Below are positions 1 through 64,000 of a stretch of DNA of 64,000 nucleotides, piece after piece. Source of the stretch: Kiloniella spongiae (GTDB lineage Bacteria; Pseudomonadota; Alphaproteobacteria; Kiloniellales; Kiloniellaceae); assembly GCF_001026905.1 (NCBI RefSeq), contig NZ_LAQL01000006.1, positions 310,001-374,000 on the forward strand. Direction: 5' to 3'. Numbering within the stretch: the stretch's first letter is position 1; each line of letters begins with the position of its first letter. A model generated the notes under the pieces. It was not told the DNA's origin. It saw only the letters and a list, made by a program, of their open reading frames with translations, and made no database searches. The translations under genes and the position numbers were made by a program.

Positions 1-1507
1 ATCTTCTTTGCCCGTCTTTATTCACATTGATATTATAAGAAATCAACTCATTTGGTGTTGCAGAGTGTTCCTTTGCAAAAGCTCTTGCTTTTGAAAGTTC
101 AGTCATTTTTTTGTTAAATACAGAAGCTCTATCTTCTTTAATACACCCGATATTAAGGCCGATTGGTGTCAGGCGTTGATCTGCATTATCTGCCCGAAGT
201 TTTAAACGATACTCTGCGCGACTGGTAAACATTCTATAAGGCTCTGTAACACCCAAACTAACGAGATCATCAATCATGACCCCCATGTAAGCATCAGCTC
301 GGTCCAATACAAAATCACGTTCAGAACCTTTAGATTTTAAAGCAGCGTTTACACCGGCAATAAGACCTTGAGCCCCCGCCTCTTCATAGCCTGTTGTCCC
401 ATTGATTTGACCAGCAAAATAAAGTCCCTGTACTTTCAAGGTTTCCAATGTTGGACGCAGTTCACGTGGATCAACATAGTCATACTCAATCGCATAACCA
501 TGCTGAAGGATCTTTGCCTTCTCAAGTCCAGGAATTGTTTTTAGAAAATCCTCTTGAACATCTTCAGGAAGAGATGTTGATATGCCATTTGGATAGACAT
601 TTACATCATCCAGACCTTCAGGCTCTATAAAAATTTGATGACGATCTTTTTCTTTAAACCGCACAACCTTGTCTTCAATTGATGGGCAATAGCGCGGTCC
701 TTTACTTTCAATCTGGCCGGAATACATCGGTGATTGATCGATATTTTCAGCAATAATGCCGTGCGTATCGACATTCGTGTAAGTGATATGACAGGCAACC
801 TGTTCCTGGCTAATTTCCTTTGTCATATAAGAAAAAGGTTCAGGCGGCGTATCCCCGGGTTGAACAACCAGGTTACTATAGTCAATTGTACGCGTGTCCA
901 ACCGGGCCGGTGTACCGGTCTTTAAACGACCCAGTTCAAAACCAAATCGCGAAAGTGTCTTGGATAAGCCAATGGCAGGTTCATCCCCTACGCGCCCCGC
1001 AGGAATTTGCTTTTTACCAAGGTGTATTAAACCGTTTAAAAAGGTTCCCGTTGTCAAAACAACACCGGAAGAAAAGATTTTTTCCCCGGAAGCCGTGATT
1101 ACGCCACAGCAAACATCATTTTCATCGAGAATAAGATCTTCAACAGGCGCTTCAAGAATTGTTAGATTTTCCTGATCATCTAAAAGATTCTGAATCGCTT
1201 CTTTATAGAGTTTGCGATCAGCTTGTGCTCTTGGTCCACGAACGGCGGGACCTTTACTTCTGTTTAAAACACGAAACTGAATCCCCCCACGGTCTATGGC
1301 TTTTCCCATCAAACCATCAAGCGCATCAATTTCTCTTACCAGATGCCCTTTACCCAGACCGCCTATAGCGGGGTTACACGACATAACCCCGATAGTTGAC
1401 TTTTTATGGGTAACGAGAAGCGTTGCAGCACCCATTCTGGCAGCAGCAGCAGCAGCTTCTGTTCCAGCGTGTCCGCCCCCAACAACAATAACATCATAGT
1501 TTTTCAT
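1..1507 (-). CDS. mnmG: tRNA uridine 5-carboxymethylaminomethyl modification enzyme MnmG, 3' end cut by window edge
   Basis: FAD-dependent partner of MnmE that installs the carboxymethylaminomethyl group at U34 of tRNAs. The ATG is at 1505-1507 and the frame stays open to the left edge, giving about 502 of the usual ~620 residues; the missing part is the C-terminal MnmE-interaction domain. The translation starts [15 protein letters not shown], with the GGGHAG dinucleotide-binding loop at residues 9-14. It continues with the family signatures [13 protein letters not shown] and, further on, [17 protein letters not shown]. Minus strand, as is mnmE. In many alphaproteobacteria rsmG-parA-parB follow mnmG, which would lie off the left edge. 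No strong ribosome binding site is visible. Confidence 0.97.
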
Positions 1508-1566
1508 AGCTGATCGCTTTGCTATATTTTTAGACTATTAAAAGATACTCTGGATAAATTTTTAGG

Positions 1567-1755
1567 TTATTTACCTAGAGCATCCTTAATCTTTTGATCT
1601 GTTTTATATTGGCTCAAAGCATAAACAGACCAAATAGCAGCCACAGGCCAACCAATTAAAGTGATCTGTAAAATAAGGCAAATGATTCCGGCAAAAGGTC
1701 TTCCAATTGTAAAAAATTGAAGCCATGGAATAAGCAAAGCCAATAGTAAACGCAT
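1567..1755 (-). CDS. small YqaE/Pmp3-like membrane protein
   Basis: 62-residue, very hydrophobic protein with two predicted membrane helices (about residues 2-20 and 22-47) and a charged C-terminal tail (QYKTDQKIKDALGK). The layout, with W-x-FFTIGRP between helices and IGWPVAAIWSVYAL in the second, resembles the Pmp3/YqaE (UPF0057) family of tiny membrane proteins tied to membrane potential and salt stress. That match is from memory of the family. It lies between mnmG and mnmE on the same strand and could be cotranscribed with mnmG. A GGGGAAAGAG stretch just upstream of the ATG provides a purine-rich ribosome binding site. Confidence 0.7.
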   Translation of the reverse strand: MRLLLALLIPWLQFFTIGRPFAGIICLILQITLIGWPVAAIWSVYALSQYKTDQKIKDALGK

Positions 1756-1869
1756 TCTCTTTCCCCTAAGAAGTCTCTTTAAACTTTTCTATGAGATAAT
1801 AATAAGCGAGATTACATAAGTAGATTCATTCTCAACTTATTTTACAGTCATATTTATCAAAACATGATC

Positions 1870-1885
1870 TGTTTCACGTGAAACA
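1870..1885. promoter_or_regulatory. parS: parS site, perfect consensus palindrome
   Basis: The 16-bp palindrome TGTTTCACGTGAAACA matches the bacterial parS consensus exactly. parS is the centromere-like site on which ParB loads and spreads, and it clusters near oriC. Here it sits in the intergenic space upstream of the small membrane protein and downstream of mnmE, about 7.7 kb from the predicted origin. The parAB genes are expected off the left edge beyond mnmG. Confidence 0.93.
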
Positions 1886-1923
1886 TCTTCACAAAACACT
1901 TCACTTATGTAAGCTAAATCAGC

Positions 1924-3279
1924 CTACTTTCCAATGCAAAAATCACGGAAAATAACATCTAATAGTTCTTCCACGTCCACTTTTCCTGTAATTCGTCCCA
2001 GATAACGTGTGGCAAGACGAAGATCTTCAGCACAAAGTTCTGGCAAATCAGTCTCAAGCGATCGTCCAAGTGAGTCCAGGCATTCCTGTAGCGCCAACCT
2101 GTGGCGTTGCCGCGTAATACCGGAAGAGCTACCTGACAGTCCCATATTCGCAACAACCCAAGTATTCAGCTTTTCTAACAAACTATCTATCCCCTCGCCG
2201 GACTTGGTGGATATTTTACTTATATCAAAGCCAGAAAGAGATTCAGGGATTGGTTGATCCTCTTCTCTTTTGTCACATTTATTTATGGCAACAAAAGAGT
2301 TTGCTGAATTCAATAGTCTTAATGTTTCCTGATCCAAGTTATCGCTATCTTCGATATCAAAAATTGCCAGACATAGATCAGCAGATTCAGCATGTAACTT
2401 GGCACGCCTTATTCCTTCAAACTCAATACCGTCTGTTGTGTTTTCTTCTATTTCTCTTAGACCTGCCGTATCAGAGACGATAACGGGATAACCAGATAGA
2501 TCGAGATGAACTTCAATAATATCTCTCGTTGTGCCAGCTACATCAGAAACAATAGCTACTTCGCGACGCGCCAAAACATTTAAGAGGGAAGATTTCCCCG
2601 CATTAGGCGGGCCGACAATTGCTATCTTAATGCCGTTTCGTAATCGTTCACCCCGATGACTATCATCCAGATGATGTTTAATATCTGCTTTAAGTTGCTC
2701 TATATTGTGTTTTACCTGATCAGAAATTCCCTCTTCCAATTCTTCGTCGGGAAAGTCAATTTCAGCTTCCATATAGGCCAGCATTCGAACAAGACGATCT
2801 CTCCACGCTTCGACAAGTTTGGAAAGTTCCCCATCCATTTGGCGAATGGCCTGTTTCCTTTGCGCTTCAGTTTCAGCAGCAATGAGATCAGATAAACCCT
2901 CTACTTCTGTTAAATCTAGTTTATCATTGTCAAAGGCACGTCGGGTAAATTCACCTGCTTCAGCCGGTCGAAAATCAAATAGTTTAGCCAAAGCTTCAAT
3001 CGTGCCATCAACAACCGCGCGCCCACCATGAAGATGTAGTTCAACAACATCTTCCCCCGTAAAACTGCCAGGGCCTGGAAACCAAAGCGCCAAACACCGA
3101 TCAAGTTCAGCCTTATCTTTGGGATCAAACAATTTTACTAGTGCTGCAACTCGTGGTTCTGGAAATGAAGATGACATTTCTTGCAAAACAACTCTGGCTT
3201 TGCTGCCAGATATTCTGATCACAGCGACCCCCGCCTGTCCTGGCGCGGTAGATAGGGCAAAAATTGTTTCGGAAGTCAT
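1924..3279 (-). CDS. mnmE: tRNA modification GTPase MnmE
   Basis: 451-residue potassium-activated GTPase that works with MnmG on tRNA U34. The N-terminal tetrahydrofolate-binding domain (about 1-118) is followed by the helical domain. An inserted G domain carries the P-loop GPPNAGKS at 223-230, GTTRD at 249-253, DTAGLRE at 270-276 and NKCD near 334. The protein ends with the family's catalytic C-terminal CIGK (448-451), so it is complete. The ATG is at 3277-3279 and the length is typical. Two genes downstream on the same strand is its partner mnmG. A parS site lies immediately after the stop. Confidence 0.97.
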   Translation of the reverse strand: MTSETIFALSTAPGQAGVAVIRISGSKARVVLQEMSSSFPEPRVAALVKLFDPKDKAELDRCLALWFPGPGSFTGEDVVELHLHGGRAVVDGTIEALAKLFDFRPAEAGEFTRRAFDNDKLDLTEVEGLSDLIAAETEAQRKQAIRQMDGELSKLVEAWRDRLVRMLAYMEAEIDFPDEELEEGISDQVKHNIEQLKADIKHHLDDSHRGERLRNGIKIAIVGPPNAGKSSLLNVLARREVAIVSDVAGTTRDIIEVHLDLSGYPVIVSDTAGLREIEENTTDGIEFEGIRRAKLHAESADLCLAIFDIEDSDNLDQETLRLLNSANSFVAINKCDKREEDQPIPESLSGFDISKISTKSGEGIDSLLEKLNTWVVANMGLSGSSSGITRQRHRLALQECLDSLGRSLETDLPELCAEDLRLATRYLGRITGKVDVEELLDVIFRDFCIGK

Positions 3280-3459
3280 CTTGTCTAAACCAATAAGAGT
3301 TTTGTGCTCAATTCATCAGAATTCACATACCAGTGGAATTTGCACATTAGCCACAGGAAAACAGCAGGTCAAAAGCCTTTATAACATAGCAGAATTGCGG
3401 AAGTTTTATGATACAAGGGAATCAAATCAACATGAATACTCTATAAATAATAAAGAGAA

Positions 3460-3711
3460 TTACTTGGTTGTTTTTGATGAATCATCTTTGGAAAACTGAG
3501 ACCAAAACATCTTTTGCATTTGATCAAACCCCTGCATGGAAGCTGGCATCCAGGTTTTCATCAAAGCCTCAGGATCACTTGATTGAATACTCTCCAACAT
3601 TCTTTTTCTAACTTCTTCCATAGCTTCTTTCTGAAGCTCAGAAACATCAGGAAGCCCCAAAAACTGTCGTGCTTCTTCAGGTGTACAATCTATATCAAAA
3701 GTGATTTTCAT
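3460..3711 (-). CDS. DUF6489 family small protein
   Basis: 83 residues from the preferred ATG at 3711. An in-frame ATG 15 nt upstream (3726) is possible, but GGAAACAACG just ahead of 3711 looks like the ribosome binding site. The sequence MKITFDIDCTPEEARQFLGLPDVS, written here only in part as a short acidic N-terminus followed by an EEARQFLGLPD motif, and a C-terminal QGFDQMQKMFWSQ segment are typical of the alphaproteobacterial DUF6489 family. Function is unknown; the C-terminal part is probably amphipathic helix. It stands alone between mnmE and the second parS-like site. Confidence 0.75.
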   Translation of the reverse strand: MKITFDIDCTPEEARQFLGLPDVSELQKEAMEEVRKRMLESIQSSDPEALMKTWMPASMQGFDQMQKMFWSQFSKDDSSKTTK

Positions 3712-3795
3712 CGTTGTTTCCTGCATTTAGATCAGACTGGTTAACACACCATACCTTACTTACAGAAAAAAATTACAAATTTTTATATTATCTTT

Positions 3796-3811
3796 TGTTT
3801 CACGGGAAACA
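3796..3811. promoter_or_regulatory. parS: second parS-like site, one base from consensus
   Basis: TGTTTCACGGGAAACA differs from the perfect parS palindrome by one base (T to G, right of centre). It lies in the short gap between the PAP2 phosphatase stop and the DUF6489 gene, 1.9 kb from the perfect site. ParB tolerates single central changes in several species, so it may be a weaker loading site. The intergenic position and pairing with the first site support function. Confidence 0.75.
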
Positions 3812-3829
3812 TTACTCAAGCGAAATAAT

Positions 3830-4576
3830 TTATTTCCAAGTTTGGCTAAAACTGGCCAACGGTTCTTTTGAAAAAATCCAATTCACAGTCCAACGTGTAA
3901 TATTGAGCATTGGTGTATAAATCATCCATATTGTCACCAGAACAGCCAGGAAAACACCACCGACAGCAACATCGCCAAACCAGTGTCCTCCCCCAACAAG
4001 TCTTGGGCTGGCATTTATAAGTGCAAAAAAGCTTACGAGAATTCCATAGGAAGTTCCAAAATATCGCCACATGAAAATAACTGAAATAAAAGAAATAGCG
4101 GCATGATCACTAGGGAATGATTTCCTTGTTCCTGTTTTAACCTCTATCCAGGAAACAAGGTCATTTATATTTACAAAAGGCGTAAGGACCTGTGATGGAC
4201 TCTGATGATAATAAAGCTCAAAACCCCGGGAAATTATTATCATCGTTATAACAACGGAAATGATTAAAAGACAAACTCTCGCAAAGCGTTCTTGAAAAGA
4301 AGTTTGCCTGTTCAGTAAAACATACCAAAGACAGATAGACGCTAAAAATAACCCACTTAAACTATCAAAAATTTTACTATTGGTGAAAGCCCAGTAGTTA
4401 TTCCAAAGGCTACGCCCTTCTTGCAAGGAACCATTCAAATAGAAAAATATCTGCTCGTCCCAAGGTGTTTTAAAACCCTGGTCTATAGAAAAATAAACAA
4501 CCAACCCAATAATCACATTTCCCAGAAATAATTTCTTTATGTTCCATGATGATAGGTTTTGATCAGAATTATTCAC
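3830..4576 (-). CDS. PAP2-superfamily membrane phosphatase
   Basis: 248-residue multi-spanning membrane protein of the type 2 phosphatidic acid phosphatase superfamily, which removes phosphate from lipid phosphates such as undecaprenyl pyrophosphate or phosphatidate. The KTGTRKSFPSDHAA stretch and the later SPRLVGGGHWFGDVAVG stretch supply the superfamily's Arg, Ser-His and His/Asp active-site residues. The start is a GTG at 4574-4576, preceded by AAGGG at good spacing. It is divergent from ogt. The exact substrate cannot be read from the sequence. Confidence 0.85.
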   Translation of the reverse strand: MNNSDQNLSSWNIKKLFLGNVIIGLVVYFSIDQGFKTPWDEQIFFYLNGSLQEGRSLWNNYWAFTNSKIFDSLSGLFLASICLWYVLLNRQTSFQERFARVCLLIISVVITMIIISRGFELYYHQSPSQVLTPFVNINDLVSWIEVKTGTRKSFPSDHAAISFISVIFMWRYFGTSYGILVSFFALINASPRLVGGGHWFGDVAVGGVFLAVLVTIWMIYTPMLNITRWTVNWIFSKEPLASFSQTWK

Positions 4577-4729
4577 ACTTGAGCCCTTAATTATTTTAGT
4601 GGTTGGTATTCCCTACCAAACATCACCACATATGCTGTTATAATATCGTAAAACAATAAAAAACGTTATCATGCAGTACGCACGTTTTTTCCTAATCCTA
4701 TTATAAGCCTCTGACAACCGGGAACTTCT

Positions 4730-5224
4730 ATGTATCATTTAACCTTTTCTTCGCCACAAGGCTATTTGGATATCGCGGAAGAAGATAACAAAATAGTTCG
4801 ATTGCAATGGATTAGTGACAAAAATCTCTATGAACAATCCTCTACACCTTTGCTTCTAAAATGTAAAAAACAGCTAAAAGAATACTTTGCCGGAGAACGG
4901 AATAATTTTGATGACATTCCTTTGGCACCAAAAGGAACAGATTTTCAAAAAAATGTATGGCAAGCCTTATACAGAATTCCTTATGGAAAGGTAAAAACCT
5001 ATGGTGATATTGCCCATGAGATTGAATCTGTCGCAAGAGCGGTCGGTGGTGCCTGTGGTGCAAACCCTATACCTATTATCATCCCTTGCCATCGCGTCAT
5101 TGCAGGAAATCAGGCACTCGGTGGTTTTTCCGGTGGTGAAGGCGGAAAATCAAAAAAAGAACTCTTATTTCTAGAAGGTTATAAACACTTTGAAGAAAAC
5201 CAGCCAAATCTTCCCGGACTTTGA
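4730..5224 (+). CDS. ogt: methylated-DNA--[protein]-cysteine S-methyltransferase
   Basis: 164-residue suicide DNA-repair protein that takes alkyl groups from O6-alkylguanine or O4-alkylthymine onto its own cysteine. The active site is IPCHRV with Cys120. FQKNVWQALYRIPYGKVKTY and the GGFSGGEGGKSKKELLFLEG tail are the usual DNA-binding domain features. The length matches Ogt-type single-domain enzymes rather than the longer Ada. ATG at 4730. A TATAAT hexamer at 4639-4644 could be a -10 element, but no convincing -35 accompanies it. The next gene, a quinone oxidoreductase, is 57 bp downstream on the same strand. Confidence 0.95.
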   Translation: MYHLTFSSPQGYLDIAEEDNKIVRLQWISDKNLYEQSSTPLLLKCKKQLKEYFAGERNNFDDIPLAPKGTDFQKNVWQALYRIPYGKVKTYGDIAHEIESVARAVGGACGANPIPIIIPCHRVIAGNQALGGFSGGEGGKSKKELLFLEGYKHFEENQPNLPGL

Positions 5225-5281
5225 GTAACGGTTACTAATACCGAAAACAGGTTTTAATAATTATACAAACACAGGTGAAAC

Positions 5282-6265
5282 ATGAACAAGGGCATTAAAT
5301 TTTACGAATATGGCGGACCGGAAGTTCTTCATTACGAAGACATTGAAACTGGTAAACCTGGAAAAGGGGAAATAAGACTAAAACAAACAGCTATCGGGCT
5401 TAACTTTATAGATGTATACCATAGGACTGGCCTCTACCCACAGCCATCACTTCCTTCGGGTATAGGTTTAGAAGCTGCTGGCATTATTGAAGATATTGGT
5501 CCCGGCGTCACAGATCTCCATGTCGGAGACCGAGTTGCCTATGGCACTGGACCAATAGGCTCTTACGCAGAACATAGAATAATCCCGGCAGATAAAGTCA
5601 TTCTTATTCCTGAAAGAATTTCAGATGAAGAAGCGGCCTCTGTAATGCTGCAAGGAATGACCACTGAGTATCTCATAAGACGCACCTATTGTGTTCAACC
5701 GGGCGACCTTGTTCTTTTCCATGCTGCTGCAGGTGGTGTCGGATCTCTTGCGATCCAATGGCTCAACGCATTGGGCGCAACTGTTATTGGTACGGTCGGC
5801 TCTGAAGAAAAAGCAGAAATAGCCAAAGCAAAAGGCTGTCACCACATCATCAATTACAAAACCGAGAATTTTGTCGAACGGGTGACAGATATTACAGACG
5901 GCAAAGGCGTAAACGTTGTTTATGACTCAGTTGGTAAAGACACTTTTGAAGGGTCTCTTGATTGCCTGAAGGTCCGCGGTACCATGGTTACTTTTGGCAA
6001 TGCATCCGGCCCTGTTCCTGCTATAGAGCCTCTTATACTCAATGCAAAAGGTGGCATCTATCTGACCCGTCCAAGTTTAGCCCATTATTGTGGAACTCAT
6101 GATGAAATGACTGCTTCGGCAAATGCTTTATTCCAGGCAATCTCTTCTGGCGCAATCCAAATTGACGTCAATCAAAGCTATGCATTGTATGACGCCCGTA
6201 AAGCACATGAAGATCTGGAAGCAAGAAAAACCACAGGATCAACCATTCTTGTTCCTGAGCACTAG
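5282..6265 (+). CDS. qor: zinc-independent NADPH:quinone oxidoreductase
   Basis: 327-residue medium-chain dehydrogenase/reductase of the quinone oxidoreductase branch, expected to reduce quinones or enals with NADPH. The N-terminal GroES-like domain includes the GLEAAGIIEDIGPGVTDLHVGD segment. The Rossmann domain shows HAAAGGVGSLAIQ (GxGxxG-type, about 146-158), and the family's SLAHY is near residue 266. No catalytic-zinc ligand pattern is seen, consistent with Qor rather than alcohol dehydrogenase. ATG at 5282. The stop is followed by a strong hairpin shared with convergent rho. Confidence 0.92.
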   Translation: MNKGIKFYEYGGPEVLHYEDIETGKPGKGEIRLKQTAIGLNFIDVYHRTGLYPQPSLPSGIGLEAAGIIEDIGPGVTDLHVGDRVAYGTGPIGSYAEHRIIPADKVILIPERISDEEAASVMLQGMTTEYLIRRTYCVQPGDLVLFHAAAGGVGSLAIQWLNALGATVIGTVGSEEKAEIAKAKGCHHIINYKTENFVERVTDITDGKGVNVVYDSVGKDTFEGSLDCLKVRGTMVTFGNASGPVPAIEPLILNAKGGIYLTRPSLAHYCGTHDEMTASANALFQAISSGAIQIDVNQSYALYDARKAHEDLEARKTTGSTILVPEH

Positions 6266-6345
6266 GACTAAGCTTGATCAGAGCTGAATAGTTAAAGAGT
6301 TAATTAGTTCTGACCAACAATTTAATAATCGTATATCTAAAAATA

Positions 6346-6381
6346 AAAAAGGGCCGCCAGTTTTCTTTGGCAACCCTTTTT
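6346..6381. terminator. bidirectional intrinsic terminator between qor and rho
   Basis: An A-run, then GGGCCGCCA, an 8-nt loop, TGGCAACCC and a T-run form a stem with a small internal bulge. Flanking A and T tracts let it work for both convergent genes. Confidence 0.8.
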
Positions 6382-6400
6382 CTTGTCTGGATTAAACCAA

Positions 6401-7657
6401 TTACTGGTTCATCGAATCAAAGAATTCGTCATTGTTTTTGGATGTTTTCAGTTTATCAACCAAAAACTCTACAGAATCTGTCACACCCATTGGTGTAAGA
6501 ATACGGCGAAGAACCCACATTTTACTCAGTGTTGCCTTGTCGACCAGCAGCTCTTCTTTACGTGTACCGGATTTACTGATGTCAATCGCAGGATAGGTAC
6601 GTTTATCAGAAAGTTTGCGATCAAGGACAATTTCAGAGTTACCTGTACCTTTAAACTCTTCAAAGATCACTTCGTCCATGCGGCTACCAGTATCGATAAG
6701 AGCCGTGGAGATGATCGTCAGGCTGCCGCCCTCTTCAATGTTACGTGCAGCACCAAAGAAGCGCTTAGGACGCTGTAGCGCGTTCGCATCCACACCACCG
6801 GTCAAAACTTTACCGGAACTCGGCACAACTGTGTTGTAAGCACGGGCAAGACGCGTGATGGAATCAAGAAGGATAACGACATCCTTTTTGTGTTCAACAA
6901 GACGTTTTGCTTTTTCGAGAACCATTTCAGTTACCTGAACATGGCGATGAGCTGGTTCATCAAAGGTAGAGCTAACCACTTCTCCTTTAACAGAACGTGC
7001 CATATCAGTTACTTCTTCCGGACGTTCATCAATAAGAAGAACAATCAGGAAAACTTCTGGATGATTTGCCACAATTGATTGGGCAATATTCTGCATCAAG
7101 ACGGTTTTACCGGTTCTTGGCGGCGCTACAATCAATGCACGCTGACCTTTACCCAGTGGTGTCACCAGGTCGATCACACGGGTCGTCATGTCTTTTTTGG
7201 TTGGATCATCAAGCTCAAGCTTGAGTTTTTCGTCCGGATAAAGCGGCGTCAGGTTATCAAAATTGATTCTGTGACGTGAAGATTCCGGTTGATCAAAGTT
7301 AATTTGGTTAACTTTCAGAAGGGCAAAATAGCGTTCACCATCTTTTGGCGCGCGAATTTGACCTTCGACAGTATCACCCGTTCTTAAACCGAAACGCCTT
7401 ACCTGACTTGGACTGACATAAATGTCGTCAGGTCCTGGCAGATAGTTTGATTCCGGTGCACGGAGAAAACCAAACCCATCTTGTAAAATTTCCAAAACGC
7501 CCGAGCCAAAAATAGGCACATCGTTCTCAGCCATTTGTTTGAGGATGGCGAACATCATGTCCTGCTTACGCAGGGTGCTGGCGTTCTCTACTTCAAGTTC
7601 CTCTGCAAGCTTTAGAAGCTCTGCCGGACTTTTTACTTTGAGATCTTGTAAGTTCAT
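6401..7657 (-). CDS. rho: transcription termination factor Rho
   Basis: 418-residue hexameric RNA-dependent ATPase that terminates transcription at rut sites. The N-terminal helical and cold-shock-type RNA-binding domain holds the RNP1-like GFGFLR at 61-66. The P-loop APPRTGKT is at 178-185, followed by the [13 protein letters not shown] Walker B region and the arginine-rich R-loop region. Length is standard. ATG at 7655-7657. A 240-bp leader separates it from hemJ, with a promoter candidate at 7837-7863. Genes near oriC in alphaproteobacteria commonly include rho next to hemE. Confidence 0.98.
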
Positions 7658-7836
7658 ATGATGGAAAAGTTTGGTTCAGTTAATAATGAACGAGATGATA
7701 AGGATGCAACAAACAAGTTAAGATTTATAAAAGGCTTCGTCTTTTTTGCGACGATCCTCAAAGACCTGATATCCTGTTGCAATGTAAATCGGAGTAACGG
7801 GCTGTTGAAGTTGGCCCACGTTTGCTAGCGGGGTGA

Positions 7837-7863
7837 ATTATAGTACCTCAAAAAGGAAGTCAA
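7837..7863 (-). promoter_or_regulatory. candidate rho promoter
   Basis: Read on the minus strand, TTGACT (7858-7863) is followed after 15 nt by TATAAT (7837-7842), preceded by TAC. The spacer is 2 nt short of the sigma-70 optimum. It lies about 180 nt upstream of the rho ATG, leaving a long leader of the kind in which rho is autoregulated in other bacteria. Confidence 0.5.
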
Positions 7864-7897
7864 GTAAAAGAATTCTCTTTTAAACTAAATTTTAGAC

Positions 7898-8341
7898 TTA
7901 AAATGGCTTCACGACTGCAAAAATAACGATAACAATCATTAAAACGGTCGGAATTTCATTAGCATAGCGATAAAAACGTTCACTTCGCGTGTTTTTGTCC
8001 ACTTGGAAAGCTTTCATCCACTTTCCGGCGATTTCATGAAAAACAGTTAAAGCAATCAAAAGGGTTAATTTGCCGTGAAACCAGCCATCGCTATAGGCTT
8101 CAATATTTAAAACCAAAAGAATCCCAAAAAGCCAGCTGGCCATCATTGCCGGGTTCATTATGAAGCGAAAAAGCTTCCGCTCCATAACTTTAAAAATCTC
8201 TGACCGTTCGGAACCGACAGGAACCTGTGTATGATAAACAAAAATGCGCGGAAGATAGAGCAATCCTGCCATCCATGAGATAACAGAGATAATATGCAGA
8301 GCTTTTATCCAGAGATAGCCCTCACCTAAAAATCCACCCAT
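7898..8341 (-). CDS. hemJ: protoporphyrinogen IX oxidase HemJ
   Basis: 147-residue membrane protein of the HemJ (UPF0093) family, which oxidises protoporphyrinogen IX to protoporphyrin IX in heme synthesis. About four membrane helices are predicted. WIKALHIISVISWMAGLLYLPR contains the conserved histidine (His16). RIFVYH and ERKLFRFIMNPAM follow, and a second conserved helix pair is near the C-terminus. ATG at 8339-8341. It sits 24 bp downstream of hemE on the same strand, so two heme pathway steps are encoded together. Confidence 0.93.
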   Translation of the reverse strand: MGGFLGEGYLWIKALHIISVISWMAGLLYLPRIFVYHTQVPVGSERSEIFKVMERKLFRFIMNPAMMASWLFGILLVLNIEAYSDGWFHGKLTLLIALTVFHEIAGKWMKAFQVDKNTRSERFYRYANEIPTVLMIVIVIFAVVKPF

Positions 8342-8365
8342 TAGCTAGAAATTCCTGTCTTAAAT

Positions 8366-9397
8366 TCAGCCCCTGACGAGCCTTAGCATTTTTTCAACAT
8401 TCTCGATTGGTGTTTGTGGCACAATGCCATGACCAAGATTGAAGATAAAGGGCCCATCACTGAGATCGTTCATAATTGTTTCAATGGATTTTTCGAGGAT
8501 TTCACCACCTGCTACGAGCACGAGCGGATCCAAATTACCCTGGACAGTAACATGAGTTTGAATGTTATCTCTGGCCCAGGATGTAGATAAAGTCGTGTCC
8601 AGACCCAAGGCATCAGCTCCGCTTTCTTTAGCAAAAACTGGATAGCTGTCCCCTACTCCCCTTGGAAAGAGAATAACCGGGACGTCTGGATAAACTGATT
8701 TGATTCCAGCTATAATCTGTTTACAGGGTTCCAAACACCAACGATGAAGAGCAAATTCGGGCCATACACCTGCCCAGGAATCAAAAATCTGTACAGTTTC
8801 TGCACCGCTTTCAATCTGTTTGATTAGATATCTCGTTGTTGCTTCAACGACCAGATTGATAATTTGATCAAACTCTTCTGGTTTTGAGTAGGCCCAGGTT
8901 TTTGCCTTCGCATAATCTTTGGAAGAACCGCCTTCTATCATATAGCTGGCGACTGTCCAGGGAGCCCCGGCAAAGCCGATTAAGGTAGTTTCTTTTGGAA
9001 GTTCTTCTTTCAAGCGACCAAGGGTTTCATACATTGGAGCTAAAATTTCATGAAGATTATCCATATTTAGCTTTGATAGATCTTCTATGGAATTAAGGGG
9101 TTCCAGTTTAGGGCCTACGCCTTCTTCAAACCATACCTTTTGACCAAGTGCATGGGGAATAACCAAAATATCACTGAACATGATTGAAGCATCAAACCCA
9201 AATCTGCGAATGGGCTGAAGCGTTACTTCTACTGCGAGATCCGGTGTGTAACAAAGATCGAGGAAGCCGTTCGCAGATGCTCTTGTTTTTCTATATTCTG
9301 GTAAAAATCGGCCTGCTTGTCTCATAAGCCAGATCGGTGTGCGTTCTGTTTTTTCGCCTTTTAGGGCGCGTATCATGAGTTTGTTTTCGGTTTTCAC
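8366..9397 (-). CDS. hemE: uroporphyrinogen decarboxylase HemE
   Basis: 343-residue cytosolic enzyme that decarboxylates the four acetate side chains of uroporphyrinogen III to give coproporphyrinogen III. Family signatures are PIWLMRQAGRFLPEYR at about 21-36 and GFAGAPWTVASYMIEGG. The start is GTG (9395-9397), chosen because the NKLMIRALKGE segment before the first ATG aligns with the usual N-terminus. It is adjacent to the predicted chromosome origin, as in Caulobacter, and forms a likely operon with hemJ. Confidence 0.97.
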   Translation of the reverse strand: MKTENKLMIRALKGEKTERTPIWLMRQAGRFLPEYRKTRASANGFLDLCYTPDLAVEVTLQPIRRFGFDASIMFSDILVIPHALGQKVWFEEGVGPKLEPLNSIEDLSKLNMDNLHEILAPMYETLGRLKEELPKETTLIGFAGAPWTVASYMIEGGSSKDYAKAKTWAYSKPEEFDQIINLVVEATTRYLIKQIESGAETVQIFDSWAGVWPEFALHRWCLEPCKQIIAGIKSVYPDVPVILFPRGVGDSYPVFAKESGADALGLDTTLSTSWARDNIQTHVTVQGNLDPLVLVAGGEILEKSIETIMNDLSDGPFIFNLGHGIVPQTPIENVEKMLRLVRG

Positions 9398-10082
9398 GAT
9401 CTCTTTGAACCTCGCGTTAAGAGTTATCTCTATTAATATACTATGTAATAGTAATTATTTGTTGTTGTTGTAGATCCCTGTGAATCACGAGGATTAGTCA
9501 GTTATTCATAACTTGTCCTCAAGCTTCAAGTCTTCAATTTAAATTTTTCGTGATTCCTGATTGTTCTGTGAATTTCATCGTGGATTGAAAATGGGGACTC
9601 GTTAATGAATCTCGGAGTCCTATTTTTTCCTTAATAACCTTAATTACGGGGATAACTTTTTTATGTTTCGGAGTCCTTTTACAAGTTTTGCACAGATGTG
9701 AATATTGCAGCGAATTGTCGCATAAGGTGAGGGAGAGACTTGGGGACAGCGTGTGTAGAAAAAGGGCATGTGGACAAATAGCTATAGTTATCCACAAAGT
9801 TTTACGCACTACCCCCAACTTTGTTCACATTTGAGAGCACGATCCGGATAGTCGTGTTGTTTGAAGAATAAGGTATTGTTTTTCTTTGGCTTGGTGTTTG
9901 TTCTGGCGTTTAAAAAGGGGGGGAATATTACCGATCCAAAGTTAGCTATTCCTTGTCGAAAATATGAAAATAGACCGCTTTCCTCTTAGACACGGTTTCG
10001 TGTTTTATACTTAATGTGTATGTATGAAGCACAATAATGTGCCGGGAAGCCGAAAGGCAGAGCCAAGAGTTCGGAAGTAGAT
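9398..10082. other. oriC: predicted chromosomal replication origin (oriC), hemE-ppsR intergenic region
   Basis: This 685-bp gap lacks a credible gene. It holds a perfect DnaA box TTATCCACA at 9788-9796 and six one-mismatch boxes: 9479-9487 (reverse), 9686-9694, 9697-9705 (reverse), 9752-9760 (reverse), 9769-9777 (reverse) and 9821-9829. An AT-rich stretch of about 77 percent AT at 9621-9668 is a candidate unwinding element. Six GANTC methylation sites lie at 9482, 9552, 9596, 9607, 9615 and 9671, and a 10-bp direct repeat TCGGAGTCCT is at 9612 and 9668. The hemE/RP001 junction is the known origin position in Caulobacter. Transcription diverges on either side apart from hemE-side leaders. Confidence 0.88.
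9686..9829. repeat. DnaA-box cluster
   Basis: Six sites fitting TTATNCACA with at most one mismatch occur within 144 bp: TTTTGCACA (9686), ATATTCACA (9697, reverse), TTCTACACA (9752, reverse), TTGTCCACA (9769, reverse), TTATCCACA (9788, perfect) and TTGTTCACA (9821). The mixed orientation and close packing are typical of an initiator-binding array. Confidence 0.85.
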
Positions 10083-10904
10083 ATGTCGCAAACCCATTTA
10101 CACCTTGTTTCAGATTCCACAGGTGAAACGATCAATTCTGTCGCTCGTGCCTGTATGGTGCAGTTCAAAGTGGAAGAACCTATTGAACATGTCTGGAGCT
10201 TGATAAGAACCAAGGTTCAAATGGAAAAGGTTCTTCTTCAGATCCGACAAAAACCTGGACCTGTTCTATTTACAGTTGTTAATCAAGAGCTTAGAGAAAT
10301 TTTAATCCGCGAATGCCGGCGATTGGGATTACCTTCTATTCCGGTTCTTGATCCGGTTATTCATGCGCTGGCCAGCTATTTCAATCTTGAAATGTCGGGT
10401 AAACCGGGGCTGCAGCACACGCTGGATTCAGAATATTTCAATCGAATTGAAGCGATGAATTTTGCTTTGAATCACGATGACGGCCAGCTTCCACAAAATT
10501 TGAATGATGCCGAGATTGTATTGTTGGGCGTTTCCAGAACATCAAAAACGCCAACCTGTATCTATTTGGCCAACCGGGGATACAAGGCAGCGAATGTTCC
10601 TATTGTTCCGGGGTGTCCTTTGCCAAAAGAACTGGAAAGCCTTAGTAATCCTTTGGTTGTTGGCCTAACAAAAGATCCGGCAAGCTTGATGCAGATCCGC
10701 CGCAGTCGTTTGAAAATGATCTCTAATGAAGAAGAAACAGATTATGTTCACCTGGAATCCATCAAGGAAGAGGTGAAAATGGCGCGGAAGTTTTGTAACG
10801 AACATCGTTGGCCAATTATTGATGTGACCCGTCGTTCTATCGAAGAAACAGCGGCAACAATCATTAAACACTATCATCGTCATATGGGTATTGCCGATGA
10901 ATAG
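10083..10904 (+). CDS. ppsR: pyruvate, phosphate dikinase regulatory protein (DUF299/RP001 family kinase-pyrophosphorylase)
   Basis: 273-residue bifunctional ADP-dependent kinase/Pi-dependent pyrophosphorylase that switches PPDK or PEP synthase off and on by threonine phosphorylation. The N-terminus MSQTHLHLVSDSTGET is typical. The P-loop-like GVSRTSKTPTCIYLAN near residue 154 is the family's nucleotide-binding motif. This is the RP001 gene that marks one side of the origin in Rickettsia and Caulobacter. ATG at 10083. Its 3' end overlaps the start of maf by a few bases. Whether the target is PPDK or PEP synthase cannot be told here. Confidence 0.94.
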   Translation: MSQTHLHLVSDSTGETINSVARACMVQFKVEEPIEHVWSLIRTKVQMEKVLLQIRQKPGPVLFTVVNQELREILIRECRRLGLPSIPVLDPVIHALASYFNLEMSGKPGLQHTLDSEYFNRIEAMNFALNHDDGQLPQNLNDAEIVLLGVSRTSKTPTCIYLANRGYKAANVPIVPGCPLPKELESLSNPLVVGLTKDPASLMQIRRSRLKMISNEEETDYVHLESIKEEVKMARKFCNEHRWPIIDVTRRSIEETAATIIKHYHRHMGIADE

Positions 10905-11526
10905 GGTTATTGAGCAAGAAAATCTGGACCAAACCCCTGTTATTTTAGCATCTGCAAGCAAAGCGCGTGGACTACTTTTAAAAAATGCCGGCGTTCTGCT
11001 CGCAGATCTGTTGCCCGCCGCGATTGACGAGGATGAAGTTAAACAGTCTTTAAAAGCCGAAGGTGCAACAGCTTTACAAGTTGCGGAAACCCTTGCTGAG
11101 CTTAAGGCACGCAAAATCTCTATGACAAATCAGAACTCTTTTGTTATTGGCGCAGACCAGATGCTGAACTGCAACGGGGTCTGGTTTGATAAACCAGGCG
11201 ATCTGGATCATGCCGGGGCTCACTTAAAGGCTTTGTCCGGGAAAACCCATCAGTTGGAATGCTCGGTCTGTGTGGTAAAAAATGGCGAGAGACTCTGGCA
11301 CCATAATGAAACGGCTTCTTTGGCCATGCGTCCTTTGGATGATGATTTTATCGCCGCCTATCTGAATAAATTGGGGGATGATGCGCTTTCTTCTGTTGGC
11401 GCGTATCAACTGGAAGGCATAGGCGCACAGCTTTTCCACAGGATTCAGGGGGATTATTTCACAATCCTGGGGCTTCCGCTTCTCCCTCTTCTCACATTTT
11501 TACGACATAACAGGATTCTGGCTTAG
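10897..11526 (+). CDS. maf: Maf-family nucleoside triphosphate pyrophosphatase
   Basis: 209-residue house-cleaning pyrophosphatase that hydrolyses non-canonical or methylated NTPs. PVILASASKARGLLLKNAGV carries the family's SxSxxR substrate loop. The IGADQMLNCNG and KPGDLDHAGAHLKALSGKTHQL segments are also characteristic. I prefer the ATG at 10897, overlapping the ppsR stop by 8 bp; an in-frame TTG at 10891 is less likely. The stop TAG directly abuts the aroE ATG, so ppsR-maf-aroE are translationally coupled. Confidence 0.93.
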   Translation: MNRVIEQENLDQTPVILASASKARGLLLKNAGVLLADLLPAAIDEDEVKQSLKAEGATALQVAETLAELKARKISMTNQNSFVIGADQMLNCNGVWFDKPGDLDHAGAHLKALSGKTHQLECSVCVVKNGERLWHHNETASLAMRPLDDDFIAAYLNKLGDDALSSVGAYQLEGIGAQLFHRIQGDYFTILGLPLLPLLTFLRHNRILA

Positions 11527-12399
11527 ATGATTCTTTCAGGGAAAGCCCGCTTGGCCGGGGTAATTGGTTGGCCTATATCCCATTCAAAATCCCCACGGTT
11601 GCATGGTTACTGGCTTGAAAACATGGGAATAGACGGTGCCTATTTACCCCTTGCCATTGAGCCTGATAACTTTGAAGACGCTTTGCGTGGGTTGATGTAC
11701 TCAGGATTTAGCGGTGTAAATGTTACTGTTCCGCACAAAGAAGCTGCATTGAACTTTTGCGATGAAGTTGATCCGCTTGCGAAACGAATTGGAGCTGTGA
11801 ATACCATCGTTTTCAAAGACGGACGTTCTTATGGCTCTAATACCGATGCATTCGGATTTATTGAAAATTTGAAACAAGGTACTGAAAATATTGATTTTTC
11901 CCTTGATTTCTCTGGGGCAAAAACAATTGTTCTGGGTGCTGGCGGTGCATCCCGTGGTGTGATTGTCGCTTTGCAGGATGCAGGGGTTCAAAACATTATC
12001 CTCGTGAACCGAACCAGAGAGCGCGCGGAAGTCCTCGCCGCTGATTTATCATCAGGTGCTGATGGTATGATTACAGTTGCTGATTGGGATGATCGCAATG
12101 ATGTGCTTAACGACTGTGATTTACTGGTAAACACGACAAGCCTTGGCATGGCAGGCCAGCCACCTTTGGAACTATCACTGGATAAATTACCAAAATCCTG
12201 TGTCGTAACGGATATTGTTTATGCGCCTTTGATTACGCCCCTTCTTGGTATGGCCGAGGAAAATGGAAATAAAACCGTGGATGGCCTCGGTATGTTATTG
12301 CATCAGGCAAGACCTGGGTTTGAGGCCTGGTTTGGCGGAAAACCAAAGGTAACAGAGGATTTGCGCACATTTGTTCTCGGCAAGAGGGATAATTCCTGA
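11527..12399 (+). CDS. aroE: shikimate dehydrogenase
   Basis: 290-residue NADP-dependent enzyme reducing 3-dehydroshikimate to shikimate in aromatic amino acid synthesis. WPISHSKSPRLHG at about 15-27 binds substrate, VTVPHKE contains catalytic Lys71, and NTDAFGF contains Asp107. The GAGGASRG cofactor loop is near 137-144. The C-terminus GLGMLLHQARPGFEAWFG is typical. ATG at 11527 follows the maf stop with no gap. Part of the conserved origin-right cluster ppsR-maf-aroE-coaE-dnaQ. Confidence 0.97.
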   Translation: MILSGKARLAGVIGWPISHSKSPRLHGYWLENMGIDGAYLPLAIEPDNFEDALRGLMYSGFSGVNVTVPHKEAALNFCDEVDPLAKRIGAVNTIVFKDGRSYGSNTDAFGFIENLKQGTENIDFSLDFSGAKTIVLGAGGASRGVIVALQDAGVQNIILVNRTRERAEVLAADLSSGADGMITVADWDDRNDVLNDCDLLVNTTSLGMAGQPPLELSLDKLPKSCVVTDIVYAPLITPLLGMAEENGNKTVDGLGMLLHQARPGFEAWFGGKPKVTEDLRTFVLGKRDNS

Positions 12400-12455
12400 T
12401 CGTTGCTTTGGGGGCGTTGCTTATGTTTTGCTGTATCGGGAACGGATTGTTTTAA

Positions 12456-13112
12456 ATGCATGTTCTTGGACTTACGGGTTCTATTGGAATGGGAAAGTCG
12501 ACCGCTGCCAAGATGTTTCAGCGATTGAAAGTTCCTGTGCATGATGCAGATGCTGTTGTTCATCAACTGATGAGTAAGAATGGAGCCGCAGTTCAGGAGA
12601 TTTCTGCTCTTTTTCCTGAAACCAAGACAGCAACCGGGATTAACCGTAAAAAGCTTGGCGATGCGGTTTTTGGACAGCCGGGAAAATTAAAACAGCTGGA
12701 AGCCATTTTACATCCCCTCGTTCGACAAAAAATGCATCGTTTTATCGATCGCTATGCGAGACAAAGAAGAGAGCTGGTTGTTTTGGATATCCCGCTACTT
12801 TTTGAAACAGGCGGAGACAAGTTTTGTGACAGTGTCCTTGTTGTTTCCTGTCCCAAATATATACAAGATCAGCGGGTGTTATCGCGCACAGGAATGACGG
12901 TGGAAAAATATCAAGGAATACTGAAAAAACAGATGCCGGATATGGGAAAAAGGGCGCGGGCTGACTTTGTCATCAGATCAAATCAGGGACGACGATATTC
13001 TTTTCAACAGGTACAACAGATTGTTGAAAAGCTGGGATCAAGTGATAAAAGAGCAAGTGGTAAACAAGATAGAAGGTTTTCTCCACATCTGTCGCTGGTA
13101 TGCAAACAGTAA
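12456..13112 (+). CDS. coaE: dephospho-CoA kinase
   Basis: 218-residue P-loop kinase for the last step of coenzyme A synthesis, phosphorylating the ribose 3'-OH of dephospho-CoA. The P-loop GSIGMGKST is at about 8-16, followed by VHDADAVVHQLM and the lid region. LDIPLLFETGGDKFCD matches the family. The last ~18 residues after DKRASGK look like a basic tail beyond the usual end. ATG at 12456, 56 bp after aroE on the same strand. Confidence 0.95.
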   Translation: MHVLGLTGSIGMGKSTAAKMFQRLKVPVHDADAVVHQLMSKNGAAVQEISALFPETKTATGINRKKLGDAVFGQPGKLKQLEAILHPLVRQKMHRFIDRYARQRRELVVLDIPLLFETGGDKFCDSVLVVSCPKYIQDQRVLSRTGMTVEKYQGILKKQMPDMGKRARADFVIRSNQGRRYSFQQVQQIVEKLGSSDKRASGKQDRRFSPHLSLVCKQ

Positions 13113-13150
13113 GTTTATACAAACAGTAATCTAGGATTTAGATAATCAAT

Positions 13151-13849
13151 ATGCGTGAAATTATTCTGGATACAGAAACGACTGGTTTTAAACCTGAAGA
13201 AGGCCACCGTATTGTTGAGATTGGGTGTCTGGAAGTTTATCAGAACTTGCCAACAGGTAAGTCATTACAGCTTTATATAAATCCTGAACGTGATATGCCG
13301 GAAGGTGCCTTTAAAGTTCACGGCATTAGCGAAGAATTCTTGGCAGATAAACCACTTTTTGCCAATGTTGTTGATGAATTTCTGGAATTTATCGGCGAAG
13401 ATCCTCTGGTGATCCATAATGCACCTTTTGATATGAAGTTCCTCAATTCGGAACTCAAATGGGCAGGTCGCCCAAAGCTGAAAAACAAGCCCATTGATAC
13501 GGTAGTGATTGCACGAGAACTTTTTCCGGGGTCCCCTGTTAATCTGGATGCTTTGTGCCGTCGATTTGAAATTGATAACTCGTCGCGTACCTACCACGGC
13601 GCTCTACTGGATTGTGAACTTCTTGCAGAGGTGTATCTGGAACTTCGGGGCGGTCGCCAACATGGATTTGATCTCGGTGCAAAAAAAGCAGCTTCTTCTG
13701 CAAATAGTAGCAGCCAGAGACAAGGTATAAATCGTACCAAAACTGGCAAGAAAGTACGTGAAGCAAGACCTCATATCGTTCCAGAAGAAGAGTTAGCGGC
13801 ACATAGTGCAATGCTTGAACTTCTAAGCGATCCAATCTGGAAAAAATAG
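13151..13849 (+). CDS. dnaQ: DNA polymerase III epsilon subunit (3'-5' proofreading exonuclease)
   Basis: 232-residue DEDDh exonuclease giving proofreading to the replicative polymerase. Exo I motif DTETTGF at 7-13 supplies Asp7 and Glu9. HNAPFDMKFLNSEL carries Exo II, and RTYHGALLDCELLAEVY carries the Exo III His and Asp. The C-terminal PIWKK end belongs to the clamp/alpha-interacting tail. ATG at 13151; 38 bp after coaE, same strand. A hairpin downstream ends this five-gene cluster and the convergent secB transcript. Confidence 0.96.
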   Translation: MREIILDTETTGFKPEEGHRIVEIGCLEVYQNLPTGKSLQLYINPERDMPEGAFKVHGISEEFLADKPLFANVVDEFLEFIGEDPLVIHNAPFDMKFLNSELKWAGRPKLKNKPIDTVVIARELFPGSPVNLDALCRRFEIDNSSRTYHGALLDCELLAEVYLELRGGRQHGFDLGAKKAASSANSSSQRQGINRTKTGKKVREARPHIVPEEELAAHSAMLELLSDPIWKK

Positions 13850-13891
13850 CCAATCTGGAAAATAGAAGACCTCATAAATTTTTGCGAAACT

Positions 13892-13926
13892 AAAAAAGGG
13901 CAGCCGCAGCCACCCTTTTAAAAAAA
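13892..13926. terminator. bidirectional terminator between dnaQ and secB
   Basis: An A-run plus GGG pairs with CCC plus a T-run around a GC/GC inner pair with small internal mismatches. A and T tracts lie on both sides, serving two convergent genes. Confidence 0.7.
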
Positions 13927-13942
13927 CCGATGTCAGAAGACT

Positions 13943-14443
13943 TTAAGCGTCTGCTGTTTTTTCGTCTTTTGCCATTTCAGCATTTGCTTCGGCAGCAGCA
14001 GCTTCGCTTTTACGCTGCATGAACATCTGATGGAAATCAATCGGGTTCATGATCAATGGCGGGAAACCACCGTCTCTTGTTATGTCTGCAACGATGTTGC
14101 GCGCAAATGGGAAGAGATAACGAGGTGATTCGACCATCAACAATAGCTCAACGATCTGTGATTCAAGACCTTCGGCAAGGGTAACAACCCCACCGTAATC
14201 AAGTTCGATCATGAAAGCAGTTTTGTCGTCGATTGTTGCAGAACCGCGGATGTTCAAAACAACTTCGTACGCTGTGTCGGAAAGTTGTGTCGGTGTGACA
14301 TCAACATTGATATCCAGCTGTGGTGCCTTTTCTGACATCATTGGGTAGATCATCGGTGAATGTGGATTTTCGAATGACAAATCCTTGATGAACTGCATTT
14401 TGATAACCAGCGGCTGTTGCTGGGCGGTTGTTTCTTCAGCCAT
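13943..14443 (-). CDS. secB: protein-export chaperone SecB
   Basis: 166-residue tetrameric chaperone that keeps preproteins unfolded for SecA. The core includes VIKMQFIKDLSFENPHSP near the N-terminus and the FPFARNIVADITRDGGFPPLI segment, both signature SecB sequence. The C-terminal alanine/glutamate-rich tail is longer than in E. coli, as usual in alphaproteobacteria. ATG at 14441-14443, with GGGAGC upstream as ribosome binding site. Its place after dnaQ is the conserved origin-side order. Confidence 0.97.
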   Translation of the reverse strand: MAEETTAQQQPLVIKMQFIKDLSFENPHSPMIYPMMSEKAPQLDINVDVTPTQLSDTAYEVVLNIRGSATIDDKTAFMIELDYGGVVTLAEGLESQIVELLLMVESPRYLFPFARNIVADITRDGGFPPLIMNPIDFHQMFMQRKSEAAAAEANAEMAKDEKTADA

Positions 14444-14568
14444 AAAAAGCTCCCTAAATGTTTGCCTGATTGGCTAGCATGCTTTGAAGGGCTGAACAAC
14501 CAACGATTAGGTTAGATACCAAAAATTCATATTTGATTTTGTTCTAAAATCGCGAGCAGAGTGGCATG

Positions 14569-15222
14569 TCACATGGGTAGGGATGCGGGCAGTGACTTTG
14601 TTTTATCTTTGAAATCATTAGTGTTTAGTCTGAGATAGATTTCGGCGATACCAAAATTTATAAGCCAGCTTGCCCAGGAAAGAGCAATGTAACCTGTATC
14701 AAATTGGTATCCGAGGGCGGGGGCGATGGGCAAACCCAATCTAAGAGTGACCGCGGCCGCTGTTAGAGCAAAGGATCTGAGCATCCATCTGCTGTGCGCC
14801 TGAAATTGTCGGTTTCTTGCACAGATATATCCTTTCCCGGTAACGTAGAGCCAAACGACTGAAAGCAGCGCAAAACCAGCTACAGCAATCGGGCCGTATT
14901 CCGAAGACCACGCAATGATGAAGCCACCGATACCGCCGATGAGGACAGCAATTATGTAAATACGTCCTGTCCAGCGATGTAATTTTGGAATTTTTGTTCT
15001 GAATCTGCTAACAAATTGCCAGGGGCCAATTAGAAGCGCGGTCAAACTACCGGTCACGTGGGCAAGAAAGGCTGTTTTATGGTTGATATAATTTTCAAGA
15101 ATTTCCGGCGCGACATGGGGTGGATTTGGTAGAAGAAACCGCAGGGATAAAAGAGATATTGCAGTTGCTGATAGCATGATAAACAACCAAAATCCTTTTT
15201 TGGCAATGGATGGTAAGGTCAT
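14569..15222 (-). CDS. DUF2306 membrane protein
   Basis: 217-residue integral membrane protein with an N-terminal anchor at about 12-30 and four or five further helices. The LHRWTGRIYI motif after a cytoplasmic loop and the HSRWMLRSFALT motif later are hallmark histidine/arginine features of DUF2306, whose function is unknown. It is divergent from a LysR regulator 140 bp away and may be its target. ATG at 15220-15222. The gene is the first of a short islet separating secB from fxsA. Confidence 0.8.
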   Translation of the reverse strand: MTLPSIAKKGFWLFIMLSATAISLLSLRFLLPNPPHVAPEILENYINHKTAFLAHVTGSLTALLIGPWQFVSRFRTKIPKLHRWTGRIYIIAVLIGGIGGFIIAWSSEYGPIAVAGFALLSVVWLYVTGKGYICARNRQFQAHSRWMLRSFALTAAAVTLRLGLPIAPALGYQFDTGYIALSWASWLINFGIAEIYLRLNTNDFKDKTKSLPASLPM

Positions 15223-15362
15223 TATTTTTATCCAGTCTCTTCAAATTATTCTAATGGCATCTGTTTTGCGCACACCAAAAGAAGGTGCTGCTTGATAGTA
15301 TTGATGACAATTATTTTGAATAGGCCTGGATATTATTCCACTGCATATTTATTATAATTAAC

Positions 15363-16277
15363 ATGCATAAAATTCATAATACTAATATTGATCTAAATTT
15401 ATTGAAAATTTTCAATGCGATCTATTCAGAAAGAAGTATTTCGCGCGCAGCTGAACATCTGGGAATGTCACAATCAGCAGTCAGCCATGCGCTGCAAAGA
15501 TTAAGACACGCGTTGGACGATCCGCTTTTTATCCGCTCTAAAAATGGTGTTGATCCAACAACACGTTCTGACGAAATTGCGGGACCGATTTTTCAGGCTA
15601 TTTTGCAGATCAACGGCGTTATAACGCAACCATCAAGCTTTAGCCCTCGGACGTCTGATCGCGTTTTTCACTTTGGCCTGCCAGATCATGCTGTTGCGCG
15701 TTATGCACCGCTTATTCTCGAGCGGTTCGCAAAAGAGGCCCCTAATTTGTCGATCAGTCTGTATCCTCATCCTGTTCACCAACTTATAGAGATGATGGAA
15801 AATAATCGTTTGGATATGGCGGCCACGGTTTGTCATAGCCCCCCTGCACGATTTCGGACGCTAAAATTATTTAAAAGCCACCATGTTGTGATTGCTGCAA
15901 AAGACCACCCCTTTATTCAGGGAATGCTTAGTTTGGCTGATTATAAAAAGGCACGTCATCTTGTCTATTCCAGTGATGGCAACAGGCACTCATACCTGGA
16001 TGATATACTTCTGCCGCTTGGTGTAGAGCGTGATGTCGCCGTTACTATTGCATCACATATGGCTAGTCCGATTATCGTATCAAACAGTGATTTGATTGCG
16101 ACGACAACGATGGAACTGGTGCAGCCTTTTCTTAAACGTTATGGGCTACAGGTTTTTGAGCCGCCGTTTCCCGTCGGTGATGTGGATATCAAGCTGATTT
16201 GGCACCAACGCCACGATAGAGATCCGGCACATCAATGGATGCGTGAACTTACGCAGGATATAACCCGTAATGTTTGA
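15363..16277 (+). CDS. LysR-family transcriptional regulator
   Basis: 304-residue regulator. The N-terminal winged helix (about 8-66) contains LLKIFNAIYSERSISRAAEHLGMSQSAVSHALQRLR split over the usual recognition helix, and DPLFIRSKNGVDPT follows. The remaining ~230 residues form a periplasmic-binding-protein-like effector domain of the NodD/LinR-like branch. The ligand is not deducible. It is divergently transcribed from the DUF2306 gene, the usual target arrangement. ATG at 15363. The 3' end is only 8 bp from the convergent histidine phosphatase. Confidence 0.93.
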   Translation: MHKIHNTNIDLNLLKIFNAIYSERSISRAAEHLGMSQSAVSHALQRLRHALDDPLFIRSKNGVDPTTRSDEIAGPIFQAILQINGVITQPSSFSPRTSDRVFHFGLPDHAVARYAPLILERFAKEAPNLSISLYPHPVHQLIEMMENNRLDMAATVCHSPPARFRTLKLFKSHHVVIAAKDHPFIQGMLSLADYKKARHLVYSSDGNRHSYLDDILLPLGVERDVAVTIASHMASPIIVSNSDLIATTTMELVQPFLKRYGLQVFEPPFPVGDVDIKLIWHQRHDRDPAHQWMRELTQDITRNV

Positions 16278-16285
16278 TCGAGAAG

Positions 16286-16843
16286 TTACTTTGTTGTGGA
16301 GACAGCAGTTTCAATTGAGAGAGAACTCAGATCGATGTTAAGGATGGCACCGTTGTCTATTTCTTCGCCAGTTAAACCGCGAATAAAGGCCCAATGACTA
16401 ACAACAAGTGTTTTTGACCAATCCCCAAATGACAGCATTTTTTGTTGAAATGCCTGACATCTCAATTTCACTTGATGTTCGGTTTCATCTAAGTCCGGCC
16501 ACCAGCATTCCGATAGGTGTTGAAAATCCAGATGCGGCCATTCCCGGGATAGCTTTGAAGATGGGGATCCAATATCGCAGGAAAAAAAGGCGTGCTCGCG
16601 GACCAACTCTTCAATTTGAATCGGTAAGTTTAGAATATCACTGACAATTTCGGCAGTTTGAAGAGCACGTGTATAGGGGCTTGCCAAGATTCTGTTAATG
16701 TCTTTATCTTTTAGATGCTGGGCAGTGGTATGAATTTGTGATCGACCTTCATCAGTTAATTCCGGATCCGGAATGTTAGGATCAATACGTGTTTTTGCAT
16801 AGGTCACGTTAAACTCGGATTGTCCGTGTCTGAGAAGGTACAT
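16286..16843 (-). CDS. histidine phosphatase family protein
   Basis: 185-residue phosphoglycerate-mutase-like phosphatase. The N-terminal LLRHGQSEFN contains the RHG motif (Arg5-His6-Gly7), with His6 the phosphorylated nucleophile. SPYTRALQTAEIV carries a second active-site arginine, and VVSHWAFIRGL carries the distal histidine. Substrate is unknown; these enzymes range from sugar phosphatases to SixA-like protein phosphatases. ATG at 16841-16843. Part of the secB-fxsA islet. Confidence 0.88.
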   Translation of the reverse strand: MYLLRHGQSEFNVTYAKTRIDPNIPDPELTDEGRSQIHTTAQHLKDKDINRILASPYTRALQTAEIVSDILNLPIQIEELVREHAFFSCDIGSPSSKLSREWPHLDFQHLSECWWPDLDETEHQVKLRCQAFQQKMLSFGDWSKTLVVSHWAFIRGLTGEEIDNGAILNIDLSSLSIETAVSTTK

Positions 16844-17011
16844 TTTTTATCTCGTTTGTTTGATCTGACTCTTTACTGCATCTGGTAAAAGGCCAATGTG
16901 ATAGCCAGTTATAAGGGATAAGAATATACAGAGATTGGAATCTTGAAAACCAAATAGCGTTTTTAGGGTTCAGGATTCTATAAATTACAGATCATATCAA
17001 AGGATACATAC

Positions 17012-17556
17012 ATGCTTATAAAAACGCCTATTTGTGATTTTGGATGGTCTGCGCCTGACTTTAAGTTGCCTAACCTCGATGGACAATTCATGAGTCTTGA
17101 TGATGTAAGAGGTCCAAATGGCACGTTAATCGCGTTTATCTGTAACCATTGCCCTTATGTAAAGGCGATCATTGGTGATTGGTGACTGATGCCAAAAAAC
17201 TTCAAGACGCGGGCATTGGTGTTGCTATGATTATGTCCAATGATTATCTGAACTACCCCGACGATTCCCCAGAAAACATGAAGAAATTCAGTAGATATAA
17301 CAGTTTTAGCTTTCCCTATCTACTGGATGAAAATCAGGATGTTGCACGGGCCTATGATGCGGTATGCACTCCGGATTTTTTCGGTTTTGACGCCAAAGAT
17401 GGTTTGCAATACCGTGGACGTTTGAATGTATCAACTGCTCAGATTGTTCCAGATGCAAGACCTGAACTTCTGGAAGCTATGCTTGGTGTCGCTAAAAATG
17501 GTCAAGGACCTGCTGAGCAGATTGCTTCTATGGGATGTTCCATAAAGTGGCGGTAA
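17012..17556 (+). pseudogene. thioredoxin-like/AhpC-TSA family protein, broken by a 1-nt frameshift
   Basis: From ATG 17012 the frame encodes 57 residues with APDFKLPNLDG and FICNHCPYVKAI, then hits TGA at 17183-17185. From 17179 another frame continues as LVTDAKKLQDAGIGV to IASMGCSIKWR and ends at 17556. The two halves join into a ~181-residue protein of the thioredoxin-like family with an N-H-C-P-Y-V-K motif and the conserved SMGCSIKWR end. One missing base in the GGTGATTGG region (about 17174-17182) explains the break. It is either a recent pseudogene or a sequence error; I saw no programmed-frameshift signal. Confidence 0.85.
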
Positions 17557-17559
17557 AGG

Positions 17560-18078
17560 TTATTTCAAACGATCTTTATCGCTTTCTGTAACGTCCTGAT
17601 AATCACCATCAATGACGGTATCATCATTCTTATTCCAGGATCCGGCTTTGCCAAATGGTGATTGCCCATCTGAGTGTTGATGGTTAGAAAACCCTTGGCT
17701 TTGAAATTTGGAATTTTGCAAACCATGAGAAATTCGTTTTCCCAATGTATTTCGCATTAGTTCTCTTACAGGGGGGATAAGAAGGGCAAAACCAATGCTG
17801 TCTGTAACAAATCCAGGGGTGAGCAAAAGAGCACCGGCAGCAAGAAGACATAGACCATCAAACAGTTCTCTGGCCGGCACAGCGCCCTGATTAAGCTGTT
17901 TTTGGGCATTCGTAAGTGTTGCAATGCCTTGATGGCGCAACATTCCGGTACCGATAACAGCAGTTAAAATGATTAACCCAATCGTGCTCCAGAGACCGAT
18001 TTGATCGCCAACTTGAATCAAAACTGCGATTTCCAACAGTGGAATACCGATAAAAAGAATAAGGAAAATAATTCCCAT
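17560..18078 (-). CDS. fxsA: FxsA family membrane protein
   Basis: 172-residue protein with two or three N-terminal membrane helices and a hydrophilic C-terminal third. The core has IPLLEIAVLIQVGDQIG, GTGMLRHQG and GALLLTPGFVTDSIGFALLIPPVR, all typical of FxsA, the family named for suppression of F exclusion of phage T7. It is divergent from timA, the standard alphaproteobacterial arrangement. The start is an ATG at 18076-18078. It ends 3 bp from the broken thioredoxin-like gene. Confidence 0.9.
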   Translation of the reverse strand: MGIIFLILFIGIPLLEIAVLIQVGDQIGLWSTIGLIILTAVIGTGMLRHQGIATLTNAQKQLNQGAVPARELFDGLCLLAAGALLLTPGFVTDSIGFALLIPPVRELMRNTLGKRISHGLQNSKFQSQGFSNHQHSDGQSPFGKAGSWNKNDDTVIDGDYQDVTESDKDRLK

Positions 18079-18192
18079 ACTTGCTCTTTCTTAAGCACTT
18101 GCCTATTTAATCTATATTAAGTGATTATGAATATAGTGATTAATGTCGTTTCTCACTAGTAGCTGATCGATATTTATTGAATCAAATCATAT

Positions 18193-18939
18193 ATGGGTAA
18201 CAACTTGCCTTTCTTCGATATCATTCTTCTTGCTGCAGTAGCAGTTTTCCTCGTCCTCAGACTTCGCAGTACGCTTGGTAAGCGCACAGGTTTTGATGAA
18301 AAGCCTGATCATGATTCCTTTCATGGTCGTGGCGAAAACGACAATGTCGTTAATTTACCAAATCGTGAAGATAGACACAGTGATGATTCACAGTTTCTGG
18401 ATTCTACCGAAACACCAAATAAGGAAATTCGTACAGGTTCCTTGCATGGTGGAAAAGTCGCTGTAGATGTTCTGCCTTCTGATTCTGCTTTAGCCGAAGG
18501 ACTTTCTGCTATTCAGATGTCTGATCGCACTTTTGATCCTGCAGAATTTGTCCAAGGTGCCGGATCTGCGTTTGAAATGATCATTGGATCTTTTGCTGAC
18601 GGAGATAAAGGAACCCTTCGTAACCTTCTGGATGACGAAGTTTATCACGATTTCCAATCAGCTATTGATGAGCGTGAATCTCTGAAACAAACACATGAAA
18701 CCGTTATGGTTGGTATTAATGATGTGGATATCATTGAAGCCGAGATGTCTGGGCGCCATGCTGTTGTTACTGTCAAGTTTGTATCAGAACAGGTGAATGT
18801 GACCCGTGACGCGGATGGTAATACAGTTTCCGGTGACGCAAATCATGTTACCAAGGTTACTGATATCTGGACCTTTACCCGTGACACGCGAAGCAAAGAC
18901 CCAAATTGGTTACTGGTGGAAACGCGTAGTCCCAATTAA
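18193..18939 (+). CDS. timA: Tim44/TimA domain inner-membrane protein
   Basis: 248-residue protein with an N-terminal membrane anchor (about 6-24) followed by an acidic, polar linker of about 100 residues and a C-terminal Tim44-like domain (about 115-246). The domain is recognised from FVQGAGSAFEMIIGSFADGD and the late DIWTFTRDTRSKDPNWLLVETR. The family is related to mitochondrial Tim44 and associates with the inner membrane; its bacterial role is not settled. ATG at 18193. mltA follows on the same strand after a 55-bp gap with a hairpin. Confidence 0.9.
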   Translation: MGNNLPFFDIILLAAVAVFLVLRLRSTLGKRTGFDEKPDHDSFHGRGENDNVVNLPNREDRHSDDSQFLDSTETPNKEIRTGSLHGGKVAVDVLPSDSALAEGLSAIQMSDRTFDPAEFVQGAGSAFEMIIGSFADGDKGTLRNLLDDEVYHDFQSAIDERESLKQTHETVMVGINDVDIIEAEMSGRHAVVTVKFVSEQVNVTRDADGNTVSGDANHVTKVTDIWTFTRDTRSKDPNWLLVETRSPN

Positions 18940-18970
18940 ACTTTTACGCAGGTTTAAATTTTTGATGAAA

Positions 18971-18994
18971 GGCTACTAAAATTACTTAGTAGCC
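18971..18994 (+). promoter_or_regulatory. stem-loop abutting the mltA start codon
   Basis: GGCTACTAA, a 6-nt loop, then TTAGTAGCC form a perfect 9-bp stem that ends on the base just before ATG 18995. No T-run follows, so it is not an intrinsic terminator. It would hide the ribosome-binding region of that ATG. Confidence 0.6.
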
Positions 18995-20251
18995 ATGGGG
19001 GTGGCTTTGCAAGTTTCTTCGCGGTTTGATTCAAGTTGGAGACACGGTTTTTTCAGAAAATTATTTCTGATATCTCTGCCCATTACAGCGTTTTCATTAG
19101 CGAGTTGTGATCAGGCCGCCAAACCCCCTGCCCCCAGTGTAACAGCCGAAGAAACCCTGACTTTGAGCCCTGTCGGATACGAAGCTCTCCCTGGGTGGCA
19201 TGATGATGAACTATTCAAAGCTTATCCGGCGTTGGAAAGAAGCTGTGCTCGCTATCAAAAATGGCCGGATACTAAAAAGGTAGGGCCAGAAGGCATTGCT
19301 GGCACAGCGGCAGACTGGAAAGCTTTGTGCGATGACCTACAGCTTTTTATGTCCAGCCCGGATAATCACAGCGATTTTGGTGTTTGGCTGCAAGAAAATC
19401 TGACACCCTATCATGTAAAGAATAATGCAGAGCCGGAAGGCCTCTTTACTGGTTACTACGAAGCTGAATTAAAAGGATCTTTCTCCAAAGACGAGACCTA
19501 TAAATACCCTCTTTATGATGTCCCGTCTGATCTGGTCTCTGTTCGTTTGAGCGACTTTGATAAAGAGCTCAAAGGAACGACCATAGTTGGAAAGGTCAAA
19601 GGCAATCGACTGGTGCCTTATCATAACCGCACCGAGATTGATGACGGCGCCCTTGAGAACAAAAATCTGGAAGTGATCTGGTCTGATGATCCAGTGGATG
19701 TATTTTTCCTTCATGTACAGGGATCTGGCCGGGTGAAAATGCCTGATGGGCAGGTTGTTCGTGTTGGCTATGCAGGGAACAACGGGCATAAATTCTATGC
19801 CATTGGTCGGGCGCTGATCGACGAAAAGATTATCCCTCGCGATCAGATGTCCATGCAGTCGATCAGAACGTGGCTTAGGGAAAACCCTGAAAAAGCCAAT
19901 GAGCTTATGCAGCGAAATCATAGATTTATTTTTTTCCGGAAAATAGAAGGTGATGGCCCTATTGGCGCAATGGGGGTTGCCTTGACGCCTGAGCGTTCCC
20001 TCGCGGTTGATCCCCGCCATATGCCCCTTGGTGTCCCTCTGTGGCTGGATACCACATGGCCTGGGACACAGAAGCCTCTGCAGAGGTTAATGGTTGCTCA
20101 GGATACTGGCAGTGCTATTCGCGGACCTGTCAGAGGGGATTTCTTTTGGGGACCTGGGGAACCTGCTCTGGCTCAGGCAGGTAAAATGAAACAAAAGGGA
20201 CAATATTACCTCTTGCTTCCAAAGACTGTTTTACCAAAAACTGTTTCGTAA
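18995..20251 (+). CDS. mltA: membrane-bound lytic murein transglycosylase A (MltA)
   Basis: 418-residue lipoprotein that cleaves peptidoglycan glycan strands with formation of 1,6-anhydromuramic ends. A basic/hydrophobic signal runs to the lipobox LASC (Cys near 38). The MltA domain is seen in LFTGYYEAELKGS, and the 3D domain near the C-terminus contains MVAQDTGSAIRGPVRGD with catalytic aspartates. The start is uncertain: ATG 18995 sits against a hairpin, and in-frame GTG 19001 or TTG 19007 are alternatives. It forms the timA-mltA-smr series of the origin region. Confidence 0.94.
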   Translation: MGVALQVSSRFDSSWRHGFFRKLFLISLPITAFSLASCDQAAKPPAPSVTAEETLTLSPVGYEALPGWHDDELFKAYPALERSCARYQKWPDTKKVGPEGIAGTAADWKALCDDLQLFMSSPDNHSDFGVWLQENLTPYHVKNNAEPEGLFTGYYEAELKGSFSKDETYKYPLYDVPSDLVSVRLSDFDKELKGTTIVGKVKGNRLVPYHNRTEIDDGALENKNLEVIWSDDPVDVFFLHVQGSGRVKMPDGQVVRVGYAGNNGHKFYAIGRALIDEKIIPRDQMSMQSIRTWLRENPEKANELMQRNHRFIFFRKIEGDGPIGAMGVALTPERSLAVDPRHMPLGVPLWLDTTWPGTQKPLQRLMVAQDTGSAIRGPVRGDFFWGPGEPALAQAGKMKQKGQYYLLLPKTVLPKTVS

Positions 20252-20258
20252 ACGGAAC

Positions 20259-20291
20259 AAGTAAGTGGCTAAGGTTAAGCACCTTACTTTT
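20259..20291 (+). terminator. weak terminator candidate after mltA
   Basis: AAGTAAG pairs with CTTACTT around an 17-nt loop with additional partial pairing, followed by a short T-run. The stem is AT-rich, so termination may be inefficient. Confidence 0.35.
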
Positions 20292-20436
20292 GAACGGAAT
20301 AACAGAGAAGATACTTGCAATCTTGAGGTAACTTGATTACCTCCGCATCAGTTGCGCGTAACTGACAGTATAATTGGCGCAAGAAGAGACGGCAAAAAGA
20401 GACGATTTAGTCTCCCTATTATTCCGGTGATACTGC

Positions 20437-21039
20437 GTGGCCAAAAAAGATAAAAATATATCTTCGAAAACGAAGGATTCTGATCTCTGGCGTTCTGTTG
20501 CTACGACAGTTAAGCCATTAGAGAACAGAGATTACTTTGTCTTTGGTCGTGCGTTGCCCCAGCCAGAGTTTGATCCAGACCATCTGGAAGCTGATATTCC
20601 CAATCTGAAAGAAGACCAACCGTTCAAGTCCTATCGCAGTGCTCCAACTGCCCCGAGACCAAGCAAGAAAAAACAAAACCCAGGCCCCCTGAGCCATGGA
20701 CAGGTTGAAAACATGGATCGGCGTCAAGCCGAGCGGTTTATCAAGGGAAAACTTCCTATGGAGGCGGTGCTTGATCTGCACGGGCAGACGCAAGCACAGG
20801 CGCAGACTTCTCTGGAACGCTTTATCAGGGATTGTCGTGCGCGAGATCTACGGAATGTGATTGTGATCACCGGCAAGGGATCGGGCCCACAGTCACAGGG
20901 GGTTTTGAAATCCATGGTACCCTATTGGTTGAATGAAGAGCCAAATCGAAGGGCTATTCTGGCCTTTAGTCATGCCAAACATTATCATGGTGGCAGTGGA
21001 GCTTTATATGTTCTCTTGAAAAGGCGGCGAGAAAGTTAG
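20437..21039 (+). CDS. Smr/MutS2-type domain protein
   Basis: 200-residue protein with a proline/lysine-rich N-terminal half and a C-terminal Smr domain (about 108-198). LDLHGQTQAQAQTSLERFI and VITGKGSGPQSQGVLKSMVPYWL are the two signature blocks; the domain has nicking or RNA-cleavage activity in other proteins. The start is GTG at 20437. It follows mltA as in many alphaproteobacteria. The exact substrate is unknown. Confidence 0.92.
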   Translation: MAKKDKNISSKTKDSDLWRSVATTVKPLENRDYFVFGRALPQPEFDPDHLEADIPNLKEDQPFKSYRSAPTAPRPSKKKQNPGPLSHGQVENMDRRQAERFIKGKLPMEAVLDLHGQTQAQAQTSLERFIRDCRARDLRNVIVITGKGSGPQSQGVLKSMVPYWLNEEPNRRAILAFSHAKHYHGGSGALYVLLKRRRES

Positions 21040-21073
21040 AGACTGTTCGCTCGATACATCGCTGTAATTATTA

Positions 21074-21079
21074 TATAAT
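21074..21079 (+). promoter_or_regulatory. -10 element predicting a leaderless transcript
   Basis: A perfect TATAAT ends 6 nt before ATG 21086, so a normal start of transcription would fall at or next to the start codon. The upstream hexamer at 17-nt spacing (TCGATA) is a weak -35. Confidence 0.5.
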
Positions 21080-21085
21080 GTTTAC

Positions 21086-21469
21086 ATGACACCCTTTGGA
21101 CACAAGCTGCGCGAAATTCGTGCAGAGCGTAATATTACCCTCAAGGATATGGCAAAGGGCCTAAGCGTTTCGTCTGCCTATCTATCATCTATTGAGCATG
21201 GTCATCGGGGGCAGCCAAGCCGTCGTTTTGTGCATCGAGTGTGTCAGTATCTCAACATTATCTGGGATGACGCAGAAGAGTTGGAAGAGTTGGCGATAAG
21301 ATCTGACCCCAAAGTGTCGGTGAACACGGCAGGGTTATCCCCAAAAGCCACTTACTTTGCGAACTGCCTTGCCGAAAAAATATCGACGCTGGATGATGAA
21401 CAAATCGAAGCCATGATGAAAGTTATGGACGAAGAGTTTGATGGCAACCTGGACTCTTCTTCTGAATAG
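21086..21469 (+). CDS. XRE-family HTH transcriptional regulator
   Basis: 127-residue DNA-binding protein. The N-terminal helix-turn-helix (about 5-62) reads KLREIRAERNITLKDMAKGL then SVSSAYLSSIEHGHRGQPSRR, a clear Cro/cI-type fold. An acidic C-terminal half ending in MDEEFDGNLDSSSE probably mediates oligomerisation. Targets are unknown; its conserved place between smr and hslU suggests a housekeeping role. No Shine-Dalgarno sequence precedes ATG 21086, in line with leaderless initiation. A very strong terminator follows. Confidence 0.9.
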   Translation: MTPFGHKLREIRAERNITLKDMAKGLSVSSAYLSSIEHGHRGQPSRRFVHRVCQYLNIIWDDAEELEELAIRSDPKVSVNTAGLSPKATYFANCLAEKISTLDDEQIEAMMKVMDEEFDGNLDSSSE

Positions 21470-21539
21470 CGGACTTCTAGATTTAACCTTACCCAAATTT
21501 ACTATGTGCAATAATTGCGTATTTTCACCCTCGAGGTTA

Positions 21540-21565
21540 AAAAAGGCGCTCAAAAGCGCCTTTTT
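21540..21565. terminator. strong bidirectional terminator after the XRE gene
   Basis: A perfect 11-bp stem AAAAAGGCGCT/AGCGCCTTTTT with a 4-nt CAAA loop. It lies between the plus-strand XRE gene and minus-strand msrA. Confidence 0.92.
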
Positions 21566-21604
21566 ATGCGATGAAATCTTTTTTAAATTCTAAGTATTAA
21601 GAAG

Positions 21605-22111
21605 TTATTCAGCGACTTCCCGTTTGGGGAGTTTCCAATTTGGGCGTGGGAAATGGCAGGTATAACCGTTTGGTACACGTTCCAGATAATCCTGATGCTC
21701 AACCTCTGCCTCCCAGAAGTCACTGACGGGTTCAATTTCCGTAACGACCTTGCCTGGCCATAAACCACTGGCATCTACATCGGCAATGGTATCAATGGCG
21801 ATTTGTCGTTGGTCTTCATTGGTGTAATAAATGGCTGAACGATAGGACTCGCCGCGATCATTTCCCTGCCGATTGGGTGTGGAAGGATCATGGATCTGGA
21901 AAAAGAATTCCAGAAGCTGACGATAAGAAATCAGTGCTGGATTATACTCGATCTCGATGCCTTCGGCATGGGTGCCGTGATTGCGGTAGGTTGCATTCTC
22001 AACATCGCCGCCTGTATAACCGACCCGGGTTTCTTCCACACCGGGAAGCTTTCTGATCAAATCCTGCATGCCCCAAAAACAGCCGCCGGCCAATATAGCT
22101 TTTTCAGTCAT
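21605..22111 (-). CDS. msrA: peptide-methionine (S)-S-oxide reductase MsrA
   Basis: 168-residue repair enzyme reducing S-methionine sulfoxide. The N-terminal [20 protein letters not shown] holds the catalytic GCFWG cysteine. [20 protein letters not shown] and [19 protein letters not shown] are the standard blocks. ATG 22109-22111 directly abuts the TAG of msrB, so msrB-msrA are cotranscribed and probably translationally coupled. Together they cover both sulfoxide stereoisomers. Confidence 0.96.
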
Positions 22112-22558
22112 CTATACGTCCTCTACTTGATCTGTATATTCACCATAACCTTCTGCTTCCATTTCGTTTTTGGCAATGAATTTCAGTGAAGCAGAATTGA
22201 TACAGTATCTCAGGCCACCTTTATCGGCTGGTCCGTCGGTGAAAACATGGCCCAAGTGGCTATCGCCGTGTTTGGATCTTACCTCCACACGCTCCATTCC
22301 ATGGGTACTATCCCTCAGTTCAGCAACGTGCGCAGGCACAATTGGTTTGGTAAAGCTTGGCCATCCACAATGGCTTTCATATTTGTCTGAAGAGGCAAAT
22401 AATGGTTCTCCAGAGACAATATCCACATAGATACCAACTTCCTTATTTTCCAGATACTCGCCTGTATAAGGGCGTTCCGTACCATTTTCCTGCGTCACCC
22501 GGTATTGTTCGGGGGTTAGCTGTGCGATTGCCTCTTGATTTTTTTTATAGGTCTTCAT
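22112..22558 (-). CDS. msrB: peptide-methionine (R)-S-oxide reductase MsrB
   Basis: 148-residue enzyme reducing R-methionine sulfoxide. CGWPSF at about residues 76-81 and [12 protein letters not shown] near the C-terminus, with the catalytic cysteine, define MsrB. The two CxxC pairs that bind structural zinc in many MsrBs are absent ([17 protein letters not shown] occupies the first position), so this is the zinc-free form. ATG at 22556-22558. First gene of the msrB-msrA pair. Confidence 0.96.
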
Positions 22559-22730
22559 GGCAACAAGATCCTTTTATCATCATTTCTTATTGGAATATGG
22601 GGCGCGTGGGCCGTAAATGCCAAGTGCTTGAGCATAAAATTTACGTGAAGATAGAGCTACGAAGAACTATCTACGAAGGTTTTGTACTCTGGGTGGTTTT
22701 TAAAGGGCAGGATTCATTGAATGAAAAAGA

Positions 22731-22761
22731 AAAATGCAGGTGAAATATCCACCTGCATTTT
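22731..22761 (-). terminator. intrinsic terminator of the hslV-hslU-DUF1737 operon
   Basis: AAAATGCAGGTG and CACCTGCATTTT form a perfect 12-bp stem with a 7-nt loop. Read on the minus strand it is followed by TTTTTCTTTTTC. It insulates msrB from the upstream operon. Confidence 0.88.
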
Positions 22762-22816
22762 GCCGTGTCATTGAGACAGCTTGGGTAATCAATATAATTT
22801 CAATTGGCCTTTAAGC

Positions 22817-22993
22817 TCAGTCTTTCTCTTTGCCCTCTGGCCAAATAACAGCTTGTCCGCAGATGACATCTTCGCCGTTGAATGTCAGAGAAGGAGAGCC
22901 ATAGAGTTGATATCCGTCTTCCAATGCTTGCGAAATGCGTTTGCAAAAGATGTCGTCATCTTTACCTGTGATAAAACGGTAGCCTAGCTTCAT
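22817..22993 (-). CDS. DUF1737 small protein
   Basis: 58-residue protein starting MKLGYRFITGKDD and containing ALEDGYQLYGSPSLTFNGED then ICGQAVIWPE. This matches the DUF1737 pattern (short protein with a G-x-x-L-Y-G-S-P-x-L-T-F core); function is unknown. ATG at 22991-22993, AAAGGAAAGAC-type purine stretch upstream on the coding strand. It lies 23 bp after hslU on the same strand and before a strong terminator, so it is probably the last gene of the hslVU operon. Confidence 0.78.
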   Translation of the reverse strand: MKLGYRFITGKDDDIFCKRISQALEDGYQLYGSPSLTFNGEDVICGQAVIWPEGKEKD

Positions 22994-23016
22994 CGTCTTT
23001 CCTTCATCCCTAGCCG

Positions 23017-24351
23017 TTAGAGAATAAATTTCGACAGATCAGTATCCTTGGCAAGCCCAGATACCTGCTCTGTTACATCATCAGCAGTAATTGTTACGCT
23101 TTCGCCGCTTCTGTCTGTTGCGGTGAAAGAGATTTCTTCCAACAGTTTTTCAAGCACCGTATGAAGACGACGGGCACCGATGTTTTCAACTGAAGTATTG
23201 ATTTCGGCTGCAAGATCTGCAAGCGCATCAATAGCAGAATCTTCAAAGGAAAGCGTTAGCTCTTCGGTTCCCATCAAGGCAATGTATTGTTTAATCAGGC
23301 TGTTTTCCGGCTCCATGAGGATGCGTTTCATATCATCCCGGGTCAGGGCGTTCAGCTCGACGCGAATAGGTAGGCGTCCCTGAAGTTCAGGCAGCATATC
23401 CGACGGTTTCGACAGATGGAATGCACCGGAAGCGATAAAGAGAATGTGGTCGGTTTTAACGGCACCGTGTTTTGTGCTGACAGTTGTTCCCTCAATCAGT
23501 GGAAGAAGATCGCGTTGAACCCCTTCTCGGCTGACATCGCCACCGGAACGTTTTGAACGAATGGTGATTTTGTCAATCTCGTCCAGAAAGACGATGCCGT
23601 TCTGTTCAACATTGCGAATAGCATCCTGAACAAGGCTTTCTTCATCCAGCAGCTTGTCGCTTTCTTCCGTCATGAGAAGCTCGTAGGACTCTTCGACTTT
23701 CAGACGGCGTTTTTTGGTTTTTTGACCAAAGCCTTTGCCAAAGATATCACCCAGATTGAGCATACCCATGCTTGCGCCCGGCATACCGGGAATATCCATC
23801 GTTGGCATTTGCATGCCGCCGTGGTCAGTCACCTCGACTTCGATCTCTTTGTCGTTTAGTTGGCCTTCGCGCAGCATTTTCCGGAACTTTTGCCGGGTTT
23901 CTTCGCTGGCCCCTTCGCCAACCAAGGCATCAAGAACACGATTTTCTGCATTCTGTTCTGCCTGTGCCTTAACAGATTTACGCTGGCTTTCTTTTGTTAA
24001 AAGAATGGAAGCATCAACCAGATCGCGAATGATTTGCTCAACATCGCGGCCCACATAACCGACCTCGGTGAACTTTGTTGCTTCTACTTTCAGGAAAGGC
24101 GCATTGGCAAGTTTTGCCAAACGACGAGCAATTTCGGTTTTACCAACACCGGTCGGGCCGATCATGAGAATGTTTTTTGGCAGAACTTCGTCGCGCATAT
24201 CGTCGCTGAGCTGTTGGCGTCTCCAACGGTTGCGCAGGGCAATGGCAACAGCACGTTTGGCTTCATTCTGGCCAACGATGTAGCGGTCCAACTCTGATAC
24301 AATTTCACGTGGGCTAAAAGAGCTGGCGTGTTGGATGTTATTTTCGGTCAT
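23017..24351 (-). CDS. hslU: ATP-dependent protease ATPase subunit HslU
   Basis: 444-residue AAA+ unfoldase that feeds substrates to the HslV peptidase. [22 protein letters not shown] opens the protein; the Walker [14 protein letters not shown] is at about 69-81, followed by the [16 protein letters not shown] pore region. Walker B is [11 protein letters not shown], and the C-terminal DLSKFIL tail is the element that inserts into HslV. ATG 24349-24351 overlaps the hslV stop by one base (TAATG), so the two subunits are coupled. Confidence 0.98.
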
Positions 24352-24908
24352 TATTTGGCGTCCATACTTTCGACGATCAAATTGGAGTTAGTGAAAACGC
24401 AAATATCAGCGGCAATGCCAAGAGATTTTCGAGCGATCTCTTCGGCTTCCATGCCATCTATATCAATAAGTGCTTTTGCTGCAGACAGGGCAAAAGATCC
24501 ACCGGATCCAATACCCATCAAGCCATCTTCCGGTTCAAGAACATCGCCGTTACCTGTCAGAATCAAGGATGTTGTGGCATCTGCAACAACCATCATTGCT
24601 TCGAGTCGGCGAAGATAGCGATCGGTCCGCCAATCCTTTGCCATTTCGACACAAGCCCGTGTGAGCTGGCTTGGATAGCTTTCCAGCTTGGCTTCCAGAC
24701 GTTCGAAGAGAGTGAAAGCATCGGCAGTCGCCCCGGCAAAACCAGCGATAACATCGCCTTTGCCCAGTCGACGTACTTTTCGTGCATTTGCTTTGATAAC
24801 GGTGTTGCCCAGGCTCACTTGGCCATCGCCGGCTATAACAACCTTGTTACCTTTGCGGACAGACAAGATTGTCGTGCCGCGCCATTTAATTGGATCGTGT
24901 TCAGACAT
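24351..24908 (-). CDS. hslV: ATP-dependent protease peptidase subunit HslV
   Basis: 185 residues from the ATG at 24908, chosen because the family usually begins with a short [11 protein letters not shown]-like propeptide; an in-frame ATG at 24926 would add six residues. Autocleavage before [10 protein letters not shown] exposes the N-terminal catalytic threonine. [17 protein letters not shown] and [12 protein letters not shown] are typical of this proteasome-like fold. First gene of hslV-hslU-DUF1737, divergent from the his operon. Heat-shock control is expected from other species, but I could not see a convincing RpoH promoter. Confidence 0.96.
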
Positions 24909-25313
24909 TGTTTTGAAATGGTCCATTCACTGCTTCACGTCAAGGGATGATCGTACGAGAAAAACATCTTTCTGCTGAGGAAAAGGAAATTGTGTTCTTT
25001 TCGGCAACCTGTTTTCGTACTCATTTTATGGGCATAGGTAATACAAGTTATGATAAGGGATGACAACCACACGAGGTGGTCATTTATTTGATCTATTAAA
25101 GAATGTTTTTGGTCAAAAAGAGACCTTTGCAGTTTTAATCTGTGTGAAGGGTTAAATCTCTCTGGCATGAAGGGGATTGACCTGCTACAAAAGCCGCGGC
25201 TTTACTAGAGAAAAAGCTGTTTAGTCGTCTATACAATTTTGGACAATTTAGACAATTTTCGGACTAGACTCTTGGGTCATTGCATCCGATCAGTCATTGG
25301 GAAGGATACCCCC
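24909..25313. other. divergent intergenic region hslV / hisB
   Basis: About 400 bp with no credible gene; it must hold promoters for both operons. A perfect 14-bp palindrome AAAGCCGCGGCTTT lies at 25190-25203, upstream of hisB, and a small 5-bp hairpin ACCAC/GTGGT near 25070. No histidine-rich leader peptide was found. Confidence 0.6.
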
Positions 25314-25901
25314 GTGCGGCAAGCAAGTATCGAGCGGAACACCAACGAAACGCAAATTACGACAACCATCAATCTGGATGGTTCCGGTAAATATGATGTG
25401 GAAACGGGTGTTGGATTTCTCGATCATATGATCGAGCAACTTTCTCGACATTCCCTGATGGATATAACGCTGCGTGCCAAGGGCGACTTGCATATTGACT
25501 TCCATCACACTGCCGAAGATGTGGGTATTGCATTGGGCCAGGCCTTTAAAGGGGCTTTGGGGGATCGCAAGGGTATTCGCCGTTATGGATCTTGCCTTTT
25601 GCCTATGGATGAAGCTCTGAGCCGGGTTGCACTGGATCTGTCCAATCGTCCTTATCTGGTCTGGAACGTGACTTTTGACCGAGATAAAATTGGCGACATG
25701 GATACTGAACTTTTCCGGGAGTGGTTTCAGGCCTTTGCCTTTAATGCGGGTATGACGTTGCACGTGGATCAGATTCACGGGTTTAACAACCACCATATCA
25801 TCGAAGCCTGCTTCAAAGCTTTGGCACGATCCATTCGTGAAGCAATCGAGATTGATCCGCGTAAGGCGGATGAAATTCCCTCGACCAAAGGTGTGCTCTG
25901 A
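25314..25901 (+). CDS. hisB: imidazoleglycerol-phosphate dehydratase
   Basis: 195-residue manganese enzyme for the sixth step of histidine synthesis. The start is the GTG at 25314: GGAAGGA lies at correct spacing, and [13 protein letters not shown] matches the usual N-terminus; upstream TTG 25239 adds 25 residues unlike the family. Metal-binding blocks [10 protein letters not shown] and [12 protein letters not shown] are present, as is GVGFLDHM. Single-domain form, without the phosphatase fused in enterobacteria. First gene of hisB-hisH-GNAT-hisA-hisF-hisE. Confidence 0.96.
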
Positions 25902-25954
25902 TCAATCTGAGCTGATAGCAAACTTTTCAAAGTAAACATGAAGAGGCATTGAAA

Positions 25955-26596
25955 ATGACGCTCGCGATCATTGACTATGGATCTGGAAATTTACGCTCGG
26001 CTGCCAAAGCCTTTGAGCGTGCGGCTGCTGAATCTGGTTTGGGGACACCTGTTGTTGTGACAAGCGATCCGGAACAGGTGCGAAAAGCGGATCGTATTGT
26101 ACTGCCCGGTGTTGGGGCCTTTGCTGATTGTTGGCGCGGTCTGAACGCGGCCGATGGCATGATTGATGTCCTGCAGGAACAGGTTATTCAAGGCGGCAAG
26201 CCCTTTATGGGTGTTTGTGTCGGTATGCAGCTAATGGCATCTGTCGGTCGTGAATACAAAGACTGCGAAGGTCTGGGATGGATTCCTGGCGAAGTCGTCA
26301 AAATGGACCCGGAAGACCAAAGCCTGAAGATTCCGCATATGGGTTGGAATGAGCTGTGTGTTCAGCAAAAGAACCCTGTTTTGGATGGACTTGAAGACGG
26401 CACACATATTTACTTTGTCCACAGCTATCACTATATCCCTGAAAGCCGGGATCATATCTTTGCCGAAGTTGAGTATGGTCATAAAGTTGTTGCTGTTATT
26501 GGACGCGATAATTTGATTGGTACTCAATTTCATCCAGAAAAATCTCAAGCTGCTGGCTTGAGCTTATTTGCCAATTTCCTAAAGTGGAAACCATGA
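25955..26596 (+). CDS. hisH: imidazole glycerol phosphate synthase subunit HisH
   Basis: 213-residue class I glutamine amidotransferase supplying ammonia to HisF. DYGSGNLRSAAKAF near the N-terminus, GVCVGMQLM with the nucleophilic cysteine, and FHPEKSQ with the His and Glu of the triad are present. ATG 25955 is preferred over in-frame TTG 25949 because AAGAGG sits 8 nt upstream. Its TGA overlaps the ATG of the next gene (ATGA). Confidence 0.96.
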   Translation: MTLAIIDYGSGNLRSAAKAFERAAAESGLGTPVVVTSDPEQVRKADRIVLPGVGAFADCWRGLNAADGMIDVLQEQVIQGGKPFMGVCVGMQLMASVGREYKDCEGLGWIPGEVVKMDPEDQSLKIPHMGWNELCVQQKNPVLDGLEDGTHIYFVHSYHYIPESRDHIFAEVEYGHKVVAVIGRDNLIGTQFHPEKSQAAGLSLFANFLKWKP

Positions 26597-27153
26597 ACGC
26601 AACGCCAACTATGCCCGATCGTGAGCCGACAGTCGGGGTGAACGAACTTACAGAATTTCGCGGCCCGGATCTTTATGATCTTTGTGATGCAACTGAAGCT
26701 GCCATTGAAGATGGCGGCGGATTTGGATGGCTGCGTGTTCCCGAACGCGATACCATGGAAAATCACTGGCGCGGGGCGCTGTTGATACCGGGTCGGCAAA
26801 TCTTTGTGGCGCGACTGGATGGTACAATCTGCGGGTCAGCTCAATTACACTGCCAGCCACGGAACAATGAAGCACAGGCACACTCCGGCCAGTTGTCCTC
26901 ATTTTTTCTAGCACCATGGGCCCGTGGTCACGGACTGGCAGCCCAAATGGTCAAGGCAGTTGAGCTTGCGGCGAAAGAACGCCAATTGAGTGTTCTAAAC
27001 CTTGATGTGCGAGAAACACAGAAGCAGGCTATTCGTGTCTATGAGCAACTGGGCTTTACACGTTGGGGAACGCAACACAGCTACGCCAAAGTAGATGACC
27101 AGTGGGTTGCCGGACACTATTACAGCAAGCTTTTGAATAACTCCCGAGGATAA
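26593..27153 (+). CDS. GNAT-family N-acetyltransferase inside the his operon
   Basis: 186-residue acetyltransferase from ATG 26593, which overlaps the hisH stop as ATGA; GTG 26584 is a less likely start. The acetyl-CoA loop is seen in FFLAPWARGHGLAAQMVKAVE, and LNLDVRETQKQAIRVYEQLGFTRWG is the typical GNAT C-terminal block. hisA follows after 6 bp. Coupling to hisH suggests a function linked to histidine synthesis or to growth state, but the acceptor is unknown. The hisH-GNAT-hisA order recurs in some alphaproteobacteria as I remember it. Confidence 0.88.
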   Translation: MNATPTMPDREPTVGVNELTEFRGPDLYDLCDATEAAIEDGGGFGWLRVPERDTMENHWRGALLIPGRQIFVARLDGTICGSAQLHCQPRNNEAQAHSGQLSSFFLAPWARGHGLAAQMVKAVELAAKERQLSVLNLDVRETQKQAIRVYEQLGFTRWGTQHSYAKVDDQWVAGHYYSKLLNNSRG

Positions 27154-27159
27154 AGAACC

Positions 27160-27900
27160 ATGATCGTATTTCCGGCAATTGATCTGAAGGATGGGGAAGC
27201 CGTTCGCTTGTTGAAGGGTGAAATGGATACGGCAACTGTTTTCAATTCTAATCCTGCAGCGCAGGCAAAAGAGTTTGAAGACGCTGGATTTGAATTTCTG
27301 CATATGGTTGATCTGAATGGTGCCTTTGAAGGGCGTCCGGTGAACCGGGTAGCCGTCGAAAATATCGTTAAAACAGTTTCCATGCCGACTCAACTTGGCG
27401 GTGGTATTCGCGACATCAAGACCATTGAACAGTGGCTGGATGCCGGGGTTACGCGGGTTATTTTGGGAACTGTTGCAGTTAAAAATCCAGAATTGGTTAT
27501 GGAAGCCTGTAAAAAGTTTCCGGGTAAAATCGTTGTGGGAATTGATGCGCGGGGTGGCATGGTTGCGACCGAGGGCTGGGCTGAAACCAGTGACCTCAAA
27601 GCAACAGATCTGGCTCGTAAATTTGAAGATGTTGGCGTTAGTGCCATTGTCTATACCGACATTGACCGTGATGGTCTGCTTCAGGGCTGTAATGTCGAAT
27701 CAACGGCCAATCTGGCAAGAGCGATTTCAATTCCTGTGATTGCATCCGGTGGTGTTGCATCGGTTGAGGACATCAAACAGCTAAAGCTGGTTGAGGACGC
27801 CGGAATTGAAGGGGTGATCTGCGGGCGTTCCATTTATGATGGGCGTATTGATGCGAAAGAAGCACTTTCTATTGCTTCTGGTGCAATTGCCACGCGTTAA
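27160..27900 (+). CDS. hisA: ProFAR isomerase HisA
   Basis: 246-residue (beta-alpha)8 barrel enzyme isomerising ProFAR to [25 protein letters not shown] has the catalytic aspartate near residue 8, and [15 protein letters not shown] the second at about 167. [19 protein letters not shown] binds phosphate, with the second phosphate site [11 protein letters not shown] 27160, GAGGATAAAG upstream as ribosome binding site. Middle of the his operon, followed by hisF after 105 bp. Confidence 0.97.
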
Positions 27901-28005
27901 TCTGTTTGAGATATAACCAAACTGTCATTTGTCATCGACAGCAAGTCGCTTGATATTATGGGTGATATTACGGGGTGAAAACCTCAGAAGTTCCGGAGTT
28001 GTTAA

Positions 28006-28767
28006 ATGCTTAAGGCAAGAATTATTCCCTGTCTTGATGTGAAAGACGGACGTGTTGTGAAGGGTGTGAACTTTGTTGGATTGCGTGATGCTGGCGATCC
28101 GGTTGAGCAGGCACGTCTTTATGACAAGGCCGGCGCTGACGAACTCTGTTTTCTAGACATTACCGCAAGCCATGAAAAGCGGGACATTATGCTGGATGTG
28201 GTTTCCCAAACGGCAGAAGAGTGTTTTATGCCTCTTACGGTTGGCGGCGGCATTCGGACACTAGAAGATATCAGAAGTTTGTTGCTTGCAGGCGCAGACA
28301 AGGTTTCCATTAATACAACGGCTGTTACCAATCCTGAATTTGTCAAAGAAGCCAGTGAAAAATTTGGTTCTCAGTGCATTGTTGTCGCGATTGATGCGAA
28401 ACAGGTTGCGCCGGGTAAGTATGAAATTTTCACTCATGGTGGCCGCAAGGAAACCGGCCTGGATGCGGTTGAATGGGCTCAAAAGATGGAACACTATGGG
28501 GCCGGTGAACTGCTTCTCACTTCTATGGATCGCGACGGCACGAAACAGGGATATAATTTACCCCTAACCCGGGCGATTGCTGATGCTGTGCGTATCCCTG
28601 TTATTGCATCCGGGGGCGTAGGTAACCTTGATCATCTGGTTGATGGTGTCAAAGAAGGTCATGCAACGGCTGTTCTTGCAGCATCGATTTTCCATTTCGG
28701 CACGTACAGCATTGCAGAAGCAAAAGAGCACATGGCACAGGCAGGTGTTCCTGTCAGAACTGTCTAG
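28006..28767 (+). CDS. hisF: imidazole glycerol phosphate synthase subunit HisF
   Basis: 253-residue barrel cyclase that uses HisH-derived ammonia to form IGP and [25 protein letters not shown] carries the first catalytic aspartate (about Asp11), and [15 protein letters not shown] the second. [27 protein letters not shown] is the phosphate-binding block. ATG 28006. The 105-bp gap after hisA is longer than the others in the operon and may hold a secondary promoter. Confidence 0.98.
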
Positions 28768-28787
28768 ACGGATATTGGATCGGGCAA

Positions 28788-29126
28788 ATGGCGAAAAAGA
28801 AACTATCGGCAGATATTCTGGATGAACTTCACCACGTGATTGTCAGCCGTAAGGGTGACAATCCGGAAGAATCCCATACGGCGCGCCTGTTTTCAAAGGG
28901 TGTAAACAAAATCGCCCAGAAGGTTGGGGAAGAAGCGGTTGAAACCGTTATTGAAGCTGTGGGGGGATCAAAAGAAGAGCTTGCGGCTGAATCTGCTGAT
29001 TTGCTTTATCATCTCTTGGTGCTTTGGGAAGCGCGTGGCGTAAAGCCAAGTGATGTGTGGGAAGCACTGGAAGGCCGTAAAGGTATTTCTGGCATTGCCG
29101 AGAAAGCGTCTCGTATAAAATATTGA
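28788..29126 (+). CDS. hisE: phosphoribosyl-ATP diphosphatase
   Basis: 112-residue MazG-like all-alpha pyrophosphohydrolase that converts PR-ATP to [28 protein letters not shown] carries the acidic metal-binding helix, and [18 protein letters not shown] the second. Separate HisE, not fused to HisI. ATG 28788, 20 bp after hisF. Last his gene here; hisG, hisD, hisC and hisI are not in the window. Confidence 0.96.
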
Positions 29127-29217
29127 TATCATATTGCGGCAGGATCTACAGGTAATCTTGACGGATGATACAGGCTGCTATTTTATGGGATAATTATATT
29201 TTAAAGGAATAATAACA

Positions 29218-29574
29218 ATGGCCTATGATCAAAATAATATCTTTGCAAAAATTCTCAGAGGCGAAATTCCTTGCGAGAAAGTTTTTGAAAATGAGCATGT
29301 TTTGGCTTTTAATGATATTGCTCGTAAAGCCCCGGTTCATATTTTGATCATTCCAAAAGGGTCTTATGTTTCTTTTGCTGATTTCTCGGAAAAAGCATCT
29401 GCTGATGAGATTGTTGCTCTGAATCGTGCAATTGGTGAGATTGCGAAAGAAAAGGACATTGTTGAATCCGGCTATCGTGTTATTTCAAACCACGCCGCCC
29501 ATGCGCATCAGGAAGTACCACATTATCATGTGCATTTGCTTGGCGGTGCTGATCTTGGTGGATGCTTTAAGTAA
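29218..29574 (+). CDS. HIT-family (histidine triad) nucleotide-binding protein
   Basis: 118-residue HINT-type hydrolase acting on adenosine phosphoramidates or similar nucleotides. NIFAKILRGEIPCEKVFEN is the usual N-terminus. The triad is HYHVHLLGG at about residues 101-109. ATG 29218 has AAAGGAAT upstream. It follows hisE by 91 bp, a frequent alphaproteobacterial arrangement. A strong terminator follows. Confidence 0.95.
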   Translation: MAYDQNNIFAKILRGEIPCEKVFENEHVLAFNDIARKAPVHILIIPKGSYVSFADFSEKASADEIVALNRAIGEIAKEKDIVESGYRVISNHAAHAHQEVPHYHVHLLGGADLGGCFK

Positions 29575-29604
29575 GATATACCTTAGCGGGTATAGTTCAG
29601 TTTT

Positions 29605-29633
29605 AAACGGAGGCTCTCTAGCCTCCGTTTTTT
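29605..29633. terminator. strong terminator after the HIT gene
   Basis: AAACGGAGGCT pairs perfectly with AGCCTCCGTTT over 11 bp with a 4-nt loop, followed by TTTTTT. The convergent kinase gene ends 27 bp further on and may also use it. Confidence 0.92.
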
Positions 29634-29659
29634 GTATCTACTTTATTATGATTTCAATT

Positions 29660-31237
29660 TTATATAGCCATATCAGCAGGGAAATGAAGCAGAGCAATCG
29701 TTCCTGTTCCCTTAGTGCTTGTTAGCTTGAGGCTGCCGCCATTGATAACCGCCAGGGATCTTGATAGAGGGAGCCCCAGGCCAGTACCTTCGTATTTTCG
29801 CTCTATGCTATTATCCACCTGGGTAAAGGGGCGCAAAGCGAGTTTAATTTCAGTTTTGCTCATGCCAATCCCGGTGTCTTCAATTTGGATCTGAAAGCCG
29901 TCTTGCTCTGAATAGTTGACGGTCATCGTAACAACGCCTTGGTCATCTGTAAATTTGAGCGCGTTAGAGAGCAAGTTGAGCAGAATTTGTTTCAAGCTTC
30001 TTTCATCGATGTGAATCCGAGGAAGATCTTTGGGAACATTTGTCTGTAGTGAAATGCCTGTATTGATCGCTTTTCGCTGTACGATCTGAATGGTGTGTGC
30101 AATTGCGGTTCGCAAACAAACGTTTGTTTTAACAAGATTTAACTCACCTGCTTCAATCATGGAAAGATCAAGAATATCATTGATGATTCCCAAGAGATGG
30201 CTGCCGCTATGGTGAATATCACTGACATATTCCTGATACCTCGGGTGACCCAAATCTCCAAAGATTTTTTGCTCCATAACTTCAGAAAAACCAATAATGG
30301 CGTTCAGAGGTGTCCGTAGTTCATGAGTCATTGCCGAGAGAAAAGCTGTCTTTGCCATGCTGGCCCGTTCTGCATGATCTTTTGCAAGTCGTAAGGCACG
30401 CTCGACTTTTTTGATTTCGGTTAACTCGACATCTATGCAGTACATTTCGTGCTCGTTATAAGAATTCAAGAGCATGATATGGCTGGAATAGACGGGTATT
30501 TTATGCCCATTTTTGTTTTTGAGGATAGTTTCGCCAGAGGGAATTGGTTGATTTTGCTCTAGCCATTGCCGATGGACAGTGATGACATGGTCGCGCATAT
30601 CTTCCGGAATAATCAAATCTTCCAGCTTTTGCCCCAGTGTTTCAGTTTGTGAGTATCCATACAGCTTGGCACTGGCATTATTCCAGTAAATAACTTGTCT
30701 ATTTTGGTCGTAGCCCTGAACGGCAATGTTTTCAATCTGATCAAAAATGGCTCTGAATCTGGCTTCGGGAAGTAAGCTGGTTTCAACTGAATTATCGTGC
30801 TTTTCCAGAGGTTCTACATAACCTTCAAAAGCGATAATCGAGCCATATCGATCTCGGACAGCGACACAGTGTTCTTTAACCCATTGGGTTGTGCCATCCA
30901 CCTTGAATATCTGGTATACAATCTGGCTTAACTGGTTCTGTTTTTTCAGGCGATCATAGATATCTCTACGTAGATCAAGATCGGTGTAGAGTTGACAGTT
31001 GGGGGATCTGGTATATTCAAAAAACTCTTCGACTGTGTTCAGGCCAAAAAGACGGGCATAGGCTGGATTTACAGCAGAAAAATAGCCTTCAAAGTCTGTA
31101 CGGTACATACCAAAAGGACAGTTATTTACCAGACTCTCACACGAACCAACTTCACTTATTTTTGAGGGACGCAGTGACTTGATTTCATTTATTGCGAGCA
31201 TTGCGAGTCCTGTTAAAATTAAAAGGAACAAACGCAC
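29660..31237 (-). CDS. PAS-domain sensor histidine kinase
   Basis: 525-residue kinase with a short N-terminal hydrophobic segment (about 2-16), two PAS domains (about 34-145 and 160-275), a HisKA domain with MTHELRTPLN (phospho-acceptor His305) and an HATPase domain. The latter shows N box LLSNALKFT (Asn425), G1 DTGIGMS and G2 GTGLGL at 484-489. The start is GTG at 31237; ATG at residue 13 is possible. No response regulator gene lies beside it, so it is an orphan kinase whose output must be encoded elsewhere. Signal unknown. Confidence 0.92.
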   Translation of the reverse strand: MRLFLLILTGLAMLAINEIKSLRPSKISEVGSCESLVNNCPFGMYRTDFEGYFSAVNPAYARLFGLNTVEEFFEYTRSPNCQLYTDLDLRRDIYDRLKKQNQLSQIVYQIFKVDGTTQWVKEHCVAVRDRYGSIIAFEGYVEPLEKHDNSVETSLLPEARFRAIFDQIENIAVQGYDQNRQVIYWNNASAKLYGYSQTETLGQKLEDLIIPEDMRDHVITVHRQWLEQNQPIPSGETILKNKNGHKIPVYSSHIMLLNSYNEHEMYCIDVELTEIKKVERALRLAKDHAERASMAKTAFLSAMTHELRTPLNAIIGFSEVMEQKIFGDLGHPRYQEYVSDIHHSGSHLLGIINDILDLSMIEAGELNLVKTNVCLRTAIAHTIQIVQRKAINTGISLQTNVPKDLPRIHIDERSLKQILLNLLSNALKFTDDQGVVTMTVNYSEQDGFQIQIEDTGIGMSKTEIKLALRPFTQVDNSIERKYEGTGLGLPLSRSLAVINGGSLKLTSTKGTGTIALLHFPADMAI

Positions 31238-31529
31238 AAGTTGTGAGTAATTATAGACTCATATTGAAATTGTTTTTAGTAAAATTTTAGTGAAAATAAT
31301 TATTTATTGAAAATCAAATAGTTATAGGGTTATTTTACGTATTTAATATTTTAAACTGTTAAACTAAAAGTTGTTATTTTCATGATTTTAAATGCAAGCA
31401 AAACATTGGTTTTTGCGGAGTCTCTGTTCGAGAAGGACTTTTTTAACAGGCCAAGTTGCTCTGAAAGTTATTTCCAATAAAGCAAATGATTATTAAACTA
31501 TCCAGATCGATTGGGTTGGGAGGAAAAAA

Positions 31530-31778
31530 GTGCTGAAGGTTCATACGCTAAACATAGACGAGATTTATGTACCAGCAGGCCGCCGGAAAGAGTTTGACCC
31601 TGAAAAGTTAAAAATTACCGCAGACAAGATCATGGAAGAGACAGAACAGAACCCCATAAGTGTTCGTCAGGGAAAAGACCGTTACGTGTTGTTGCGAGGA
31701 ATACATAGGCTTGAAGCTCGTAAGGCTTTAGGTGAAACGACGATCAAAGGGCATATATTACATGCCAAACAAAGATAG
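31530..31778 (+). CDS. small ParB/sulfiredoxin-type N-terminal domain protein
   Basis: 82-residue protein consisting almost only of a ParB/Srx-like nuclease-fold domain. MLKVHTLNIDEIYVPAGRRK leads into DKIMEETEQNPISVRQGKDR and then LLRGIHRLEARKALGE, where G-x-H-R-x-x-A is the ParB-type nucleotide-binding box. No helix-turn-helix or dimerisation domain is present, so it cannot be a full segregation ParB. GTG start at 31530 with GGGAGG upstream. It is flanked by the kinase (divergent, 292-bp gap without other features) and comM (convergent). Function unknown. Confidence 0.8.
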   Translation: MLKVHTLNIDEIYVPAGRRKEFDPEKLKITADKIMEETEQNPISVRQGKDRYVLLRGIHRLEARKALGETTIKGHILHAKQR

Positions 31779-31853
31779 ACTTTAGTTTAGTGTAGTATCT
31801 CAGGCCGATGTTTCTAAAAGTTTTTATAAACTGGATCTTGTTATTAACGCGTT

Positions 31854-33377
31854 CTATTTTTTAGGCTTTCTATAGCGCAGGGCTTCGGCGATATGTTTTG
31901 TCTGGATTGTATCTTGTTTGTCCAGATCGGCGATGGTACGTGAAACTTTGAGGATGCGATGATAAGCCCGGGCAGAGAGCTTGAATTTTTCTGATGCGCG
32001 TTGCATCAACTCTTTCTCCTTAGGACCTAGAGAAGCAACTTTATCCAGAATTTCCCCTTCTGCCTCTGCATTGCAATGGGGACGATTTTGCTTTGGATAG
32101 GCCGCATACCTATGCGTTTGGATATCACGTGCAGCTTGCACTCTGAGGGCAACGTCGTGACTGCCTTCTTCAGGGGGCGGTAGGGATAAATCGGATGCTC
32201 TGACAGGCGGAACATCTAGATAGAGATCAATACGGTCGTAAAGTGGCGCTGAAATGCGGGCTTGGTATTGCGTGCTACACCTTGGCCCTCTGGCACAAAC
32301 CTGAGTAACAGGATCAACTTCTCCACAGCGACAGGGGTTCATCGCAGCAACCATTTGAACGCGCGCAGGATAAGTAATATGAGCTTCTGCTCTGGCAATA
32401 GATATTTTGCCTGTTTCTAACGGTTGGCGTAAAGTTTCGAGCACATTACGGTTAAATTCGGGCAGCTCATCTAGAAAGAGAACACCCCTGTGGGCCAATG
32501 ATATTTCCCCGGGTTTGGCTTTTGGTCCTCCGCCAGCTATGGCGGGAGCTGAGGCAGAATGGTGAGGGTCTCTGTAGGGGCGTAAACTTTCCAAGGTGCC
32601 ATTTTTCAGCAGGCCAGCAAGCGAATGAATCATGCTGACTTCAAGAATTTCTTCGGGTAGAAGTTCGGGTAAAATTGAAGGTAATCGAGATGCAAGCATT
32701 GATTTTCCAGACCCTGGTGGACCATTGAAAAGCAAGTGGTGTCCACCAGCCGCAGCGATTTCAAGCACACGTTTAGCGGTTTCTTGCCCCTTTACATCCC
32801 TTAAATCCGGAAGATGGCGGCGGTCGTTCGTCGGTTGAGGTAGAGCTGTTTTCGGAGGGCAGAGTATTTGACGCCCATTAATATGATTTATAAGCGCTAA
32901 AAGGTTCGAAGGTGCTATGATTTCCAATCCCTTAACCCATGCAGCTTCTGCACCCTGACTTTCAGGGCAAATAATACCTTTATCATTTGCCAGCGCCTGC
33001 AAGGCAGCAGGTAGAATGCCGTTTACAGCCCGGATGGTTCCATCTAGCGCCAACTCACCAAGAACGAGGTAGGTTATTAACTCACTGGTTGGCACAATTT
33101 CCATCGCAGCAAGAATACCAAGGGCTATGGGAAGGTCGTAATGACTGCCTTCTTTCTGTAAATCGGCGGGGGCCAGGTTTACTGTGATCCTCTTGGGGGG
33201 AAGAGCCAGCCCGATTGCCGTTAAGGCAGCGCGTACTCTTTCACGGCTTTCGGCGACTGCTTTATCTGGTAAACCAACAATGTTAAAGGCGGGTAAGCCG
33301 CTTGATAACTGGACCTGAACTTCGATGTCCCGAACTTCTATACCTTGAAAAGAAACGGTATTGATCTGTGCAGTCAT
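31854..33377 (-). CDS. comM: YifB/ComM-type Mg-chelatase-like AAA+ helicase
   Basis: 507-residue hexameric ATPase; in naturally competent bacteria ComM drives branch migration of incoming DNA. The N-terminal Lon-like domain has GLPAFNIVGLPDKAVAESRERVRAAL split over about 29-54. The Walker A loop is GPPGSGKSMLASRLP near 219, followed by the Mg-chelatase motifs. A CxCG...C zinc-like segment (NPCRCGEVDPVTQVC) and a C-terminal Mg-chelatase domain complete the protein. ATG 33375-33377. Usually next to gshB in alphaproteobacteria, but here 6.6 kb of accessory genes intervene. Confidence 0.95.
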   Translation of the reverse strand: MTAQINTVSFQGIEVRDIEVQVQLSSGLPAFNIVGLPDKAVAESRERVRAALTAIGLALPPKRITVNLAPADLQKEGSHYDLPIALGILAAMEIVPTSELITYLVLGELALDGTIRAVNGILPAALQALANDKGIICPESQGAEAAWVKGLEIIAPSNLLALINHINGRQILCPPKTALPQPTNDRRHLPDLRDVKGQETAKRVLEIAAAGGHHLLFNGPPGSGKSMLASRLPSILPELLPEEILEVSMIHSLAGLLKNGTLESLRPYRDPHHSASAPAIAGGGPKAKPGEISLAHRGVLFLDELPEFNRNVLETLRQPLETGKISIARAEAHITYPARVQMVAAMNPCRCGEVDPVTQVCARGPRCSTQYQARISAPLYDRIDLYLDVPPVRASDLSLPPPEEGSHDVALRVQAARDIQTHRYAAYPKQNRPHCNAEAEGEILDKVASLGPKEKELMQRASEKFKLSARAYHRILKVSRTIADLDKQDTIQTKHIAEALRYRKPKK

Positions 33378-33478
33378 CTATCTTTACCACGGTGGAACAA
33401 AAAGAGAACTTAGTGTAACACTCTTTGATGCACGTAAAAGAAGAAATTTATATTCTACGTGTAATTTATTACGCTGAT

Positions 33479-34015
33479 CTATCTGTTTGCGAGATCAAGA
33501 GCATATTTGATGCTGTGTTCGCTGAAAACAGAAACACCGTTCGCACGCAGTAAATCTGTGACAATACCTGACCCGTTGATTTTTGTTCCGGTAAAGGAAC
33601 CATCGTAAATAAAGTCACTACCGCAGGAGGGGCTGCCCTCTTTGAGGATGGCGATTTTTATATTGTGATCCTGGCACATAGTGAGTGCTTTTTCCGCACC
33701 GCGGATAAAGGCATCGGTGAAATCTTTGCCTGTCTGGTCTTGTATGCGGTCGGATATTCGTTCAGCTGGCGATCTGGGTGTTGGCAACCCACCAGCTACT
33801 TCAGGGCAAAGTAAAACCATACGTCCCTGCTTTTGTAAGAGATGTAGTTTTTCAGTACCTTGTGATGCATATCGACCATCATATCGCACAGGTTTTCCCA
33901 TTAAACAGGCGCTTACAAGGATTTTGGAATCAGGCATTTTAATATTCGATGTTTTTGCGTTAGACATCTCAAGATCTGTTTTAATACTGGTTTTTATATT
34001 GGGGTTATTGTTCAT
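33479..34015 (-). CDS. DUF523 family protein
   Basis: Up to 178 residues. KILVSACLMGKPVRYDGRY is the DUF523 N-terminal signature, with cysteines C-x-M-G and later SPSCGS (GSPSCGSDFIYDG) that could bind a cofactor. Function unknown. The ATG at 34013-34015 gives a polar 26-residue leader unlike the family; in-frame ATGs at 33967 or 33937 are closer to the domain start, and 33937 fits the family best. No clear ribosome binding site decides among them. Confidence 0.85.
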   Translation of the reverse strand: MNNNPNIKTSIKTDLEMSNAKTSNIKMPDSKILVSACLMGKPVRYDGRYASQGTEKLHLLQKQGRMVLLCPEVAGGLPTPRSPAERISDRIQDQTGKDFTDAFIRGAEKALTMCQDHNIKIAILKEGSPSCGSDFIYDGSFTGTKINGSGIVTDLLRANGVSVFSEHSIKYALDLANR

Positions 34016-34040
34016 ACGTTGTTATGTTGATTTTCGCTGT

Positions 34041-34477
34041 TCAAAGAAACTTGGACATTAAATGACGGGGATGAAGCTGGAACCCCAATCGTTCGTACAG
34101 AGCTTTTGCACGAGGATTGGCTTGTTCAACTTCCAAAACAACGCGTCTCGCCCCAAGTATTTTTGATTGTTTGCAAGCATATTTAAGCGCTTTTGTACCT
34201 ATACCTTGATTTCTGTACGCCTTTTCTACAAAAAGCTCATCGATAAAAAAATCACGCCCCCTGTTTCCAGAGAGAAACCCAGTGATACACAGAGATAGCC
34301 GATAGAAGTTTTCTGCTTTTCGATTATCCAGAATTTTGCCAAGGATTCACCTGATAGAATAGAGGTAATTGCGTTTTCTATTCTGGTTTCTCCATAGCTA
34401 TTTCCATCTTCGAGGTAATAGCTCTTCGCCATTGCGATGACTATTTCTTTATCTGAGTGTTGAACTTCTCTAAACAT
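34041..34477 (-). pseudogene. GNAT acetyltransferase broken by a frameshift in a five-base G run
   Basis: The ATG at 34475-34477 opens a frame of 83 residues (MFREVQHSDKEIVIAMAKSY start). After the G5 run (plus-strand CCCCC, 34257-34261) the frame reads SMSFL and stops. In the shifted frame the protein continues as RDFFIDELFVEKAYRNQGIG, with the acetyl-CoA loop, then LGARRVVLEVEQANPRAKAL and ends at 34041. Adding one G restores a normal ~145-residue GNAT. It may be a pseudogene, a homopolymer sequencing error, or a slip-prone switch. Confidence 0.85.
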
Positions 34478-34536
34478 TTATGTGACCTATATTTGCCGGT
34501 AACCTAAGTGTCTTGTCTGATTAAACTCCTTAATTA

Positions 34537-34959
34537 TCAGGTTTCTTCTTGGGGGATATTATCTTCCAAAGTATAATAATCACCTTTGTAGCGACAGAAG
34601 ATATGACGTTTCGTTTTTAGCAGGGATGTATCATCCAGTGATCCTGCTGAAACAGCATAGTAGTCCCCAACTTCACCATCTTTAGTTAGTTTCCAGAATA
34701 GGGAAGATCCGCAAGTCGCGCAAAACCCACGTTTGGCATGATCGGAAGATTTATACCATGTAAGACTTGAGAGAGAAGATGTGAAAATGAGTTGATCTGT
34801 AAGGCAATCTGTCGAGGCCCAAAAGTGGCCGGACCACTGCCGACATTGTTGACAGTGGCATGCCGAAATATCGTTGAGATCTGATTTTATTTCAAAGCAA
34901 ATATTACCACAGAGGCATCTGCCAGTGTGTTTGTTGTTTTCTTTTTTGGTATCAGGCAT
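34537..34959 (-). CDS. GFA/CENP-V family zinc protein
   Basis: 140 residues from ATG 34959 (TTG 34986 is an unlikely upstream start). Zinc ligands follow the family pattern: GRCLCGNICFE, ISACHCQQCRQWSG, and GFCATCGSSLFW. Proteins of this family were named for glutathione-dependent formaldehyde activation, but most have no proven function. It sits among accessory genes after a frameshifted GNAT and does not appear to be in an operon with a formaldehyde pathway. Confidence 0.9.
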   Translation of the reverse strand: MPDTKKENNKHTGRCLCGNICFEIKSDLNDISACHCQQCRQWSGHFWASTDCLTDQLIFTSSLSSLTWYKSSDHAKRGFCATCGSSLFWKLTKDGEVGDYYAVSAGSLDDTSLLKTKRHIFCRYKGDYYTLEDNIPQEET

Positions 34960-35104
34960 ACGATCAAGTTTCCGGTTATTATACAAGTAACTTTGGGGAC
35001 AGAAAATTAAGAAGACGAAAGGAATTAACGCAAGAACAAAAAAAGAACTAGTTGATAAAAATCTTCTGTTTTCATCACTTTGTCAATCTTACTGATTGAG
35101 AGAT

Positions 35105-35944
35105 CTAAGGAGATATTTTTTCGAGCTCAAGTAATCCAAAGTATATCAGAAGAGGAACTGGGAGGGTCGCAAGGCTCAAAGTCATAAAGAATTTTATAAA
35201 AATAAGCTTCTTGCTGGCGCCACTGATAAAGGCAATTCCACCACCTCCGCCAAAAATAGCATTTCCGGGAAGATTTATAAGAAGAGCAAGTGTCAAGTAT
35301 CGATACTTTATGACCCAGGGCAATAATGTGAATAAAAAAACAAGGGGTCTGGGCATTTCCGTCAATGAATTGAGGGCGGTTTTCTGGTTGGTCAGTGTGG
35401 TGAGTTTTTGCAGTTTCTCTGTGGACCAGAATTGAGGAAAATAATGACCAACAAGAAATGACAGGCTTAGTCCGCCCAATGTGGCCAGATAAACGACAAG
35501 GACTCCCTCTTTGCCAAAAGCGGCCATAATAAGTAGGCCGATTTCAACCCCTGGAACAAAAGGAATGGATAACACAAGGAGGTAGAGTAAGGCGCAAATC
35601 AATAAAGCCTGAAGGCCAAAATAGGCCTGAATATTTGCGAACAGGGAAATGACTTCTGGCCTATCCATATAGATAAAATGAATGACTAATATGACAAACC
35701 AGCTCCAGAATATGATGAGCAGAGTGCTTTTAAAGCCCGGATTATCAAAAAGCGGCAACAACCTGAAAACAAGAATAAGCAATGTACTGAGAGATAAACA
35801 TTGTAATAGGTATCGTGTTAACCAGGGGGAGCTGTTTACATTACTTTTAAGTGTCAAATAGGTCAGAATGAAAAAGAGAACTGTGAGACCCGCCGTAACC
35901 AGCTTGGAGAATTTTAAAATGTCATCTGTATTATCTGGTGACAT
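35105..35944 (-). CDS. VTT-domain (TVP38/DedA-like) membrane protein with extra N-terminal helices
   Basis: 279-residue integral membrane protein. The N-terminal ~110 residues carry three or four helices not typical of TVP38 proteins. The second half resembles the VTT domain: IPFVPGVEIGLLIMAAFGKEG, then LSFLVGHYFPQFW, and the GNAIFGGGGGIAFISGAS re-entrant-type segment. VTT proteins are linked to lipid scrambling or transport in eukaryotes and to DedA functions in bacteria. ATG 35942-35944. Assignment rests on the central motif. Confidence 0.68.
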   Translation of the reverse strand: MSPDNTDDILKFSKLVTAGLTVLFFILTYLTLKSNVNSSPWLTRYLLQCLSLSTLLILVFRLLPLFDNPGFKSTLLIIFWSWFVILVIHFIYMDRPEVISLFANIQAYFGLQALLICALLYLLVLSIPFVPGVEIGLLIMAAFGKEGVLVVYLATLGGLSLSFLVGHYFPQFWSTEKLQKLTTLTNQKTALNSLTEMPRPLVFLFTLLPWVIKYRYLTLALLINLPGNAIFGGGGGIAFISGASKKLIFIKFFMTLSLATLPVPLLIYFGLLELEKISP

Positions 35945-36044
35945 ATCTTTCCTGATAGAGTTTCTATCGATTTTCGCATTTTTAGAGAGATAGTTTTTTA
36001 AAGATTATGAATAATATTCTGACAATTAATTCTCAAACACGAAA

Positions 36045-36074
36045 GTATAAAAAAAGAGGGCCGAAGCCCTCTTT
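36045..36074 (-). terminator. terminator after the SulP gene
   Basis: AAAGAGGGC and GCCCTCTTT form a 9-bp stem with a CGAA tetraloop. On the minus strand it is followed by a run of Ts. It separates the SulP gene from the VTT gene. Confidence 0.85.
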
Positions 36075-36103
36075 GCTAGTAGTCAGATCATAGTAATCTA
36101 AGT

Positions 36104-37681
36104 TTAAGCTTTTTGAGGCTTATCAGCGATTTCATCGTCTTCATGGTACATTTTGTTGTAATCGACAAAAACTCCGTAATGTGGATCGCCCTCTTTATCT
36201 TCTTCGACCATGCTGACTGATTTTTCAAGGAGATGACGACAGTCAGGGCTCAGGTGACGAAGGTGCAGTGTTTTTCCTCTGCGGGTATAGCGTTCAGCCA
36301 AGCCATCGATTGCTTCCAAACCAGAATGATCCCAAACTCGGGCGTTGCGGAAATCTACAACTACATCATCAGCATCATCGGCCGGGTTAAAGAGATCTCT
36401 GAAAGAGCTGATTGATCCAAAGAACAGCGGACCAGAAACCTCATAGACAGTTGTTTTGCCGTCTTCTGTTGTACCAACACGTGCATAGATGTGTTTGGCA
36501 GAGTTCCAGGCAAAAACAAGTGAGGAGACGAGCACGCCGACCACAACGGCAATGGCAAGGTCGCTGTATACTGTGACACCGGAAACCAAAATCAGGACAA
36601 AGGCATCTGTTTTGGGAATGCGGTGCAGAATGCGGAAGCTTGACCATTCAAATGTGCCGATCACGACCATAAACATCACACCGACCAGCGCGGCAAGCGG
36701 GATAAGTTCGATAAGATCTGAGGCAAAGAGGATGAAAATCAAGAGAAAGATCGCAGCTGCAACACCAGAAAGCCGTGCTTTACCGCCTGATTTAATGTTG
36801 ATCATGGATTGGCCGATCATAGCACAGCCGCCCATACCACCAAAGAAACCGGTCACAAGGTTTGCAATGCCCTGCCCCATACATTCTTGCGATGTACGGC
36901 CTTTGGTTTCGGTGATTTCATCAATCAGGGTCAGGGTCAGTAATGATTCAATCAGGCCAATAGCCGCGAGGATAAGCGAGTATGGGAAAATGATATAGAG
37001 TGTCTCAAGTGTGAAAGGAACGCTTGGAATATGAAACTCTGGTAGACCACCCGCAATAGAAGCCATATTACCAACAGTTGGAATATCAAGCCCGAAGCCA
37101 ATAACTACGGCCGTGACAACAGCAATGGCAGCCAAGGGCGCAGGGATCAGATTTGTAACCTTCGGCAAGAGATAACTAATCGCCATTGTCAGGGCAACAA
37201 GACCTAGCATGATATAAAGCGTTGCACCGCTTAGCCATTCGCTATTTGGGTCTGTTGGGTTAATTTTGAACTGAGACAGTTGTGCGAGAAAAATAACAAT
37301 CGCCAAACCGTTTACAAAACCAAGCATGACGGGATGAGGAACCAGACGTATGAACTTTCCAAGTCTAAAAACACCGGCAAGGATCTGCAAAATTCCCATC
37401 AGAACCACAGTGGCAAAGAGGTACTCTACCCCATGTGCGACAACAAGGGCGACCATGACAACGGCCAAAGCACCTGTTGCGCCGGAAATCATACCGGGGC
37501 GTCCGCCGATTAATGAGGTAATCAAGCCAACAATAAAGGCGGCATAGAGACCAACCAAAGGGTCAACCTGGGCCACGAAGGCAAAGGCGACAGCTTCTGG
37601 TACAAGGGCAAGAGCAACGGTTAGTCCCGAGAGAACATCAGCTTTGATATTTTTCGGGTCGCAAAAATTGTAGGCTTTCAT
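36104..37681 (-). CDS. SulP-family inorganic anion transporter with STAS domain
   Basis: 525-residue inner-membrane transporter, probably for sulfate, bicarbonate or another anion. The transmembrane part begins with DVLSGLTVALALVPEAVAFA (SulP signature) and continues over about 12-14 helices, including GFFGGMGGCAMIGQSMINIKSGG. The C-terminal STAS domain (about 400-505) contains VVVDFRNARVWDHSGLEAI. ATG 37679-37681. Three 13-bp repeats lie 31-69 bp upstream of the ATG. The substrate cannot be fixed from sequence. Confidence 0.93.
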   Translation of the reverse strand: MKAYNFCDPKNIKADVLSGLTVALALVPEAVAFAFVAQVDPLVGLYAAFIVGLITSLIGGRPGMISGATGALAVVMVALVVAHGVEYLFATVVLMGILQILAGVFRLGKFIRLVPHPVMLGFVNGLAIVIFLAQLSQFKINPTDPNSEWLSGATLYIMLGLVALTMAISYLLPKVTNLIPAPLAAIAVVTAVVIGFGLDIPTVGNMASIAGGLPEFHIPSVPFTLETLYIIFPYSLILAAIGLIESLLTLTLIDEITETKGRTSQECMGQGIANLVTGFFGGMGGCAMIGQSMINIKSGGKARLSGVAAAIFLLIFILFASDLIELIPLAALVGVMFMVVIGTFEWSSFRILHRIPKTDAFVLILVSGVTVYSDLAIAVVVGVLVSSLVFAWNSAKHIYARVGTTEDGKTTVYEVSGPLFFGSISSFRDLFNPADDADDVVVDFRNARVWDHSGLEAIDGLAERYTRRGKTLHLRHLSPDCRHLLEKSVSMVEEDKEGDPHYGVFVDYNKMYHEDDEIADKPQKA

Positions 37682-37711
37682 CTGGTATCCGATCGGATCT
37701 CTCTATGGCCA

Positions 37712-37750
37712 CAGGAATTATTCCCAGGAATTATCCTCAGAAATTATCCT
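37712..37750 (-). repeat. three tandem 13-bp repeats upstream of the SulP gene
   Basis: CAGGAATTATTCC (37712), CAGGAATTATCCT (37725) and CAGAAATTATCCT (37738) are head-to-tail with no gap. The first contains the odd palindrome GGAAT-T-ATTCC. The location between the SulP ATG and any promoter suggests a regulator-binding array. Confidence 0.7.
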
Positions 37751-37942
37751 ATGCCAAATTAAGGCGATCTTTGCCCCATGGGAAAGCCGCCATTGTCTAT
37801 TGATGTATTAATTCTGGCGCGCTTCTAACAAATTTATTTACTTTAGAAAATATCTAATCTGTGTCGTGCCTGTTCTGTGGGGTATGTGTGGAACACATAT
37901 CGAGAGCAAGTATACTATTGGGCCTAGGGCATAATTGCATCT

Positions 37943-38884
37943 CTAGTCGTCTTCCACAACCACGTGATCAGCTTTCCAGGCACCTGGCCATACTTCTGCA
38001 GAGCCGTTTCGCAGTCGGCGAATTTCTTCAAAGGGGATATCTTTGGCAACAATCAAAGGTCCTTGCCCGACAGTGGTATCTGTTGGTGAAATTTCTGTCG
38101 CGACCCCAATATGTCCAAGGCTTTCTTCACAGGGAATGTATACTGCTGCGGCAGAGGTTTGATTTTGACGTTTTTTGCCAAAAAAGTCTGTTGCGCCGAT
38201 TGGGCCGACAGCGGCAACTGCGGCCTGTAGTTCTATAGCCCTGGCTTTGGCACAACCAAAAACGCGATTATAGCCCGCCAGTTTTGATGTCATTGATGGA
38301 ACAAGAATCAAATCAATATCGTGATCGGCGATTAAAGATGATAAAGCGGGCATTTCCACATCCAGACAAATCAGTATCGCAATCCGCAGGCTCCGCCATG
38401 TAAAGATTTTGACCTTATTGCCAGGTGTTAGACACCAAGCCTGTGGGTCTTGTTCGTTGGGTGTCAGACAAAGCTTATCCTGAGTGATATATCGACCATC
38501 AGGCAAAAACAGGTGCGCCCTGTTGTAATAACCGCTGTTATCATTGACGGGAGAATCAGAAACTTCATCTTTGGTATCAATACCGACAGGGAAGGTTCCG
38601 GCCAGTAACCCGATATCATGATTTATCGCCAAAACTTTTAGCTGGTCAATAGCTTCCGCGGCTTGCGTTGCCATCCAGGGAATTTCTTCGTCGGGGCCGA
38701 TACCTGCAGGAGCAAAAGACATCCATTGTTCCGAGACATATTCTGGCATGAGCAACAGTTCTGCCCCCTGCTCTTTGGCTTGTTCCATCCTGTAACTGGT
38801 CATTTCAATCCAATCAGATAATGACTTCAGAGATGTTTCCAGATTAATAGCCCAGAGAGCAATATTTAACGGGGATAGAGTCAC
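37943..38884 (-). CDS. carbon-nitrogen hydrolase (nitrilase superfamily)
   Basis: 313-residue amidase-like enzyme. The Glu-Lys-Cys triad is visible as LLMPEYV (Glu48), YITQDKLCLTP (Lys137) and AILICLDVEMP (Cys173). DLILVPSMTSKLAGYNRVFGCAKARA follows in two blocks. The start is GTG 38884, with AGGAG 8 nt upstream. Substrate unknown; candidates include amides of omega-amidase or N-carbamoyl type. The upstream gap of 121 bp shows no extra feature. Confidence 0.9.
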   Translation of the reverse strand: MTLSPLNIALWAINLETSLKSLSDWIEMTSYRMEQAKEQGAELLLMPEYVSEQWMSFAPAGIGPDEEIPWMATQAAEAIDQLKVLAINHDIGLLAGTFPVGIDTKDEVSDSPVNDNSGYYNRAHLFLPDGRYITQDKLCLTPNEQDPQAWCLTPGNKVKIFTWRSLRIAILICLDVEMPALSSLIADHDIDLILVPSMTSKLAGYNRVFGCAKARAIELQAAVAAVGPIGATDFFGKKRQNQTSAAAVYIPCEESLGHIGVATEISPTDTTVGQGPLIVAKDIPFEEIRRLRNGSAEVWPGAWKADHVVVEDD

Positions 38885-39005
38885 GCGTGGTCTCCTGTAT
38901 TGCTTTTTCTATGATATATAAATCGTCTTCAAAGAAAGTGCTTAACCTTTACAGGATATCTGACAACAGCCACTTTCGCTAATTGCGAAGGGTTTGATAC
39001 CTTGT

Positions 39006-39749
39006 TTAATGGCTTTTTAGTTCCCACAATCTTTTGTTGATGCCGTCAACAATCTTTCTCCGTTTTCGCCGAAGTTTGTGTATTGTTTTTTGAGGTGCTT
39101 CAATTGGGGGACTATCGGTTCTAATATCCGATTGAACATTATTGTCATGCACAATTGGGAAGGGAAAAACGGCTCGTATTTGTAACTTGTTTTCCCAAAT
39201 CCGATCCATTGCAATATCTATTGGGTGAATAATAGTTTTACAATAATTACAGAGTTTTTCTGCACCAGAGCGATTTAAAACATACCCAACGGCTCCGCAG
39301 GCATTGCCTTTGAGGTTGACCAAGTTGGTTATCTCGGTAATTGGTTCTAAAATTTCAAACTTGCGGTCACGGGAAGTTGCTAGGCGTATCATGTCCCAGG
39401 GTGTTTTGACGGTCTTTAGATTATTCAAAATATCCGGTAGTTCTGATGTAATATTGACATCATCTTCAATAATTAAGGCCATTTCATGCCCTTCATTTAA
39501 GATGCGTTCAAACAGTGTGAAATGGCTTAGATAGCACCCAATCTCATTAGGAGTCATATCTTTGCCAAATTCTTTTAACCGATAGGCATGTGCATAGTTT
39601 GGTATATTTTTTGAATCAAGTTCTCTTCCGTCAATAGCTTTGTAGAACTCATAATTCAATTCGATTGAATTAAATTGCTCTTTGATTTTTTTTCTTCTCT
39701 CGGCAGATCTTTCAAGATTTATAATGAAAATCGGAATTTGCTGAGACAT
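39006..39749 (-). CDS. glycosyltransferase family 25 (LPS-type) protein
   Basis: 247-residue cytosolic glycosyltransferase. PIFIINLERSAERRKKIKEQF starts the GT25 domain. MTPNEIGCYLSHFTLFERIL and LIIEDDVNI (acidic DxD-like metal site) follow, with the GYVLNRSGAEKL block later. The family adds galactose or related sugars to LPS or LOS. ATG 39747-39749. It stands alone: no other LPS genes are nearby, and its codon use looks more AT-rich than gshB, hinting at separate acquisition. Confidence 0.88.
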   Translation of the reverse strand: MSQQIPIFIINLERSAERRKKIKEQFNSIELNYEFYKAIDGRELDSKNIPNYAHAYRLKEFGKDMTPNEIGCYLSHFTLFERILNEGHEMALIIEDDVNITSELPDILNNLKTVKTPWDMIRLATSRDRKFEILEPITEITNLVNLKGNACGAVGYVLNRSGAEKLCNYCKTIIHPIDIAMDRIWENKLQIRAVFPFPIVHDNNVQSDIRTDSPPIEAPQKTIHKLRRKRRKIVDGINKRLWELKSH

Positions 39750-39900
39750 GAAGAATCCTATGATGAATTTGTGACTAAATAGAGCTTATAATATTGACCT
39801 TATGGGTTCGCAAGAACGATAGAGTGTCGCCTCCTTGTCAAATTTTTGCAGATTGTTAAATGCTGTCGCTGCAGATCGGAAGTAAACTGTAAAGTTCAAT

Positions 39901-39940
39901 AACATACCCATAACATTTTTAGGGTTGCTATGGGTATGTT
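39901..39940 (-). terminator. inverted repeat after gshB, terminator-like
   Basis: AACATACCCATA and TATGGGTATGTT are perfect 12-bp arms around a 16-nt loop, 15 bp after the gshB stop. No strong T-run follows on the minus strand, so it may stabilise the 3' end rather than terminate. Confidence 0.55.
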
Positions 39941-39954
39941 TGATTGATTTTGGT

Positions 39955-40899
39955 TTAATCCTTCAATTTTTTTTCAATTGAATCCCAGATGTCAGATTCG
40001 AGCGACACGCCGTTAAAGCGATTGATTTCCTGAATACCTGTTGGGGATGTGACGTTGATTTCTGTCATGTAATCACCGATGACATCAATGCCAACAAAGA
40101 TAAGGCCACGTTCTTTTAGCGTTGGTCTAATCGCGGCACAGATTTCATGATCCCGTTCTGTCAGGCCGATTGGGTCCGGGCGTCCGCCGACGTGCATATT
40201 GGATCTTGCTTCGCCTTCTGCCGGCACACGGTTAATGGCACCTGCGGGTTCTCCGTCGATTAGGATGATGCGTTTGTCCCCTTTGCGGACATCCGGCAGG
40301 TAGAGCTGTGCGATTATGGGTTCGCGATAGTGTTGTTCAAATAATTCAAAAACGGAATTCAGGTTTTCATCATCTGGCTTGATATGGAAAACCCCTGCGC
40401 CGCCGTTTCCGTAGAGCGGCTTTACAATGATGTCCTTGTGCTCAGCACGGAAGGATTTGATTTCGTCCAGATCATTTGTGATCAAAGTTGGGGGCATGAG
40501 TTCTGGAAATTCAGCGATGAAGAGTTTTTCCGGGCAATTTCTAACCCAGCTTGGATCGTTCACAACGAGTGTCTGGGGGTGGACATGATCCAACAAATGC
40601 GTTGCTGTAATATAGGACATGTCAAAAGGCGGATCCTGTCGCATGAGAATGACATCAATCGTTTTGAGATCGATGGTTTGCGCTTCTCCTAGGGTTGCAT
40701 GATTTCCCTGTTCATGTCGAAACTCTACAGGGCGGCACTTGGCATATACCTGTGATCCTTTCATTGAAAGATCTTTGGGCAGATAATGGTATAGTTTGTA
40801 GCCGCGGTTTTGAGCCTCGAGACCTAATATGAAAGAGCTGTCGCCATTGATATCAATGGTTGATACTGGATCCATCTGGATGGCAACGGAGAGTGTCAT
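39955..40899 (-). CDS. gshB: glutathione synthetase
   Basis: 314-residue ATP-grasp ligase joining gamma-glutamylcysteine and glycine. [22 protein letters not shown] is the usual N-terminus in two blocks. [15 protein letters not shown] binds ATP, and [21 protein letters not shown] is the metal/substrate block. ATG 40897-40899. It lies in a minus-strand series rsmI-yraN-BON-SirB1-gshB, the usual alphaproteobacterial order, and ends at a large inverted repeat. Confidence 0.97.
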
Positions 40900-40920
40900 G
40901 AGATCATATTCCCTAGTAGA

Positions 40921-41796
40921 TCAGTTCAATTGTGCTTTCAGTTTTTGGAGCATTTGAGATGCTTCCATAAGACCTCTATGGTCTTGTTCGATTAGTAGAT
41001 AGTGTTCCAGAGTTTCAATTGCAGCAAGAATGTTATTTAAATAGGCTTGAAGCGTGCCAGCTTCGAACCATATCGCAGGTTCATTGGGGGCGATGAGAAG
41101 CATTTTTTCCAAGACTTCTAGTGCTTTTTCTGGCTCTTCAGATTCAATCAATCGTACTTTAATATTATTCTGGAGCCGTAAGAGGATATTTCGGTTGCTG
41201 ACGGATTGCGTAAATTCTGTCCGCAGCTCAGCCTGGTCGCTCATGAAGCCTTTCAGGATAGCGCGAAGCCAGGGAGTTTCGCGCACTTGTCCGCGATCAA
41301 AGGGATCAACAATGACGTGCTCTTTTCCATATGAAATACGGATAAGGAAATGCCCGGGGAAATTTAATCCGGCAGCAAAAAGAGATTGTTCAGAGCTTAG
41401 TGATTGAATGATGTGAAGGTAAAGAATGCCTAAGACAATTGGCAGACCTTTGCGTCTTTCAATTACGGCAATAAGGTTTGCATTCTCAAGATTGTCGTAA
41501 GTTTCTGTATCACCTTCGTAACCATGGACATCATAAAGAACAGTTTCAATTGCGCTAAGAATATCGTTTAACTCAAGTATTTTTCTATTATGTGTAATTG
41601 GTTTTAAAAGGTTTTTTGTATCTTGAACTAAACGATCCAAGTGATCCTTGTAGCGATCAATAGAACTGGTTTTCTGATCTTGCGCTGCAATTAAAAGAGC
41701 GGTTTCAGACAAGGAAATATCATCGTCATTTGCGTGGCCAACACCTTTTAAATGATGGTTTATATCAGTGTGTGATAGCGATGTTCGATGTAACAT
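40921..41796 (-). CDS. SirB1/transglutaminase-like protein with TPR
   Basis: 291-residue protein. The N-terminal two thirds match SirB1-type transglutaminase-like proteins: LSETALLIAAQDQ, ERRKGLPIVLGILYLHIIQSL, and LNFPGHFLIRI. The C-terminal ~80 residues (LEVLEKMLLIAPNEPAIWFEAGTLQA in parts) form a tetratricopeptide-like pair of helices. The biochemical function is unknown. ATG 41794-41796; 21 bp upstream of gshB on the same strand. Confidence 0.85.
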   Translation of the reverse strand: MLHRTSLSHTDINHHLKGVGHANDDDISLSETALLIAAQDQKTSSIDRYKDHLDRLVQDTKNLLKPITHNRKILELNDILSAIETVLYDVHGYEGDTETYDNLENANLIAVIERRKGLPIVLGILYLHIIQSLSSEQSLFAAGLNFPGHFLIRISYGKEHVIVDPFDRGQVRETPWLRAILKGFMSDQAELRTEFTQSVSNRNILLRLQNNIKVRLIESEEPEKALEVLEKMLLIAPNEPAIWFEAGTLQAYLNNILAAIETLEHYLLIEQDHRGLMEASQMLQKLKAQLN

Positions 41797-41864
41797 TGGG
41801 CTTTATAATTTAATTGCGGCGATAAAGATTAATATTACCGCCGCTTATGGTCATTTGAACAGGG

Positions 41865-42515
41865 TTATTGCGTTCTTGCGGGATCGTCTTTTAGCGTGAC
41901 ATAGCTGACAACGCGTTTGACGTAATCAATGTCTTTTGCATGGGCAATGACACGATTAATTTCCTGCTGGTTTTGGGCAATACCAAGTAAATAAACACTC
42001 TGATTAACAGTATCGATATTGTAGTTGATTGAGGTAATTTCTTTGTCGAACAAAATGACGGCTTTAAGCTGGGTATTAATCCAGACATCTCTCGCATAGT
42101 CAGTAATCCCGCTGTCATTGTTGACTTCGATTTCATTAATGACTTCGCGAACACCTGTTGCTTTCCAGGCCTCACGGACAGCGATGATACGGTGTTCGGG
42201 CAATTCGACATTACCGCTGAGCAAAACTTTACCTTCGTTGACCTGAATGTTCACTTTCCGGAAAATAGAAATATTTTCTCTTAAAAAAAGATCATTAATT
42301 TCGAGCTTAATCTGAACATCGGTTACCGCCTTTTGAAAAGGTCTCTCTTGGGCAGCTGTGTTCGCAGCAACAGCACCGGCACCAATAGCCGCGCCAGTTG
42401 CGCTACACCCGCTGAGGATAGCCATACCGGCTAAGATAGCAACTATTCTGAGCGTTGATAGGGCACCATCTTGATTTCTTGTGATGTTTTTAAATACCAT
42501 CCCCACCTTGGTCAT
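41865..42515 (-). CDS. BON-domain lipoprotein (DolP-like)
   Basis: 216-residue envelope lipoprotein. A signal peptide runs to the lipobox LSGC (cysteine near 36). Two BON domains follow (about 64-132 and 140-207), seen in VNIQVNEGKVLLSGNVELPEH and NQSVYLLGIAQNQQEINRV. BON domains bind phospholipid, and DolP supports outer-membrane integrity. It follows yraN on the same strand; the same rsmI-yraN-dolP neighbourhood exists in E. coli. ATG 42513-42515. Confidence 0.92.
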   Translation of the reverse strand: MTKVGMVFKNITRNQDGALSTLRIVAILAGMAILSGCSATGAAIGAGAVAANTAAQERPFQKAVTDVQIKLEINDLFLRENISIFRKVNIQVNEGKVLLSGNVELPEHRIIAVREAWKATGVREVINEIEVNNDSGITDYARDVWINTQLKAVILFDKEITSINYNIDTVNQSVYLLGIAQNQQEINRVIAHAKDIDYVKRVVSYVTLKDDPARTQ

Positions 42516-42594
42516 GGTGAAATTACTCCTGTTTATAACCTGATCTTAAACTCTGAGATCTGTAATTATTGTCTATGTCATTATTACGATTTGA

Positions 42595-42972
42595 TTAGTT
42601 AACTTGCCACGCATTTTTAATGTGATAGGGGAAAACTGTGGCGCCAATAAGAACAGCATCAAATCTTTGATCAAATTCCAGATATTGGGGGTTTTGCTTC
42701 AAAAAATATTCTGCAGCATGAATGATACGCTTTTGTTGTGCAAAATTAATTGCCTGTGAAGCAGCCTCTATATTCTGTCTTTTCTTAACTTCGATGAAAC
42801 AAATCAGGCTCTTTCTCTTCGCGATTAGATCGATTTCGCCAACTCTCGTTTTGTAATTTTTATCAAGAATTTTATAGCCCTTGCACCGTAAATACAAAGC
42901 AGACAATGCTTCTGCATAACGACCTGTGGTATAGCTGTTTCTTTTTGATTTCTTAGGAGAAGAGGCAAGCAT
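42595..42972 (-). CDS. yraN: YraN family (UPF0102) nuclease-fold protein
   Basis: 125-residue protein of the Holliday-junction-resolvase-like fold. AEALSALYLRCKGYKILDKN then TRVGEIDLIAKRKSLICFIEVKKR carries the PD-(D/E)xK-type residues (E-I-D, E-V-K). The activity of the family is unproven. ATG 42970-42972 abuts the TGA of rsmI, so the two are coupled. Confidence 0.93.
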   Translation of the reverse strand: MLASSPKKSKRNSYTTGRYAEALSALYLRCKGYKILDKNYKTRVGEIDLIAKRKSLICFIEVKKRQNIEAASQAINFAQQKRIIHAAEYFLKQNPQYLEFDQRFDAVLIGATVFPYHIKNAWQVN

Positions 42973-43923
42973 TCAGGTGTCTTTTGAAAGTTCCAGTGCG
43001 CGTTGATAGACCTTCTTTTTGGGTAGGCCTGTGGCTGTGCTGACCAGTGCGGCAGCATCTCTCAAGGAATTATCTTCCAATGCGCTTCTGATCTGGTCAT
43101 CGAGATCCTGTTCAGTAAGTTCATCATCGTTTTTGCTCGCCTGTCCGACAACAATGACAATCTCACCTTTGGGATTACCGGCTTCCGCATAGTGTTCTGT
43201 CAGCTCTTTGAGATTTCCTCGGCGTACTTCTTCAAATTTTTTCGTTAACTCCCGGGTTACAGCAGCCGGGCGATTGCCAAGGACGCTGTACATGTCTGCC
43301 AAAGATCCTGCCAGTCGGTGGGTAGATTCGAAAAAAATCAAAGTGGAAGGAATGGTTGTAAGCTCTTTCAGTGCTTTAGATCGGGCGCCAGTTTTATTGG
43401 GTAGAAAGCCATTAAAAAAGAAGCGATCAGTGGGTAAACCGGATAAAATAAGAGCATTTATAGGAGCTGAAGCGCCGGGGATAGAGGTTAAGGCAATACC
43501 TTCTTCGTAGGCACTGTTCGCGAGCTTGTATCCGGGATCAGATATGAGCGGTGTTCCTGCATCGGAAACCAAGGCCACGACATTGCCTTTTTTTACCTTT
43601 TCAATAAGCTTGGGTCTTACTTTATCTGCGTTGTGTTCGTGGTAGGCCACCAGAGGGGCTGTAAAACCAAAAGCCTGAGCAAGCTTTTTGGTGACACGTG
43701 TGTCTTCACAGGCGATAAGATCAGCGGCGGCCAGAATTTTTTTTGCGCGGTCCGTAATATCCCCCATGTTGCCGATTGGGGTGGCAACGAGGTAAAGTGC
43801 TGGTTCAGGTTTATCGCTACTCAGGGCAGGTCGACTGTTGGCTTGTTCCTCGGTTAGTGTTTTATTGGTCCCGTCTGATTTTGTGGCAGGATGATTTTGA
43901 GAGGATGACTGTTTTGAGCTCAA
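42973..43923 (-). CDS. rsmI: 16S rRNA (cytidine(1402)-2'-O)-methyltransferase RsmI
   Basis: Up to 316 residues. PALYLVATPIGNMGDITDRA starts the tetrapyrrole-methylase fold near residue 41, ACEDTRVTKKL and VSDAGTPLISDPGYKL bind SAM, and FFESTHRL follows. The only start codon available before the domain is TTG 43923, which gives a polar ~40-residue N-terminal extension unlike most RsmI. This TTG lies inside the 5' end of divergent lpoA. Coupled to yraN downstream. Confidence 0.93.
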   Translation of the reverse strand: MSSKQSSSQNHPATKSDGTNKTLTEEQANSRPALSSDKPEPALYLVATPIGNMGDITDRAKKILAAADLIACEDTRVTKKLAQAFGFTAPLVAYHEHNADKVRPKLIEKVKKGNVVALVSDAGTPLISDPGYKLANSAYEEGIALTSIPGASAPINALILSGLPTDRFFFNGFLPNKTGARSKALKELTTIPSTLIFFESTHRLAGSLADMYSVLGNRPAAVTRELTKKFEEVRRGNLKELTEHYAEAGNPKGEIVIVVGQASKNDDELTEQDLDDQIRSALEDNSLRDAAALVSTATGLPKKKVYQRALELSKDT

Positions 43924-45344
43924 CGTTGGCGACTTTCTTTGTTGTAAAAGGCATTGGCATTAGCCGAAGGCTTGTATCCCTGCCCGCGATCATCTTGCTT
44001 TCTATTCTAATCTCTGGATGTCAGACAACCATGAAAAAGGGGCCTGACGCAACGGCAGAAACCCCTGAATTGCAAGAAAATCAGTCAGAATCTACACAAA
44101 ATGCGACAGATTTGGAAATTACGGAGCCTGAATTAATTGAAGAGGTAGAACCTTTCGCAGATCTAGAGACGACAGAAACTGTTGTGATTAGCGAAAGAAG
44201 AACGAAAGTCGGATTTTTGTTACCTCTGAGCGGCCGCCACAAAGCCATTGGAGAATCCCTGTTGAATGCGGCACAGCTTGCCTTGTTTGATGTATCTGGT
44301 GAAAAATTCGACCTTGTGGTGCGCGATACGGCAGGAACACCAACAGGTGCCCGCACAGCGATGGAATCACTAGTTACTGAACAGGTTGATCTGGTGATCG
44401 GACCGTTATTTGCAACATCTGTCTCAGCAATAACACCCCTCGCCCGCCAAGCTGGTATCAATGTAATTTCTTTTTCGAACGATCAGGCCGTTGCTGGTGA
44501 TGGTATCTATGTTCTGGGACTGACACCGGAAGAGCAGATCAGGCGTGTTGTTGACTATGCAGCGGCCCAGGGAATTCGCCGTGTTGCTGTTTTTGCCCCT
44601 GATAACGACTATGGGCGTCGTATTGTCAGCGCACTGCAAATCCAATCTTATGGATCTGGTGTCGAATTGACTCGACTAGGGTTTTTCAATCCGTCAGATC
44701 CTGATTTGGAAGATAAAGTAAAAACCATTGCCAATTACAATGCGCGTCATCAGTCTCTTTTAGCTCATCGGGCGACCTTAAAGTCTCGGGGCGATGCGGC
44801 TTCACGAAGAGCGTTAGCCCGATTGCGGGGGCGAGATACCCTTAACCCACCTAATTATGAGGCTATTATTATTCCGACGGGTGGCAAACAGTTGCTAACG
44901 ATTGCGCCGTTGCTCAACTACTACGATGTTGATCCCAATCAGGTAAAGTATCTTGGTACGGCGCTTTGGGATAATCCAAAACTTGGTCGTGAGCCAGCCT
45001 TGGTTGGTAGTTGGTATGCGGCACCTTCGCCAGTGCATTGGGAGAACTTTAAAGATCGTTACAAGGTACTTTATGGTAAGACGCCACCACGTATTGTGAC
45101 GCTTGCTTATGATTCTGTTGCTCTGGCTGCTGTTATAGCCCGTCAGGCGGAAAGCCAGTCTACGGCTGTGAATTATTCCAAGAGTCTCTTAACCAATTCA
45201 CAAGGTTTTGCTGGTCTTGATGGTGTTTTCCGTCTCCATGCGGATGGACGGAGTGAACGCGGTTTGGCGATCTTGTCGCTGGAACGTGATCTGATCAATG
45301 TTGTTGATCCGGCCCCGGCGAGTTTTACGCCTTTGGTAAACTGA
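43905..45344 (+). CDS. penicillin-binding protein activator (LpoA/YraM-like) lipoprotein
   Basis: 479 residues from ATG 43905; TTG 43914 is favoured by GAGAGG 9 nt upstream and would remove three residues. A signal peptide ends in the lipobox LISGC (Cys near 41). An acidic linker rich in Glu/Thr (about 50-100) leads into a periplasmic-binding-protein-like domain (KVGFLLPLSGRHKAIGESLL onward) as in LpoA, which activates PBP1A from the outer membrane. Divergent from rsmI, the same pairing as in E. coli. Domain-level call is firm; activation of a PBP is inferred. Confidence 0.9.
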   Translation: MTVLSSTLATFFVVKGIGISRRLVSLPAIILLSILISGCQTTMKKGPDATAETPELQENQSESTQNATDLEITEPELIEEVEPFADLETTETVVISERRTKVGFLLPLSGRHKAIGESLLNAAQLALFDVSGEKFDLVVRDTAGTPTGARTAMESLVTEQVDLVIGPLFATSVSAITPLARQAGINVISFSNDQAVAGDGIYVLGLTPEEQIRRVVDYAAAQGIRRVAVFAPDNDYGRRIVSALQIQSYGSGVELTRLGFFNPSDPDLEDKVKTIANYNARHQSLLAHRATLKSRGDAASRRALARLRGRDTLNPPNYEAIIIPTGGKQLLTIAPLLNYYDVDPNQVKYLGTALWDNPKLGREPALVGSWYAAPSPVHWENFKDRYKVLYGKTPPRIVTLAYDSVALAAVIARQAESQSTAVNYSKSLLTNSQGFAGLDGVFRLHADGRSERGLAILSLERDLINVVDPAPASFTPLVN

Positions 45345-45388
45345 TACATAAGTCGTGCTGTTGTCTAAAGATCATTGAAAGTAGAGCT

Positions 45389-45763
45389 TTGGCTATTGAA
45401 GATCACCAAAATTGTCAGCCTGTAGGGTCCTCGGCGTCAGAAAAAGACGGTTGCTGTCAGGGGCTCCCTGAACTTGAGCACAAGGGCGTTGAAAGCCTGA
45501 GTAATATCTTCAAGACATTGGGTGATGAAGGTCGCTTGCGGCTTTGCTTGTGCTGTTTTCAGAACCCTTGTTCCGTGAGTGAACTTTCAGAGGCGACGGG
45601 GCAATCCCAGTCCTTGACCAGCCATAATCTACGTCATCTCAGAGATGCGCGTATACTGGTGTCTAAAAAGGTAGGACGTCAGGTTCACTATGAACTAGCC
45701 GATGATCATATTCGCCATGTCATTGCTGATATGGCGCATCATGTTTTGGAAGTTCACGATTAA
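45389..45763 (+). CDS. ArsR/SmtB-family metal-responsive repressor
   Basis: 124-residue winged-helix repressor with TTG start (45389); no in-frame ATG or GTG lies before the domain. LSNIFKTLGDEGRLRLCLCC and LSEATGQSQSLTSHNLRHLRD form the DNA-binding core. The C-terminal helix has D105-x-H107-x10-H118-x2-E121, exactly the spacing of the alpha5 zinc site of SmtB. It is also cysteine-rich (C9, C22, C23, C53, C55, C56, C61), with C61 near the alpha3 site cysteine. It probably controls the P-type ATPase 3 kb downstream, whose promoter has matching operators. Confidence 0.9.
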   Translation: MAIEDHQNCQPVGSSASEKDGCCQGLPELEHKGVESLSNIFKTLGDEGRLRLCLCCFQNPCSVSELSEATGQSQSLTSHNLRHLRDARILVSKKVGRQVHYELADDHIRHVIADMAHHVLEVHD

Positions 45764-45870
45764 AACCAGACGACAGAAACTATTCTGCAACAATTGATAC
45801 AAAATACTCGCTAGCAGCTTTTCGCACGCACTGTATAGTAGGGCAGATTTAATTCTATTACGGATTGTAT

Positions 45871-46443
45871 ATGCCCTCTTCAGTTCTTTTTTCCGTTCTT
45901 GTAATTGGCATTCCTGCCCTCGTAATTCTGTGGGGTATTTTTGCCTATAACCGCCTGGTGAAATACCGTCAGCAAGTTTCTGAAGGTTGGAGCGGTATTG
46001 ATGTGCAGTTGAAGAAACGGAGCAATTTGATTCCCAATCTAGTTAAGGTGGTAAAGGGGTATGCTGCGCACGAAAAATCGACACTGACCGAAGTCACGGA
46101 ATTAAGAGCGCAGTGTGTAAGTTCTACTGGAAGTGGTGTTGATCAACGAGGAAAGGTCGAAGGAGGTCTTACCTCTGCTCTGACAAGGTTGCTTCTGGTA
46201 GCAGAGAACTATCCGGATTTAAAAGCGGACGGTAGCTTTCGCGATCTTCAGTCCACGCTGACAGAAGTTGAAAATGATATCGAGATGGCGCGCCGCTATT
46301 ATAACGGCGCAGTACGTTTGATGAATGTTTCTGTCGAGAGTTTTCCAAGTAATTTAATCGCAAAACAGTTTCATTTTACCCGCGCAGAATACTTTCAACT
46401 GGAAAATCCAGATGATCGGCAGGCACCAGGAGTACAACTATGA
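45871..46443 (+). CDS. LemA family protein
   Basis: 190-residue protein from ATG 45871 (TTG 45865 less likely). An N-terminal membrane helix (about 4-24) precedes the LemA domain: YNRLVKYRQQVSEGWSGIDVQLKKRSNLIPNL in blocks, then VVKGYAAHEKSTLTEVTELR. The C-terminal AEYFQLENPDDRQAP is usual. The stop overlaps the start of the DUF2207 gene (ATGA), so they are one translational unit. LemA-DUF2207 pairs are common; their role at the membrane is undetermined. Confidence 0.92.
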   Translation: MPSSVLFSVLVIGIPALVILWGIFAYNRLVKYRQQVSEGWSGIDVQLKKRSNLIPNLVKVVKGYAAHEKSTLTEVTELRAQCVSSTGSGVDQRGKVEGGLTSALTRLLLVAENYPDLKADGSFRDLQSTLTEVENDIEMARRYYNGAVRLMNVSVESFPSNLIAKQFHFTRAEYFQLENPDDRQAPGVQL

Positions 46444-48377
46444 ACTATCAGATCTTTCGTAAGTGGAATTTCATTAATCTTCTATTTGGTGTTCTGATTA
46501 CCTTTGCGCCTTCTTTTGTGTTTGCGGATGAGAGAATAAAGCTGTTTGTTTCTGACATTGTTGTTCGCGAAGACAGTAGCTTAAAGGTGACCGAAACGAT
46601 CACTGTTCGTGCGGAAGGGCAGAATATCAGACGGGGTATCTATAGAGAGTTTCCCACAAAATACGAGATTCAGGGAAGACGCTATGCCGTTGGTTTTAAC
46701 CTTCTATCTGTCAAACGGGATGGTCAGAATGAATCCTATCATACCGAAGATTTAAGTAATGGTGTGCGTATTTATATGGGGCGATCCGATTATTTTCTGC
46801 CTGTTGGTGAATACACCTATGAAATCACCTATATAACGGACCGTCAGCTTACACATCTGGACACAATGGATGAGCTTTATTGGAGCGTAACTGGTAATGG
46901 TTGGGATTTCCCAATTGATAAGGTTGTTGCCAATGTTTATCTGCCTAACGGTGCGGAAGTTTTACAATCAATTGGGTATACAGGCTATTTCGGGGATGAT
47001 GGTGAAGATTATCAATCGACCAATGGAGTGTCATTTGCAACAACCCGCACTTTATCTGCCAGTGAAGGTTTAACAATTGCGATTGGGTGGCCAACCGGGT
47101 TTGTTTCTGTGCCCGATAGTTACGAACAGATGCAATATTATCTGGAAATTAACGCTAGTTTTTTGATCGGCCTAGTGACGCTTGTCATTATTACAGTGTA
47201 TTATTCTGTTGTCTGGTTTTATGCAGGTCGTGACCCTGCTGCAGGTATTGTCATTCCGCTTTTTGACGGTCCAAAAAATCTTTCTCCTGCAGCTGCTGGC
47301 TATCTGAGTAATTTGGGTTTTCGAAAGGGGTATAGTGAAAATACAGCCTTTGTCGTTGCCTTAACAAGTCTTGCTACAAAGGGGTACATTACGATTGACC
47401 AAAGCAAAAGTGACTATTCCCTGAAGAGAACAGCTAAAAGAGATCTGGATAGTTTGCCCCGTGGTGAGTGGACGATTATTGATCGATTACTACCAGATCC
47501 TGAAGATGAATATAAACTGAAACAAAAATATGACTCGAGATTTGCTTCTGTAGTGGATTTTTTTAAAGAAGCGGTAAGCGATGAATATGGATCGGGCTAT
47601 TTTGCGGCAAACACGGGGAAATGGCTTATTGGATTTTTGCTCGGGCTTAGTGGTATTATTTTGTCACTGGCTTATGCCGGAGGAGATCTTATTGTCCCTG
47701 CGCTCTTTTTTATGGCATTTTTTGGTATTTTTTCCGGCGTTATTTTACCACCTCTTTGCAGGGTTTTGTCCTATAAAATGATGAAATCAGGATTGCCAAA
47801 AAATCTTGCTGCGCTATTGCCACTTACAATTTTTTTGGTGATTCCCTACTGTTCCTTGTCTGTAGGTGAATTAATTACAGAACAGGCTTTTTCCGCTGAA
47901 AACTATAGCGTTATTCTTCTGATCGTTACTGTCACCCTGGTTTTTAGCTATTTGATGGAGGCTCCAAGTATAAAGGGGCGGAAAATCCTCGATCAATTGG
48001 AAGGTTATAAACTGTATTTGTCTGTAGCCGAAGGCGAACGATTAGAAGCAATTGGTCCTGAACCTGATTTTAACGAGCATGTGTTTGAACAACATCTGCC
48101 TTTTGCAATGGCTCTCGGGGTCGAAGATCAATGGTCGCAAAGATTACAAAGTTATCTCACAGTCATGAATCAAGTTCCGATGGACTATAAGCCGCGTTGG
48201 TATAGCGGAGACTCTTTTTCACGGAGTTCAAGTTCTATCGCCAGCAGTTTGACAAGCGGTATCGGGCATACGATTTCATCTGCTTCAAGTCCGCCGAGTT
48301 CTTCGTCCAGTAGTTCATCAAGTGGTGGTGGGTCCTCTGGCGGCGGCGGCGGTGGTGGCGGTGGCGGTGGTTGGTAA
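46440..48377 (+). CDS. DUF2207 membrane protein with Ser/Gly tail
   Basis: 645-residue protein. A signal peptide (about 1-29) precedes a beta-rich extracytoplasmic DUF2207 domain containing DIVVREDSSLKVTETITV and ELYWSVTGNGWDFPIDKV. Membrane helices lie near 238-260, 400-450 and 460-520. The C-terminus is low-complexity serine then an almost pure glycine stretch ending in GGGW, a usual DUF2207 ending. Its start overlaps the LemA stop. Function is unknown; the pair may act on the cell envelope. Confidence 0.92.
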   Translation: MNYQIFRKWNFINLLFGVLITFAPSFVFADERIKLFVSDIVVREDSSLKVTETITVRAEGQNIRRGIYREFPTKYEIQGRRYAVGFNLLSVKRDGQNESYHTEDLSNGVRIYMGRSDYFLPVGEYTYEITYITDRQLTHLDTMDELYWSVTGNGWDFPIDKVVANVYLPNGAEVLQSIGYTGYFGDDGEDYQSTNGVSFATTRTLSASEGLTIAIGWPTGFVSVPDSYEQMQYYLEINASFLIGLVTLVIITVYYSVVWFYAGRDPAAGIVIPLFDGPKNLSPAAAGYLSNLGFRKGYSENTAFVVALTSLATKGYITIDQSKSDYSLKRTAKRDLDSLPRGEWTIIDRLLPDPEDEYKLKQKYDSRFASVVDFFKEAVSDEYGSGYFAANTGKWLIGFLLGLSGIILSLAYAGGDLIVPALFFMAFFGIFSGVILPPLCRVLSYKMMKSGLPKNLAALLPLTIFLVIPYCSLSVGELITEQAFSAENYSVILLIVTVTLVFSYLMEAPSIKGRKILDQLEGYKLYLSVAEGERLEAIGPEPDFNEHVFEQHLPFAMALGVEDQWSQRLQSYLTVMNQVPMDYKPRWYSGDSFSRSSSSIASSLTSGIGHTISSASSPPSSSSSSSSSGGGSSGGGGGGGGGGGW

Positions 48378-48420
48378 AATAGGCCTCTACAGCGTTTGAA
48401 TTAAAATTTTCCCTCCACTC

Positions 48421-48449
48421 TTGACTTAATCCACACATGAATATATTTT
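48421..48449 (+). promoter_or_regulatory. promoter of the metal-efflux ATPase
   Basis: TTGACT (48421-48426) is followed by overlapping -10 candidates TATATT (48442, spacer 15) and TATTTT (48444, spacer 17). The -10 lies inside the first operator, so a bound repressor would block it. The spacer is not the 19-20 bp expected for MerR-type activation. Confidence 0.75.
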
Positions 48450-48468
48450 CATATGAATTATTATTCAT
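48437..48468. promoter_or_regulatory. two abutting ATGAA-N6-TTCAT operators
   Basis: ATGAA-TATATT-TTCAT (48437-48452) and ATGAA-TTATTA-TTCAT (48453-48468) are exact tandem copies of the TGAA-N6-TTCA core that zinc-sensing ArsR repressors such as CzrA bind. The block is enclosed by perfect 16-bp inverted arms at 48428-48443 and 48462-48477. The ArsR/SmtB regulator at 45389 is the obvious candidate ligand. Confidence 0.85.
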
Positions 48469-48481
48469 GTGTGGATTTGTT

Positions 48482-50881
48482 ATGACACAAACAATTCTGT
48501 TTATCGATCATATGCCTGAAGCGGAAAGCTGCGGGGATTGTCGGGATCGTATTGGTAAAAAGCTTGAAGCTTTACCCGGCCTGTCTTCTTATGAAGTTTC
48601 TCGTAAAGCGGTATCTTGGGTTGGTCGTGATGATATTAGGGATGCGATTATCGCAATCATAGCGGACATTAAAGGTCTGCATCATCATATGTCTTGGACA
48701 ATTAGTGGTATGGATTGCCCAAGTTGCGCAAAATCTATTGAAAAAGCTGTCGACAGATTGCCCGGAATTCATGCCGCGCGAATTTCTTTTGCGCGTGAGC
48801 GCCTAAACACGGATTATAATCCAAGTGAAGTTACGCAAGATGACATACAGAAGGTTGTCACAGGCTTGGGCTTTGGCCTGAATGAAGTCATAGATGGTGG
48901 TGTGGGTAAGGTCAAAAGAAGCTCAAATTGCTGTTCCTCTTCACAGGCTCAGAGCCAAGCATCGACAGCAACTCCTGCCCGTGATGTTGATGCCGGCGAT
49001 ATTGGTAGTCATCTTAATAATAAGCTAAAGGTATTCTTAAGCGGAAGTACTGGTAAGATGCTTATGGCGGGCGCTGCTCTTTTAATTGCGGTGGTGTTGG
49101 CTCAGTTTAACCCGACAAATGCACGCGTTTATTATAGCGCCGCGGCTTTGGTCGGTTTAGTTCCAATTTTTTTCAATACGTTAAGATCTATCCGTTTTGG
49201 TCAGTATTTTGGTATTCAGACCTTAATGACAGTTGCCGCGGTTGGCGCTTTGTTTTTGGGTGAGGCCCTTGAGGCCTCTATGGTTCTGTTCCTTTTTTTG
49301 ATCGGTGAAGCTCTGGAACAGCGGGCAGCAAATAAAGCGCGCGAAGGTGTGACCCTGCTTCTTGATTTACAGCCTAAAGTCGCCCGTCTGGTTCAGGGCA
49401 GCCATAGTCAGGAAGTCCGTGTTGAGGACTTATCCGTTGGTGATGTGATTGAAGTCCGTCCGGGTGAGAGATTACCTGCCGACGGAATTGTTCTCAATAA
49501 TATGGCTATATTGGATGAGTCTGCTTTGACAGGTGAATCTATCCCCCGGAATAGAGACATTAATGATGCTGCTCAGGCAGGGTCCCTTGTTCTTGAAAAG
49601 CTTACAACCTTTCGTGTGACATCGGAAGCTGGTGATAACACGTTGGACCGTATTATCAGATTGATCGAAGAATCAGAAGAACACAAAGCCCCGGTTGCGC
49701 GCTTTATTGATCGTTTTTCAGCTTGGTACACGCCAGCAATGATGATTGTTGCGCTATTGGTGGCTGTGATTCCTCCACTCTTTTTCAACGGGGCTTGGGA
49801 AGCCTGGATTTATAAAGCGCTGACGTTGCTCATTATCTCCTGCCCTTGTGCCTTGGTTATTTCTGTCCCGGCGGCGGTGACTTCATCCCTAGCCGCTTCG
49901 GCGCGGTGTGGGTTGTTGATTAAGGGCGGCGCAGCGTTGGAGCTATTGTCCCGGGCCAAGACCATGGCTTTTGATAAAACGGGTACCTTGACCAAAGGCA
50001 AACCACAGGTAACTGATGTTATGGCACAGGGTGATGTCCTAGAGATGGTTCGTCTAGCAGCGGCAGTGGAGAGAGGGTCTGGCCACCCCTTGGCAGAAGC
50101 GGTTGTTCGTTATGCTGAAGACCAAGAGGTTAATATTCCCGCTGTGTCTGATGCCCAGTCCATCACTGGAAAGGCTGCATTGGGTAGTGTTGGGGGACGT
50201 AGAGTCGCTGTTGGATCTACAGATTATTTTGCTGATGAACTCTCAGATGATGCAAATCTTTATAATCAGGTTCAGGGTCTTCTGGAACAGGGTAAAACGG
50301 TTGTTGTTGTTACAATTGATAATGCTCTTGCTGGGGTTCTGGCATTACGTGATGAGCCGCGTGAAGAGGCCAAAGATACTCTGAACCAGTTGCAGGAATT
50401 GGGTATTGAAACGGTTATGCTCACCGGGGATAACCCGAAAACAGGCAAGGCTTTAGGCCGTGAGTTGGGACTTGCTGTGAAGGCAGGTCTTATGCCTCAG
50501 GATAAGCTCAGGGAAATTGATGCGTTAGGGGGTAAAGGTACCGTTGTGATGGTTGGCGATGGTATCAACGATGCGCCTGCCCTCAAAGTTGCTGATGTTG
50601 GTATCGCAATGGGTGGTGGTACTGACGTTGCCTTGGAGGCTGCTGATATTGCCTTGATGCAAAACAGACTACAGGACTTACCAGCATTGATTCGTCGCGG
50701 ACGCCAGACCATGTTGAACATTCACCAAAATGTCGCGCTGGCGCTAGGTCTCAAGGGCATCTTTTTGATGACGACGTTATTTGGGATGACAGGACTGTGG
50801 ATGGCTGTGCTGGCTGATACAGGAGCAACGGTATTGGTGACCTTGAATGCTTTGCGGTTGTTGCGAAGTTCTTCAGATTAG
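48482..50881 (+). CDS. zntA: Zn/Cd/Pb-type P1B ATPase (heavy metal efflux)
   Basis: 799 residues from ATG 48482; the ORF extends to ATG 48437, but that start lies inside the operator. An N-terminal segment carries ESCGDC, then a heavy-metal-associated domain with MDCPSCAKS. A cysteine pair (SSNCCSS) precedes the helices. The core has LTGESIP, the metal-binding SCPCALVIS (Cys near 454), phosphorylation loop DKTGTLT (Asp498), GSGHPLAEA and GDGINDAP near 692. CPC and cysteine-rich ends point to Zn/Cd/Pb rather than Cu. Likely repressed by the ArsR protein at 45389. Confidence 0.94.
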   Translation: MTQTILFIDHMPEAESCGDCRDRIGKKLEALPGLSSYEVSRKAVSWVGRDDIRDAIIAIIADIKGLHHHMSWTISGMDCPSCAKSIEKAVDRLPGIHAARISFARERLNTDYNPSEVTQDDIQKVVTGLGFGLNEVIDGGVGKVKRSSNCCSSSQAQSQASTATPARDVDAGDIGSHLNNKLKVFLSGSTGKMLMAGAALLIAVVLAQFNPTNARVYYSAAALVGLVPIFFNTLRSIRFGQYFGIQTLMTVAAVGALFLGEALEASMVLFLFLIGEALEQRAANKAREGVTLLLDLQPKVARLVQGSHSQEVRVEDLSVGDVIEVRPGERLPADGIVLNNMAILDESALTGESIPRNRDINDAAQAGSLVLEKLTTFRVTSEAGDNTLDRIIRLIEESEEHKAPVARFIDRFSAWYTPAMMIVALLVAVIPPLFFNGAWEAWIYKALTLLIISCPCALVISVPAAVTSSLAASARCGLLIKGGAALELLSRAKTMAFDKTGTLTKGKPQVTDVMAQGDVLEMVRLAAAVERGSGHPLAEAVVRYAEDQEVNIPAVSDAQSITGKAALGSVGGRRVAVGSTDYFADELSDDANLYNQVQGLLEQGKTVVVVTIDNALAGVLALRDEPREEAKDTLNQLQELGIETVMLTGDNPKTGKALGRELGLAVKAGLMPQDKLREIDALGGKGTVVMVGDGINDAPALKVADVGIAMGGGTDVALEAADIALMQNRLQDLPALIRRGRQTMLNIHQNVALALGLKGIFLMTTLFGMTGLWMAVLADTGATVLVTLNALRLLRSSSD

Positions 50882-50905
50882 GTCGGCAGGGGCGTATTAT
50901 AGGTT

Positions 50906-51745
50906 TTAGAAGCTCTCGGGAAGATCAGCAATGTGTTTGTATTTTTCGAATTGCTCAAAAATGAGATTCAGGCGCTCTTCTGGAATTGGTGGGTGTTTAG
51001 GATCTAGCAAGGGGTTACAGAGAGGATCCAGAGCCGCATTTTGAAATTCGAGAGAAAGACTTAATCTCGGTGTTTTGGCGCTTAGGTGGCTTCGGCCACC
51101 CCAGTGATATAGATCCTGTCGCCATCCCAACACTGAACCAGCTTTGGCTGGCAGGCAGAGAATATCCTGTAAAGCGATTTGTGATGGATCGCTAATCGGA
51201 GTGTCGTAATCTTGCTCGCAACTAAGCGGAAGAACGGACATGCAACCATTTTCTGGTGTTGCATCTGTCAAAGGTATCCAAAGACTCAGCGAGACCAGCA
51301 TTTCCTGACCATACAGCTTGATCACTGATTGGTCAGCGCTGTCTCTATGTGGAGGCCAGCCTTTTGCTTTCCCTGGCTCGATGTACCAGGCCCAAAAATG
51401 GGGGAGCACATTATAGTTTTCCCCCAGAAAGTTCTGTAAAAGCGATCGCAGACGGAAAAACAATTCCCAGGTTTCGTCATAGAGATAAATGAATGCCTGT
51501 GGCAGGTCATTGCTATGGAGTCTTTCCATTGCCTGGCGAAGGAGGTGGATGTCCTGTTCAGCAAAAATGCCTTGGCAATTCAGGTATCCGTCTTGCCATA
51601 GAGAATCAGATACATTGGATAGTAGAGTACCATTGATTGTTTGCAGAGGAATTGCGTTAAGAGGATCTGAGCTGATCGTGAGTTGCGGATTGAGATCGCG
51701 CCAAAAAGAAATGCTTTTAAGTTGATCTTTTGTGATGTGGTCCAC
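50906..51745 (-). CDS. phytanoyl-CoA dioxygenase (PhyH)-like Fe(II)/2-oxoglutarate oxygenase
   Basis: 279-residue cupin-fold protein. The facial triad is readable as HRD (His133, Asp135) and YHWGGRS (His214), and LSLSLEFQN follows the 2-oxoglutarate arginine region. LSLWIPLTDATPENGCMSVLP is the PhyH core. Substrate unknown. The start is GTG 51745. It is convergent with zntA (24 bp apart) and lies before an unknown gene on the same strand. Confidence 0.82.
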   Translation of the reverse strand: MDHITKDQLKSISFWRDLNPQLTISSDPLNAIPLQTINGTLLSNVSDSLWQDGYLNCQGIFAEQDIHLLRQAMERLHSNDLPQAFIYLYDETWELFFRLRSLLQNFLGENYNVLPHFWAWYIEPGKAKGWPPHRDSADQSVIKLYGQEMLVSLSLWIPLTDATPENGCMSVLPLSCEQDYDTPISDPSQIALQDILCLPAKAGSVLGWRQDLYHWGGRSHLSAKTPRLSLSLEFQNAALDPLCNPLLDPKHPPIPEERLNLIFEQFEKYKHIADLPESF

Positions 51746-51772
51746 AGCTCTGTCCTGTATTAAAAGCGTGGG

Positions 51773-52117
51773 TTATTTATGTATATGCTGAGCCAGCGCA
51801 GCATCAAGAACGGCAGCGACCATAGCGCGTGCAGTATCTTCCAACAATTTTCCGTCGTCAGCTTTTGGCCCTTCAAGCTTCTCAAGCCTGTAATTTTCCG
51901 GAAGATCCGTAATTCCTGCTGCGGTGACGTCAGGGTGTTCTTTCAGCTCTGCGATCAGAGAAATACAGCCCTTCCACTTATGAGTCAGGGTTTTGATAAC
52001 GCGGTCTTTATCAACAGCAATTTCGTGCCATTTTTCATCTGCGTTCAGGTCTTCAAAACCCGGTCTTTTAGCCGCTTGTTGATAAATAACGGCGGCGGCT
52101 TTTTCTAAGTGTAGCAT
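51773..52117 (-). CDS. hypothetical protein, unknown family
   Basis: 114 residues, ATG 52115-52117, no family recognised. It is soluble, rich in charged and alanine residues, with a predicted helical N-terminus (LEKAAAVIYQQAAKRPGFED) and an alanine-rich C-terminal helix (LLEDTARAMVAAVLDAALAQ). The TAA is 27 bp upstream of the PhyH-like start on the same strand, so the two may be cotranscribed. A function should not be assigned. Confidence 0.65.
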   Translation of the reverse strand: MLHLEKAAAVIYQQAAKRPGFEDLNADEKWHEIAVDKDRVIKTLTHKWKGCISLIAELKEHPDVTAAGITDLPENYRLEKLEGPKADDGKLLEDTARAMVAAVLDAALAQHIHK

Positions 52118-52181
52118 AAATAAATCCTCTATTTAACGCCTTGTCTCATCTGTTTGATGATCAGGCAAGTGATAGATAGAT

Positions 52182-52703
52182 CTAGAAGTTCGATGTTGAG
52201 CGACGTGATGGTTCGAAATGCCCCTCGGGTGAAAGAAGAGAATAGCAGTAAGTCATGAAATATGATGGTGAAGCTTCGGCTGTTGCATCGTTTTGCGCAT
52301 AGGGGAGAATCAGGCGTAAATAGTGACAGATTTCTTCTTCCCGATAGAAAACTTCCCATATTTGCGGGGCTGATGCTTCGAAGGTTATTTTAAACTCTTC
52401 AAAATGGTTCTGATAGATTTCATTTGGTGTGCCATCAAGAACACTTTTACCGCGGAGATCTTCATTCGAAGAGGATGAAATCTCTGTGCCATCAAGGCGA
52501 TATATGAAGTCCAGTGGATCTTTCTGAATCTCAACAACACAAAATCGACCAAGGTGCTTACGGTACCTTAGCGGATCCATCTCACTTTTATAGGGATTAC
52601 CCTGAACAGGTTTATGATCTTGCCATATCTTCAAAATGCGAAGAATTTCGTCGGGAGCATCCGAAAAATCTGTAAGCGAAGAGGAATAATCATAATTGGC
52701 CAT
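52182..52703 (-). CDS. single PAS-domain protein
   Basis: 173-residue soluble protein of the alphaproteobacterial PAS_5-like type. RILKIWQDHKPVQGNPYKSE, MDPLRYRKHLGRFCVVEIQ, then FIYRLDGTEISSSS form the family's blocks. No output domain is attached, so any signalling role would be by protein interaction. ATG 52701-52703. The 107-bp gap to hemW contains nothing clear. Confidence 0.8.
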   Translation of the reverse strand: MANYDYSSSLTDFSDAPDEILRILKIWQDHKPVQGNPYKSEMDPLRYRKHLGRFCVVEIQKDPLDFIYRLDGTEISSSSNEDLRGKSVLDGTPNEIYQNHFEEFKITFEASAPQIWEVFYREEEICHYLRLILPYAQNDATAEASPSYFMTYCYSLLSPEGHFEPSRRSTSNF

Positions 52704-52810
52704 AGTTATTTCTGAAATGATTTAGAGCGATTGTCAACGAGGATAAAATGATATTTGCGTTCAAAAGATTAGCTTTGCATTTTGTCGCAATCACTAATGC
52801 GTCCCCTTGA

Positions 52811-54034
52811 TTATGCCAAAAGGTAAGAGAGGACACTATTTAGTCGGGTTCTACCTTCGTCTGTGGCTCTAATCCTTCTTTTATCGAGCGACAACAGGCC
52901 TTCTTGTTCAAGCTGTTCAACCTTTGTTAGTTGAATGAAATCACTCAGATTCAGGCCAGTTTCGTTCTGGATATCTTTTAGTTTGATTCCATCGCTCAGG
53001 CGTAATCCCATCATGAGCATTTCTTCAAACCGTTCCGTATCCGAAATAGAACTGTGGGTTCGTGTTGCATGGCCTGCCTGTTCGACTGTACTAAGCCAAA
53101 TTTCGGGTGCCCTGTGCTGTCTTGTTGCGATTTTGCTTCCCAAAAGTGTATTGTCTGCCAAAGTCAATCGTCCGTGAGCGCCGGGTCCAATGCCAATATA
53201 ATCGCCGTATCTCCAGTAGGTTAGGTTGTGGCGGCTTTCTTCTCCGGGGTTGGCATAGTTCGATATTTCGTAATTGGGCATACCGTGTTGGGCCATAACA
53301 TCGTTGGTAATATCGTAAAGTTCAGCAGCTGTATCAGGGTTGAGTTCTTTAAGTTCTCCCCGGCGACGCGCACCGTGGAACGGCGTATTCTCTTCGATTG
53401 TTAATTGATACAGGGAAAGGTGCCTGGTGCCTTCTGCTAGGGCCTGTTCCAGCTCGTCTTTCCAGCTTTGTTTATTTTGTGTAGGCCGTGCGTAGATCAA
53501 ATCAAAAGAAAAACGTTCAAAGTTTTGTCGGGCGACATCAATTGCCTTAAGGGCTTCCGCAGCCGAATGTTCGCGCCCCAGGAACCGGAGATCCTGATCA
53601 TTTAAAGACTGAATCCCGAGGGATACCCGGTTTATCCCTGCTTGGGCGAAAGCAGCAAATTTGTCAGATTCAACAGATGTCGGGTTGGCTTCGAGGGTAA
53701 TTTCAAGATCGTTATGGCTGGGCCAGTGTTTACGAATTCGTTGAATCAGAACTTTGGCAGTTTCCGGAGCCATAAGGGACGGCGTACCACCCCCAAAAAA
53801 AACGGAGCTGACAATTCGACCTTCACCACCAGAGGTCTTTAATAATTCTGCATAATGATCAAGTTCTTGTAAAAGGGCAGTCCGCCAACGTTTTTGAGAG
53901 ACTTCTTCGCGGACGTGGCTGTTAAAATCGCAATAGGGGCATTTCTTCAGGCAAAAAGGCCAGTGAATATAAATGCCAAATCCGCGCCGGGCGGCAGCAG
54001 GTAGATATGAGGCGGAACCTGGGGTATTGATCAA
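52811..54034 (-). CDS. hemW: radical SAM heme chaperone HemW
   Basis: 407-residue protein. The radical-SAM cluster motif is HWPFCLKKCPYCDFNSHV (CxxxCxxC at about 27-34). FFGGGTPSLM binds SAM, and LEANPTSVE and GINRVSLGIQSLND follow. The family inserts heme into proteins rather than oxidising coproporphyrinogen, despite older names. The only start is TTG 54034, with AAAAGG 9 nt upstream. It stands upstream of rdgB and rph on the same strand, a conserved order. Confidence 0.94.
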   Translation of the reverse strand: MINTPGSASYLPAAARRGFGIYIHWPFCLKKCPYCDFNSHVREEVSQKRWRTALLQELDHYAELLKTSGGEGRIVSSVFFGGGTPSLMAPETAKVLIQRIRKHWPSHNDLEITLEANPTSVESDKFAAFAQAGINRVSLGIQSLNDQDLRFLGREHSAAEALKAIDVARQNFERFSFDLIYARPTQNKQSWKDELEQALAEGTRHLSLYQLTIEENTPFHGARRRGELKELNPDTAAELYDITNDVMAQHGMPNYEISNYANPGEESRHNLTYWRYGDYIGIGPGAHGRLTLADNTLLGSKIATRQHRAPEIWLSTVEQAGHATRTHSSISDTERFEEMLMMGLRLSDGIKLKDIQNETGLNLSDFIQLTKVEQLEQEGLLSLDKRRIRATDEGRTRLNSVLSYLLA

Positions 54035-54144
54035 AATGCAGACCTTTTACAAATCAGCCACAATTCAGTTGATAACAAGTTCTGGAACAAGCTTTGGCCA
54101 GTTTCGCAGGCCAATCTAGCACAGTTTGGTCGTACGATCTGTGC

Positions 54145-54789
54145 TTAGGCCTTTGGGGTGAATTTTTCGGCAACTAGCAAAGCAAATGCCCGAGCACGGT
54201 GGCTCATAGAATGCTTACGTGCCGGTTCCATTTCCCCGAAGGTTATTGTTTCTCCGTCGGCCTGAAAAATAGGGTCATAACCAAACCCTTGCAATCCACG
54301 GGCGGGATGAACAATGGTGCCATCAACACGCCCTTCAAAGACTTCTGTCTTACCATCAGGCCAGGCGAGACAAAGGGCACAAACAAAATAGGCCGCGCGA
54401 TTATCACTGCCTGTCTTGGCGACTTTCTGAAGTTCTTCTTCGACTTTTTCCATGGCCAGAGAGAAATCTTTCTCTGCGCCAGCCCAGCGGGCAGAATAGA
54501 TACCAGGGTCGCCATTCAAAGCAATAACAGCCAAACCACTATCATCTGACAAAGCCGGTAGGCCAGATCCCTTTGCAGCGGCAAGCGCTTTTATTTCCGC
54601 ATTCGCTGCAAAGGTTAGCCCATCTTCGACAGGTTCAGGTAAGCCGAGATCTCCGGCTGAAATAACATCAACGCCATAGGGAGCCAAAAGCTCTGCTATT
54701 TCGCGCAATTTTCCCGGATTATGACTGGCGAGAACAAGTTTACCATCTCGTAGAGTCTTTTCAGAGAGTGCTTTTTCAGCTTGAGGCAT
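54145..54789 (-). CDS. rdgB: XTP/dITP diphosphatase RdgB
   Basis: 214-residue house-cleaning enzyme removing ITP and XTP from the nucleotide pool. [18 protein letters not shown] at about 19-36 and [28 protein letters not shown] in two parts are the signature blocks; [18 protein letters not shown] ends the domain. ATG 54787-54789. Lies 51 bp after rph on the same strand, so rph-rdgB-hemW can form one transcript. Confidence 0.95.
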
Positions 54790-54840
54790 GAGCTTATTTC
54801 CTGCTTGTATTTCTGGTCGTATCTTTTTCTAACGGTAGGT

Positions 54841-55560
54841 TTACGCGCCAGAAATTGCCTGCTTCTGTAATTCTACAAGCTCAGATACACCTTTTTCTGC
54901 AAGGTCTAGCAATGCATTGAACTCGTCACGAGAAAAAGGTTTTTCTTCGGCAGTGCCCTGGATTTCAACAACGCCGAGATCGCCTGTCAGGACAAAATTT
55001 GAATCAGCCTGAGCATTGGAATCTTCGGGATAATCAAGATCCAAAACGGGTGTGCCTTCGAAAATACCGCAAGAAATAGCTGCAACATGGTCTGTCAGTG
55101 GAATATCTTCGATCATGCCGAGTTTCTTCATGTGTTGAAAGGCAAGATGAAGAGTAACAAAACCACCCGTGATAGAAGCTGTTCGTGTGCCTCCGTCGGC
55201 CTGTAGGACATCACAGTCGATTTTGATCTGACGCTCACCAAAACCAGACATATCGGCGACGGCACGAAGGGATCGGCCGATCAGGCGCTGGATTTCCTGT
55301 GTACGGCCGGATTGCTTGCCACGTGCAGCTTCACGGCTTGAACGGCTGTGTGTTGCTCGGGGAAGCATGCCGTATTCGGCAGTGATCCACCCTTTTCCTG
55401 AGTTGCGAAGCCAGGGTGGTGTACTGTCTTCGACTGATGCGGTGCAGAGCACATGTGTATCACCGAATTTAATCAGACAAGATCCTTCGGCATGTTTGCT
55501 GAAGTTAGTTTCAATAGTGACCTGACGCATTTGGTCAGGAGTACGGCCTGATGGACGCAT
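54841..55560 (-). CDS. rph: ribonuclease PH
   Basis: 239-residue phosphorolytic exoribonuclease for tRNA 3' ends. [20 protein letters not shown] opens the protein, and [19 protein letters not shown]-type blocks, [21 protein letters not shown] and [20 protein letters not shown] are typical. ATG 55558-55560. In alphaproteobacteria rph is normally next to hrcA, divergently; here 4 kb of other genes separate them. Confidence 0.97.
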
Positions 55561-55713
55561 GATATGCCCTCGATATTAAAATAGATGTTGGGCGGAAGCT
55601 ACCTTATGGTTCCTGCTACGTCCAGTAGGATCAGGTGTCCAGATTGATCAGACTTTTGAAAGGTTCTAATTGTTTATGCCGATTATCATGTGAAAGATTA
55701 TAGGGTTTGAAAT

Positions 55714-57201
55714 TTATAATCTTTCGGGTGATGTTTCTGGCGCAGGGTTTAAAATTCTCTTGGCGTTGTCTCTATTTTTTAATTTGACGAGATAGATAGC
55801 CAAGAGACTGGCGATAAAGAGAACAGGCAAGAATATTGCGTGAACCCAATAGGCTGTTTGTTCTACAATTTGTAGGCTTGCCCCATCTTGGAAACCAATC
55901 ATTGCGGCGGGAATACCTGCGACAGCAGGGCCAAGGGCGCCGCCACACATTTGAAGGGTTGGAATTGCACCGGATCGCTTATCCTGTTCATGGCTTGGGC
56001 CTGATTCGATAATGATAGATGACAGGTCAGCCCAAAAGATGCCAAAGCCAGCTCCTGCTAAAAATATCGAAACCGTCAAAGACCAAAGCGGGCCGCCGTA
56101 AAGGAATTGAGCGATGCCAAATAGTCCCAAGAATGCAGTAAAGACGCCTGCGGGAATAAGGTATAGGCGCCATCGGTTATTTTGCGGAAGTTTTGCGCAA
56201 ATCAGGGCGGCAACTGTCCAGGATATTGATTCCAAAGCAACCATAAATCCGGCGGCAAGGGGGGAGAAGCCATGGACTTTTTGTAAGATATAAGGGCCGT
56301 AAACCATAAATGATATAGAGGAGACCATCGCGAGAAAGATGATCGTTACGCCTGTCCCAGCGATAGTGAAAAGGCTGAGGCCGTGTTTTGGTAATAGGGA
56401 TGAGATGGATTTTTTATCTCTATGAAGAAGGTATCCTAGTAAAACCAGGCCGATAATGAGAAAAGCCAAGGCATAGTCGGGTTCCCGGTTGCCCATCGCG
56501 ATAATAAGAACTGCAGATCCCAACAGTCCTAGTCTGAAAAACGGTAGGGGTGTTTTTGATTCTGTTTCTTTGGAAGAAGTCGCATTTTCTTTCTTGGGAA
56601 AATTGCTGCGTACAAGAAGTACAAACAAAATTGCACAAATTGTTATGATATAAAAACCAGTCCGCCAGCCTACGGTTTGTGCAAAGATTCCACCTGCAAG
56701 GGGACCGCCGACAGAGGCAATACCCCAGACAGCTGATTCCATCGCGAAAACCGTCGGCCACAGATGACGAGGAAAGAGATCTGCAATTACGGTATAGCAG
56801 CTGGCGAGAACTAAGCCCCCACCCACGCCCTGAACAATGCGGGAAAGCAGAAACATTTCCATGGATGGGGACAAGCTTACCAGAAGAGAGCCAACAGCAA
56901 AGATGGCTCCACCGATAGAAAGAATCGCTCTGCCGCCAATTTTGGTTTTTGTGGTGCCTGCTGCAAGTGAGGCAATCATAGCGGCCGTGGTATAGAGCAG
57001 AGCGGACCAGTTGATAAATTCCAGCCCATTGAGGTCATCAACAGCGGAAGGTAACAGTGTCGATGTAATTAAACTGTTCAAGGCATAAAGCGCCACACCC
57101 ATACAAACGATGACAAGATGTAGGATATTCTGTGGTGTCATCTTTGCATTATTATTGGAAGCTTCTGGGGTGAGTGCTTCTGTTTGTGTATGAGTGGACA
57201 T
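55714..57201 (-). CDS. MFS multidrug-type exporter (DHA2-like)
   Basis: 495-residue transporter with about 14 membrane helices. The N-terminal half shows LFPRHLWPTVFAMESAVWGIASVGGPLAGGIF around the motif C region (GPLAGG), and RIVQGVGGG. This is the drug:H+ antiporter 2 branch, usually exporting lipophilic compounds. It is divergent from a SufR-like regulator with palindromic DNA between. ATG 57199-57201. Substrate unknown. Confidence 0.9.
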   Translation of the reverse strand: MSTHTQTEALTPEASNNNAKMTPQNILHLVIVCMGVALYALNSLITSTLLPSAVDDLNGLEFINWSALLYTTAAMIASLAAGTTKTKIGGRAILSIGGAIFAVGSLLVSLSPSMEMFLLSRIVQGVGGGLVLASCYTVIADLFPRHLWPTVFAMESAVWGIASVGGPLAGGIFAQTVGWRTGFYIITICAILFVLLVRSNFPKKENATSSKETESKTPLPFFRLGLLGSAVLIIAMGNREPDYALAFLIIGLVLLGYLLHRDKKSISSLLPKHGLSLFTIAGTGVTIIFLAMVSSISFMVYGPYILQKVHGFSPLAAGFMVALESISWTVAALICAKLPQNNRWRLYLIPAGVFTAFLGLFGIAQFLYGGPLWSLTVSIFLAGAGFGIFWADLSSIIIESGPSHEQDKRSGAIPTLQMCGGALGPAVAGIPAAMIGFQDGASLQIVEQTAYWVHAIFLPVLFIASLLAIYLVKLKNRDNAKRILNPAPETSPERL

Positions 57202-57217
57202 GGCGGGAACCTTAAAT

Positions 57218-57282
57218 AAAAAAGTATTTTCTTTTCTTATTGATTTTCTACGTCAAATAATTAAAAAAGCAAATACTTTTTT
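57218..57282. promoter_or_regulatory. 12-bp inverted repeat in the MFS/regulator divergent region
   Basis: AAAAAAGTATTT (57218-57229) and AAATACTTTTTT (57271-57282) are perfect complementary arms 41 bp apart, across the whole divergent promoter region. They could be two half-operators joined by a loop. Confidence 0.6.
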
Positions 57283-57293
57283 TAATTGAATTA

Positions 57294-57309
57294 ATTGAGT
57301 ATACTCAAT
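57294..57309. promoter_or_regulatory. perfect 16-bp palindrome, operator candidate
   Basis: ATTGAGTATACTCAAT is its own reverse complement and ends 4 nt before ATG 57314 of the SufR-like gene. Binding there would block its own translation start region or promoter, suggesting autoregulation. Confidence 0.75.
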
Positions 57310-57313
57310 CTCT

Positions 57314-58081
57314 ATGAAAAAGAATGCAAAGACAGAAGATGCTATCATGGCGTTCCTAAAGGCACGTGGTGCAATGCAAGCGATTGATTTGGCAAAAGAA
57401 TTGTCAATGACAGCAATCGGTATGCGGCAACATCTAAAGCGTATGTCTATGGAAGGTATGATCCAAAAGGCAGTCGTAGATGTTTCTACATCCGGTGCAG
57501 GTCGACCAGCTGTAAGTTGGGAATTAACAGCGGAGTCCCATAATACTTTTGGTGATTCTCATGCCCTTTTAACAAAGGATTTAATTGAAAGTGCCCGTGC
57601 CGTATTCGGTGATCAAGGTGTTGATCAACTGGTGAGCTATCGCGAGCAACAGACTCTTAAAAGCTATGCTACTGCTCTTTCAGAAGCATCATCGCTTGAA
57701 GATAGAGTGCAGAAGTTAGTTGAATTGCGAGATCAGGAAGGATATATGGCATCAGCTGAATCTGATAATGATGGTGGCTATCTTTTTATTGAAAATCACT
57801 GTCCTATCTGTACGGCGGCGGCGATCTGTCAGGGGTTTTGCCGAGCTGAGTTATCAGTTTTCAGGTCAGTTCTTGGGCCTGATGTTGATGTGGAGCGTGC
57901 AGAATATTTGTTAGAAGGGGGACGCCGTTGTAGCTATCGTATTCGCCCTAATAATTCGGGTCGCTCGCAGACAACAGGAAAGCTGATAGATCAAGGTGCG
58001 AGTAACCTTGTGAAAGAAACGCTGGATAAAGATTCCGAACATTCATCGCACCAAGCACGCTATTTGATTATCGAAGAATAG
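57314..58081 (+). CDS. SufR-like Fe-S winged-helix transcriptional regulator
   Basis: 255-residue regulator. The N-terminal winged helix (about 7-70) has KARGAMQAIDLAKELSMTAI and the RQHLKRMSMEGMIQK recognition region. The C-terminal half has HCPICTAAAICQGFCRAELS and a later RRCSYRI, giving four cysteines that match the Fe-S ligand pattern of SufR-type regulators. It lies divergent from the MFS exporter. ATG 57314. SufR normally governs Fe-S assembly genes; here the neighbour suggests a stress-export role, which is inference. Confidence 0.85.
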   Translation: MKKNAKTEDAIMAFLKARGAMQAIDLAKELSMTAIGMRQHLKRMSMEGMIQKAVVDVSTSGAGRPAVSWELTAESHNTFGDSHALLTKDLIESARAVFGDQGVDQLVSYREQQTLKSYATALSEASSLEDRVQKLVELRDQEGYMASAESDNDGGYLFIENHCPICTAAAICQGFCRAELSVFRSVLGPDVDVERAEYLLEGGRRCSYRIRPNNSGRSQTTGKLIDQGASNLVKETLDKDSEHSSHQARYLIIEE

Positions 58082-58093
58082 AGTTGTCTTAGT

Positions 58094-59245
58094 TTATATG
58101 CAGCTGCAGCTTAAGGGCGGAAAGCCGTTGAATCCGACAGAAGAATAAGTTGTTGTGTAGGCACCTGTCGCATGAATACGGATTTTGTCACCGGATTTTA
58201 GGTCGAGCGGCAGCTGATAGTTAAATTTCTCATAGAGCACATCGACGCTATCGCAACTTGGTCCGGCGAGAATGACAGGCCCAAGGTTGGTATCAGCTTC
58301 TTTTCCAACCACAGTAATGGGATATTTGATGGCTTCATCAAGACATTCAGCCAAGCCCGAGAAGATGCCAATATCCAGATACACCCAACGCTTTTCTTCT
58401 TCAGCATTCTTGCGTGAGACTAAAACAACCTCTGCTTCGATAACACCCGCATCACCGACAATATAACGACCTGGTTCGATAATGATCTTAGGACAGTTGT
58501 CACCGAAATGCTTTTCCAACGCAGCGGAGAGAGAACCCCCGTATTGTGCGATGGAAGGTACATGCGCATTGTAGGCTGTTGGAAAGCCACCACCTAGATT
58601 GAGTGTGGATAGCTCAATACCTTGTTCTTTTAGATCTTTATAAATATCGTGAATCTGTTCAAGGGCGTTATCCCATTGGCTTATCTGTGTTTGCTGTGAT
58701 CCCACATGGAATGAAAGCCCTATTGGTTGTAAACCAAGATTGATTGATTTCAACAATAGCCCTCTGGCCATTGTTGTGGAGCACCCAAACTTGTGACTGA
58801 GAGGCCAGTCAGCACCGGCACAGTCGACAAGAACACGACAATAAACATCAGAGCCAGGGGCAAGAGAGGCTATCTTTTGTAATTCTTCTTCGCTATCAAA
58901 GGCATAACTTCGAATGCCGAGTGTAAAAGCCTGACTTATATCACCCTGTTTTTTTATCGTATTCCCAAAAGAGATAGATTTGGCGGGAATGCCGAGCGAG
59001 AGACAAAGCTTGATTTCTGTTATACTTGCTGCATCAAAACAGGAGCCGATGTCTTTGAGGCAAGATAGAATTTGGGGTTCAGGATTGGCTTTTACGGCGT
59101 AATAAATTGAGGCTTCTGGTAACGCTGAGGCCAGATTCTTGAAATTGCTTGCTACTTTATCAAGATCAATGGCCAGATGAGGTTCGTCAAAGGAGTTCTG
59201 TGCGAAAAATGCGTCCAGTTTTGTCGTTAGAGTGCCAATACTCAT
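58094..59245 (-). CDS. type III PLP-dependent ornithine/lysine/arginine decarboxylase
   Basis: 383 residues from ATG 59245. A longer reading to ATG 59395 adds 50 residues, but its N-terminus does not match the family. The alanine-racemase-like barrel carries IYYAVKANPEPQILSCL with the PLP lysine, and SFGNTIKKQGDI follows. LNLGGGFPTAY binds PLP phosphate, and the C-terminal GPSCDSVDVLY has the catalytic cysteine/aspartate of ornithine decarboxylases. Substrate (ornithine vs lysine) is not fixed. Product would feed putrescine/cadaverine pools. Convergent with the SufR-like gene, 12 bp apart. Confidence 0.92.
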   Translation of the reverse strand: MSIGTLTTKLDAFFAQNSFDEPHLAIDLDKVASNFKNLASALPEASIYYAVKANPEPQILSCLKDIGSCFDAASITEIKLCLSLGIPAKSISFGNTIKKQGDISQAFTLGIRSYAFDSEEELQKIASLAPGSDVYCRVLVDCAGADWPLSHKFGCSTTMARGLLLKSINLGLQPIGLSFHVGSQQTQISQWDNALEQIHDIYKDLKEQGIELSTLNLGGGFPTAYNAHVPSIAQYGGSLSAALEKHFGDNCPKIIIEPGRYIVGDAGVIEAEVVLVSRKNAEEEKRWVYLDIGIFSGLAECLDEAIKYPITVVGKEADTNLGPVILAGPSCDSVDVLYEKFNYQLPLDLKSGDKIRIHATGAYTTTYSSVGFNGFPPLSCSCI

Positions 59246-59562
59246 ATGATTAATCACTATTCCTAATAGGATTATCGGACCTATGCCGAAATAAATACTC
59301 AGGCTTGGCCTAACTAAACGAAAGCTTTGCCCAACCCATCTACAGACCTCTCTTAATTTGAAAGGGTCTTTAAGAGGTATCGGGTTTTGATGCAAGCGCT
59401 AGTTTTCGTGAGCCCAGCCTTGACCGGAACATTGACCAGAGCATTCATCGGATCATTTACTGGGGCATTGACCGGGGCTTTGCGGCTAACTAGATTAGTA
59501 GCATGCAAATAGGTGGATAAGGATCGCTTATTTAACGGTAATGGAATTTAAAAGGTAATTCT
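59246..59562. other. intergenic region decarboxylase / hrcA
   Basis: 317 bp. It holds the five-copy 12-bp repeat at 59420-59479 and the leader of hrcA with AAAGG (59551) before GTG 59563. I did not see a CIRCE inverted repeat (TTAGCACTC-N9-GAGTGCTAA) here or elsewhere in the window. Confidence 0.6.
59420..59479. repeat. five degenerate 12-bp tandem repeats
   Basis: TTGACCGGAACA, TTGACCAGAGCA, TTCATCGGATCA, TTTACTGGGGCA and TTGACCGGGGCT lie head to tail. The unit is a multiple of three, but no start codon or gene covers it in a credible frame. Confidence 0.75.
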
Positions 59563-60639
59563 GTGAAATTTAATGAGACATCCCTGATATCCGGCGCAAT
59601 TGCTGGTATGAATGATCGGTCCCGCGAGATTTTCCGCCTTGTGGTCGATGCTTATGTGGAAACGGGGGAACCCATCGGGTCCCGGACACTATCACGCAAG
59701 CTGGGTATGGATCTGTCGGCGGCAACTATTCGCAATGTGATGGCAGATTTAGAGGATATGGGACTTTTATTTGCCAAACATACCTCTGCAGGACGCCTGC
59801 CAACCGATGTTGGACTACGGCTTTATGTGAACGGCTTGCTGGAACACGGGAATCTCAGCAAGGATGAGCGCAGCCAGATAAAAGCACAGTGTGCCGCCGG
59901 GGGTAAATCTATGCCCCAATTATTGGAAGAAGCTACCGGTATGCTATCGGGGCTTTCCCAGTGTGCAGGATTGGTTGTCGCGCCTAAATTATCTGAACCT
60001 CTAAAGCATATTGAGTTTGTTTCTCTTGCACCTGGACGGGCCTTGGTTGTGTTGGTCTCTGATTCGGGATCTGTAGAAAACAGGGTTGTTGATATTCCTT
60101 TGGGGTTGCCGCCTTCTGCCCTTGTGGAAGCGTCAAATTTTTTGGCCGCGCGGTTGATCGGACGGACGCTGGAAGAGGCGATACAGGAGATTCAAACCGA
60201 ACTCAAAGAACATCAGGCCATGTTGGATCAGGTTTCGCAGAAAGTTGTCGAACTGGGATTGGCAACATGGGCAGAGGATATCAATGGCAGTTCTAATGGC
60301 GCGTTGATTGTAAGAGGGCAGGCGCAGTTGCTTGAAGATATAAATGCCCTTGAAGATCTGGAAAGGGTACGCCATCTATTCTCTGCGTTGGAAAAACGTG
60401 AGTCTCTCGTCCGGCTGTTAGAAATGACAAAAACGGCAGAGGGTGTTCAGATCTTTATCGGATCTGAAAATGAATTGTTTGCCCAAGCGGGGTGTTCTGT
60501 AGTAATGGCACCTTATAAAAATACTCGGCAACAAGTTGTCGGGGCGATCGGTGTCATTGGTCCAACGCGAATTGACTATGCCCGAATCATTCCGATGGTG
60601 GATTATACCGCCAAAATACTTGGTCGAATGGTTGGATGA
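59563..60639 (+). CDS. hrcA: heat-inducible transcription repressor HrcA
   Basis: 358-residue repressor of groE/dnaK operons. MNDRSREIFRLVVDAYVETGEPIGSR, written in two blocks, and SRKLGMDLSAATIRNVMADLEDMG form the winged helix. The IIYR-like dimer/GAF part continues to IIPMVDYTAKILGRMVG. The start is GTG 59563. Its cognate CIRCE operator is not visible in this window, so its targets (for example groESL) are probably elsewhere. Same strand as grpE, 79 bp apart. Confidence 0.96.
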   Translation: MKFNETSLISGAIAGMNDRSREIFRLVVDAYVETGEPIGSRTLSRKLGMDLSAATIRNVMADLEDMGLLFAKHTSAGRLPTDVGLRLYVNGLLEHGNLSKDERSQIKAQCAAGGKSMPQLLEEATGMLSGLSQCAGLVVAPKLSEPLKHIEFVSLAPGRALVVLVSDSGSVENRVVDIPLGLPPSALVEASNFLAARLIGRTLEEAIQEIQTELKEHQAMLDQVSQKVVELGLATWAEDINGSSNGALIVRGQAQLLEDINALEDLERVRHLFSALEKRESLVRLLEMTKTAEGVQIFIGSENELFAQAGCSVVMAPYKNTRQQVVGAIGVIGPTRIDYARIIPMVDYTAKILGRMVG

Positions 60640-60718
60640 AAGTAGCTGGATAAACAGGGCTGAAATCTTGTGATATCCCAAAGCTGGTAACTTAAAAGAG
60701 AAGATTGGTTAGCGGAAA

Positions 60719-61363
60719 ATGTCCGAAACGGAAAAACAAAATTCGGAAGAGAATGTTGTTGCTGAAGATCAGATTCCAGATGATCTTGTAAACGAAGAAG
60801 CAGCCGATGAAGCAACCGTTGATACCGGGTCTGCCGCTGAAGAAGCAAAGTCAGATGCCGTAAGAGTTGCTGAACTGGATGCACAGAATGCACAGTTGAC
60901 TGACAAGTTGTTGCGTACAATGGCGGATATGGAAAACCTTCGTAATCGCACACGTCGTGATAAAGAAGATGCCATCAAGTACGCACCGCAAAAGTTGGTG
61001 ACTGATCTGATTGGTGTGATGGATAACCTTCAGCGTGCACTTTCTGCTGTTTCCGAAGAAGCGGCTGAAGGGAACGAAGATCTAAAAACGCTTCGCGATG
61101 GTGTTGAAATGACCAATCGTGAAATGTTGAAAGTCTTTGAAAGGTATAACATTACTGAAGTCGAGGCGTTGGGTGTCCGCATGGACCCGCACAGCCACGA
61201 AGCGCTGTTTGAAATTCCTGATCCTTCCCAACCGGAAGGCACAATTGTACAGGTTATTCAACCAGGTTTCCGTCTGCACGAGCGTCTACTGAGACCAGCA
61301 CGTGTTGGCGTTGCCAAAGGTGGCCCGGTTGCAGGTGCAGAAAAAGTGGATACAACAGCTTAA
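60719..61363 (+). CDS. grpE: nucleotide exchange factor GrpE
   Basis: 214-residue DnaK cochaperone. An acidic N-terminus of about 50 residues precedes a long helix (ELDAQNAQLTDKLLRTMADMENLRNRTRRD in part). The C-terminal beta domain includes RMDPHSHEALFEIPDPSQPEGTI and QVIQPGFRLHERLLRPARVGV. ATG 60719. Downstream a terminator separates it from convergent alkB; dnaK is 1.3 kb further on the same strand. Confidence 0.97.
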   Translation: MSETEKQNSEENVVAEDQIPDDLVNEEAADEATVDTGSAAEEAKSDAVRVAELDAQNAQLTDKLLRTMADMENLRNRTRRDKEDAIKYAPQKLVTDLIGVMDNLQRALSAVSEEAAEGNEDLKTLRDGVEMTNREMLKVFERYNITEVEALGVRMDPHSHEALFEIPDPSQPEGTIVQVIQPGFRLHERLLRPARVGVAKGGPVAGAEKVDTTA

Positions 61364-61386
61364 ATTTTTTTGTTGTTTAAAGTCAG

Positions 61387-61418
61387 AAAGCCGGTGCATT
61401 TTTGTGCCGGCTTTTTTT
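61387..61418. terminator. terminator after grpE
   Basis: AAAGCCGG pairs with CCGGCTTT over 8 bp around a 12-nt loop, followed by seven Ts. It lies between convergent grpE and alkB. Confidence 0.85.
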
Positions 61419-61486
61419 ATGGGGGTATTTAAAAAAACAGCGTCATGGGTGGGATGATCTATTGCACCGCCCTAGGAGAGAGATGG

Positions 61487-62095
61487 CTAGGCTTTGTTTA
61501 CTCTGCGGAGTGTGAGGTTAATACGTCCGCCATTTTTCAGCAGCTGACTTGAGCCGTATAAAATGCGGTCAATGCCATGATAGGCATTTCGTGCTTCGCC
61601 ACCAAGTATAACGATGTCGCCAGAATTTAGTTTGGTTGATGTTGTCGGTCCCTGCCGTTTGAGGCCCCCAAGACGAAAGAGGGCACTATCACCTAGTGAT
61701 ACAGAAAGGACTGGTGCGTTAAAATCCTGTTCGTCCTGATCCCGGTGAAGGCCCATTTTGGCTTTTTCGTTTTGATAGTAATTTAGCAGACAGCATTCTG
61801 GGGGCTCAGTATAACCAGTCAAATCGGACCAGATTGAAAGTAACTTGTCCGGAATGGGGAGCCATGGGCGTTTTGTGACGGGATGAAAGCTTTGATAGCG
61901 GTAGCCCCCCGCCTTGTCCGATACCCAGCCAAGAGATCCAAAAGATGTCATGGCGACAGAAAAGGGTTTGTCGGTTTTGGGCATTGAAGGTTGGAAGAGA
62001 TGATTTGATTTAATCATCTCTCTAATTTCAGTTAAGAGATTTTCCTGTTCTTCTCTGGTGAGATATTCCGGATGGTATTCAAAACCGGCAATCAT
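61487..62095 (-). CDS. alkB: alpha-ketoglutarate-dependent DNA dioxygenase AlkB
   Basis: 202-residue repair enzyme removing methyl groups from 1-methyladenine and 3-methylcytosine. The Fe ligands are LHRDQDE (H-x-D) and YHGIDR (distal His), and NLTLRRV supplies the arginines binding 2-oxoglutarate. LLNYYQNEKAKMGLHRD is the family core. ATG 62093-62095. It is inserted between grpE and dnaK, which are usually adjacent, and pairs in function with ogt at 4730. Confidence 0.95.
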   Translation of the reverse strand: MIAGFEYHPEYLTREEQENLLTEIREMIKSNHLFQPSMPKTDKPFSVAMTSFGSLGWVSDKAGGYRYQSFHPVTKRPWLPIPDKLLSIWSDLTGYTEPPECCLLNYYQNEKAKMGLHRDQDEQDFNAPVLSVSLGDSALFRLGGLKRQGPTTSTKLNSGDIVILGGEARNAYHGIDRILYGSSQLLKNGGRINLTLRRVNKA

Positions 62096-62152
62096 TTATT
62101 GGCTACTTTATGTTTATGGCTAAAGTTTATTTGCTGAGGTTTTATCTAGGAT

Positions 62153-62395
62153 TCATTTCTGTGAGGTATCTTGAGGATTAATGATTCGCGTTTGTCGCTT
62201 TTCTAGCAAGCGCATTGTAAAAAAGAGTAGTCCGCCAATGAGAGTCACGGCGAGGCCGAACCACTGTACAATTTCGTTTTTCAGAACATAGTGCGCTGTG
62301 AGCATAACAACGATTCCAAACAGTACGTCTCCAATCGCAATCCACTTTATTAGTGTCCGGATATTGGGGCTGATTTTGGCTTTCTTTGTGTTCAT
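62153..62395 (-). CDS. hypothetical small membrane protein
   Basis: 80 residues from ATG 62395 (TTG 62425 is an unlikely upstream start). Two hydrophobic helices, at about 17-34 (IAIGDVLFGIVVMLTAHY) and 40-60 (WFGLAVTLIGGLLFF), are joined by a short loop with KNEIVQ. Basic N-terminus and C-terminus suggest both ends in the cytoplasm. No family recognised. 57 bp downstream on the minus strand is alkB. Confidence 0.7.
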   Translation of the reverse strand: MNTKKAKISPNIRTLIKWIAIGDVLFGIVVMLTAHYVLKNEIVQWFGLAVTLIGGLLFFTMRLLEKRQTRIINPQDTSQK

Positions 62396-62544
62396 GACGG
62401 CTAAATTCCCGGAATATTCGCGCAATGATTTACCTGAAAAATATCATAATAAAGGTGAGCGCGAAATTATTATATCACTAATCTATTGATTCATAATGTA
62501 ATTTAACTTTCCTGAAAAACCTTATTTTTTTAGGCATATTGTTC

Positions 62545-62574
62545 CTTGCAGTCCAAGCTCTGGCTGCATATATA
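62545..62574 (+). promoter_or_regulatory. candidate RpoH-type promoter of dnaK
   Basis: CTTGCA (62545-62550), then 16 nt, then CATATATA (62567-62574) fits the alphaproteobacterial sigma-32 pattern (CTTG -35, CxTATNT-like -10) moderately well. It lies about 108 nt upstream of the dnaK ATG. Confidence 0.5.
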
Positions 62575-62681
62575 CTCCGTGAGCCCAAAAGAAGGGTTCA
62601 CCCCTCAAAAGGGACCAGCCGGCAGTGCTTGGCATTAAGGCTGCCAAATCGGTTTGCTATATATAAGTGTGAGGAATAAAC

Positions 62682-64000
62682 ATGAGCAAAGTTATCGGTA
62701 TTGATCTAGGAACCACAAACTCCTGTATCGCTATTATGGACGGTAAAGATGTCCGCGTTGTTGAAAATGCCGAAGGTGCACGTACGACACCTTCTATGGT
62801 TGGTTTTACAGCTGAAGAGCGCCTTGTTGGGCTGCCCGCTAAACGCCAGTCAGTTACGAACCCTGAAAGTACTCTTTTTGCGATCAAGCGTTTGATCGGT
62901 CGTCGCTTTAATGATCCGCTGACGAAAAAAGATATGGACCTTGTTCCTTATAAGATTGTTAAAGCTGATAATGGTGATGCGTGGGTAGAAGCCAACGGCG
63001 AAAAATACAGCCCATCACAGATTTCAGCCTTCATCCTGCAAAAGATGAAAGAAACTGCTGAAAGCTATCTTGGTGAACCTGTAACAAAAGCTGTTATTAC
63101 TGTTCCTGCTTACTTCAACGATTCTCAGCGTCAGGCAACAAAAGATGCCGGTAAGATTGCTGGTCTTGAAGTTCTCCGTATTATCAACGAGCCAACTGCT
63201 GCGGCTCTTGCATATGGCATGGACAAAAAAGGTTCTGGTACCGTTGTTGTGTATGACCTTGGTGGTGGTACGTTCGATGTGTCCGTTCTTGAAATCGGCG
63301 ATGGTGTTTTCGAAGTGAAGTCAACTAACGGGGATACATTCCTTGGTGGTGAAGATTTCGACAGCCGTATCATTGATTACTTGGCAGACGAGTTTAACAA
63401 AGAACAGGGTATCGATCTTCGTAAAGACACACTTGCTCTACAGCGCTTGAAAGAAGCTGCTGAGAAAGCAAAGATCGAACTTTCTTCTTCTACTCAAACT
63501 GAAGTAAACCTTCCGTTTATTACGGCTGATGCATCTGGTCCTAAACACCTTAACGTCAAGTTGACACGTGCGAAACTGGAAGCACTGGTTGATGATTTGA
63601 TTCAACGTACAATGGGTCCTGTTCAATCTGCGTTGAAAGATGCTGGTGTGAAAGCTGGTGACATCGATGAGATCATCATGGTTGGTGGTATGATTCGTAT
63701 GCCAAAAGTCCATGACACTGTTAAGGACTTCTTTGGCAAAGAACCACACCGTGGTGTGAACCCTGATGAAGTTGTGGCAACTGGTGCTGCTATTCAGGCG
63801 GGTGTTCTTCAGGGTGAAGTGAAAGATGTTCTTCTTCTGGATGTGACACCATTGTCTCTTGGTATTGAGACATTGGGCGGTGTTATGACAAAGCTGATTG
63901 ATCGTAACACAACAATCCCAACGAAGAAGAGCCAGACTTTCTCTACCGCCGAAGACAACCAGAGCGCGGTGACAATTCGTGTGTTCCAGGGTGAGCGCGA
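62682..64000 (+). CDS. dnaK: chaperone DnaK, 3' end cut by window edge
   Basis: Hsp70 ATPase that folds and disaggregates proteins with GrpE and Dna[21 protein letters not shown] opens the nucleotide-binding domain, with the phosphate loop [19 protein letters not shown] and [12 protein letters not shown]. The linker [15 protein letters not shown] (near 383-397) leads into the substrate-binding domain. 439 of about 640 residues are in the window. ATG 62682 with GTGAGGAATAAAC upstream as ribosome binding site. dnaJ is expected beyond the right edge. Confidence 0.98.

Follow-up and report, generated by a model that had tools for sequence, protein, structure and literature searches.

Does the gap between hemE and ppsR in this Kiloniella genome mark the start site of chromosome replication and, if so, at which point within it would DnaA open the duplex? 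The window analysed here, a stretch of 64,000 nucleotides, spans positions 310001-374000 of contig C55 (493,299 bp) from a 4.47-Mb genome in 76 contigs, and its features are listed in Table 1. Both flanking genes named in the initial annotation, hemE and the RP001/ppsR homologue, are identified by matches to their protein families. The best named match of this ppsR (99%) is a locus from an uncultured Kiloniella sp., which agrees with a Kiloniella-like host within the Kiloniellaceae. Likewise, the genes diverge around the gap as had been described: the main ORFs on the left side (1924-9397, in our choice of ORFs) comprise five genes on the minus strand versus two on the plus strand, and ppsR is followed on the plus strand by maf, aroE, coaE and a dnaQ-type exonuclease gene.

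Table 1. Features in and around the hemE/ppsR gap, in positions of the window.
Feature	Positions	Strand	Basis or remark
parS, perfect	1870-1885	+	own-genome site scan
parS, one mismatch	3796-3811	+	own-genome site scan
hemE, left flank	8366-9397	-	URO-D/HemE PF01208, 3.4e-120
hemE/ppsR intergenic gap, proposed chromosomal origin	9398-10082	.	genus alignment (8 genomes), GC-skew minimum at 9204
Likely duplex unwinding element (putative role), AT-rich, adjoining the trio array	9417-9458	+	81% AT 48-mers
Array TTG-TTG-TTG-TTG-TAG (3'-GAT-GTT-GTT-GTT-GTT-5'), trio-like, candidate single-strand DnaA site	9459-9473	+	genus and class conservation
Spacer ATCCC, array to DnaA box	9474-9478	+	module scan
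Inverted DnaA box TGATTCACA, R1-like; GANTC inside at 9482-9486	9479-9487	-	module motif, box scan
Further conserved element CGAGGATTA; consensus in the class, cGGGGATtA	9488-9496	-	EM motif
DnaA-box-like TTATTCATA	9502-9510	+	identical in 8/8 genus rows
Near-palindrome GGGGACTCGTTAATGAATCTCGGAGTCC, three GANTC (9596, 9607, 9615)	9593-9620	.	sequence, genus alignment
DnaA-like TTATCCCCG	9647-9655	-	TTATCCCCA in several genus members
DnaA-box-like TTTTGCACA	9686-9694	+	box scan
DnaA-box-like ATATTCACA	9697-9705	-	box scan
DnaA-box-like TTCTACACA	9752-9760	-	box scan
Rival opening site: run of three A-centred trios (TAG-AAA-AAG) at 4 nt from the 9769 box	9756-9764	+	trio-run scan
DnaA box TTGTCCACA, one mismatch	9769-9777	-	kept in 5/8 genus rows
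Perfect DnaA box TTATCCACA	9788-9796	+	identical in 8/8 genus rows
DnaA-box-like TTGTTCACA	9821-9829	+	three genus members that are more distant have TTATTCACA or TTATGCACA
ppsR (RP001/COG1806 homologue), right flank	10083-10904	+	Kinase-PPPase/PpsR PF03618, 3.9e-94

Relatives keep this gene context. A gap with divergent hemE and ppsR is present at the order level in 49 of 51 loci, in the named set in 79 of 80 and, among the matches listed, at the class level in 56 of 60; the class-level loci were taken as one per family from score-ordered matches representing 206 of 290 genomes. At the order level, the exceptions are a locus at a contig end (G035) and one with no hemE within 1.5 kb (G005), which was for this reason left out of the genus alignment (eight of nine genomes). 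The gap of G005, a draft genome, looks rearranged, and the ORF directly upstream of ppsR (L060:1-1296, minus strand) has a C-terminus that appears GGDEF-like by eye. In the alignment, the gap is conserved from about 9398 to 9830, followed by a divergent stretch and then by a conserved ppsR-proximal part, and conservation is strongest at the hemE side and around the perfect DnaA box. G007 has a longer gap (L061) of 874 nt, in which additional sequence separates the perfect DnaA box from ppsR.

A minimum of cumulative GC skew had been named as a check on the origin. Calculated over contig C55 rather than the entire replicon, the minimum falls at window position 9204, 194 bp from the gap; in ten-kb bins, all 32 bins up to and including that of the gap are negative, and 16 of the 18 beyond it are positive. 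The final two bins of the contig, from 480 kb (C55:480001-493299), are negative, against the trend of the replichore. In contig C12, the 15 sampled stretches are all negative; the own-genome skew covers C55 and these stretches, about 0.8 of the 4.47 Mb. The cumulative keto/amino and A/T curves of C55 turn at window position 8787. Near the gap are also genes for ParB (C55:307170-308105) and ParA (C55:308164-309015), and the whole genome contains four parS-like sites with at most one mismatch, all within C55:309302-313811. Two of them are the parS sites that had been placed 6-8 kb from the gap (Table 1), and the other two start at C55 positions 309302 and 309587.

Replication might now begin elsewhere, the gap being an ancestral site that skew and synteny still mark. 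Indeed, dnaA is 253 kb away, the assembly in 76 contigs leaves other sites possible, the purine curve of C55 has its minimum at window position 3801 (5.6 kb from the gap), and the complete relative G012 has an ambiguous skew, near zero also after re-sampling, that leaves the gap unmarked and provides no confirmation. A dnaA gene far from the origin is not unusual among Alphaproteobacteria. Against a relocated start argue the sharp GC-skew switch at the gap in its own contig, the adjoining parABS and the conservation of the DnaA boxes across the genus, as well as the complete relative G049, where the skew of ten 20-kb samples changes sign between the two that flank the gap (-0.009 and +0.019) and once more halfway round the genome; we consider this reading highly improbable. 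Because the kept gene context coincides with the contig GC-skew minimum, nearby parABS, an excess of DnaA boxes and a conserved module (see below), the hemE/ppsR gap is almost certainly the start site of chromosome replication, as the initial annotation had proposed. Its location is confirmed as that of a textbook alphaproteobacterial hemE/RP001 origin, the site expected, and initiation there is what these sequence features predict.

Using TTATNCACA with at most one mismatch, we found eight DnaA sites in the gap, one perfect and seven with one mismatch, a number reached in none of 1000 dinucleotide shuffles (mean 0.75, maximum 6). Moreover, the 12 fullest 685-bp windows for these sites, in 50-bp steps over the whole window, are all at the gap. 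The boxes described previously, the perfect one included, thus stand, and the count becomes eight instead of seven (one perfect, six with one mismatch). Counting with the strict TTATCCACA, which yields only one perfect and one one-mismatch site in the gap, was abandoned as an undercount; the earlier tally fits TTATNCACA. A search of the own genome for a tandem-box pattern was uninformative, with five forward matches versus two in the control.

Where in the gap would the duplex open? The initial annotation pointed to an AT-rich stretch at 9621-9668, which is indeed 77% AT; however, the hemE side of the gap supplies the six AT-richest 48-mers listed (81% AT, starts at 9417-9425), and the unwinding element is likely at 9417-9478 instead. 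Next to this DNA, the segment 9446-9496 reads TAATAGTAATTA-TTTG-TTG-TTG-TTG-TAG-ATCCC-TGTGAATCA-CGAGGATTA, and its part at 9459-9487, overlooked before, is likely the opening site, as judged from its sequence and conservation. The R1-like box TGATTCACA has two mismatches to TTATCCACA, which is within the limit for the box of a basal unwinding system (BUS) with DnaA-trios (at most two). It is abutted by CGAGGATTA in the manner of a weak tandem box; this element is 3 to 4 bases off a DnaA box and would be a putative one. The array is identical in seven of the eight genus genomes, and the eighth has TAG for one TTG. The class-wide layout is AT-rich DNA, a run of TTG, TAG or TGG, a short spacer and an 18-mer with the consensus TGTGAATaacGGGGATtA.

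To score this module we used a weight matrix trained on the first two of three gap sets (order, class and named), with T and G at trio positions 1 and 3, a free middle base and a spacer of 3-7 nt; the threshold was the 99th percentile of 368 shuffled gaps. Scores above it were obtained for 45 of 49 order gaps, 46 of 56 class gaps (among the matches listed) and 74 of 79 named gaps, in all 165 of 184, with 0 of 49, 7 of 56 and 9 of 79 for the reverse-complement control. The lineages of these sets overlap, with some genomes present more than once. Of the 184 gaps, 19 do not reach the threshold, and among those that do, the module is visibly misplaced in several (e.g. L117, L122 and L129); the counts are based on 151 distinct modules from gaps above the threshold. 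Across 778,360 bp of own-genome DNA, the best score is the one obtained here (34.3 versus 21.6 for the next place). The middle base of the 604 triplets in the 151 modules is T in 268, A in 186, G in 127 and C in 23, and no module contains four A-centred trios. Since T is enriched at this position instead of random, calling the middle base relaxed may be too simple.

An earlier scan by regular expression, which looked for an array accompanied by a box of no more than two mismatches, proved too rigid and was superseded by the variable-spacer matrix. It retrieved TNG arrays in 15 of 49, 2 of 56 and 12 of 79 gaps in forward orientation, 0, 0 and 3 in reverse, with shuffled maxima of 0, 1 and 1; the figures for NAN arrays were 8, 15 and 21 forward, 9, 13 and 14 reverse, and shuffled means of 2.6, 3.5 and 5.2. 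This NAN excess comes from the boxes, because NAN runs of three beside existing boxes (at most two mismatches, either strand) are at chance level in the three sets (51 of 304, 82 of 354 and 95 of 451, versus shuffled means of 58, 88 and 93). Beside the same boxes, TNG runs of three occur at 26 of 304, 9 of 354 and 24 of 451, versus shuffled maxima of 4, 4 and 6.

The T and G at trio positions 1 and 3 were picked post hoc, and array-blind tests free the choice of site from this, not the idea itself. When the 18-mer was chosen blind to the array, the 163 distinct upstream sequences had a three-base period of G (best phase 3.77 of 5, versus 3.04±0.05 in shuffled sequences) and of T (3.15 versus 2.70), and none of A (2.38 versus 2.34±0.04). 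A strong array was found by this choice in only 65 of the 163 gaps; when distances of up to 60 nt were allowed, the spacing from array to box had a median of 4 nt and was below 10 nt in 59 of these 65, with 45 at 3-7 nt. The array could also be a feature of the hemE leader or promoter, namely a CAA-rich 5' leader on the minus strand unrelated to DnaA, as in the gaps studied it precedes the start of hemE, on whose strand it reads CTACAACAACAACAA. Given that the spacing from array to box is so tight and that from array to hemE is loose (standard deviation 38, with hemE starts extrapolated from tblastn), such a leader is extremely unlikely.

As the available sections of PMC8287927, PMC10721633 and PMC10316083 describe it, the BUS of Bacillus subtilis is like the hemE-side element in having a box, a short spacer and an array of the same polarity beside AT-rich DNA, with a G at the box-proximal end of every trio. 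Unlike in B. subtilis, the middle base is T instead of A in four of the five window trios, and the position of Asn187 in DnaA is occupied by Tyr. The BUS rule, as worded in the accessible part of PMC8287927, calls for three or more NAN trios in a row, separated by no more than 16 bp from a DnaA box; it was proposed to be widely conserved (1755 of 2070 predicted origins), and its authors themselves suspected trios lacking the middle adenine. The array at 9459-9473 does not conform to this rule, the nearest NAN run being 24 nt from the R1-like box, and only 27 of the 151 related modules conform to it at their own box. The hemE-side array would then be BUS-like in action and outside the BUS by the published rule. 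We found no description of alphaproteobacterial trios without the middle A in the openly accessible text of the PMC literature, supplementary files aside, and there may be prior notice of them.

Among the 12 boxes in the gap, two agree with the published rule, those at 9769 and, weakly, at 9502, and a rule-based server could place the opening at either. The origin might thus be opened by an ordinary BUS from the 9769-9777 box via 9756-9764, with the TNG array auxiliary or unrelated. This is the sole place in the gap where a good box, with only one mismatch, accompanies trios of the published kind, and the weak case at 9502 is a second one of that kind; still, the chance-level frequency of NAN runs beside boxes in all three gap sets and the retention of the 9769 box in only five of eight genus rows make this alternative improbable.

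Escherichia coli oriC (L308) provides another comparison, with an inverted R1 box TGTGGATAA to the right of the DUE, a spacer ending in CCC and GGAT after the box; unlike in Kiloniella, we saw no TNG array there, and its DnaA has Gln at the Asn187 position. According to the consulted portion of PMC10316083, the E. coli DUE is recruited through TTGT and TTATT, and bending by IHF is part of the mechanism. An ordinary hemE/RP001 origin with such a DUE, its strand recruited via these motifs and no reading of trios, would account for the four overlapping TTGT in the window array, for the TTATT at 9455-9459 that overlaps its first base and for the same layout at the DUE-R1 junction of E. coli (...CTGCCC TGTGGATAACAAGGATCC). 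Indeed, TTGT occurs in 93 of the 151 modules (shuffled 48, maximum 61) and in 66 of the 163 array-blind upstream sequences (shuffled 36, maximum 46). Nevertheless, 58 of the 151 modules have no TTGT, TTATT is not enriched (17 of 151 modules versus 19 shuffled), the 97 array-blind upstream sequences free of TTGT retain a weaker period of G (3.39 versus 3.04±0.06), and the window gap lacks the IHF consensus. Taken with these data, an E. coli-type DUE seems rather unlikely, and opening through the TNG array remains our preferred reading.

What is known of the trio contacts bears on this reading. In B. subtilis DnaA, as reported in the available part of PMC10721633, Arg202 and Glu228 hold the guanine of a trio and Asn187 its adenine, and A-to-T changes in the trios impaired opening in vitro and initiation in vivo. 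The residues aligned with Arg202, Glu228 and Asn187 in the own-genome DnaA are Lys232, Glu258 and Tyr217. Of 91 DnaAs from Alphaproteobacteria, 87 have an aromatic residue at the Asn187 position (82 Tyr, 5 Phe), 3 have Asn and 1 has Thr, and the guanine-contact positions are Lys and Glu in all 91. In other Pseudomonadota, the best-scoring 27 DnaAs of our sample have Thr (8), Asn (8), Ala (7) or Gln (4) at the Asn187 position and never Tyr or Phe; the same 27 have Lys (19) or Arg (8) at the Arg202 position, and all have Glu at that of Glu228. The aromatic residue is thus special to Alphaproteobacteria in these samples, but the Lys/Glu pair, common elsewhere, is not.

In the three lineages with Asn, the middle base of the proximal trios is A, G or C, never T, as called automatically in L120 and L139 and by eye in L129, because the automatic array of the latter was misplaced; one Asn genome (G217) has 10% contamination. 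Among lineages with Tyr or Phe, 8 of 69 lack a middle T in the automatic call, which misplaced at least two of them. With 91 genomes and three Asn lineages, the apparent covariation of residue and middle base is suggestive only, and we take it as a lead. The DnaA ATPase family has a second, weak match (26.7 bits) at G000:C75:139203-139559 (L002); at a guess, its product is possibly an Hda-like regulator.

The gap shares with the Caulobacter crescentus Cori and with the hemE/COG1806 origins of Rickettsiales its flanks, DnaA boxes, an AT-rich part and a change of GC skew, as these are described in the accessible text of PMC1914354, which in that portion makes no mention of a trio-like array for either. 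Unlike Cori, here compared by description, the window gap contains no TTAA-N7-TTAA site for CtrA, not even in loose form, and no WATCAN5WTR site for IHF. CtrA sites are present in 2 of 49 order gaps, 7 of 56 class gaps (among the matches listed) and 3 of 79 named gaps, exceeding the shuffled maximum in the class set only (among the matches listed, 14 sites versus a mean of 3.1 and a maximum of 8), and IHF sites are not in excess across the order gaps (6 versus 5 shuffled). With these consensus sites absent from the window gap, we see no support for a CtrA-controlled mode of the Caulobacter type.

The gap contains six GANTC sites, a number matched in 29 of 500 shuffles, so the evidence for the window alone is weak. 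Counts across the gap sets are 210 versus 110 shuffled (order), 173 versus 118 (class, among the matches listed) and 282 versus 152 (named). In addition, 58 of the 151 modules have a GANTC, often AAGAATCTT, within 40 nt upstream of the array (shuffled 17, maximum 24). These array-side sites recall the GATC of the E. coli 13-mers. In two genus members the GAATC in the R1-like box is replaced by GAGTC, with the CcrM-type site retained, and the genome encodes, near C12:400040 (L331:715-1785), a CcrM-like methyltransferase that carries a RAMA domain. GANTC sites have been reported for the C. crescentus origin too, and in alphaproteobacteria bearing CcrM they are favoured in intergenic DNA, as stated in the available part of PMC3973325; for this reason we do not use their excess as an argument.

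In the mechanism that we propose, DnaA would load on double-stranded boxes, with the inverted R1-like box at 9479-9487 as its anchor and the boxes at 9502-9829 assisting, and its filament would extend leftward onto one strand of the array at 9459-9473, with one trinucleotide per protomer. The trio in the Kiloniella lineage, and widely in Alphaproteobacteria, would be 5'-TNG-3' (3'-GNT-5'). Its G would be captured by the Lys/Glu pair at the positions of Arg202 and Glu228 of B. subtilis, and the middle base would be read loosely because Tyr217 replaces the adenine-recognising Asn. The adjoining AT-rich DNA at 9417-9458 would then melt and receive the helicase. The binding of DnaA to the array, the role of Tyr as the cause of the relaxation and the succession of steps are our inferences. 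Central to the proposal is that conserved contacts to G go with a conserved G and a changed contact to A with a lost A. On the sequence comparisons made here, we regard it as probable that the origin is opened by DnaA on the TNG array, with G captured and the middle base relaxed. More tentatively, and at somewhat short of an even chance, the whole class may use this recoded signal, with 3'-GNT-5' trios, a middle base free to be T, A or G, Asn changed to Tyr or Phe, and readout of the flanking G.

If this is true, lineages holding Asn would avoid a middle T. The alteration of both residue and base in one class offers a natural test of nucleobase capture. Deviant trios could also explain part of the origins that the published rule misses or misplaces, and the TNG module would be a better marker for alphaproteobacterial origins and for the spot at which they open.
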